NCBI GenBank assembly: GCA_029251505.1
Contig: JAQXDG010000164.1
Span: 1 to 36,479, forward strand
DNA: 36,479 bases
Direction of reading: 5' to 3'
Origin: Glaciecola sp.
GTDB lineage: Bacteria > Pseudomonadota > Gammaproteobacteria > Enterobacterales > Alteromonadaceae
The notes under the pieces: generated by a model
Database searches by the model: none
Told to the model about the DNA's origin: nothing
Seen by the model: the letters and a program-made list of their open reading frames with translations, nothing else
Part shown: one piece after another, positions 1 through 36,479 of the stretch
How the letters are laid out: every line of letters begins with the position of its first letter
Position numbering within the stretch: the stretch's first letter is position 1
Translations under genes and position numbers: made by a program

Positions 1-1356
1 CCCTTAAAGGCAATCGCTATTGGTGGTAGCGCTGGATCTTTAGAGAAAATACTCGCGCTTATTTCCCAGTTACCCTATGCAGATATATCAATTTTTATTG
101 TTGTACATCTTAGCCCAAATAAAAAGAGTCATTTAGCTTCAATTATACAAAATATTACGCAATATAAGGTTGCTGAAGCGTTGCACAATACACCAGTGAA
201 CAAAAACTGTATCTATATCGCCCCCCCCAATTATCATTTTACCGTGATTGATAATTATATGTACTTAGATAAAAGTGTTAAAGTTAATTATGCTAGACCT
301 TCTTTAAATGTCACATTTAAGTCTTTGGCGAATGAGTATCAAGACGCCTTGATCGTCATACTTTTATGTGGGTATGGAAGTGATGGGACAAGTAGTATGG
401 AAGACTTAAAACAAAACAATTGTGAAATAATTATTCAAGATCCTCAGGAATGTGAAGCAAAAGAAATGCTTTTAAATGCAATCTCAACGCATCACTATAC
501 AAAAATATTAACCACAGTAGAAATGACAAATTACCTACAATCATACTTAAGTACTGCAGTTACTGTGGATGCTGAGGTTGATATATTTTTAGACAATATA
601 AAATGTATTTATGGATATGATTTTATCAATTATGAAAAAGGTTATCTCAAGAGAAGAATCGAATTAACGATGAAACAAAATAGCATCAGTAGTTTTGAGG
701 TATTTAAAAAAATGGTTTTTGATGATGAACTATTATTTTCCTCATTATTGAGTGCTTTTTCCATTAATGTCACGACTTTTTTTAGAAATCCGGAGGTATT
801 TAAAACAGTAAGAGAGCAAATACTACCATACCTAGAAAGTTATCCATCGATAAGAGTTTGGTGTGCGGGTTGTTCAAGTGGTGATGAAGCCTATAGCGTA
901 GCTATTATGTTAGATGAATTAGGTCTTTTACATAAAAGTTTAGTGTATGCGACTGATTTTTCTTCTCTTTTGATAAACGAAGCACAAAATGGATTATTTC
1001 CTCGAAACGATTTTACCCAGTTTGAATCCAATTACATTACAAGTGGGGGGCAAAAAGAACTGCAAGCGTGGTTTGAATTTAAAGATGAGTTTATTGAAAT
1101 AAAAGAACACATTAAAAAGAAAGTGCTATTTTTTCAACATAATTTAGTGACGGATACTTCTATTAACGAGTTTGATTTGATCTTTTGCCGCAACGTGTTG
1201 ATATATTTTAATAAAAGTTTACAAACGATCGTGTTTAATACTATCGAAGATTCACTTTCCAGAGGCGGATTTTTGGTGCTTGGTGAAAGCGAAAGACTAC
1301 CTGAAGTATATAATTATAAGATACTCGAGCATAAAATATATCAAAAGGGTTACTGA
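1..1356 (+). CDS. CheB-CheR fusion protein (methylesterase + methyltransferase), 5' end outside window
   Basis: The reading frame is open from base 1, so the gene is cut by the window edge; 451 residues are visible. The first part is a CheB methylesterase domain. GGSAGS carries the likely nucleophile Ser10, VVHLSP carries His36, and GYGSDGT carries Asp128 (window residue numbers); the Ser-His spacing of 26 equals that of Salmonella CheB (S164/H190). From about residue 190 a CheR methyltransferase follows: NVTTFFRNP (256-264), the SAM-binding stretch VWCAGCSSGDEAYS (286-299) and FCRNVLIYF near the C terminus. The two activities would remove and add methyl groups on receptor glutamates. The visible CheB part begins right at the catalytic domain, so any receiver domain would have to lie upstream. 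Low G+C and frequent AGA arginine codons set it apart from most of the window. A run of eight C at 221-228 lies in the conserved APP motif. Confidence 0.9.
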   Translation, partial: PLKAIAIGGSAGSLEKILALISQLPYADISIFIVVHLSPNKKSHLASIIQNITQYKVAEALHNTPVNKNCIYIAPPNYHFTVIDNYMYLDKSVKVNYARPSLNVTFKSLANEYQDALIVILLCGYGSDGTSSMEDLKQNNCEIIIQDPQECEAKEMLLNAISTHHYTKILTTVEMTNYLQSYLSTAVTVDAEVDIFLDNIKCIYGYDFINYEKGYLKRRIELTMKQNSISSFEVFKKMVFDDELLFSSLLSAFSINVTTFFRNPEVFKTVREQILPYLESYPSIRVWCAGCSSGDEAYSVAIMLDELGLLHKSLVYATDFSSLLINEAQNGLFPRNDFTQFESNYITSGGQKELQAWFEFKDEFIEIKEHIKKKVLFFQHNLVTDTSINEFDLIFCRNVLIYFNKSLQTIVFNTIEDSLSRGGFLVLGESERLPEVYNYKILEHKIYQKGY

Positions 1357-1448
1357 AATAAATACGTAAATAAAGTAAAATACTATTCTATTGCAAGTAT
1401 GTATAACCACTATGCTCAACCCTTAATATCGACATTAACTTTACACTA

Positions 1449-2180
1449 ATGAATATACTTTTATTGCTTTTTATCGCTCACTGCATCGCTGATTTTTATC
1501 TACAAAAACACAGCTGGATCATGGACAAGGTTGCGCATCATGAACGCTCTATGGGTTTATTTTTCCACGTTCTAACACATGTTTTTTTGACTGGATTAAT
1601 ACTCTTATGGATTTTTTCTTTTAACGTCTCTTGGATATGGTTAGGGTTATTGTCATTGATCGTAATCACCCACTATGGCATTGATATATGGAAGAGCTAT
1701 CAAACGTTTAAGTTGTCGTATTATCTCATAGATCAGTGTTCACACATCATTATTTTATGTGCTGTTAGCTATTGGATAACTATATCGTATCCCGATATAA
1801 ATGGTCAATTGTTCGCCTATAAATCAATATTAATATGGATTGCTGCTGGTATCTTTTTAGCTAACCCAATGGCAATCACTGTCATGGTGAGCATTATGCC
1901 GCTGAGACAAGCCTTACATAATCAAGACAACACGATTTCATCCACACCATCAAAAGATGGTCATTATATGGGAATAATCGAACGCTTATTAGTAATGGTC
2001 TGTGTCGGAAGTGGTTATTTTGTCATTCCAGGATTATTATATTTTGGTAAACTTTACTACCGCTTACAAGATGACATCGTCAAAAAGAATGTTTTACAGC
2101 GCCGTTATATGGTGCTAGGCACCAGCGTTAGCTTCATTAGCGCGACATGCGTTGGGTTATTGATTAACCTATCCCACTAG
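1449..2180 (+). CDS. DUF3307-family integral membrane protein
   Basis: This 243-residue hydrophobic protein resembles the DUF3307 family, with the N-terminal hallmark HCIADFYLQ followed by a His-rich loop (KVAHHERS, HVLTH). Several membrane-spanning segments are visible, spread from the N terminus to the last 20 residues. The family has no established function that I know of. In other bacteria members often sit in accessory regions, and the composition here is AT-rich like the preceding CheB-CheR gene. The ATG start has no clear Shine-Dalgarno sequence; the gap to the upstream gene is 92 bases, so cotranscription is possible. The stop lies 17 bases from the convergent glycosyltransferase gene. 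Family assignment is from recognition of the N-terminal pattern; biochemical role unknown. Confidence 0.75.
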   Translation: MNILLLLFIAHCIADFYLQKHSWIMDKVAHHERSMGLFFHVLTHVFLTGLILLWIFSFNVSWIWLGLLSLIVITHYGIDIWKSYQTFKLSYYLIDQCSHIIILCAVSYWITISYPDINGQLFAYKSILIWIAAGIFLANPMAITVMVSIMPLRQALHNQDNTISSTPSKDGHYMGIIERLLVMVCVGSGYFVIPGLLYFGKLYYRLQDDIVKKNVLQRRYMVLGTSVSFISATCVGLLINLSH

Positions 2181-2197
2181 CTGGAGCCGGCATAGCG

Positions 2198-2947
2198 TTA
2201 TGGCTTTGTCAGGTGTTTTTCCCATAGTTTGGCTTCTTTCATAAACGCATAAAAGGCATCTATCGTTGCTAGAATTAAGCCTCGTTTGCCATTCAAAATA
2301 CACCCTTGGAGTAAGTACTTTTGGATAAACGTCAGCGGTAATACCAGTGCTAATTTAATCACGCTAGGGCGCTTATTACGGGCAAATTTATCTTCGGCAC
2401 GTAACGTTGAATACAGGTTGTTTTTTGCAACTAAATCATCAATACGATTATAGCCATAATGGGTAAATGCGATGTCAGTTCGCACTTCTCTACCTGGGAC
2501 AATAGCGGTTTCATGCACTTGTTCTGAGGTATCAAAATGTGCCTGTTCGCGGCGGTATAGTCGAAGGTTATTTGGTTTTTTCATCCAGCGGTGTGGTAAT
2601 TTATCCATGAACATATCGTTGCGTGACAATCGTAATGCTGCTATGTCGGCTTGCACAAGCGTGTCTTGGATAACCGCTACACATTCTGTTGTTAATTCTT
2701 CATCGGCATCTAGGTTCAACACCCAGTCACACGTACATTGGGATAACGCAAATTGCTTTTGTCCCGCGTAACCTAACCATGCTTGATGGATAACGGTAGC
2801 GCCTGACGCTTCAGCTAATGCAGGCGTATTATCGGTACTGCCAGAGTCCACAACAATGACTTGAGCAAAATCTTTCACGCTGTGTAACACACGCTCAATA
2901 TTATGTGCTTCATCCTGTGCGACGATAAAAACGCTAACGGGGATCAT
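2198..2947 (-). CDS. Family 2 glycosyltransferase, WaaE/KdtX-like (LPS core)
   Basis: A 249-residue GT-A fold glycosyltransferase. The N terminus shows the nucleotide-sugar site VSVFIVAQDEAHNI (4-17), the DSGSTDNT motif (34-41) and the metal-binding DAD within NLDADEEL (78-85). The overall length and the C-terminal hydrophobic stretch around LVLPLTFIQKYLLQGC match the WaaE/KdtX group, which adds glucose to heptose I of the lipopolysaccharide inner core at the cytoplasmic face of the inner membrane. The sugar and acceptor in this organism cannot be read from sequence. The ATG start is poorly supported by a Shine-Dalgarno sequence (a weak CAGG just upstream). The gene is 50 bases downstream of the beta-propeller gene on the same strand, so the two may share a transcript. 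Other LPS core genes are not in the window. Confidence 0.85.
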   Translation of the reverse strand: MIPVSVFIVAQDEAHNIERVLHSVKDFAQVIVVDSGSTDNTPALAEASGATVIHQAWLGYAGQKQFALSQCTCDWVLNLDADEELTTECVAVIQDTLVQADIAALRLSRNDMFMDKLPHRWMKKPNNLRLYRREQAHFDTSEQVHETAIVPGREVRTDIAFTHYGYNRIDDLVAKNNLYSTLRAEDKFARNKRPSVIKLALVLPLTFIQKYLLQGCILNGKRGLILATIDAFYAFMKEAKLWEKHLTKP

Positions 2948-2997
2948 AACTAACCTGAGAAAAATAATTTTCGCGAGTATAACAAAACGTCTTCAAA

Positions 2998-4095
2998 TCA
3001 CAACTCGCTAAGGGGGATTGCAGCTAGGTGAGATTGACGTAATGACGCAACATACAGTTTGCCTCGAAACGGCAACGCGGCGGTGATCGAGGTATAGGCA
3101 GTTGCAGTTTGTAAGTTATGAATAACATTCGCCTGAGCATCTAAAGCGATAACCATGCCATATTCTGAAGAGGGAGTAAACCAACGGGCCGGTATGCCGC
3201 CTAACAATTTTCGAATGAACGGATATGGCGCTAATTGCTCTACCAAAGGATCACGTAGATTAATTAACCCAACCCAAAATATGCCATCCGGATCTCGATA
3301 AATATTATCAGGCATCGCAGGTAAGCCGTCGATAAAGATTTCTTGCGAGCCGGCTTTGTCTCCACTTAGCCAATATTGCAAAATTCTGGCTTTACCCGTT
3401 TCATTGATTAATAAAAAATCTTCTTGAGCAGATAATGCAACGCCATTAGCAAAAAACAACCCCGTCACTACCGATGTGACAGAATCAGATTTGGGATGAT
3501 AAGCAAATATGCCACCTGTCATACTCGTTTCGAGAAAATCATAGACATAATTGTCCATAGTGAAACGCTGCGAGGCATTAGAAAAATACACGGTACCGTC
3601 CTTTGCAACCGCTAAGTGATCAATAAATTGGAGTTTTTGTCCCTTGTAATGCGTCGCTAAAATAGTAATACGCCCTTGCTGATCAATCTTAAGTAGCCCG
3701 CGAAGCGCATCAGCGACGTATAAATTACCGTCAACATCAAATCGTAACCCCAATGGTCTCCCCTGAGTATTATTGACTAAGGTTGCACTGTCACTGACGT
3801 CTATGACTTGAGGATCAAAATACACAATATCACCATTTTCAAATGCGGTGTATATCATCCCACTGGTTGGATGTAGCGCCATATCTTCAGGGCCCAAACC
3901 GATATGCTCCAATACCGGTTGTAGACCAGATAAACGATTATTTATTGCAAACGCGCCGCTTAAACTTTGCGGAGGATCGGGCTGCCATACTTGAGGTTTT
4001 AAATCAGAAGTGACATACAAAGCACCGATAATAATGGTGCAAAATCCAATACAGTAATACACCGTTTTTACTACTAACGCCGTTATTTTTTTCAT
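2998..4095 (-). CDS. Membrane-anchored SMP-30/strictosidine synthase-like beta-propeller protein
   Basis: This 365-residue protein has an N-terminal membrane anchor (about residues 8-30) followed by a six-bladed beta-propeller of the strictosidine-synthase-like type. The pattern resembles mammalian APMAP: GRPLGLRFDVDGNLYVADA, then a YFSNAS blade, then FANGVALS and MPDNIYRDPDG with a WVGL end. This family coordinates calcium and includes lactonase/arylesterase-like enzymes; the plant strictosidine synthase reaction is not implied. The body would face the periplasm. The ATG start is weakly supported by upstream sequence; a promoter-like pair lies at 4126-4153. The gene is divergent from the broken mscS gene and probably cotranscribed with the glycosyltransferase. 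Substrate unknown. Confidence 0.8.
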   Translation of the reverse strand: MKKITALVVKTVYYCIGFCTIIIGALYVTSDLKPQVWQPDPPQSLSGAFAINNRLSGLQPVLEHIGLGPEDMALHPTSGMIYTAFENGDIVYFDPQVIDVSDSATLVNNTQGRPLGLRFDVDGNLYVADALRGLLKIDQQGRITILATHYKGQKLQFIDHLAVAKDGTVYFSNASQRFTMDNYVYDFLETSMTGGIFAYHPKSDSVTSVVTGLFFANGVALSAQEDFLLINETGKARILQYWLSGDKAGSQEIFIDGLPAMPDNIYRDPDGIFWVGLINLRDPLVEQLAPYPFIRKLLGGIPARWFTPSSEYGMVIALDAQANVIHNLQTATAYTSITAALPFRGKLYVASLRQSHLAAIPLSEL

Positions 4096-4125
4096 CGCAC
4101 TTATTTTTTATTCATCTTATATATA

Positions 4126-4153
4126 TTTACAGACATAATCCTACTAAAGTCAA
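4126..4153 (-). promoter_or_regulatory. Candidate sigma70 promoter of the beta-propeller gene
   Basis: On the minus strand TTGACT (4153-4148) is followed after 16 bases by TGTAAA (4131-4126). The -35 matches consensus at five of six positions and the -10 at four. It lies about 30 bases upstream of the start codon. Sequence match only. Confidence 0.4.
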
Positions 4154-4203
4154 CCTATGTAAACTCCCTTTAGCTTACTCTAATTTGTACCAGGAATGAC
4201 ACC

Positions 4204-5176
4204 ATGAATAACCTAATGGACACACTGCTTATGATTATGCCGTTATTAATAACGTTGAGCACTGTCGTGATAGCATTGATTTTGGCGCACAAAATCTTAC
4301 TGAATGAACACACCTTAACAAAAGATAATCAATTATCGCGAAAACTCATTTTGTTATTGTTATATGTGCTGAGTTTTTTAGCCGTGAGCTTAGCCCTGCC
4401 TGTTGCAGATAGTACTCGCAATCAAGTCATTGGATTGTTTGGTATTGTGCTATCTGGTGTCATTGCATTTTCATCCACATCTATCGTGGGTAATATCATG
4501 GCTGGCATTGTGCTGCGCTTTACTAAGCCATTTAAAACGGGGGATTTTATTCGTGTTGACCAATATTTTGGACGAGTAACCGAAAAAGGCTTATTTGATA
4601 CGGAGATCCAAACTGAGCAGCGCGAATTTATCTATTGGGTATGACCATCATCATGACAAAATCACACAGTTATTAATTACCGCAGCGAATAATTGTCAAT
4701 TAGAAGAGCCTTTTGTGCAAATCATCGAGCTAGGTAATTATAGTATTTCTTATCGAGTATCCGGTTTATTGACCGAAGTGAAAAGTATGATTTCATCCCG
4801 TTCGCGTTTATACGCGAACATTTTAGATACGCTGCACCAAGCCCAAGTAGAGATAATGTCACCCAACTTTATGAATACGCGCAATATCGCTGACGCGCCA
4901 CCGGCCATTCCTAAGGCCACAGAAACACCTTCGGAACGCATGCCCAAACATGCCGCCTCAAATTCAGAATCGACGCCTGAAGATATGATTTTTGATAAAG
5001 CAGAAGAAGCCGAGCAAAAAGAACGCTCGAGTATGGAACTCAGTGAGGATATTAAGGCGTTGAATGAGCAGTTAAAAGACGCCAAGGATGAACAAAAAGA
5101 TCGGCTTGAATTACAAATAGCCCGTAAAAAAGAACAATTAAGGGCTATAAAAGAAAAGCCCGTAAAAGAGGATTAA
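4204..5176 (+). pseudogene. mscS-family mechanosensitive channel gene, disrupted by an internal frameshifting deletion
   Basis: The first frame (4204-4644) encodes the N-terminal half of an MscS-type channel: three hydrophobic segments, the pore-lining stretch ending in IVGNIMAGIVLRF, and the beta-domain start GDFIRVDQYFGRVTEKGLFDT, then stops four residues after EQREFI. The continuation is in the +2 frame, from about SANLSIGYD through the family's VQIIELGNYSISYRVSG to a charged coiled-coil tail ending at 5176. Family members carry roughly 25-30 residues between these two points (the end of the beta domain, normally including a conserved LPN), and here they are missing. Both sides of the junction near 4620-4634 read well as homologues, so a deletion between short repeats is likely. 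The second half has no other stop codon, so the damage looks recent. A good Shine-Dalgarno sequence (AGGA, 8 bases before ATG) remains. An assembly error is the main alternative. Confidence 0.8.
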
Positions 5177-5253
<77 letters not shown>

Positions 5254-5266
5254 ACCGAAGTTGAGC

Positions 5267-5272
5267 ATTATA
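5267..5272 (-). promoter_or_regulatory. Candidate -10 element of the tRNA-Pro gene
   Basis: A perfect TATAAT on the minus strand ends 13 bases before the mature tRNA 5' end. The matching -35 region (about 5289-5295, TGGATT-like) is weak. The distance fits a short precursor leader processed by RNase P. Confidence 0.5.
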
Positions 5273-5405
5273 TTGATTACAGCTTATAAATCCAGTGTTT
5301 TTATATATTTATCAATACTTCAAGATTTTTTATTCATTATAGTCTTGTATTTTTAGCTTTTGTGCTTAAATAAGCATTGAATGTTTGAGTAAGGATTACA
5401 GAGAT

Positions 5406-6281
5406 ATGTTACGCATTGGTTTATTTATCATCACCAATATCGCGATTATGGTTTTGATTTCGATTGTATTTAGTTTGTTCGGCATACAAGGCGTGTTGGC
5501 AGAAAATGGGGTGGATCTTAACCTCACTGCATTGTTGATATATTCAGCCGTTATTGGTTTTAGCGGTGCGCTCATTTCATTGTTTATGTCTAAGTTTATG
5601 GCAAAACGCAGTATGAATGTGCATGTCATTACGCAACCTCAAAATAGTGATGAACGTTGGTTGGTCGATGCTGTTAAACGTCAAGCAAAACAAGCAGGTA
5701 TTGGTATGCCAGAAGTCGGTATATTTGATCATACCAGCCCCAATGCATTTGCCACTGGATGGAATCGAAATAACTCACTCGTCGCGGTGAGCACTGGTCT
5801 ATTAAGCCATATGTCCAAAGCAGAGGTTGAAGCGGTACTGGCACATGAGATTAGTCATGTCGCAAATGGCGATATGGTCACGATGACACTACTACAAGGT
5901 GTCATCAATACATTTGTGGTCTTTTTATCTCGTATCATCGGGCATATCGTAGACCGTGTCGTATTTAAAGTAGAACGAGGTCATGGTCCGGCTTATTGGA
6001 TAGTGTCAATTGTCGCACAAGTTATCTTAGGTATTTTAGCGCAAATTATCGTGATGTGGTTTTCACGTTATCGAGAGTATCGCGCTGACGCAGGTGCCGG
6101 AAAACTAGTGGGTAATCGCAATATGATCGCGGCGTTACAACGCTTAAAAACGAATCCCGATGATGAAGGTTTACCCACAGAAATGTCAGCATTAGCGATT
6201 AATGGCGGGAGTATTAAAGCATTATTCTCTAGTCATCCACCGTTAGATGATCGAATTAAAGCCTTACAACAGCCTCGTTAA
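5406..6281 (+). CDS. htpX: Membrane zinc metalloprotease HtpX
   Basis: HtpX is an inner-membrane M48-family protease that degrades misfolded membrane proteins alongside FtsH. The protein has two N-terminal transmembrane segments, the zinc motif HEISH (residues 147-151 from the chosen start), two further membrane segments, and the third zinc ligand region YREYRADAG. It aligns end to end with E. coli HtpX. An in-frame TTG at 5385 would add seven residues, but family members begin at MLRIGLF, so I place the start at ATG 5406 with AAGGA about ten bases upstream; length 291 residues. A weak promoter pair TTGTAT-16-TAAATA lies at 5345-5372. I see no clear heat-shock or CpxR site. The stop codon lies in the loop of a hairpin at 6270-6288. 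Confidence 0.95.
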   Translation: MLRIGLFIITNIAIMVLISIVFSLFGIQGVLAENGVDLNLTALLIYSAVIGFSGALISLFMSKFMAKRSMNVHVITQPQNSDERWLVDAVKRQAKQAGIGMPEVGIFDHTSPNAFATGWNRNNSLVAVSTGLLSHMSKAEVEAVLAHEISHVANGDMVTMTLLQGVINTFVVFLSRIIGHIVDRVVFKVERGHGPAYWIVSIVAQVILGILAQIIVMWFSRYREYRADAGAGKLVGNRNMIAALQRLKTNPDDEGLPTEMSALAINGGSIKALFSSHPPLDDRIKALQQPR

Positions 6282-6288
6282 GAGGCTG
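6270..6288 (+). terminator. Hairpin over the htpX stop codon, possible terminator
   Basis: A perfect 7-bp stem CAGCCTC/GAGGCTG encloses a 5-base loop that contains part of the htpX stop. It lies between convergent genes, which is where a shared terminator would be expected. There is no good T-run on either side, so efficient intrinsic termination is doubtful. Confidence 0.4.
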
Positions 6289-6305
6289 CTAATTAAAGTA
6301 TGCGT

Positions 6306-7316
6306 TTATTGCCAGTCGTTTTCTAAAACAATACGGTAGCGCGCGTTCCCTTTTTCCATATGCGTAAAAGCGTCGTTGATTCGAGACATTGGAAACATCT
6401 CTACTTGCGGTTTAATGTTATGTTGAACCGCAAAATCTAACATCTCTTTGATTACATTGGGTGCACCAACGGGTGAAGATGAAATACTTTTTTGTCCTCC
6501 CATCAGATTAAATACGCCAATTTTAAGCGGTTCCATCGTCGCACCAACAAAGTGTAAACGCCCTTTCGCTTTCAATGTCCTGAGGTAGGCGTTCCAATCG
6601 AGCGTGACATTCACAGTCGATATAATAAAATCAAAGGAACCTGCAGCGGCGTGTAGTTCAGATTCAATTGTGGAATTAATCACATGATGCGCACCAAGAC
6701 AATACGCCTCTTGCGCTTTGACGTCAGAAGAACTAAATGCAGTCACTTCACAGCCCCATGCGCGGAAAAACTGCAATGCCATGTGCCCTAGCCCGCCAAT
6801 ACCAATCACTGCTACCTTATCCGTAGGCTTGATCCCAAATTGAACAAGTGGATTAAATACCGTCACACCACCACAGAACAATGGACCCGCAATTTTCATA
6901 TCCATACCTGCAGGTAACGGGATCACTGCCGTTGCATTTGCCCTTACGACTTCAGCAAATCCTCCGTGACGGCCAATAATCGTCCCCTGCGCTGAGTGAC
7001 ATAGATTTTGATCGCCAGTATCACAAGAATGACACTGGTGACAATAATCACTGTGCCAACCTAAACCTACCGCTTGGCCAACATGTAAATGTGTCACATG
7101 TTCACCAACCGCTTTAACCGTTCCGGCTACTTCATGTCCACCAACGAATGGATATTGAGTCATACCCCATTCGTTATTTTTCATCGACATATCAGAGTGA
7201 CAGACACCGCAATATGCCACATCGATATCCACTTGATGCGCACCTATTGCAGGCATTGTATAGGTGATCGGGGTAAATTCTGCTTGCGCATTTTCAACTG
7301 CAAAGGCTTTTATCAT
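6306..7316 (-). CDS. Zinc-dependent alcohol dehydrogenase, cinnamyl-alcohol-dehydrogenase/YahK type
   Basis: A 336-residue medium-chain dehydrogenase/reductase that should interconvert alcohols and aldehydes with NAD(P)H. Catalytic-zinc ligands are visible as Cys39 in YCGVCHSD, the His61-Glu62 pair in GGHEVAG and the Cys in GPLFCGG. The structural-zinc lobe is the four-Cys cluster beginning CHQCHSC and ending at DQNLC. The dinucleotide fold GIGGLGHMALQFF is typical of the CAD/YahK subgroup, which mostly reduces aldehydes with NADPH. Length is normal and all key residues are present. The ATG start follows family alignment; its Shine-Dalgarno sequence is weak. The gene stands alone, convergent with htpX and divergent from the ABC operon, sharing a 221-base intergenic region with it. 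Substrate is not predictable; aldehyde detoxification is a reasonable guess. Confidence 0.9.
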   Translation of the reverse strand: MIKAFAVENAQAEFTPITYTMPAIGAHQVDIDVAYCGVCHSDMSMKNNEWGMTQYPFVGGHEVAGTVKAVGEHVTHLHVGQAVGLGWHSDYCHQCHSCDTGDQNLCHSAQGTIIGRHGGFAEVVRANATAVIPLPAGMDMKIAGPLFCGGVTVFNPLVQFGIKPTDKVAVIGIGGLGHMALQFFRAWGCEVTAFSSSDVKAQEAYCLGAHHVINSTIESELHAAAGSFDFIISTVNVTLDWNAYLRTLKAKGRLHFVGATMEPLKIGVFNLMGGQKSISSSPVGAPNVIKEMLDFAVQHNIKPQVEMFPMSRINDAFTHMEKGNARYRIVLENDWQ

Positions 7317-7537
7317 GTTTGATTCTGTCTCATGTAAATGAAAACTAAATAGGTCATACCGGGTCCAAATATAGTTATATCGACACGCTACAATAACCTT
7401 ACTTTAACATTATCTATTTGCATTGGAATAGAGGTTGTAGCCTGCCATTTACAATCTATTACAATTTGTCGCTTAGTCAAACACAACCAATCCCGCACTA
7501 TAGACGTTTCAGTCACAAATAGTTAGAAACACGAGCA

Positions 7538-8212
7538 ATGATTACACTCCAAAATATAATCAAACAATTTCAAAATGGTGATGAAATCGTCACCGCGATT
7601 AATGATGTCTCATTGCACATTAAACAAAACGAATTTGTCGCTATTATGGGTACATCCGGTTCAGGAAAATCTACCTTAATGAACGTGTTAGGATGTTTGG
7701 ATACTCCGACTTCAGGCCAATACCACTTGGATAACAATAACGTCGCGCAATTAAATGATGACCAGTTATCTCAGATCCGAAACAAATATATTGGCTTTAT
7801 CTTTCAAACCTTTCATTTGCTCCCTAAATTGGATGTCATTGGCAATATTAAATTACCTCTGCGTTACAGTGATGTATCTGAAGATGAAGCTCAGGCTCGC
7901 ACTCTGGCATTAATTGAACGTGTTGGTTTATCTCATCGCAAGCACCATCGACCTTATGAAATGTCCGGAGGACAACGTCAACGGGTCGCCATTGCTCGTG
8001 CCTTAGTCAATCAGCCCAGTGTCATTTTAGCGGATGAACCTACCGGTAACTTAGACTCAAAAACCTCCGAAGAAATCATGGCCCTGTTAACAGAACTTCA
8101 TCAACAAGGACAAACTATCGTGATGGTAACCCATGAACAAGACATCGCTAATTTTGCACAACGCGTAATCCGTATGAAAGACGGTAAAATCATCGAGGAT
8201 AGTGGGATATGA
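7538..8212 (+). CDS. ABC transporter ATP-binding protein, MacB/LolD type
   Basis: A 224-residue cytoplasmic ATPase of the group that pairs with MacB/LolCE-type permeases. Walker A is GTSGSGKST (38-46), the Q-loop lies in FIFQTFHLL, the signature is MSGGQRQRVAIARAL, Walker B is VILADEPTGNLD, and the switch histidine is in VTHEQD. All catalytic residues are intact. In E. coli MacB the ATPase and permease are one chain; here they are separate genes at opposite ends of a four-gene operon. The stop overlaps the next start by four bases (ATGA), so translation is coupled. The start ATG has only a short GAG upstream. The 215 bases before it contain two TACAAT repeats 11 bases apart (about 7450-7465), but I cannot fix a promoter there. 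Confidence 0.93.
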   Translation: MITLQNIIKQFQNGDEIVTAINDVSLHIKQNEFVAIMGTSGSGKSTLMNVLGCLDTPTSGQYHLDNNNVAQLNDDQLSQIRNKYIGFIFQTFHLLPKLDVIGNIKLPLRYSDVSEDEAQARTLALIERVGLSHRKHHRPYEMSGGQRQRVAIARALVNQPSVILADEPTGNLDSKTSEEIMALLTELHQQGQTIVMVTHEQDIANFAQRVIRMKDGKIIEDSGI

Positions 8213-10125
8213 AATCGATATTAATGATCAGTTCAGTCATTTGTTTATTCTTGATGAGCGCGTTAAGTCATGCGGATCCATTAATATTGTCCGGTAAAGT
8301 CTCATCATCCGCTAAACAAACGGTTGTTGCTCCGCGAGGTTCATCGTGGAATATTCAATTACAATGGATGGAAGAAGAAGGCAAAGTGGTGCAACAAGGT
8401 GATTTGGTTGTTGTCTTTGACGGTGCGACAGAACAAAGTCGCTTAGAACAAAGCAAAGAAACACTAGAGCGCTTATTGCTTGAATATAAGCAATTAGATA
8501 TGCGACTCCAACAAGAACTCATCGAAGCTCAAGGTCGATTTAGTGTAGCCAAAATGCAAGTCGCAAAAGCACAAATAGAAGTGTCAGTGAACAGCGATAC
8601 GCTGAGTGACTATCAAAAAGGGCAAAACCAAATGGTATTAGAACGCGCCCTGCTCGAACAAATTAAAGCCGAAGAAGCACTGAAAAAATCTGAAAAACAG
8701 CGCGCTTCAGGTTTGGAAAAGAAAAATATCGATATTTTAAAAGAACAAGATGATATTCAGTACTATGAAAATTTACTGACCAAACTTAATGTTATCGCCA
8801 GACATACCGGTCCCGTCACTTATGCCGACCATCCTTGGTACGGAACCAAAATGGCTTCAGGGATGAATGTGCAACCGAGCTGGACGATTTTAGATGTACA
8901 AGCAACCAGTGATTATCAAGTTGAGAGTTTTGTCCATGAAATTGACGCATTGCGTTTAGCACAAGGTAATCAAGTCACATTGCACTTTGATGCATTTCCT
9001 GAACAGAGCTTTTCAGGTACGGTGTCCTCAATTGGCACTCAAGCCGAGAATAAACCACAAATGAGTAATGCCACCTATTTCCCAGTCATTATTAAGTTTG
9101 ACACGTCACCCAAACGCACCTTATTTCCTGGTATGAGTGTGCGTATCGCCCAAAATGAACAACACGAACAACAAACACTGATTCTCCCCCCCAAGAAAAA
9201 GCAACATATGACGACACAAAACAATGCCTTATCGGTACCAGCTGAGCTCATGTCATTGCAAACCGTGACGATTGGACCACCCAGTATTCGACGTATGTGG
9301 CAATACAAAATTCAACGTTTAGTCGCCGAAAATAAAATCGTTAAAACCGGCGATATGCTCGTCAAATTTGATGGACAAGAATTACGTACTAGCATGTTAA
9401 CCCGTCAATCAGAACTCGACGCGGCAAGTAAACAGCTCGAAAAACTCATTTTAGAAGACACAGTAACACAAGAAAATCTGGAATTAGACCTAGCAGAAGC
9501 GTCAATGAATGAAGATAAAGCGCGGCGTAAAGTTGAAATTACCGTCTCATCACGCTCTGAAGTAGAGCGGCGTAAACAAGAAGCCGATTTTGTCATCATG
9601 CAAGCGCTTAAAGCACAAGCACAACAACGGTTTTATGAACATAAAACACGCCGCATTGTTAACCAACAAGTACAAGAAGCACGGATCATGAATTTACAAA
9701 CGCGTGTGGATGAGATCAAAGACAGTATTAACAAATTAACTATTACGAGCCCCAGTGACGGTATTGTTGTTTTTCGTGACAATGGCGATGGCGATAGATC
9801 CGCCGTAGGTGATACCGTTTTTATGGGTAATTCATTAATGGACGTCCTTTCATTAGACAATCTGGCAATAAAAATAGAAGTTGACGAATCAGATACTAAT
9901 AAAGTGAGAATTGGACAGGCTGTTGATGTTGTACTCAACGCGTATCCTGAACGTATATTTACCGGTAAAATCACCAGTAAAGGACAAGCATATCGCAATA
10001 AATCACAACGTAATCAAAAAGTCGTGTTCGATGCATGGGTGACACTGGATGATCTCGATCTGTCGATCATGCGCCCTGGGATGCAAGCCAACGTCAATTT
10101 ATCCGCATTATCAGGAGCGCTTTAA
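8209..10125 (+). CDS. Double-module periplasmic adaptor (two fused HlyD/MacA-like adaptor units)
   Basis: This 638-residue protein has a cleavable-type signal peptide (about 1-22, ending LSHA) and then two homologous adaptor units, roughly residues 26-330 and 340-638. Normal MacA-type adaptors have one unit of about 370 residues. Each unit shows a first lipoyl half (VVQQGDLVVVFDG in unit 1, IVKTGDMLVKFDG in unit 2), a long charged coiled-coil hairpin, a second lipoyl half, and a beta-barrel strand pair (HFDAFPEQSFSG and VLNAYPERIFTG). Such adaptors bridge an inner-membrane transporter to an outer-membrane TolC-like channel. The linker near residues 326-333 is Pro/Lys-rich and is encoded across a seven-C run. 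It overlaps the ATPase gene by four bases and the next gene by one (TAATG). The internal duplication is visible by eye; the function as an exporter adaptor is inferred from family and operon. Confidence 0.85.
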   Translation: MKSILMISSVICLFLMSALSHADPLILSGKVSSSAKQTVVAPRGSSWNIQLQWMEEEGKVVQQGDLVVVFDGATEQSRLEQSKETLERLLLEYKQLDMRLQQELIEAQGRFSVAKMQVAKAQIEVSVNSDTLSDYQKGQNQMVLERALLEQIKAEEALKKSEKQRASGLEKKNIDILKEQDDIQYYENLLTKLNVIARHTGPVTYADHPWYGTKMASGMNVQPSWTILDVQATSDYQVESFVHEIDALRLAQGNQVTLHFDAFPEQSFSGTVSSIGTQAENKPQMSNATYFPVIIKFDTSPKRTLFPGMSVRIAQNEQHEQQTLILPPKKKQHMTTQNNALSVPAELMSLQTVTIGPPSIRRMWQYKIQRLVAENKIVKTGDMLVKFDGQELRTSMLTRQSELDAASKQLEKLILEDTVTQENLELDLAEASMNEDKARRKVEITVSSRSEVERRKQEADFVIMQALKAQAQQRFYEHKTRRIVNQQVQEARIMNLQTRVDEIKDSINKLTITSPSDGIVVFRDNGDGDRSAVGDTVFMGNSLMDVLSLDNLAIKIEVDESDTNKVRIGQAVDVVLNAYPERIFTGKITSKGQAYRNKSQRNQKVVFDAWVTLDDLDLSIMRPGMQANVNLSALSGAL

Positions 10126-11339
10126 TGATTAATTTAAGACCACGTTCCGCCAAGTTACTTAGTGTTAGTGTATTCGTCTTGTTATTAATGGGTTGTGGAG
10201 ATGACAATCCAAGTACTGTTCCAACCTATGAAGTCAACACTCAACGTTTTTCTATTGAAATCAATGCGAATGGCGAAATTGAAGCTGCCGAATCGCAGAA
10301 GATTATCGCTCCAGGAAGACGTCCTATGATGCTAGCTTGGTTGGCAGAAGAAAACACTCACGTCAACGAAGGTGATGTCATCGCTAGGTTTGATGCGGAG
10401 CGAATCACTCGTGACAAAAATGAAGAAGAATTTGCGGTACGTAAGCTGCAACAAGACATCATTAATTCTCAGGCGTCACAAACTCAAGAAAAACAAGATA
10501 TCAAATCTGAACAAAACTTTATTGAAGAAGAGTTTGCATTTGTGGATCGGTTTGCAATTGACGATTTACGGATTTATAGCCAATTAGATATTATCGACAC
10601 CTTACAAAATCGTGATTTTTTAGAAGCCAAAGATTCATTTTTAGCTTGGAAAGAAACCAGTGTGTTAGAACAACATGATTCGGCTATGTCGGTGTTAGAT
10701 ATTAAAAAACAAGGACACCAAAGTAAGTTACAACAATACCTCAGTGCGTTAAAACAATTAGAAGTCACGGCACCCTACTCTGGATTACTGGTGTACGTCA
10801 AAGACCGCAGAGGCGAAAAACCATCCGTCGGTAATACCGTCTTTCCTGGTAGTCCGATTGCGGAAATTCCCAACTTAGAAAATTTGCAAGCGCGTTTATA
10901 TGTTTTAGCCGATGATGCGATTGATTTAGCCAACGGACAAGGTGTCGATATTCAACTAGATGCGTTTCCCAACAAAACCTTTTCGGGTGAATTATCCTCA
11001 GTCGCGGCCTTCCCTAGAGAAATTAAACGCGGTAACCCCATTAAATATTATGAGCTCACTGCCTCCATAAATGATCAAGACACGACCATTTTAAAACCCG
11101 GTAGAAAGCTATCCGCCACTATTCGTGTTACACAGCCAATGGATACGATTGCAGTGCCCTTACAGAGCATTATTTATGAACAAGAACAGAGCTTTGTATA
11201 TTTACAAACCGGTAACGAGTTTAGAAAACAGCCTGTGACAACCGGCCGAAAAAACTTATATTTTATCGAGATCACCTCTGGATTAACGGTAAATGATGCC
11301 ATTGCTCTGAGTGCTGTGACAATCGGAGCCATACAATGA
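10125..11339 (+). CDS. Lipoprotein periplasmic adaptor subunit (HlyD/MacA-like)
   Basis: A 404-residue adaptor with a lipoprotein signal: the lipobox ends LLLMGC, predicting acylation of Cys24, followed by Gly-Asp-Asp. Asp at +3 rather than +2 leaves inner- or outer-membrane sorting uncertain. The mature part shows the lipoyl half HVNEGDVIARFDAE, a helical region, the second lipoyl half TAPYSGLLVYV, the beta-barrel pair QLDAFPNKTFSGELSS, and a C-terminal membrane-proximal domain. The DAFP-x4-FSG motif is shared with both units of the preceding protein, so the operon holds three related adaptor modules. The start has an excellent AGGAG seven bases upstream and overlaps the previous stop by one base; its own stop overlaps the permease start by four bases. 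Confidence 0.88.
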   Translation: MINLRPRSAKLLSVSVFVLLLMGCGDDNPSTVPTYEVNTQRFSIEINANGEIEAAESQKIIAPGRRPMMLAWLAEENTHVNEGDVIARFDAERITRDKNEEEFAVRKLQQDIINSQASQTQEKQDIKSEQNFIEEEFAFVDRFAIDDLRIYSQLDIIDTLQNRDFLEAKDSFLAWKETSVLEQHDSAMSVLDIKKQGHQSKLQQYLSALKQLEVTAPYSGLLVYVKDRRGEKPSVGNTVFPGSPIAEIPNLENLQARLYVLADDAIDLANGQGVDIQLDAFPNKTFSGELSSVAAFPREIKRGNPIKYYELTASINDQDTTILKPGRKLSATIRVTQPMDTIAVPLQSIIYEQEQSFVYLQTGNEFRKQPVTTGRKNLYFIEITSGLTVNDAIALSAVTIGAIQ

Positions 11340-12595
11340 AAACGACCTTACCTAGACAACAATTCTCCGTATTAATTAACGATGCACTGTATGAGTTGTC
11401 AGCACAAAAATTACGGACATTTTTAACCTTATTAGGCATGATATTTGGTGTCGGTGCGGTCATAGCGATGCTTAATATTGGTGAAGGTGCGGAGCGTGAA
11501 GCCCTCAAACTCATCGATTCTATGGGCGTCAATAATATCATTATTAATCAACGTGACTATAATGATGGTGAATTAAGTGAGATCCGAGAAGACTCTCTCG
11601 GTCTGACCATGGGAGATGTCGCGGCAGCAACGAATACGCTGCCATTTGTTGACGATTACAGTGCAACCAAAATCGTCAAAACCTTCGATATCTATTCTGA
11701 TTTAGCTAAGTCTGATGCACAGGTATTAGGGGTGTCACAACGCTATTTCACCCATTCTAACTTGACCTTGTCACAAGGGCGTTTTTTAGTTCCTGAAGAT
11801 GATGGTGCGTTAGCACAAGTCGCTGTGCTTGGCGCTGATACGGCGAGAGAATTATTTCCTGATAAAACTGATATCGTTGGTCAATTGGTTAAGGTCAATC
11901 ACGTTTGGTTAAGCGTCGTTGGTGTACTAACCGCTCCGGCGGGCAATAAAGATGAATTTCAAGGCGTAAAGATTGGCGGGGACAGGTATCGTATTTTTGT
12001 CCCATTATCCACATCATTGAAGAAGTTTTCGCACAACGTATTGGCGAGCGAACTCGATAGTATTAAATTAAAAATATCGGAATCGCAAAATCCGGTTGTA
12101 GCAGCCAAAGCTGTTACGCATTTAATGCAAATGCGCCATAATAATATTCAAGACTATGACATTGTCATCCCTGCTGAATTACTAGCCCAACAAAAGCAAA
12201 CACAACAAATATTTAATATTGTCATGGCTTGTGTCGCCGGTATTTCACTCTTAGTTGGGGGGATAGGGATCATGAATATCATGTTGGCGAATGTCATGGA
12301 ACGTACCACTGAAATTGGACTCCTTCGCGCTGTAGGCGCAACGCAACAAGATATTCGCTTACAGTTTTTGGCTGAGAGTTTTACAATATCCGTGCTAGGG
12401 GGGTTACTGGGTGTTGTGTTTGGTTTGGTGTTATCTGAAATTATCGGTTTTTACAGCGGCTGGGCAGTCAGTTGGTCATTATTGGCAATTGTGTTATCAC
12501 TCGGAATTTGTCTAGTGGTTGGGGTAGGTTTTGGGGTATTTCCCGCTATTAAAGCCTCCAAACTGAATCCTATTGAGGCGTTACATAGCGATTAA
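11336..12595 (+). CDS. MacB-type ABC transporter permease
   Basis: A 419-residue permease with the MacB architecture minus the ATPase domain. One transmembrane helix lies near the N terminus (about 28-50, LGMIFGVGAVIAML), then a large periplasmic domain, then three helices in the C-terminal FtsX-type domain (about 280-410) with the conserved GGIGIMNIMLANVMERTTEIGLLRAVGA block. MacB-like transporters do not move substrate across the inner membrane; they use ATP to push periplasmic substrates through the adaptor and TolC. GGAG seven bases before the ATG supports the start. It ends the operon 34 bases from the convergent mscS gene. No TolC-like gene and no obvious cargo peptide gene lies in the operon, so the substrate (macrolide, peptide, lipid or other) is unknown. 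Confidence 0.92.
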   Translation: MKTTLPRQQFSVLINDALYELSAQKLRTFLTLLGMIFGVGAVIAMLNIGEGAEREALKLIDSMGVNNIIINQRDYNDGELSEIREDSLGLTMGDVAAATNTLPFVDDYSATKIVKTFDIYSDLAKSDAQVLGVSQRYFTHSNLTLSQGRFLVPEDDGALAQVAVLGADTARELFPDKTDIVGQLVKVNHVWLSVVGVLTAPAGNKDEFQGVKIGGDRYRIFVPLSTSLKKFSHNVLASELDSIKLKISESQNPVVAAKAVTHLMQMRHNNIQDYDIVIPAELLAQQKQTQQIFNIVMACVAGISLLVGGIGIMNIMLANVMERTTEIGLLRAVGATQQDIRLQFLAESFTISVLGGLLGVVFGLVLSEIIGFYSGWAVSWSLLAIVLSLGICLVVGVGFGVFPAIKASKLNPIEALHSD

Positions 12596-12629
12596 TGGAA
12601 CAGTTAAAAACGATTAAACAGCTCATATA

Positions 12630-13511
12630 CTAATGCTCTGCATAGATGGTCGATGTAATAGGCACTAAAGCCGGTGCCTGTTCAAACCAATGTAAAAATA
12701 TATCTGCTGTGATTTTTTGTTGTATGTGATGTTTTTGTTCTGCAGGACAAAACAAACTGACACAAATTTCGTATTTGCCATAAATATTGGTTTCTACTGA
12801 AATATCCGGTTCAATATCAATAAATTCAGTGTCTAACTGACGTTCAATAACCCCTTTATAGCGCTCAGCCACGTCACGGAAATCCTCACAATGATGGCGC
12901 GCCCGGTCAAGTAACTGGGGAACTATTTGATACGGGTTGGAGTGAGGCTCTAACGTCACTTTAAATTGATGTATTGCATAACGCTTAAGAAAATTTAGAT
13001 TCGTCACCGTACGAGTAACAATTAAGCTATTGGGAATATATAAATGCTTGCCAGTATAATCCATGGACTGGTCATCGATTTCTAAGACGGTGACTTTAGC
13101 CCAATCTAACTCGACGACTTCGCCACTGACATTATTTAGCTGTACCCAATCACCAACTCGAAAAGGGCGAGCAGAAATCGCATACAAATACCCTAAGAAG
13201 CACTGAATAAACTCACGTGTCGCCAACACAATCGCAACCATAAAAGCAGCAATCGAAAATGCAAGATTTTGCAATTCACCAGACCACAACGATATAAACA
13301 ACAACAACACTGCGAGATTGATTATGTTTTTAAATGAATTTACCGCAATACGTTTATTGGCCCCACGCTGATAGCGACGACGCAATAATCGCACCACAGT
13401 TTGTTTCATTAATACAAAACATCCCAACAATAATATGCTTGAGAGAAATTTATACTCATTAACAAACAACATCATTTGTGCAATCGGGATTGATGCCCAG
13501 AATTCCTGCAT
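12630..13511 (-). CDS. MscS-family mechanosensitive channel
   Basis: A 293-residue member of the small-conductance mechanosensitive channel family. Hydrophobic segments at about residues 17-35, 60-78 and 82-105 form the membrane part, followed by the beta-domain start PFRVGDWVQLNNVSGEVVELDW and the family's IPNSLIVTRTVTNLN, the very segment missing from the broken mscS gene at 4204-5176. The C-terminal alpha/beta domain runs to the end. Such channels open under membrane tension in hypo-osmotic shock. It is not close in sequence to the broken copy, so it is a separate paralogue. The ATG start has a weak Shine-Dalgarno sequence. It is followed by the convergent ABC permease and preceded by dcd on the same strand, with a 73-base gap. 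Confidence 0.88.
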   Translation of the reverse strand: MQEFWASIPIAQMMLFVNEYKFLSSILLLGCFVLMKQTVVRLLRRRYQRGANKRIAVNSFKNIINLAVLLLFISLWSGELQNLAFSIAAFMVAIVLATREFIQCFLGYLYAISARPFRVGDWVQLNNVSGEVVELDWAKVTVLEIDDQSMDYTGKHLYIPNSLIVTRTVTNLNFLKRYAIHQFKVTLEPHSNPYQIVPQLLDRARHHCEDFRDVAERYKGVIERQLDTEFIDIEPDISVETNIYGKYEICVSLFCPAEQKHHIQQKITADIFLHWFEQAPALVPITSTIYAEH

Positions 13512-13584
13512 ACGACTAAATACACTCTACAATAACAATTATTGCCAATTCTAACTTAAAAGTGCCACATGAGCATTAATTACG

Positions 13585-14190
13585 TTACTGCTGATCGTCT
13601 GAACCATTATTATCGTGATTAATACGACTCGCAATCGCACCATCTTGTCCTTTGTATTTGGCATCAACACGTGAATTATAAGGTTTGTCAGCATGATCAG
13701 ATAAGACTTCAAAACTCAGTGCCCCAATCTTCATTTTGGGACGTAACGCCAGGGGTAATTTACCCGAATTATAGAACTCCAAAACAATGTTACCTGACCA
13801 ACCTGGGTCGATACGATGCGCAGTCACATGCACCATTAAACCTAAGCGAGCCAAGGATGAACGACCATCAAGCCAACCCACAATATTTGCCGGCAACGTC
13901 ACCGATTCATAGGTAATCGCAAGAGCCAGTTCGCCTGGGTGCAAAAAAAATGCTTTATCATCCGCGATACTAATTTCATCACTCATCACCAAATCAAGTT
14001 GCGCTTGCACGTCGGACTTTTCACCTGATAAATCGATATAAGGTGCGGCATGAGCCTGAAAAATACGAAACTTATTGCCAAGCCGCATATCCACAGTCAG
14101 CCCACTGATCTGATCATAATCAGGTTGTGGGGTAATCGCGATCTCACCTCGTTGTAACGAGGCATAAATATCTTTATCGCATAAGCGCAT
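13585..14190 (-). CDS. dcd: dCTP deaminase
   Basis: Dcd deaminates dCTP to dUTP, the main route to dUMP for thymidylate synthesis in enteric-type bacteria. The protein begins MRLCDKDI like its homologues and carries the nearly invariant block [20 protein letters not shown], including the catalytic Glu region further on at [17 protein letters not shown]. Length from this start is 201 residues, slightly longer than E. coli Dcd (193) because of a polar tail. An upstream ATG at 14226 would add 12 residues, but it overlaps a promoter-like -10 element and family alignment supports 14190. In many relatives udk or mrp lies between dcd and metG; here only about 160 bases separate them. Confidence 0.95.
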
Positions 14191-14224
14191 GGGGAATCTC
14201 AAATTAGTTGTATTGTCTGGTAGC

Positions 14225-14253
14225 ATTATCTATCTACTGAACAGACAACGCAA
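14225..14253 (-). promoter_or_regulatory. Candidate promoter of dcd
   Basis: On the minus strand TTGCGT (14253-14248) and GATAAT (14230-14225) are 17 bases apart. The -10 matches consensus at five of six positions. A transcript from here would start near 14218, downstream of the ATG at 14226, which supports the shorter Dcd start. Confidence 0.4.
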
Positions 14254-14312
14254 ATATTTATGCAATAAATCATGAGTTTATGAGTGCAAAAAATGCTGTT
14301 TTACGCTACCAT

Positions 14313-14339
14313 TTGACAACTTTTTTTCTACAGTAATTT
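14313..14339 (+). promoter_or_regulatory. Candidate promoter of metG
   Basis: A perfect -35 TTGACA (14313-14318) is followed after 15 bases by a poor -10, TAATTT (14334-14339). If used, transcription would begin only a few bases before the metG ATG. The weak -10 keeps confidence low. Confidence 0.3.
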
Positions 14340-14351
14340 GCATTTTTGATT

Positions 14352-16427
14352 ATGGCTCAAGCACCTCGTAAGATCTTAGTAACCAGCGCCCTTCCCTATG
14401 CTAATGGTTCAATCCATTTAGGTCATCTTTTGGAACATATCCAAACTAACATTTGGACGCGTTTTCAAAAAATGCGTGGCCACACCTGTTACAGTGTCTG
14501 TGCTGATGATGCACACGGAACGCCGGTGATGCTAAAAGCTCAAGAACTGGGGATCACGCCGGAAGAAATGGTTGATCGCACGCGTGCTGAACATCATCAA
14601 GATTTACTTGATTTTGATATTGATTATGATAATTACTATGTAACACATTCTCCGGAAAACAAACTATTATCCGAGACCATTTACAACCGATTACATGCAG
14701 CAGGTTATATCTCCACTAAGATCATTAACCAATTATATGATCCTGAAAAAGGCATGTTTTTGCCAGACCGCTTTATTAAAGGCGACTGTCCTAAATGTGG
14801 CGCAGAAGACCAAAATGGCGATAGCTGCGATGTATGCTCCGCGACTTACGCCACCACAGAGGTACTTAATCCTCGCTCGGTCGTATCAGGTGCAACACCT
14901 ATATTAAAAGACTCTGAGCATTACTTCTTTGACCTACCTAAATTCTCCGATATGTTACAAACTTGGATTAAATCGGGTACTGTGCAAGCTGAGATGGCCA
15001 ACAAACTACAAGAATGGTTTGAGCAAGGTTTACAGCAGTGGGATATCTCCCGTGATCCGCCCTACTTTGGCTTTGAGATCCCAAATGCCCCAGGTAAATA
15101 TTTTTATGTGTGGGTCGATGCGCCGGTTGGCTACATGGCGAGTTTTTTGAATTTTTGCGAAAAAAATAACGTTAGCTTTGATGAATATTGGAATGCAGAT
15201 TCTGACGCTGAGTTATATCATTTCATCGGTAAAGACATTACGTATTTCCATTGCCTGTTTTGGCCTGCTATGCTTGAAGGCGCCGGATATCGTAAACCAA
15301 CGGGTGTTAACATCCATGGTTTTGTTACCGTTAATGGTGCCAAAATGTCTAAATCAAAAGGCACATTCATCAAAGCACGCACCTATTTAGACCATTTAAA
15401 CCCTGAGTATTTGCGTTATTACTTTGCGTCTAAACTCAATGATAGTGTGACAGACATTGACTTAAACTTTGAAGATTTTACGCAAAAAGTCAACTCAGAT
15501 TTAGTCGGTAAAGTAGTGAATATCGCGAGCCGTTGTGCCAGCTTTATTACCAAGAAATTTGACGGCAAATTGTCTGACAACATTCTCGACCCAGCCTTGC
15601 TCAATGAGTTTAGTGCCGCTAGTGACAGTATTGCGCAGCATTTTGAATCGCGTCAGTATCATCATGCGATCCGTGAGATCATGGCATTAGCAGACAAAGC
15701 AAACCAATTTATCGATACCCAAGCGCCGTGGGTAACGATCAAAGATCCCCAATTGCAGCAACAAACTCACGATGTGTGTTCGATGGGTATTCATATGTTC
15801 CGTGTATTAAGCATTTACCTCAGTCCTGTTTTACCCGACCTATCGTTAAAAGCGCAAGAGTTTTTGAATGATAGCTTTGTGTGGGGGTCAGCCCAAACTA
15901 CCCTCACCGGTCATAGCATTAATAAATTCAAGGCCATGTTACAACGTGTTGATAGCGATAAAGTGGCAGCAATGGTGGATGCATCAAAAGACCACTTAGC
16001 GGTAACGGAAGATGCCAGCAAAAAAGTCAAAGCGACAAAGAAAACTGAAAAATCAGCCAAACCGTCTAATCAATCTGATAACGATGATGAGATTGCGCCG
16101 ATGATCCAATTTGATGATTTTGCGAAGGTCGATTTGCGCATTGCTAAAATTGTCAGTGCTGATCATGTTGAAGGTGCTGATAAGTTATTGTGTTTACAAT
16201 TAGATATCGGTGCCGAGACCACTCGTCAAGTATTTGCAGGGATCAAGTCGGCTTATGCACCCGAAGATCTGGCCGGTAAGTTAACCGTGATGGTCGCGAA
16301 TCTAGCGCCGCGTAAAATGCGATTTGGCATGTCTGAAGGCATGGTTTTAGCCGCTGGACCAGGTGGTGATGAACTCTACATATTAGAGCCTCATGCGGGT
16401 GCACAACCCGGCATGCGCGTTAAATAA
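14352..16427 (+). CDS. metG: Methionyl-tRNA synthetase
   Basis: MetG charges tRNA-Met and initiator tRNA. The class I signatures are HLGH (in [10 protein letters not shown]) and KMSKS (in [10 protein letters not shown]). The connective domain carries a CxxC-x9-CxxC zinc knuckle ([17 protein letters not shown]). After a Lys-rich linker near residues 555-580, the C-terminal tRNA-binding/dimerisation domain begins at [14 protein letters not shown] and runs to the end. Length is 691 residues from ATG 14352, comparable to E. coli (677). A TTG six bases upstream is in frame but not supported by homology. No recognisable Shine-Dalgarno sequence precedes either start. Intact, full-length gene. Confidence 0.97.
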
Positions 16428-16439
16428 ACTCGTTTGGTT

Positions 16440-17300
16440 TTAATCTTGCGCGGGTTGTTTTGTATCAACCCGCATGCTTGCTTGAGCCGATTGCAAACGC
16501 GGTTTATATCGAGCAAATTTGGGTTTAATTAGCGTCAGTGGCATTTCAGATTTTTGTGCCACCATAAAATACATACTATTGAAGGGTGAAAAACGGCCCA
16601 TATGCTGATCTTGGCGTATTCTTGAACGTGGCGACGAATACTGTTGTGAAACTGTTTCACTTGACTGTTTTGACCATTTAGCCCCACCTTGACTCTGACT
16701 AAACATATTCCCTTGACCAAAAAAGCGCTGTACTTTCACGGTAAACCCCAACACATGTAACCACTCTTTTACTCGATAGTGGCTAAAAAAACGCGCTTCG
16801 TGTAACGAATGGCCGCGGTAAAAAGGTAAATGATTAATCAGTCCGCTCGGACTAAATGGATTAAATCCCGTTAATATCAAATGTCCATCACTGCGCACCA
16901 CTCGTTCGATTTCACGTAAAAGTTGATGAGGATCATGCGTAAAATCTAATCCGTTACACAAACACACTGCATCAATACTCCCTTTTGCAAAGGGCAATTC
17001 AGTCAGCTGTGCATAAATATTTTGATGCGTCGGATCGGGTAACGGGCATAATGTTTCCGTCAACTCATCTAATTGATGCTGATTGACATGCATATTGATC
17101 GTTTTGCGCAAGCGATTTTCTTGAGCCTGCCAACACATACTCAATTCTCCGATATTTAGCTGCACATCACCATAAATCGTGTCGCAATGCTCACTCATCA
17201 ACTGATTAATCTTATTCAACAAATCCTTATGATTTGCGATGATATGCCAATCTTCAGGATAGCGAATCGGGTTAGGTGTGAAAGCATGCCCAACAAACAT
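16440..17300 (-). CDS. YafS-like SAM-dependent methyltransferase domain protein
   Basis: A 286-residue protein of the class I methyltransferase fold similar to YafS, which is commonly encoded divergently from gloB, as here. Recognisable parts are LPFAKGSIDAVCLCNGLDFTHDP (the acidic loop and strand 4 region), LLREIERVVRSDGHLILTGFNPFSPSGL (post-motif), and a later hydrophobic core. The glycine-rich SAM motif I is degenerate (around QLNIGELS), which seems usual for this family. The C-terminal 60 residues are basic and low in conservation. The start is well supported: AGGA lies eight bases before the ATG. The function of YafS-like proteins is not established as far as I know. A 14-base tandem repeat lies just upstream. 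Confidence 0.75.
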   Translation of the reverse strand: MFVGHAFTPNPIRYPEDWHIIANHKDLLNKINQLMSEHCDTIYGDVQLNIGELSMCWQAQENRLRKTINMHVNQHQLDELTETLCPLPDPTHQNIYAQLTELPFAKGSIDAVCLCNGLDFTHDPHQLLREIERVVRSDGHLILTGFNPFSPSGLINHLPFYRGHSLHEARFFSHYRVKEWLHVLGFTVKVQRFFGQGNMFSQSQGGAKWSKQSSETVSQQYSSPRSRIRQDQHMGRFSPFNSMYFMVAQKSEMPLTLIKPKFARYKPRLQSAQASMRVDTKQPAQD

Positions 17301-17316
17301 GATATAAGTCCTATTG

Positions 17317-17357
17317 TTAAAGCGATTGAGTTAAAGCGACTGAGTTAAACGACTATG
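17317..17357. repeat. 14-bp tandem direct repeat, about three copies
   Basis: Units TTAAAGCGATTGAG (17317-17330) and TTAAAGCGACTGAG (17331-17344) differ at one base, followed by a degenerate third copy TTAAACGACTATG. The repeat sits in the intergenic region between the divergent methyltransferase and gloB genes. It may be replication slippage or a set of regulator sites. Confidence 0.75.
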
Positions 17358-17425
17358 CAATTGATAATCTATCACGTAATATTCTAACTCGTGAAACTTT
17401 TTATTCTAATAGTGAAGGCAACATA

Positions 17426-18202
17426 GTGAACATAACCCCAATCAACGCATTCACTGATAATTACATCTGGGCGCTGCACAATGACCAGCATTGTGTCGTT
17501 GTTGATCCTGGCGATCCTGCTGTTGTACTGGCTTTTTTAAAAGCGCACAATCTTCAGTTAAGTGCGATGTTAATTACCCATCATCATTTTGATCATACTG
17601 GTGGAATTGACGAATTAACCCATAACTATCCGCAAGTAAGGGTATTCGGGCCAAATAATCCTAAGATAAAAGGGATTACCCACCCACTAACAAATGCTGA
17701 CACCTTTTATTTAGATGATCTAAAAATAGAAGTGTCAGTGATGACAGTGCCAGGGCATACACTCGATCACATCATGTATTATGCACCAGACATGCTATTT
17801 TGTGGTGATACGTTGTTTTCATGTGGCTGTGGTCGATTATTCGAAGGCACACCTGCGCAAATGTTCGATTCATTGCGTAAAATTACACAACTACCGCGTG
17901 AAACTCTCATTTATTGTACGCATGAATACACACAAGCAAATATTGCGTTTGCTGAAACAGTCGAACCACATAATAAAGCCTTAGCACAATACAAATTATG
18001 GGTGGAGCTACAACGGTCAAATAATAAACCCACGATCCCGACGTTGTTATCTGATCAGTTGCAATTCAATCCTTTTTTACGTGTACACGATGACAGCGTT
18101 CAGGCATTTGCACAAAGCATTGCTGGTGATTTGGGACAAAAGACCGTCACCGATCCAGTACAGGTATTTGCGGCGTTACGCCAAGCAAAAGACGACTTTT
18201 AG
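17426..18202 (+). CDS. gloB: Hydroxyacylglutathione hydrolase (glyoxalase II)
   Basis: GloB hydrolyses S-D-lactoylglutathione to D-lactate and glutathione, the second step of methylglyoxal detoxification in the cytoplasm. The metallo-beta-lactamase motif THHHFDHTGG lies at residues 51-60, followed by the metal ligands in VPGHTLDHI and FCGDTLFSCGCGRLFEG, and the glutathione-binding C-terminal domain with HEYTQANIAFA. Length 258 residues matches the family (E. coli 251). The start is a GTG with GAAGG seven bases upstream; homologues begin at the same point (MNITPINAFTDNYIW). It is divergent from the YafS-like gene and followed by mltD, the same arrangement as in many gammaproteobacteria. Glyoxalase I is not in the window. 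Confidence 0.96.
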   Translation: MNITPINAFTDNYIWALHNDQHCVVVDPGDPAVVLAFLKAHNLQLSAMLITHHHFDHTGGIDELTHNYPQVRVFGPNNPKIKGITHPLTNADTFYLDDLKIEVSVMTVPGHTLDHIMYYAPDMLFCGDTLFSCGCGRLFEGTPAQMFDSLRKITQLPRETLIYCTHEYTQANIAFAETVEPHNKALAQYKLWVELQRSNNKPTIPTLLSDQLQFNPFLRVHDDSVQAFAQSIAGDLGQKTVTDPVQVFAALRQAKDDF

Positions 18203-18222
18203 CACTTTGTTAACAAATCCAG

Positions 18223-18228
18223 TATAAT
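18223..18228 (+). promoter_or_regulatory. Candidate -10 element of mltD
   Basis: A perfect TATAAT is followed by the G+C-rich GTGCGC discriminator, 45 bases before the mltD start and just after gloB. The nearby TTGTTA is only 10 bases away and cannot be the -35; the correctly spaced hexamer is poor. Confidence 0.45.
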
Positions 18229-18273
18229 GTGCGCTCACTTTTACGGTAAGCAGTTTTGAGGTAAGAAGTTTTC

Positions 18274-19866
18274 ATGAGATTGTTGTTCATTTTTATTAGT
18301 GCATTTTTATTGTTAGGTTGTCAGGCGACGTCTATGTTGTCGTCGGCAGAACCGAGTGAAAGTGGTGCTCCCGGTGAATTAGTGCATCCTGTAGAACATG
18401 TTACTGAAGCATTATCGAGCATCGAACTGCCGGTTGAACTCTCACCAACAGAGACACCTGAAGACATCACTAACTTATGGACCTACATAGCGAAAAACGC
18501 AAATACCTTAGAAGGTCAACACCCAAGAATCACAGCACAACAAAAATGGTACACTAAACACCCACATTATATGCAACGTGTTTCTGAACGTGCTCGTCCG
18601 TTTATGTATTACATCGTTAACACGTTAGAGCAACATGACTTACCACTGGAATTAGCCCTTCTGCCAATTGTTGAAAGCGCCTTTGATCCTTTTGCGTATT
18701 CACATGGGAGTGCTTCGGGTTTGTGGCAGTTTATTCCTGGCACAGGCAAACGCTTTGGTATGGCACAAAACTGGTGGTATGACGGTCGCCGCGATGTCGT
18801 AAAAGCGACCGAAGGCGCTGTTGGCTATTTGTCTTACTTGCATCGTTTTTTTGACGGTAATTGGTATCATGCTCTAGCTGCGTACAATTCAGGCGAAGGT
18901 CGGGTTAGACGCGCCATAAACAAAAACAAACGTGCGGGTAAACCAACTGATTTTTGGTCTTTAGACTTACCTAAAGAGACCCGTCAATACGTCCCTAAAC
19001 TGATTGCTTTGGTTAATCTTCTGAAACAACAAGCGGTTGATGACAACCTTAATTGGCCAGAGATCGCCAATGCCCCAGTTTTAGAAATCGTCACGATGGA
19101 TGCGCAAATTGATTTAGCTATTGCCGCTGATTTTGCAGAGTTAACATTACAAGAATTACATGCGTTAAACCCTGGCTTTAATCGTTGGGCTACCGCGCCA
19201 GATGGTCCTCATCATTTGTTATTGCCTATCCAAAAAATAGAGACATTTGAACAACGACTAGCCCAGACTAAAGCGCAAGAACGAATTAACTGGGTGCGTT
19301 ACCAAGTGCAATATGGAGATAATCTTGGGGCGATTGCACAAGCACATCACACCAGTATTGATATCATCAAACAAGTCAATGAACTCAATGGCAACAGCAT
19401 ATTTCAAGATGATTATTTACTTGTACCCGTGGCGTTAAAATCACTCGACCAATACACCCTATCTAAAACTCAGCGTTTAGCGACGATTAAAGATAAACGT
19501 CAGCGTAGCGAGCATGCTAAGTTGACGCATATTATTAAGCAAGGTGATTCATTGTGGGATCTAGCCAGAAAATACAAAGTATCGACTCGAGCATTAGCAA
19601 AATGGAATGGGATCGCACCGAAAGACCCTATTTATCCAGGTAAAAAGCTCGTGGTATGGTTACCCAATGATAAGCCTTCGGGTATTGTCAGAAACATTAC
19701 CTATATCGTTAAAAATGGCGATTCATTAGCGCGCATTGGCAAAAAGTTCAATGTTAAAATTAATGATATAGTCAACTGGAATCAATTAGATAAAGGCAAA
19801 TACTTACAACCCGGCCAACGCTTACGCTTAAGTGTCGATGTCACGCGAATGGAAACTGCGTCATAA
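18274..19866 (+). CDS. mltD: Membrane-bound lytic murein transglycosylase D
   Basis: MltD cleaves the glycan strands of peptidoglycan at the inner face of the outer membrane, leaving 1,6-anhydro ends. The N terminus is a lipoprotein signal with lipobox LLLGC (Cys16). The SLT catalytic domain spans about 105-250, with Glu134 in LPIVESAFDP and the family motifs SGLWQFIPGTG and AYNSGEGRV. Three LysM peptidoglycan-binding modules follow at about 342-386, 418-463 and 476-520, and a degenerate region at 268-318 links them to the catalytic domain. At 530 residues it is longer than E. coli MltD (452), which has two LysM modules. The ATG has AGAAG about seven bases upstream. It ends 58 bases from convergent cysS, with a hairpin between. 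Confidence 0.95.
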   Translation: MRLLFIFISAFLLLGCQATSMLSSAEPSESGAPGELVHPVEHVTEALSSIELPVELSPTETPEDITNLWTYIAKNANTLEGQHPRITAQQKWYTKHPHYMQRVSERARPFMYYIVNTLEQHDLPLELALLPIVESAFDPFAYSHGSASGLWQFIPGTGKRFGMAQNWWYDGRRDVVKATEGAVGYLSYLHRFFDGNWYHALAAYNSGEGRVRRAINKNKRAGKPTDFWSLDLPKETRQYVPKLIALVNLLKQQAVDDNLNWPEIANAPVLEIVTMDAQIDLAIAADFAELTLQELHALNPGFNRWATAPDGPHHLLLPIQKIETFEQRLAQTKAQERINWVRYQVQYGDNLGAIAQAHHTSIDIIKQVNELNGNSIFQDDYLLVPVALKSLDQYTLSKTQRLATIKDKRQRSEHAKLTHIIKQGDSLWDLARKYKVSTRALAKWNGIAPKDPIYPGKKLVVWLPNDKPSGIVRNITYIVKNGDSLARIGKKFNVKINDIVNWNQLDKGKYLQPGQRLRLSVDVTRMETAS

Positions 19867-19892
19867 GAAACGTGTAGCGCCAGACGATAAGC

Positions 19893-19921
19893 CTAGCGCA
19901 AGCGGATAATCTTGACGCTAG
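19893..19921. other. Intergenic dyad between convergent mltD and cysS
   Basis: CTAGCGCAAG (19893-19902) pairs with CTTGACGCTAG (19911-19921) with one bulged A, giving a 10-bp stem and 8-base loop. Its location between convergent genes suggests transcript ends, but no T-run follows on either strand. Confidence 0.5.
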
Positions 19922-19924
19922 CAT

Positions 19925-21304
19925 TTATGCTTTGCGCCATGTCGTGCCCTGAGCACTATCTTCTATAATGACACCTAACGCAGTTAAAGCATCACGCGCG
20001 GCATCTGCCGCACCCCAATCTTTATCTGCCCGAGCTTGATTGCGCTGGGCTATCAAGCCTTCAACTTCAGCCGCATCGATCCCCGAGTCACTTTGTAAAA
20101 ATGCCTGTGGCTCATCTTGTAAACAACCCAAGATATTGCCTAAGCCTTTTAATACTGCCGCTAACTTACAGGCTTCATTAGGGTTATCAGTCTTTGCTTT
20201 GTTTAAGTCTTTAGCACAATCAAATAACACCGAAAACGCAATCGGTGTATTAAAGTCATCATTCATCGCCGCTTCAAAACGGGCTAAATAACCACCATAA
20301 GCTAATTCTGTTGTTGTGTCTGGTGTCACATCACGCAGTGCGGTGTACAAACGCTCTAAGGCCGATTGTGCTTGGTTAATGTTATCTTGAGAATAACTTA
20401 GTTGTGAACGGTAATGGGCCGACATTAAAAAGAAACGTAACGTCTCTTTATGATGCTGTTCAAGCACGTCTCTTAGTGTAAAGAAATTGCCCAAGGACTT
20501 AGACATTTTTTCATTATCCACTTGGACCATACCCGTGTGAACCCATGTATTCACATACGGTGTATCAAACGCGCAGCAAGATTGTGCAACTTCATTTTCA
20601 TGGTGCGGGAACGTCAAATCAGAGCCCCCACCATGAATATCAAAATGCTTACCCAAGTGCTTGTGGTTCATGGCTGAACATTCGATATGCCAACCAGGGC
20701 GACCCTCACCCCAAGGTGATGCCCAGCTAGGTTCATTTGGTTTAGCCATTTTCCATAAAACAAAATCTAAGGGATCGTCTTTTCCAGCTGTAACTTCAAC
20801 ACGCGCACCAGATTGTAGTTGCTCTAGATCTTGTTTACTCAATGCCCCATATTGTTCAAAGGTAGACACATCAAACAATACATCGCCAGAACCTGCCACA
20901 TAGGCGTGACCTTTGGCAACTAAGCGTTCTATGACATCTATGATTTCTGGCATGTGCGTCGTCACTCGAGGCTCAATATCCGGCTCAAGTAAATTTAGCG
21001 CCGCAAAATCTTCATGCATCAAGGCAACAGTGCGATTCGTTAGCGTTTCAGTCGATTCATTATTAACGATCGCACGTTGAATGATCTTATCATCGACATC
21101 CGTAATATTGCGTACGTATTTTACGTCATAGCCTAAGTAACGCATATATCTGACCATCACATCAAAACTAAGATAGGTGCGAGCATGCCCCATATGTGAC
21201 AAGTCATATACCGTGATTCCACAGACATACAAACCCACTTTGCCAGGTTCTATTGGAGTAAACGCAGATTTTTGTCGTGTCAGGGTATTATAAATTTGCA
21301 ACAT
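19925..21304 (-). CDS. cysS: Cysteinyl-tRNA synthetase
   Basis: CysS charges tRNA-Cys. Class I signatures are HMGH (in [11 protein letters not shown]) and KMSKS (in [12 protein letters not shown]). Zinc ligands are visible as the first Cys in [11 protein letters not shown], the Cys in [13 protein letters not shown] and the HHENEVAQS block. The C-terminal anticodon-binding region ends [25 protein letters not shown]-like, as in homologues. The frame is open back to a TTG at 21337, but homologues start at [11 protein letters not shown], so I place the start at ATG 21304, giving 459 residues (E. coli 461). GGA lies some 12 bases upstream, so the ribosome site is weak. Divergent from ppiB, as in E. 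coli. Confidence 0.96.
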
Positions 21305-21426
21305 GCTTAGCAGATTTCCATCGTTTGATTGTGTCAATCACGTGAAACGTGAACAACGTTTGAAATTATTTGTTAAGTTTACCATTCAAGGCATTGAGAA
21401 TCATCGTAATTATGCACAAAGTAAGC

Positions 21427-21432
21427 TAAAAT
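21427..21432 (+). promoter_or_regulatory. Candidate -10 element of ppiB
   Basis: TAAAAT followed by GCGCGC lies 30 bases before the ppiB start. No good -35 is found at 16-18 bases. The G+C-rich discriminator resembles that at 18223-18228. Confidence 0.35.
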
Positions 21433-21462
21433 GCGCGCACAACTACCCAATGAGGAAACATT

Positions 21463-21963
21463 ATGCCATCGATTACTCTTAACACTAACCATGGTGCGAT
21501 TACCATTGGTCTTAACAGTGAAAAAGCACCAGAAACCGTCGCTAATTTTTTAAGCTATGCGAAAGAAGGTTTTTTTGAAGGGACTATCTTTCACCGTGTG
21601 ATCAAAGGATTTATGATCCAAGGTGGTGGTTTTACTGCCGATATGGAACAAAAAGACACCAAAGCACAAATTAAAAATGAAGCGAACAACGGCTTGTTGA
21701 ATACCAAGGGCACGATTGCTATGGCGCGTACCCAAGACCCACATTCAGCAACGGCTCAGTTTTTTATTAATGCCAAAAATAACGATTTCTTAAATCACTC
21801 AAGTGAATCAGTCAATGGCTGGGGATATTGTGTATTTGGTGAAGTCACTGACGGTATCGAAATCGTAGAAGCGATTGAAGCCGTGGCAACCGGTAATTCA
21901 GGTTTTCATCAAGACGTACCTGTTGAAGCGGTAGTGATTGAATCTGTCGAAATTAGCGAATAA
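21463..21963 (+). CDS. ppiB: Peptidyl-prolyl cis-trans isomerase B (cyclophilin)
   Basis: A 166-residue cytoplasmic cyclophilin that catalyses proline isomerisation in folding proteins. Active-site patterns are [13 protein letters not shown] (Arg of the catalytic pocket), the [10 protein letters not shown] strand, [13 protein letters not shown] and the late [11 protein letters not shown]. It lacks a signal peptide, which separates it from periplasmic PpiA. GAGG nine bases before the ATG supports the start. It is divergent from cysS and is followed 38 bases later by lpxH, the same order as in E. coli; cotranscription of the two is likely. Confidence 0.96.
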
Positions 21964-22001
21964 TATTCGTTTTGGTCGCTTATAATCACAAGGAACGTTA
22001 A

Positions 22002-22754
22002 ATGGGTAAATTTACCTATTTCATTTCTGATTTGCATCTCAGTGCTGAACGTCAAGACATTACAGACTGTTTGATGACATTCTTGCGCGAGGATGCACCT
22101 AACGCTGATGCGTTATATATATTAGGCGACTTGTTTGAAGTATGGATAGGTGACGATGATCTTAATCCGTTTACTCAATTCATTGCCCAAGCACTGCATA
22201 ATTTGTCATTGACGACGCCGGTGTATTTTATTCACGGAAATCGTGATTTTGCTTTAAAATCCAAATATGCCAAACTAGCAGGATTGACCTTGTTAGATGA
22301 GCAAACGGTCTTAGATTTATACGGCACACCCACCCTTGTTCTGCATGGCGATGAATTGTGTACGCGTGATGTTGAGTATATGCGTTTCCGCAAAAAATCT
22401 CGTTCGCGATTATGGCAAATGTTTATGCTGTCGCTCCCGTTATCTTGGCGCAGGCGGATTGCCAATAACGGTCGCAATGTATCAGCGCAAAATAAACAAG
22501 CCTTGTCGATGGAAATCATGGACGTCACCCCATCTGAGGTAATTAACACCTATGAAAGACACGGCGTAATGCGGATGATCCACGGTCATACACATAGACC
22601 AGACATTCACATTCACGTAATAAACCTTGATGGTGTGAAAAAAGATGCTACCCGGATCGTATTAGGTGACTGGTACAGTCAAGGAAGTATTTTAAAAGTC
22701 GACAGACACGGATTTGAATTACAACAACGTAGTTTCAAAAAAAGCGCTAACTAG
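22002..22754 (+). CDS. lpxH: UDP-2,3-diacylglucosamine diphosphatase
   Basis: LpxH hydrolyses UDP-2,3-diacylglucosamine to lipid X and UMP, the fourth step of lipid A synthesis at the cytoplasmic face of the inner membrane. The calcineurin-like metallophosphatase motifs are all present in order: SDLHLSAER, LGDLFEVWIGDDD, HGNRDF, HGDELC and HGHTHRP. Length is 250 residues (E. coli 240). AAGGA eight bases before the ATG supports the start. The C-terminal codons and stop are part of the terminator hairpin at 22737-22763. Confidence 0.96.
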   Translation: MGKFTYFISDLHLSAERQDITDCLMTFLREDAPNADALYILGDLFEVWIGDDDLNPFTQFIAQALHNLSLTTPVYFIHGNRDFALKSKYAKLAGLTLLDEQTVLDLYGTPTLVLHGDELCTRDVEYMRFRKKSRSRLWQMFMLSLPLSWRRRIANNGRNVSAQNKQALSMEIMDVTPSEVINTYERHGVMRMIHGHTHRPDIHIHVINLDGVKKDATRIVLGDWYSQGSILKVDRHGFELQQRSFKKSAN

Positions 22755-22763
22755 CGCTTTTTT
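22737..22763 (+). terminator. Rho-independent terminator of ppiB-lpxH
   Basis: AAAAAAAGCGCT (22737-22748) pairs with AGCGCTTTTTTT across a four-base loop AACT. The T-run serves lpxH, and the A-run makes it bidirectional, also serving convergent miaE. The lpxH stop TAG (22752-22754) lies within the hairpin. Confidence 0.9.
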
Positions 22764-22787
22764 ATTATCTGTTTACTATTAGGACTA

Positions 22788-23567
22788 TCAAGCTGTTTTA
22801 GCTAATGCCACAGCAGATGGCAGACCTGAGTGAAACCTAAAATCATCATCTTCGGTAATGATCAACTCACCTTCTACTTGTCGAAAGTGCGCGATACGTT
22901 CTTCAATATCATCGCCGCCAACCGTGCGTGCCAGACTCAAATAATCACTGTAATGACGGGCTTCGGAACGTAATAATGAGATATAAAACTTAGTCAACTC
23001 AGGATCTAAATGCGGCGCAATAGCTGCAAATCGCTCACAACTTCGAGCTTCAATAAACGCGCCACAAATTAACGTATCACTTAACTTTGCCGGCTCATGA
23101 GTGCGCACATGTTGCATTAACCCACGCGCATAGCGAGAAGCACCAATATTGTCATAGGGCATGTTTCGCGTTTGTATGATCTCTAACACTTGGCCAAAGT
23201 GATGGAGCTCCTCTTTAATCAACAAGACCATTTTGGATATGAGCTCATCCCCATGGGCAAAGTTAGAGCGACTCATTAATTTTTTGGATAAACTGATATA
23301 AGAACTAAAGTCACCATCACCAACTTGACGATATGCAAAATCTTCAAACGGTTTAAGCCATGCCAATAATGCGTCGGCACTTTCAGTATCAACAGCATAA
23401 CGGCGCAACAATAACATTGCAGTTTGCGCTGCTTTTAATTCACACATCAAGTGATCAGCTAATAGCACTGTCAAATTTTGCGGTTTGATTGCTTCATCAA
23501 TCCAAGATTGAGGCGTCGGATGAGATAAAAAAGCATGAATAGGTTCAAGTAATACAGAAGTAGACAC
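22788..23567 (-). CDS. miaE: tRNA-(ms2io6A)-hydroxylase
   Basis: MiaE is a diiron monooxygenase that hydroxylates ms2i6A37 in tRNAs reading UNN codons. It is found in Salmonella and many marine gammaproteobacteria but not in E. coli. The 259-residue protein matches the family throughout: DHLMCELKAAQTAMLLLRRYA near the N terminus, the iron ligands in KEELHHFGQV, EARSCERFAAIAPHLD and LRSEARHYSDYLSLA, and the C-terminal FRFHSGLPS. The start is GTG (23567) with GAG about seven bases before it; homologues begin a few residues from the same point. It is convergent with lpxH and shares a terminator. Its upstream neighbour reads divergently after a 321-base gap. Confidence 0.95.
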   Translation of the reverse strand: MSTSVLLEPIHAFLSHPTPQSWIDEAIKPQNLTVLLADHLMCELKAAQTAMLLLRRYAVDTESADALLAWLKPFEDFAYRQVGDGDFSSYISLSKKLMSRSNFAHGDELISKMVLLIKEELHHFGQVLEIIQTRNMPYDNIGASRYARGLMQHVRTHEPAKLSDTLICGAFIEARSCERFAAIAPHLDPELTKFYISLLRSEARHYSDYLSLARTVGGDDIEERIAHFRQVEGELIITEDDDFRFHSGLPSAVALAKTA

Positions 23568-23888
23568 AAGTCACTCAACAAATAAATAATACGGTAATTT
23601 TAAGGATATGCATCAGACATTGCAAACACTCAGCGTGAATAGCGACAAAAACTTCAACCAAAGGATAAATTTTCAGCAAATTGATTGACTTTCATCATGG
23701 TACGTCGCATTATTTGTTAAGACATTGTAAACAGATACTCATAATATTAACAAATTGACGGTTTTGAAGTTGATGGTATAGTTTACTGCAAACAGCACAA
23801 GCAGTTAACCCTCTCACTTTTTCCGTTAACAATGTTACTCCCTGCGAACATGCGCGTAGGGCCTTTATAGACTTAATGGAGAGATGTG
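23568..23888. promoter_or_regulatory. 321-base intergenic region between miaE and the Yip1 gene: inverted repeats, promoter and leader hairpins
   Basis: No convincing small ORF or RNA gene was seen. The right half holds ordered signals: perfect 9-base inverted repeats ATTTGTTAA (23712-23720) and TTAACAAAT (23747-23755), a promoter at 23755-23782, a dyad ACTGC/GCAGT (23785-23805) at the presumed transcript start, two GTTAAC sites (23804-23809 and 23825-23830), and a stem CCCTGCG/CGTAGGG (23840-23861) just before the ribosome site. The left half (23568-23700) shows nothing I can name. Confidence 0.5.
23755..23782 (+). promoter_or_regulatory. Candidate sigma70 promoter of the Yip1-family gene
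   Basis: TTGACG (23755-23760) and TATAGT (23777-23782) are 16 bases apart, each matching five of six consensus bases. The -35 overlaps the right arm of a 9-base inverted repeat by one base, so a regulator could act here. The implied leader is about 100 bases. Confidence 0.6.
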
Positions 23889-24485
23889 ATGATCCTAAAT
23901 CACTTATGGGGCTTGTATGCGAGCCCTCGTTCAGAATGGCAAGAAATCGATCGAAATCAAGAAAACTGCCTATATGCGCTCAGCCATATTGCTATTATTG
24001 CGTTGATACCTTCTGTATGTAGTTACTACGCAAGTGCACACTTAGGATGGAGTATTGGCGCTGGCGATACGATTCGCTTGAGTCAAGACAGCGCATTATT
24101 TATGGCTTTATGTATGTACCTTGGTCTAGTGGTGGGGGTTGCATGCCTAGCTATGATGATTCATGAACTGGCAGAAGTATTTGATGCCAAGCCTTCTATA
24201 ACACAAGCCCTAGAATTAGCAGCATATACCTCAACGCCCTTATTTATGGTTGGGTTTGCGTGCTTGTATCCAGAGTTATGGTTTATTGGTGCCGTTGGTT
24301 TAGGCGGTATTGCTTATTCTGTGTATTTATTATATTCAGGCGTACCAATATTAATGCATATTCCAGAAGAAAAAGGGTTTATTTACGCCTCTACGGTAGT
24401 CACATGCGGTATGGTATTGTTATCAATTTTGATGGCAATGTCGGTGATTTTACTAAATTCAGGTTCTGGGATCACGTATATTTAA
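23889..24485 (+). CDS. Yip1-family (DUF1282-like) integral membrane protein
   Basis: A 198-residue inner-membrane protein. The N terminus (NHLWGLYASPRSEWQEID) has the short Trp-containing motif common at the start of bacterial Yip1-domain proteins, followed by five predicted membrane segments (about 33-50, 70-95, 115-135, 140-158, 172-195). No catalytic motif is visible and the bacterial function is unknown. A GTG one codon earlier is in frame, but GGAGAG is ideally spaced (seven bases) for ATG 23889. The gene is monocistronic, with its own promoter and a strong terminator at 24512-24558, and is convergent with purF. Confidence 0.8.
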   Translation: MILNHLWGLYASPRSEWQEIDRNQENCLYALSHIAIIALIPSVCSYYASAHLGWSIGAGDTIRLSQDSALFMALCMYLGLVVGVACLAMMIHELAEVFDAKPSITQALELAAYTSTPLFMVGFACLYPELWFIGAVGLGGIAYSVYLLYSGVPILMHIPEEKGFIYASTVVTCGMVLLSILMAMSVILLNSGSGITYI

Positions 24486-24511
24486 TCTAGTGTTACTAAA
24501 TTTGTAAAGTT

Positions 24512-24558
24512 AAAAAAAAACGCTGTTGATGCGATATTCATCATTCAGCGTTTTTTTT
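24512..24558. terminator. Bidirectional Rho-independent terminator between the Yip1 gene and purF
   Basis: CGCTG (24521-24525) pairs with CAGCG (24546-24550), with an inner TGATG/CATCA helix separated by a small internal loop. It is flanked by nine A on the left and eight T on the right, so it works in both directions. Confidence 0.88.
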
Positions 24559-24585
24559 ATGACTACGTATTTTTACTTTGGGCAG

Positions 24586-26106
24586 TTAGTCCTGGGACAT
24601 ATTATGAACGTCTATATTACTCAATTCTGTTTTAGAACGTGATGACGATTTCGCTTTTTCATTACGGTCATTATTTACACGATCTAGATAAACTTGATTC
24701 ACATCACCTGTGATGTACTTGCCATCAAATACTGACGTTTCAAATTGTTCCACAGCAGGATTTTCTAATTTTACCGCATCCACTAAATCATCAATATCTT
24801 GGAAAATTAAACCATCAGCTTGAATCAGTTCGCTAATTTGTTCAATTTCACGACCATAAGCAATGAGTTCGTGCGGTGATGGCATATCAATTCCATACAC
24901 ATTAGGGAAACGAATCTCTGGTGCGGCAGAAGCAAAATAGACTTTCTTCGCACCTGACTCTCGCGCCATTTCAATAATTTGTCCTGATGTTGTACCACGT
25001 ACAATCGAATCATCAACTAACAATACATTTTTGCCTTTAAACTCAGATTTAATCGCATTGAGCTTACGTCGGACAGATTGACGTCGTTGCTTTTGCCCTG
25101 GCATAATAAAGGTACGGCCAATATAACGGTTTTTAACAAATCCCTGGCGGTATGGTAAATCAAGCGTGTTGGCAATTTGCAATGCCACATCCATCGATGT
25201 TTCAGGAATAGGGATAACGACATCAATATCTTTGTCAGCCCATTCACGTTTAATCTTATCACCTAATTTAGTTCCCATATTAACGCGTGAGGCGTATACA
25301 GAAATACCATCAATAAATGAATCTGGGCGTGCAAAATAGACAAACTCAAATATACAAGGTGCATGAACCGGTACTGCTGCACATTGCTGAGTAAACAACT
25401 CACCTGCTTCAGTGATATAAACGGCTTCACCAGGTAGCACATCACGAATGAACGTAAAACCAACTGCATCAAGTGCCACACTTTCAGAAGCAACCATGTA
25501 CTCCATGCCAAGTTCAGATTGACGTTTGCCTAATGCTAATGGACGAATACCATTAGGATCACGAAACGCAACCATACCGTTACCAATAATCGATGCGACG
25601 ACGGCGTATGCACCACGGATTTTTTGATGAACCGTTGTGACTGCTTTGAAAATTTCTTCCGGCGTAACGACCATACCATGACAAGCTTGGAGTTCATGCG
25701 CAAAAATATTCAATAAGATTTCAGAATCAGAGGTCGTATTAATATGACGACGCGCTAGTGTCACGACTTCTTCTCGTAACTCATGGGCGTTGGTTAAATT
25801 ACCATTATGTGCAAAAGCAATCCCATAAGGTGAGTTAACATAGAAAGGCTGAGCCTCCGCAGAACTTGAGCTGCCAGCTGTAGGGTAACGACAGTGCGCA
25901 ATACCCGTTGTCCCCAAAAGACGCTTCATATGTCTAGTATGAAATACGTCTTTGACTAACCCATTATCTTTGCGTAAATGAAAATTACCATTATCAATGG
26001 TCATAATTCCTGCGGCGTCCTGTCCGCGGTGTTGAAGCACGGTCAAACCGTCATATAAATCTTGAGCAACGGGAGCATGACCAACAATACCGACTATACC
26101 ACACAT
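24586..26106 (-). CDS. purF: Amidophosphoribosyltransferase
   Basis: PurF makes 5-phosphoribosylamine from PRPP and glutamine, the first committed step of purine synthesis. The N-terminal nucleophile glutaminase domain begins MCGIVGIVG, where Cys2 is the catalytic residue after Met removal. HRGQDAAGI, the NGNLTNA loop and the TSDSEILLN block follow. The phosphoribosyltransferase domain carries the PRPP motif [13 protein letters not shown] near residue 365. Length is 506 residues (E. coli 505). It is 14 bases downstream of cvpA, as in most gammaproteobacteria, and ends the minus-strand cluster at a strong terminator. I found no convincing PurR operator upstream of cvpA. Confidence 0.97.
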
Positions 26107-26120
26107 GTTAAATTACCTAT

Positions 26121-26609
26121 TTAAGCGGGTTTTAAAAAACTTGAACTACCTTGCAAGTATTCAAAGAACCATTCAATCACTATGGCAAACTCTGGGATCA
26201 ATAATGAATCACTCCACCATTTAGCTTCAGAAAAAGCAGTAAAAGAATCGATGAAAAAGAGTACTGCTGAAACGATTAATACGCCACGAAGCGCACCAAA
26301 AACAATACCTAACATTCGGTCTGTACCGGATAAGCCAGTAAATTCAACTAACTGACCCACTACATAATTAAAGATGGCGCCGGCAATCATGGTTGCGACA
26401 AACAAAATACCTATGGCTGCGCCTTGGCGCCACATTTCATTTTCAATTTGGGTTAATAACAAAGCGACATTGGGATAAAAGCGGCTGGCAACATAAAACG
26501 CGGAAAACCAGATTACTAGAGATAAGGCTTCTTTCATGAATCCCCGCGCTAAACTAATCAGCGCAGAAACAACAATGATACCTATGATGGAATAGTCAAC
26601 CCAATTCAT
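26121..26609 (-). CDS. cvpA: CvpA family membrane protein
   Basis: CvpA is an inner-membrane protein first linked to colicin V production, usually cotranscribed with purF as here. The 162-residue protein has four hydrophobic segments and matches E. coli CvpA closely: WVDYSIIGI at the start, [19 protein letters not shown], the strongly conserved [23 protein letters not shown], and a [13 protein letters not shown] tail. The frame extends 12 codons upstream, but homologues begin at MNWVDY, so I use ATG 26609. Its biochemical role remains unclear. A promoter-like pair at 26664-26692 suggests a cvpA-purF transcript separate from dedD. Confidence 0.94.
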
Positions 26610-26663
26610 ATTGTTTGCATTCTGATAAACATGCCTTGTACACACGAGCTATTAATGGCGCGT

Positions 26664-26692
26664 ATTCTATCAGATGAGTGTGTCTTTGCCAT
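26664..26692 (-). promoter_or_regulatory. Candidate promoter of cvpA-purF
   Basis: On the minus strand ATGGCA (26692-26687) and TAGAAT (26669-26664) are 17 bases apart, followed by a G+C-rich ACGCGCC discriminator. It lies in the 91-base gap between dedD and cvpA. Confidence 0.4.
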
Positions 26693-26700
26693 CATGATTT

Positions 26701-27327
26701 TCATTTAATTGTGAAAGGGGTCAAGCGCCCCTTTAACTTAGTGATTTCATTTAAATGTGGTAATGCAGTTTTGAGTTTTTCTTGCTCAATTTCTGGACCA
26801 ACAAACACTTTTGTCAGTTCACCGGAAGGGGTTTGAACGGGTCGAGAAAAAGTTCGATAGCCTGCTTTTTCTAGTACATTCATCAGTTCGCGGACATTTT
26901 TTTGGTGGCGAAAACTGCCTAGTTGAACGACCCAGCCAGCTGACTCTTGCGGGTCAGCAATGAGTATTTGTGTTTGGCTTGCTAATGATGCACTTTGGTT
27001 TTGCGCTTGCATGTTTAGTTCAGATGAACGATTGCTTGTTGTCGGAATGCTCATAGTTGGTCGTGATGACTCAAGCTCAGTAGAAGGCTCATCATCCACA
27101 GCCGTTTCGAATTCAATTGATGCTGTGATTTGGGCTTGTTGGCTTAATGCCTCTACATCAACCTCACTTGGCTGCTGCATACTGAGTACTTCTGGTACTT
27201 TGGGAATACTAACTTGAATATCTTGCTTAGTTTGCTTCTTACCATCCAAGAGATCTGGTAAAAATATAACGGCTAAAGCGACAATGATCACCGTGCCTAC
27301 TAATCGATTTTGTAATGCAGAATTCAC
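26701..27327 (-). CDS. dedD: DedD-like SPOR-domain cell division protein
   Basis: A 208-residue protein with one N-terminal membrane anchor (about residues 8-25, LVGTVIIVALAVIFLPDLL), a polar, low-complexity periplasmic linker, and a C-terminal SPOR domain (about 128-207, starting GWVVQLGSFRHQKNVREL). SPOR domains bind denuded septal glycan and DedD promotes constriction in E. coli. The start is GTG with AAGG seven bases upstream. It lies between folC and cvpA, the conserved position. A 7-bp inverted repeat (27347-27353/27367-27373) spans the folC stop just upstream. Confidence 0.92.
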   Translation of the reverse strand: MNSALQNRLVGTVIIVALAVIFLPDLLDGKKQTKQDIQVSIPKVPEVLSMQQPSEVDVEALSQQAQITASIEFETAVDDEPSTELESSRPTMSIPTTSNRSSELNMQAQNQSASLASQTQILIADPQESAGWVVQLGSFRHQKNVRELMNVLEKAGYRTFSRPVQTPSGELTKVFVGPEIEQEKLKTALPHLNEITKLKGRLTPFTIK

Positions 27328-27346
27328 TGATTAACCTTCCCTAACC

Positions 27347-27373
27347 TAAGCGTCAAAAATATCGTTACGCTTA
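27347..27373. other. Inverted repeat spanning the folC stop codon
   Basis: TAAGCGT (27347-27353) and ACGCTTA (27367-27373) form a perfect 7-bp stem with a 13-base loop in the folC-dedD gap. No T-run follows on the minus strand, so it is not a classical terminator; an RNA processing or attenuation role is only a guess. Confidence 0.35.
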
Positions 27374-28648
27374 TAATTTGCTTGTACAGGCAAAAAAATC
27401 ACTTAACGTAAAAAACGAACCAAATATTACCACTAAATCTTGTTCGTTGGCAGTGTTTATTGCATGGATCACGCCTGTGATAGGACGATCAACAGCAGTG
27501 ATATGTTGCGCATCAACGTCTAAATCGGCGCTTAAACAAAGTGCGATATCGCTAGCTTTTGCTGCACGATCAATACTCACATCACAAGGATACCAATGCG
27601 TCACAATAGGAACAAAAGGCGCTAACAATCCACGAATGTCTTTGTCTTTCATTACACCACAAATCGCGAATATCCGCTGTGGTTGCATTATCTCGATGTG
27701 TTTAACTAAATATTCTGCTGCGTGTGGATTATGGGCAGCATCCAGTAAAATGGTGGGTGCCGTCGGACCGAGTGCATGTTCAGTAAACACCGTTAACCGG
27801 CCAGATAATCGTGTTAACTCAACACATTCCTGCCATTGTGTCGGTGATAACGTCCAGCCTAACTGCTCTATGACTGCGATAGCGGTAGCCACATTGGGTA
27901 GTGGAATATGGGGGAGTGTCGTACTTAAAGATAACTGCTCGGATTGGTATCGAAAGTGTTGCTGCTGAACTTGATAACTAAAATCTTTACCTGCCCACGT
28001 AGCAATGGCTTGATGTGCCTGGACCGCTTGGATAAGTGTTTCAGGAGGATCAATTTCACCAATAATAACAGGTTTATGTGCCCGCATAATGCCTGCTTTT
28101 TCTATTGCGATGAGCTCTCTGGTATCACCTAAATAAGCTTGATGATCTAAGCCTATACTCGTAATGACCGCGACATCAGAGTCGACGATATTTATCGCAT
28201 CTAGGCGTCCACCCAACCCAACCTCAAGAATAACTACATCGAGCTGTTGTTGGTTTAACAACCACAAGCCTGCTAAGGTACCAAATTCAAAATACGTCAG
28301 TGACACATCACCGCGAGCTTGCTGAATCGCATAAAATGCAGCGGTATGCGCAGCATCATCAAGCAAAGCATGATTGATCCGAACACGTTCGTTATAGATG
28401 TTAATATGCGGGGAACTATACACTCCCACGGAACGCTTAGATAACATAGCTGCTTGTTCAATAAAGGCACACGTTGTGCCCTTACCATTTGTTCCTGCAA
28501 CAGTAATAACCGTCGCAGACGACCAATCTAATGCCATACGCGCATAAACTTGTTGCACTCGCCCTAAGCCCATATCGATCCCGACAGGATGTATGGACTC
28601 AAGATAAGCCAGCCAATCGTCTAACGATGAATCAGCAGTCAAAGGCAT
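27371..28648 (-). CDS. folC: Bifunctional dihydrofolate synthase/folylpolyglutamate synthase
   Basis: FolC joins glutamate to dihydropteroate and extends the polyglutamate tail of folates. This Mur-ligase-type enzyme shows the ATP loop VAGTNGKGTTCAFIE, the early SSPHINIYNERVRIN, the core SLTYFEFGTLAGLWLL and ILEVGLGGRLDAINIVDSDVAVITSIGLDH, and the C-terminal-domain DAAHNPHAAEYL. Length is about 425 residues (E. coli 422). The start is either TTG 28651 or ATG 28648, one codon apart; I use the ATG. It begins five bases after the accD stop, and the only ribosome-site-like sequence lies inside the end of accD, so coupling is likely. Confidence 0.96.
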   Translation of the reverse strand: MPLTADSSLDDWLAYLESIHPVGIDMGLGRVQQVYARMALDWSSATVITVAGTNGKGTTCAFIEQAAMLSKRSVGVYSSPHINIYNERVRINHALLDDAAHTAAFYAIQQARGDVSLTYFEFGTLAGLWLLNQQQLDVVILEVGLGGRLDAINIVDSDVAVITSIGLDHQAYLGDTRELIAIEKAGIMRAHKPVIIGEIDPPETLIQAVQAHQAIATWAGKDFSYQVQQQHFRYQSEQLSLSTTLPHIPLPNVATAIAVIEQLGWTLSPTQWQECVELTRLSGRLTVFTEHALGPTAPTILLDAAHNPHAAEYLVKHIEIMQPQRIFAICGVMKDKDIRGLLAPFVPIVTHWYPCDVSIDRAAKASDIALCLSADLDVDAQHITAVDRPITGVIHAINTANEQDLVVIFGSFFTLSDFFACTSKL

Positions 28649-28653
28649 CAATA

Positions 28654-29583
28654 TTATTTATCACCAGCTTGGTCTACTGGAAAATCAGTAGGTTGAACGA
28701 CGACTTCATGAGCAACGGTTTCTAATATTTCAGGCACAATATGCATATGGTGTAATTTTGATAATATGCTGAACAAAGTATCGCGCATATCACGACGATC
28801 GACAATCATATCAATCGCCCCTTTTTCAAGTAAGAACTCACTGCGTTGGAACCCTTCAGGTAAGGTTTCACGAACCGTTTGTTCAATGACGCGAGGACCA
28901 GCAAAACCGATTAATGCTTTTGGCTCTGCAACATTCACATCACCGAGCATCGCTAAACTGGCCGATACCCCACCCATTGTAGGGTCGGTTAAGACTGATA
29001 TATACGGTAAGCCTGCTTGGCTCATTTTTGCTAAGGCTGCAGATGTTTTAGCCATTTGCATCAATGATAGCAACGCCTCTTGCATCCGAGCACCGCCACT
29101 AGCTGAAAAACAAATAAGAGGTCGTTTTTCTTCTAGACAGGCGTTTACTGCTGCGACAAAGCGCGCACCAACAACCGAGGCCATTGACCCACCGAGAAAG
29201 GCAAATTCAAAGTTGGCAACTACGATAGGCATCCCCTTAAGGCTACCTTTAACCACGATGATGGCATCTTTTTCATTGGTCGCTTTATGTGCAGCAGACA
29301 GACGGTCTTTGTAGCGTTTGGAGTCTTTAAACTTCAAAATATCTTGTGGTTCAAATTCACTACCTAATTCTTCACGTCCATCAGGATCTAAGAAACTATT
29401 AATCCGGGCACGCGCACCAATACGCATGTGATGGTCACATTTTGGGCACACTTCGAGTAATTTTTCTAATTCACTACGATACAATACCGAGTCACACGAA
29501 CCACATTTTGTCCATATGCCTTCTGGAACATTACTTTTTTCTGATGATTGGGTACGTGGGAGAATTTTTTCAATCCAGCTCAT
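28654..29583 (-). CDS. accD: Acetyl-CoA carboxylase carboxyltransferase subunit beta
   Basis: AccD with AccA transfers the carboxyl group from carboxybiotin to acetyl-CoA, making malonyl-CoA for fatty acid synthesis. The N-terminal zinc ribbon is visible as CGSC and, 19 bases-of-protein later, CPKC (residues about 27-49). The crotonase-type body has the conserved [37 protein letters not shown] and [16 protein letters not shown]. Length 309 residues matches E. coli (304). AGGA about ten bases before ATG gives a moderate ribosome site. A 95-base gap separates it from truA upstream, without a clear promoter or terminator. Confidence 0.97.
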
Positions 29584-29678
29584 TGCTATTATATCCTGTT
29601 GGTATTGACTACTTATAAGTGGAATTAAACCACATAATCCTGATTTTACGAAAGATTAACTGGTCTAAGAAGTTCGAA

Positions 29679-30482
29679 TTACTCAATATTGGGTAAATTT
29701 AAAAATGTCGGGCCGAGTGGACTTTTCGGTAAGTCATAGCCAGGATAGTCAACATCAATAAAATATAGACCATTGGGTTTTGCCGTCATCCCCCCTTTGG
29801 TGCGATCTTTAGCGGCTAATAGTTCAGCAAACCAATATTCTGACTGCTCTCCTGAACCAACTAACATCAACGATCCAGCGATATTACGAACCATATGATG
29901 TAAAAACGCATTGGCTTTAATATCGATAATGACATATTCAGCAACACGGCTAACATGGATATGATGAATATTACGCGATGCGGTTTTAGCTTGGCACAGC
30001 GCCGCTCGAAAAGAAGTAAAGTCATGTTCACCTACTAAGACCTGAGCAGCATCGTGCATTTTTTGAGCATCTAAAGGCATGTAACAATGCGTTAATCCTT
30101 TTGCTAATATCGCTGGAGGGACTCGGTGGTTGTATATGACATAACGGTAACGTCTCGCGGTAGCACTAAAACGTGCATGAAAATCATCTGGTACCGTGAC
30201 GGCCCATTTAACCGCAACTGAATCAGGTGTTTTCGTGGTTAACCCAAGGGTCCAGGCTTTTTCATCGCGCTTTGCCGTCGTTTTAAAATTGACGATTTGA
30301 TACGTGGCATGGACACCAGCGTCAGTGCGACCGGAACAAATCACTTTGATGGGTTCATCGGCAATATAGCTCGCAGCTTTTTCTACTGCTTGTTGTACTG
30401 TTGACACATTATCTTGGCGTTGCCAGCCATAAAAATCAGCACCGTAGTATTCTACAGCCATCGCAATATTAGTTGTTGTCAT
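29679..30482 (-). CDS. truA: tRNA pseudouridine(38-40) synthase
   Basis: TruA converts uridines 38-40 in the anticodon arm of many tRNAs to pseudouridine. The catalytic Asp54 lies in [11 protein letters not shown]. Family patterns include [13 protein letters not shown] at the N terminus, [14 protein letters not shown], and [13 protein letters not shown] near the C-terminal third. Length 267 residues (E. coli 270). The ATG overlaps the fimV stop by one base (TAATG), so truA is probably translated from the fimV transcript by coupling. Full-length and intact. Confidence 0.96.
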
Positions 30483-32359
30483 TATAAATTTTCGAGTTGC
30501 TCTAGTATGTGTTTGGCTTCATCTTGTTGCTCGCTAGAGCCTTTAGCCAATACTTTTTTAAGTAATTTTTGTGCTTCACGTATTTCATCTATTTCAATAT
30601 ACGCTCGTGCCAAGTCTAAATCAGAAGAAAAAGCATCATCAATGGTTATATCTTCATCGCTCACCGGTTGCGGCATGCCTTCTAAATTTTTCAGTAAATC
30701 AATGTCTGGCTCTTCCGTTAATTCGCTACTGATATCATCCAGCAGTGCATCAACATCAATAAAATCATGCGTATTATCAATGATTTTTTGAGTAACATCA
30801 TTGGCCGCTAAAACTTGCTGTAAATCGTCATCTATTCCTTTAGTATTGATTTCAGGCTCGTCTTCAGCGTTATTTTCGAGCGATTGTAATAGCTCGTCAA
30901 AATCTGTATTTTCTAAGTCGTCGAGGTCTGATTCATCATTCTCATGGAGCATCCAGCCACCTATATCAGGAAGATCATCCAATAACGACACCGCCATTTT
31001 AGACATAGGCTCTGGCTCTGGCTCTGGCTCTGGCTCTGCGGATAGTGTGTCATTAGCAGGACTAATGACATCATTTATTGCAGATAAATCCGCATCATTT
31101 AATAATTCTTCAAGGACATCTTCGGTAAGCGCATCTTGCATGTCCATTTCAGCGTTTAATTCGTCAATATCATTGGAAACATCAATGGCTTCGACTAGCG
31201 CATCGCCATCATCAACGCGTTCTGAGGCTGTCTCTAAATCACCCGAACCAAACAATTCATCCAATGCACTTTGAGCGAGTTCATCCGATGATTCTTCACT
31301 CAACAGATCATCCGTTATTAATTCATCAACGGCCGTCGTATCAGTATTTGTAAACAAGCTATCCGCTGGCACTTCGAGATCGGCTTCAGACAACTCAATG
31401 ATATCTGGTGCAGCGTCCACGACACCATTAACCGGTTCCTCAGGTACAACATCGCTCAGCTTAGGTGTCCGTGCAAACAACCACATTCCTAATGCAATCA
31501 GCGCAGCGAGGACAATACCAGAGAGCAAAGCAATCATTACCATTGGCTCTTTTAAGAGTGCCTTAATATCACTGAAAAATGTACTTTGTGATTCAGGTTT
31601 ATTGCGCAAATTCGCTTTTTGTAATAGTGCATATAACTGAGCTTGTAATTCTGCTTGCGCATCGAGTTGTTCTTGTACATCACCATCAACTCTATTAGAT
31701 AGTGATGTGAGTTGTTGCGATACCTGTTGTAATTGCTCTGACAATAATTCATTTTCATCAAGTAGCACTTGAATTGTTTCAAGTGATACGGCGTATTGGT
31801 TTTTTAATTCATTAAGTATCTGTAACTCATTTGATGTTAACGTCACTGGATTTAACGCTACAGAGGTTGATTTAGCTTTAGGTGTGGATACCACAGTTGA
31901 GTTTTTATTCGAGTTGTCACTCGGGCTTTCGGTCGGGCTTTCTGTCGGATCAATGTAGCCAACCGCATCCTCATCACCTTCAATTTTGGTCCGCGCCATA
32001 TCCAAATTGATGGCCGCCACAAAATTTGGTGATGGCAATTCAAGCATCGCATTATCAAGCAGTTGGTTGACGTTGTTATCTTTAAATGCCTTTGGATTAA
32101 GGACATATATGCCGTACATCACTGGATACAATGATGCTGGGCGGTCAGCTGCAAATTCGGACGAGTTACGATAATCTCGTGCAATACGCCACAACGTATC
32201 ATTAGTGCTGACAGGACCGAAAATCACATCACTAATTTCAGCCGTGCTTTGACTGCCGGTTTCGCCTCGTAATTGCACGCGTTGAAATTCGCCAGCCACA
32301 ACCAAAGCACTTCCAAATATGGAAGAAACAATTAACAGGATGAACGCAATTTTCTTCAT
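30482..32359 (-). CDS. fimV: FimV-like polar/peptidoglycan-associated membrane protein
   Basis: FimV/HubP-type proteins organise the cell pole and support type IV pili and twitching. From ATG 32359 (625 residues) the protein has a signal peptide (about 1-22), a LysM-type region at about 47-111 ([18 protein letters not shown]), a coiled coil at about 178-248, one transmembrane helix at about 274-296, a long acidic cytoplasmic region, and the C-terminal FimV domain [23 protein letters not shown]. Five Glu-Pro pairs at about 441-450 come from a perfect hexanucleotide repeat. The frame extends 27 codons further upstream, but the signal peptide begins at MKKIAFILL, with GGA at proper spacing. It is shorter than Pseudomonas FimV (over 900 residues), mostly in the acidic part. 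Position between asd and truA is conserved in the group. Confidence 0.9.
31008..31037. repeat. Perfect hexanucleotide repeat (GGCTCT)5 inside fimV
   Basis: Five uninterrupted copies of GGCTCT on the plus strand encode five Glu-Pro pairs in the acidic region of FimV. Because the unit is six bases, slippage would change the number of pairs without breaking the frame. Confidence 0.95.
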
Positions 32360-32435
32360 GCATATTCCAAATGTCGTTAGCCTAATCATAAGGTTATCGG
32401 CTAAACTTTTGAATAAAAAAGTATTATTAAACAAT

Positions 32436-32470
32436 AACATAAAAGCCCGTTTGAAACGAGCTTTTATGTT
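32436..32470 (-). terminator. Rho-independent terminator of asd
   Basis: An 11-bp outer stem AACATAAAAGC/GCTTTTATGTT and a 5-bp inner stem CGTTT/AAACG are joined by one non-Watson-Crick pair. In minus-strand RNA this is a U-G wobble, but in plus-strand RNA a C-A mismatch, so the hairpin is built for the minus strand. It ends the asd transcript 21 bases after the stop and separates it from fimV. Confidence 0.85.
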
Positions 32471-32491
32471 ACGTCGAAATTGCAGGGTGGC

Positions 32492-33508
32492 TTACAAAAA
32501 ATCTTTAATCAATGTTTCTGCAATTTGTACGCTATTGGTCGCCGCACCTTTACGAATATTATCAGATACAACCCACATGTTAATCCCATTTGGATGAGAA
32601 ATGTCGTTACGAACACGACCAACATGTGTCAAATCATTACCACTAGCACTGCAAACTTGAGTCGGGAATTCTTCACGATCGTCATACAACTTAACACCTG
32701 GGGCTGCAGCTAATAATGCTTTCACTTCTTGTGCATCAATCGGCGAACGCGTTTCAATATGGATTGCTTCACCATGACCATAAAATACAGGGACACGTAC
32801 CGCAGTTGGGTTGACCAAAATAGTATCATCACCCAGTATTTTTCGTGTTTCCCACACCATTTTCATTTCTTCTTTGGTGTAGTCGTTATCCATAAATGCA
32901 TCAATCTGCGGGATCACGTTAAACGCGATTTGACGTGAAAAACTGCCTTTTTGTACTTCACGCGCATTTAATAAATCAGCAGTCTGAGTCGCTAGACCTT
33001 CCATCGCTTCTTTACCCGCACCGGAGACTGATTGATACGTGCATACGTTAATCCGCTCAATACCCACTGCATCATGAATCGGCTTCAGCGCCACCATCAT
33101 TTGAATAGTAGAGCAATTAGGGTTAGCGATGATGTTACGGTTTCTAAAATCTGCTAACGCATGTGCATTTACTTCTGGCACCACTAATGGAATATCATGT
33201 TCATATCGAAAGTGAGAGGTATTATCAATCACGATACAGCCGGCTTCAGCTGCAATTGGTGCAAACTTTTCTGATACACTACCACCAGCAGAGAAAAAAC
33301 CAAATTCAGCTTGAGACCAGTCAAAAGTATCCGCATCTAATACTTCAATTTCTTTACCCTTAAAATTAATCGTGCCACCGGCTGAACGGCTTGAGGCTAG
33401 AGGAAATAATTGATTGATGGGAAATTTACGCTCTGCAAGTATATCCATCATTGTTTGACCTACAAGGCCAGTCGCGCCTAAAACGGCAACATTAAATGCT
33501 TGTGACAT
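32492..33508 (-). CDS. asd: Aspartate-semialdehyde dehydrogenase
   Basis: Asd reduces aspartyl phosphate to aspartate semialdehyde, the branch point to lysine, diaminopimelate, threonine and methionine. The N-terminal NADP loop is VAVLGATGLVGQ (7-18), the catalytic Cys132 lies in NPNCSTIQM, and the substrate-binding SVSGAGKEA and the EMKMVWETRKILGD region follow. At 338 residues it is of the shorter Asd type (like the Vibrio/Shewanella/Pseudomonas paralogue group), not the 367-residue E. coli type. It starts 25 bases after the pdxB stop and is probably the last gene of an aldolase-hydrolase-pdxB-asd transcript. No lysine riboswitch was seen upstream. Confidence 0.96.
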   Translation of the reverse strand: MSQAFNVAVLGATGLVGQTMMDILAERKFPINQLFPLASSRSAGGTINFKGKEIEVLDADTFDWSQAEFGFFSAGGSVSEKFAPIAAEAGCIVIDNTSHFRYEHDIPLVVPEVNAHALADFRNRNIIANPNCSTIQMMVALKPIHDAVGIERINVCTYQSVSGAGKEAMEGLATQTADLLNAREVQKGSFSRQIAFNVIPQIDAFMDNDYTKEEMKMVWETRKILGDDTILVNPTAVRVPVFYGHGEAIHIETRSPIDAQEVKALLAAAPGVKLYDDREEFPTQVCSASGNDLTHVGRVRNDISHPNGINMWVVSDNIRKGAATNSVQIAETLIKDFL

Positions 33509-33533
33509 GGTAAAAAGTAATCCTTAAAACAGG

Positions 33534-34712
33534 TTATAGCGCAATGGCATTAAAGCCTAGCGCGGACAAAATTAGCTGTGTTGGTTGATGCGTACATGTG
33601 ATCTGTAAGGTATCAAATTCTCGACGAATTGACGCATCAAGTTGATACTTAGGATCACGGTATTGCTTACGCAGCAGCGCGAAACAATCGGATTGTGACA
33701 TGTTCGTCACAAATTGGCTATGATCATATGCTATATCATATACCGTACCGACTAATATACTAAGCGATTCAATGGTTAAACACTCATCGGAGCACACTAT
33801 TTGCAGGGTTGGTTCAGGTAAAAACTCGTGCATTTTATGTACCACAGGCTGATTAACTTGCTGCGCTAACCACTCATACAGCATAAATGTGCCCCGTGTT
33901 TTTCCTTCAAGGCTATGTCCTGCAATATGTGGCGTCGCAAACAAACAATGTGCAATTAGAGGCTTGAGAATAGTCGGTTCATGCTCCCACACATCTAAGA
34001 TTAATGTAGGGGCTAATTGTTGTTCTGCCAATCGCAATAATGCTTGATTATCGATGACCTCTCCTCGACCAGCATTGAGTAAAATTTGTCTTGGCGAAAG
34101 CTGTGTTAATACTGCTTCATTAAATAAATGCAATGTGGGATGTGCACCCGTTTTTACTAAAGGCGCATGTAAACAAATGATATCACATTGCAATATTGCT
34201 GTTAAATCACCCCACTGTGGTTGTGCTTCTGCTTCAGCTCGAGGAGGGTCGTATGCATGTACCGTCATACCCAGCGCATTAAATTTAGCAAGTACACGAC
34301 GTCCAACCTGCCCTAACCCCACAATCCCTACCGTAAAGCCTGATAATACCTCAAACGAATCCGATAATAGAATATCACCGCGCGCCAATAACGCATGTAA
34401 GATACCTGCCAGTGCATATTCGGCAACCGATTCCGCATTACAACCTGCAGCGACATAGGTGGCAATATCTGCGCTAGCTAGCGCATCGAGATCTAAATGA
34501 TTATAGCCAGCCGTCGCGGTTGCTAAATATTGGCATTGGGTTAATTGCTCTACCCGTTGAGCATTAATTTTAGTCGTAGAGCGCAACATTAACGCATTGA
34601 CGTTGCGTAAATCATTTTCACAAATAGTTTGATGATTAAAGGCTTGCGCTTGTCCTAACGATGGGAACACGTCAGCGGCAAACGGCATATTATCATCATA
34701 TAAAATATTCAC
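33534..34712 (-). CDS. pdxB: Erythronate-4-phosphate dehydrogenase
   Basis: PdxB oxidises 4-phospho-D-erythronate in the DXP-dependent pathway to pyridoxal phosphate. The 392-residue D-isomer-specific dehydrogenase opens with VNILYDDNMPFA, matching E. coli MKILVDENMPYA, and shows the NAD loop VGIVGLGQVGRRV, the catalytic Arg region ILLNAGRGEVIDN, the Glu in DVWEHEP, and the His in TPHIAGHS. A C-terminal dimerisation domain follows. I place the start at GTG 34712: it overlaps the upstream stop in a GTGA arrangement and has GGAG eight bases before it. A GTG three codons earlier is less well placed. Adjacent to asd as in many gammaproteobacteria. Confidence 0.95.
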   Translation of the reverse strand: MNILYDDNMPFAADVFPSLGQAQAFNHQTICENDLRNVNALMLRSTTKINAQRVEQLTQCQYLATATAGYNHLDLDALASADIATYVAAGCNAESVAEYALAGILHALLARGDILLSDSFEVLSGFTVGIVGLGQVGRRVLAKFNALGMTVHAYDPPRAEAEAQPQWGDLTAILQCDIICLHAPLVKTGAHPTLHLFNEAVLTQLSPRQILLNAGRGEVIDNQALLRLAEQQLAPTLILDVWEHEPTILKPLIAHCLFATPHIAGHSLEGKTRGTFMLYEWLAQQVNQPVVHKMHEFLPEPTLQIVCSDECLTIESLSILVGTVYDIAYDHSQFVTNMSQSDCFALLRKQYRDPKYQLDASIRREFDTLQITCTHQPTQLILSALGFNAIAL

Positions 34713-35656
34713 GTCCAACACTCCAATAAGGCCTTAGTCACGGCTTCAGGCGCTTCAATCTGAGGGTAATGCCCAACATCAAACGCAAATGTCTTAGCAT
34801 TAGGTAACAGGCGGATAAATTCATCAAGCATGTGCTGACCGGAAATAGGATCATGTATACCATTAATGAATGCTAATGGGATCTTACTGTTTACTAAGGC
34901 ATCTTGCCAGCGTTGTGCAAATACTGCACGCTCATCAATATATCGCAACACACTGGGGATCACGCGACGACCATCATGCAATAATAGCAATTGCCAAAGA
35001 TCATCGATTAATGTGGGACTAGGCGGAGTATTAGGGCCAAATATACTCATAAAACTCTGATGTAACGTGCGCTTACTCATCAACTTAGCGACAATAGGAC
35101 CAAGTGAGGATTTAAGTAGTTTTTGAGTGAATAACGGTTTATGTAATGCGGCAAATAAACCACCATTTAAAAATGTGACTGACTGAAGCTCAACAGGGAG
35201 CGCAACATCTAGGTCGGGCTGTTGCTCATTGACTGAAGTACGCGATTGACTGCGCGCGACTAATTCTTGTGCCACCGACACGCCATAATCATGAGCAACC
35301 ACATGACAAGCTTCAATACCGATGGCTTTCATATGTTCAAGTAATACGCATACTGCATCGGTTTGTTGTTGCAGAGTGTATTGATGTGGGTAAGGTTTAT
35401 CCGAGATGCCAAAGCCCAAAAAATCCAGACCCATACAGAGATGAGAATGCCGCAAAGCTTGCCATTGATGATGCCAATCATAACTGGCACTGGGAAATCC
35501 ATGTAAAAAAAGCACGACGGGTTTATCAATAACGACAGGTTTGTCATGAGAGGAATCAACCAGCAGCGGTACAGGGCTAAAACAGCCAATATGCCACTGC
35601 TCAAATTTAATATATTGCGCTTGAGCTTGATAATCCCGAAGAGCAATATGGCTCAT
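34709..35656 (-). CDS. Alpha/beta hydrolase, MEST-like (Asp-nucleophile type)
   Basis: A 315-residue alpha/beta hydrolase. The oxyanion motif is FLHGFPSASYDW, the nucleophile elbow is AHDYGVSVAQEL with Asp in place of Ser, the acid is probably in NGIHDPISG, and the catalytic His is in DVGHYPQIEAPEA. An Asp nucleophile is typical of epoxide hydrolases and haloalkane dehalogenases. The ordered blocks DFLGFGISDKP, HDYG-x3-AQEL, FLNGGLFAALHKPLFTQKLLK and FGPNTPPS resemble mammalian MEST (PEG1), a hydrolase whose substrate is unsettled. It overlaps the aldolase stop by one base (TAATG) and pdxB by four, so all three are coupled. Substrate unknown. Confidence 0.88.
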   Translation of the reverse strand: MSHIALRDYQAQAQYIKFEQWHIGCFSPVPLLVDSSHDKPVVIDKPVVLFLHGFPSASYDWHHQWQALRHSHLCMGLDFLGFGISDKPYPHQYTLQQQTDAVCVLLEHMKAIGIEACHVVAHDYGVSVAQELVARSQSRTSVNEQQPDLDVALPVELQSVTFLNGGLFAALHKPLFTQKLLKSSLGPIVAKLMSKRTLHQSFMSIFGPNTPPSPTLIDDLWQLLLLHDGRRVIPSVLRYIDERAVFAQRWQDALVNSKIPLAFINGIHDPISGQHMLDEFIRLLPNAKTFAFDVGHYPQIEAPEAVTKALLECWT

Positions 35657-36411
35657 TAGGCTCTAAATCCAGGGTAATCACGATCTAATTTACGCAAAAT
35701 ACCAGGCCATGCAAGTTGCCCACCTGATGATTTTAACACCATTTTGGCTTGAGCTTGGATCCCTGCCAGTATAGCATCTGGTACGTTAATCAGATTTTGT
35801 CCGGTGCCTTGCGCCATGAGTTGTACTTCAGCAGCTCGCTGCATAATGTACATAAACAAAAACGCATCAGGAATGGTCGACGCGCACGTTAATAAACCAT
35901 GATTGCGTAAGATAAAGAAATTTTTATCACCTAAATCTGATACTAGACGCTGCTTTTCATCCGAATTAAGCGAAACCCCTTCATAATCATGGTAAGCCAA
36001 TGAACTTAATGGAAACAATGAGGCTTGCGAGAACGCTTCCATTCCCTTTTCTAAGATGGATACTGCAACGCCTTCATTGGTGTGTAGGTGCAAGACACAA
36101 TGCGCATCATCGCGGGCACCATGCACGGCTGAATGAATATTAAAACCTGCGGGATTGATTTCGTAATCACTGTCGAGGACTTTGTTACCATCCAAATCAA
36201 CTTTGACTAGACTCGATGCCGTCACTTCTTCAAACATCATCCCATAAGGATTAATTAAAAAATGAGCATCAGGTCCTGGGACTCGCGCAGAAATATGCGT
36301 AAAAATTAAATCGTCCCAACCATAATGTGCCACCATGCGATAGCAAGCTGCAAGATCAACGCGCGTTGCCCATTCTTCTTTAGAAACAAGGTCTTGTACT
36401 GGTTTACTCAT
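35656..36411 (-). CDS. Class II aldolase/adducin-domain protein
   Basis: A 251-residue class II aldolase-fold protein. The zinc-binding histidines are visible in VLHLHTNEG and RNHGLLT, with THISARVPG and INPYGMMFEEVTASSLVKVDLDG before them. These blocks, plus NPAGFNIHSAVHGARDD and AYHDYEG, resemble the head domain of animal adducin more than L-fuculose-phosphate aldolase, though the metal ligands are kept, so an enzymatic role is plausible. A C-terminal Pro/Gly-rich tail ends YPGFRA. The ATG has AAGAG about nine bases upstream. It is the first visible gene of a tightly coupled minus-strand operon with the MEST-like hydrolase and pdxB. The 68 bases upstream to the window edge are very AT-rich without a clear promoter. 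Confidence 0.88.
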   Translation of the reverse strand: MSKPVQDLVSKEEWATRVDLAACYRMVAHYGWDDLIFTHISARVPGPDAHFLINPYGMMFEEVTASSLVKVDLDGNKVLDSDYEINPAGFNIHSAVHGARDDAHCVLHLHTNEGVAVSILEKGMEAFSQASLFPLSSLAYHDYEGVSLNSDEKQRLVSDLGDKNFFILRNHGLLTCASTIPDAFLFMYIMQRAAEVQLMAQGTGQNLINVPDAILAGIQAQAKMVLKSSGGQLAWPGILRKLDRDYPGFRA

Positions 36412-36479
36412 TGGCCACTCTTTTTATACAGAATAATAATATTAATAATTTAACGTAATACTTGTACAAAGCCAATATT

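Follow-up and report, generated by a model that had tools for sequence, protein, structure and literature searches.

An ABC exporter operon of Glaciecola sp. with three homologous adaptor units, two of them in a single polypeptide

The MacAB-TolC pump is described, in the passages of PMC5985334 used here, as a MacB dimer, a MacA hexamer, and a TolC trimer. The window analyzed here, 36,479 nucleotides of a Glaciecola sp. contig (JAQXDG010000164.1), contains an operon of related type in which one long reading frame appeared to encode two adaptors and the next gene a third. We asked whether the long frame really holds two adaptor units, whether it is a genuine gene, and how three adaptors could serve one pump.

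Three homologous adaptors in a conserved operon

The ORFs proposed in an initial sequence-only reading are all present (Table 1), and successive genes overlap by 4, 1, and 4 bases (ATPase/long adaptor, long adaptor/A3, and A3/permease, respectively), as in a coupled operon.

Table 1. Coordinates of the exporter operon and of the parts of its double adaptor within the window.
Feature	Position	Strand	Remarks
ABC ATPase (NBD), MacB/LolD/DarD-like	7538-8212	+	224 aa
Double adaptor A1-A2	8209-10125	+	638 aa, single ORF
A1 signal peptide, residues 1-22	8209-8274	+	assigned by eye; hydrophobic peak at residue 4, KD 2.06
Adaptor unit A1, residues 23-313	8275-9147	+	A1 profile match, residues 7-319, 428 bits
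A1-A2 linker, residues 314-342	9148-9234	+	29 aa; differs between genomes
Adaptor unit A2, residues 343-638	9235-10122	+	A2 profile match, residues 330-633, 423 bits
Adaptor A3, lipoprotein with membrane-proximal domain	10125-11339	+	404 aa
MacB-type permease without ATPase domain	11336-12595	+	419 aa

The sequence-only reading held that the long protein is two adaptor units in tandem, to be abandoned if its halves did not align, and that the next gene adds a lipoprotein adaptor. Both points were borne out: the two halves align with 25% identity over 274 columns (E 2e-22), and the second half aligns with A3 (E 8e-23), which carries a lipobox-like LMGC motif ending at Cys24, a cysteine invariant in 29 of 29 A3 rows. 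Profiles built from relatives matched one another still more strongly (A1-A2, E 6e-47; A2-A3, E 2e-59; A1-A3, E 9e-33), and Pfam HlyD_3 and HlyD_D23 each matched two stretches of the long protein, whose halves each pass both cut-offs on their own.

Profile matches also confirmed the rest of the proposed layout, a separate ATPase and a MacB-type permease beside three homologous adaptors, two of which share a polypeptide. The ATPase, encoded by its own gene, matches Pfam ABC_tran (6e-35); its best NCBIfam match is MacB (5e-81), which lies below the cut-off, and it scores close to LolD too. The permease matches MacB_PCD (8.5e-32) and FtsX (9.8e-21), both above cut-off, and is nearest to MacB (5nik, E 1.8e-53), with a MacB score far above those for LolC/LolE. 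Neither the permease (225 versus 966 bits) nor A3 (26 versus 342 bits) reaches the NCBIfam equivalog cut-off; the MacB model covers ATPase and permease in one chain, which puts its cut-off all but out of reach for a permease encoded on its own.

The sequence-only reading had proposed looking for the same four-gene order in other genomes. All five units, in the order ATPase-A1-A2-A3-permease and on one strand, were present in 100 of 103 operons, a selection of loci that includes near-copies and is smaller than the full set of matches. The other three are interrupted by contig ends, and two of them (G005 and G009) still show a partial A3. As a control, we considered 71 other MacB-type loci: 61 have one adaptor, 10 have none, and in none of the 71 do two or more adaptor genes accompany the permease. 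What needs explaining is the three-adaptor operon as a conserved whole; the double adaptor is one of its forms.

No channel gene adjoins the operon in the few kilobases examined; the genome has two TolC-type (OEP) genes, on other contigs. When flanking ORFs were clustered over a few kilobases, no cargo or accessory gene was shared across families among the clusters listed; the only exceptions, judged by eye, look like echoes of the operon's own genes in antisense or in another frame. A search of plasmids gave just two Pseudoalteromonas replicons, and the region taken from one of them carries no gene annotation in that collection. The window's operon lies amid genes that, again by eye, appear to be housekeeping genes.

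Fused and split forms of the A1-A2 pair

In 74 of the 103 operons A1 and A2 each have a gene of their own, and in the remaining 29 they form one ORF. Glaciecola sp. HTCC2999 has the split form, unlike the window. The fused pair was A1-A2 in every case (29/29), and an A2-A3 fusion occurred in none of the 103. Open frames of 931 and 650 aa that suggested A1-A2-A3 and A2-A3 fusions were rejected as long high-GC frames; once start codons and profiles were taken into account, only A1 and A2 shared an ORF. On a 95-operon tree of ATPase, A3, and permease, at least five changes between the fused and split states are forced, although this was a quick tree in which 44 rows have odd amino-acid composition and some branches are long, and it does not separate gain from loss of the fusion. 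Among 26 Alteromonadaceae operons, a single fused clade was rejected (p-AU 7e-5).

We considered whether the long adaptor could be a sequencing or assembly error uniting two genes. A run of seven C lies inside the linker (9186-9192), and the split state is the commoner one (74/103), both of which could point to such an error. However, the A2 signal region is missing altogether rather than merely frame-shifted, the fused frame occurs in 7 of 10 genomes of the genus, one of which (G003) is a single 2.53-Mb contig, and in those seven as well as at 22 fused loci in other families the linkers vary yet stay open. Independent genomes have thus refuted this explanation. The constant choice of pair and the recurrent changes on the tree show that the long form is a recurrent, genuine gene fusion and no misjoin. 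The suspicion of a misjoined gene pair, raised by the sequence-only reading against itself, was right in that most of the examined operons have two genes but wrong about the joined form, which recurs across families. Intragenic duplication as the origin of A1-A2 was rejected, since relatives show two genes fused; the more convincing account is a long-standing pair of paralogous genes that became fused later. Repeated fusion of this one pair suggests that A1 and A2 act side by side.

Domain make-up and relation to known pumps

Profiles and a structure model give A1 a lipoyl domain, a helical hairpin, and a barrel, without a membrane-proximal domain. For the double adaptor the model has low confidence (pLDDT 56, pTM 0.27) and offers no usable A1-A2 packing geometry; it places helices at 73-122 and 134-192 in A1 and at 390-445 and 451-510 in A2. 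The A3 model (pLDDT 83) depicts a complete adaptor with a long hairpin of its own (helices 92-147 and 153-211) and strands within 339-394; its best fold match is MacA of MacAB-TolC, to which A3 is also nearest by sequence (A3 profile against a MacA chain, E 6e-19).

We measured C-terminal tails as residues beyond the profile end points. In the window only 5 residues follow the A2 match, so A2 there has no membrane-proximal domain. Fused A2 is of this short kind throughout (29/29, at most 26 residues), and split A1 likewise leaves no room for such a domain (at most 33 residues in 74/74). Split A2, in contrast, has 37-60 further residues in 32 of 74 operons, and the alignment between the A2 profile and A3 runs through to the C terminus.

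The operon resembles MacAB-TolC in its ABC ATPase, its MacB-type permease with periplasmic core, and its MacA-type adaptor modules, which in A3 comprise hairpin, lipoyl, barrel, and membrane-proximal domains. It differs in its separate ATPase gene, in that no channel gene was seen next to it, and in having, by gene content, three paralogous adaptors (100 of 100 uncut operons) where MacAB-TolC has MacA as its single kind. A3 bears a lipoprotein signal, whereas MacA is anchored by a transmembrane helix according to the same passages of PMC5985334; these also describe YknXYZ and S. pneumoniae Spr0693-0695, Gram-positive systems that share the separate ATPase and MacB-type permease but are described there with one adaptor rather than three.

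Operons with more than one adaptor paralogue are known from TriABC-OpmH, an RND pump whose two adaptors have distinct roles in a 3:(3+3):3 complex (excerpts of PMC13328181) and are both required (excerpts of PMC4338810). Two adaptors appear to have been joined there as well: the molecule name of chain P in PDB 6vej, an adaptor chain of 695 aa, lists two proteins linked together, and from this name and the length we read the chain as a TriA-TriB fusion. TriABC-OpmH is, however, a three-fold RND pump with two adaptors, whereas the operon here has no RND transporter and presumably serves a two-fold ABC pump with three. A natural two-unit chain is DSY0927 of Desulfitobacterium hafniense, cited as a fused dimeric adaptor in the consulted part of PMC4446572. 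The literature on multi-adaptor pumps yielded no three-adaptor ABC pump among the matches listed; the "three membrane fusion proteins" in the relevant passage of PMC8963506 are upregulated RND adaptors in Geobacter rather than components of a single pump. The earlier remark that no characterized exporter of this layout is known needs qualifying, since fused and paired adaptors are, in the sources as excerpted, already published; the three-adaptor MacB-type operon is a variant thereof.

A candidate heteromeric adaptor ring

In mycobacterial Mce1, unlike subunits make up a hetero-hexamer that sits on an ABC dimer, as they would in the ring proposed below, but with the unrelated MCE fold. By analogy with TriABC, we lean, somewhat beyond even odds, toward reading the operon as an exporter of the MacAB kind whose adaptor ring is heteromeric, the simplest count on a two-fold permease being 2:2:2. 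The 2:2:2:2 complex that the sequence-only reading thought conceivable would fit this picture; it gains indirect support from the presence of three units in all 100 uncut operons, from the constant A1-A2 choice of fusion, and from the finding that none of the 71 other MacB-type loci has two adaptors. Lipidated A3, with its membrane-proximal domain, would dock on the permease, and A1 and A2, each comprising hairpin, lipoyl, and barrel, would take ring positions with less contact to it. In the window, the single chain would fix A1 and A2 as neighbors and keep A2 in place without a lipid of its own. Co-assembly and the 2:2:2 count are what we infer, as are ring order, channel partner, direction, and substrate. 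Because A2 anchoring varies by lineage, a single fixed ring plan is uncertain.

Three double adaptors alone also make six units. An unlikely alternative is a ring of three A1-A2 chains, with A3 standing apart as a lipid-anchored piece that couples this ring to the permease. The lack of a membrane-proximal domain in the window's A1 and A2 and its presence in A3 would suit this arrangement, as would the uniformly short fused A2 and the match of three doubles to a three-fold channel such as trimeric TolC; against it, A3 is a complete adaptor with a long hairpin and a fold close to MacA. The longer tails of many split A2 and the A2-A3 alignment to the C terminus also speak against it, and because of them the division of labor is not fixed. 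That each adaptor instead forms its own ring with the permease, depending on conditions or on the outer-membrane channel, is less probable again: the genome does have two TolC-type channel genes, and MacA is described with homomeric rings in passages of PMC5985334, but A1 and A2 are a single chain in more than a quarter of the operons (29/103), every uncut operon retains all three adaptors, and A1 has no membrane-proximal domain. Slightly more doubtful still is a type VII ABC system for envelope lipid or lipoprotein, with the adaptors as a lipid conduit and no drug pump at all. The ATPase scores near LolD, the apparent housekeeping surroundings, the lack of a conserved cargo gene within a few kilobases, and the MlaD hexamer on an ABC dimer (as described in part of PMC10094684) fit such a role; the MacB periplasmic core of the permease and its scores against MacB and LolC/LolE do not.

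For the preferred heteromeric ring, it bears mention that in MacAB, according to the part of PMC10094684 consulted, only 2 of 6 MacA protomers formed an engineered disulfide with MacB; therefore, an adaptor's six places on a pump of two-fold symmetry are not equivalent. We tentatively offer a rule, which we regard as somewhat less than an even bet, that a pump of order n divides its six-membered adaptor ring into 6/n kinds of position, and that evolution has filled these with unlike genes: two adaptors on the three-fold RND pump of TriABC and three on a two-fold MacB-type pump, with A1-A2 fusions marking ring neighbors. With six identical adaptors it is hard to study why a six-fold adaptor is placed between a pump of two- or three-fold symmetry and a three-fold channel, or what each adaptor position does. 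If the rule holds, this family could provide a ready-made map of the way in which a six-fold ring is gripped by a two-fold pump. Its three positions would be separately encoded and separately mutable, with natural fusions reporting neighbors; the ring, uniform in related pumps that make one adaptor, may here consist of three unlike parts.

The sequence-only reading had singled out a lipidated third adaptor. A3 is indeed a lipoprotein but not the only one of the system: split A2 is a lipoprotein in 28 of 28 alignment rows from order-level relatives, though not everywhere. In the fused protein, linker residues 314-342 occupy the place of the A2 lipoprotein signal of split relatives, which suggests that the lipid anchor of one adaptor can be lost or swapped for a covalent link, a point that bears on how adaptors are tethered.

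Operon and homology of its adaptor units

The operon comprises four genes whose consecutive members overlap by 4, 1, and 4 bases, and it lies in a 2.60 Mb genome of 213 contigs where no second permease of the same kind was found at E 1e-20. For the permease, both the MacB periplasmic core family and the FtsX family score above cut-off, and among solved structures MacB chains are nearest to it in sequence (5nik, E 1.8e-53). Among the families listed (for the ATPase, the best 25 of 213), no operon protein reached an NCBIfam equivalog cut-off; the NCBIfam MacB model covers ATPase and permease in one chain, and a separate permease could therefore hardly attain its cut-off. The lipoprotein adaptor (A3) passed the subfamily cut-off of RND_mfp. 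The near relative Glaciecola sp. UBA983 has a long adaptor of 94% identity.

Genes of the exporter operon in the window
Feature	Position	Strand
ATPase gene	7538-8212	+
Double adaptor gene (A1 and A2)	8209-10125	+
Lipoprotein adaptor gene (A3)	10125-11339	+
Permease gene	11336-12595	+

The sequence-only reading had taken the two halves of the double adaptor (A1 and A2) and A3 to be related as duplicates and had proposed aligning them, and the alignments bear this out: half against half gives E 2e-22 and the second half against A3 gives E 8e-23. Profiles built from 28 (A1), 28 (A2), and 29 (A3) relatives match each other at 6e-47 (A1-A2), 2e-59 (A2-A3), and 9e-33 (A1-A3). Judged by these alignments, the three units are paralogues.

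Upstream in the window, ORFs at 4204-4644 and 4595-5176 overlap and jointly resemble a single MscS-type channel gene (MscS by eye) broken by a frame change; a tRNA-Pro on the - strand (5177-5253) directly adjoins the pair.

Gene order, range, and recurrence of the fusion

Outside the window's genus, strong matches among 147 related genomes searched were two adjacent frames, and ORF and profile mapping gave the order ATPase-A1-A2-A3-permease. The earlier reading had suggested seeking the four-gene order in other genomes; the five units were found complete, in this order and on a single strand in 100 of 103 operons (the loci fetched, a subset of all hits, near-copies included). The remaining three (L003, L058, and L183) are cut by contig ends; the genomes of L003 and L058 contain a partial A3. 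A1 and A2 are split into separate genes in 74/103 and fused in 29/103, and none of the 103 operons has an ORF containing both A2 and A3. Seven fused operons belong to the window's genus (the window, L003, L004, L005, L053, L056, and L058), where 3/10 genomes have the split form, and 22 come from four further family groups of the class (f206, f213, f308, and f316). One genome (G1367) holds two fused copies, L159 and L160, the latter on a long branch.

At E 1e-20, the A1 profile hit 10/10 genomes of the genus, 34/394 of the order, and 15/398 of the phylum, and at E 1e-25 it hit 1/369 of the class, each count including the window's genome. Searches around three distant hits gave 10/101, 36/100, and 32/99 genomes (the last two sets overlap), and mapped operons span 17 family codes within the class; the operon is therefore patchy yet widespread. 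Some weak hits fall outside this system: all three fetched weak-hit loci (L190, L191, and L192) lack the A1-A2-A3 order. L191 and L192 encode single adaptors of ~480-500 aa, matched in two A3-like pieces and adjoining an ATPase gene (at L191 also a permease), and these perhaps have an extended hairpin.

In an Alteromonadaceae tree (26 operons, 1673 columns), the fused rows require two changes, and constraining them together was rejected (p-AU 7e-5); the placement of Opacimonas is weakly supported (69/45). Within this family, either fusion happened twice or a single fusion was followed by a re-splitting, for which both a stop and a lipoprotein signal would have to arise anew. A 95-operon tree built from ATPase, A3, and permease only (the 103 minus seven near-copies and the cut L183) has six fused/split changes, five forced by starred branches, in a quick search that includes 44 rows with odd amino-acid make-up and six long branches.

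Adaptor number in other MacB-type loci

As a control biased toward relatives of the window permease, we searched for the permease in 114 genomes evenly sampled from the class and took 71 stretches, covering the listed permease places except the window's own. Within the series of same-strand genes that includes the permease, 61/71 stretches have exactly one adaptor gene (with a single permease in 39 and two permeases in 22), 10/71 have no adaptor gene, and 0/71 have two or more. At least two of the ten adaptor-less loci (L254 and L259) reach a contig end just upstream, and further adaptor-like genes on the opposite strand at L200 and L245 were excluded from the count. A 448-aa ORF at L201 was considered as a double adaptor but is one unit, since the A1 and A2 profiles each match it once over the same span. 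The two-permease loci (L208, L222, L226, and 19 others) pair two permease genes with one adaptor; there it is the permease rather than the adaptor that comes in two kinds.

Passages of PMC4446572 name a fused dimeric adaptor, DSY0927, as well as TriABC and functional engineered AcrA dimers, and a passage of PMC8277102 names the triABC operon as encoding more than one adaptor. No three-adaptor ABC pump was among the matches listed from the open-licence literature. This arrangement of ordinary parts is unusual, conserved, and recurrently fused, and it yields a clear structural prediction.

Predicted adaptor ring and anchoring of its units

The A3 model (pLDDT 83, pTM 0.51) has a long hairpin, a barrel, and a membrane-proximal domain, and in the fold search it matches MacA of MacAB-TolC best; confidence in the double adaptor model (eight rows; pLDDT 56, pTM 0.27) is limited to the two hairpins. 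MacAB-TolC is described in part of PMC5985334 as a MacB dimer, a MacA hexamer, and a trimeric TolC, with a proposed bellows mechanism. For TriABC, a passage of PMC13328181 assigns unlike roles to two adaptors in a 3:(3+3):3 scheme, and the need for such asymmetry is called unclear in a passage of PMC4338810. We propose that a two-fold permease would present three unlike positions beneath a six-membered ring, of which A1, A2, and A3 would each occupy two, and that A3, bearing the lipid and the membrane-proximal domain, would be the likely permease contact. The main rival to two positions per unit is a ring of three double adaptors with A3 outside it.

Beyond the profile match, split A1 extends 1-33 residues (74/74), fused A2 2-26 (29/29), and split A2 either 1-14 (42/74) or 37-60 (32/74). 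Therefore, no A1 has room for a membrane-proximal domain; A2 of some split lineages does. All fused A2 are short-tailed, a pattern confounded by kinship.

Split operons of the window's near relatives have an ordinary signal peptide on A1 and lipoprotein signals on A2 and A3 (by eye), the lipobox Cys being invariant in 28/28 A2 rows and 29/29 A3 rows. A simple rule of A2 lipidation is contradicted by L061 (a locus outside those 28 rows), whose A2 has no lipobox, and by 22 more distant split loci, where A3 has a lipobox in 22/22 and A2 has a fitting one in 10 and none fitting in 12 (counted by eye; three of the 12 have an ill-fitting Cys in the stretch). By eye, an ordinary signal peptide seems to replace the A2 lipobox in L116, L173, L174, L179-L182, L184-L187, L189, and L061, and thus A2 anchoring varies between lipid, none, and fusion to A1. 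Fused adaptors lack the A2 signal and have a linker whose sequence varies, 29 residues long in the window, from the A1 motif GMSVRI to the start of A2.
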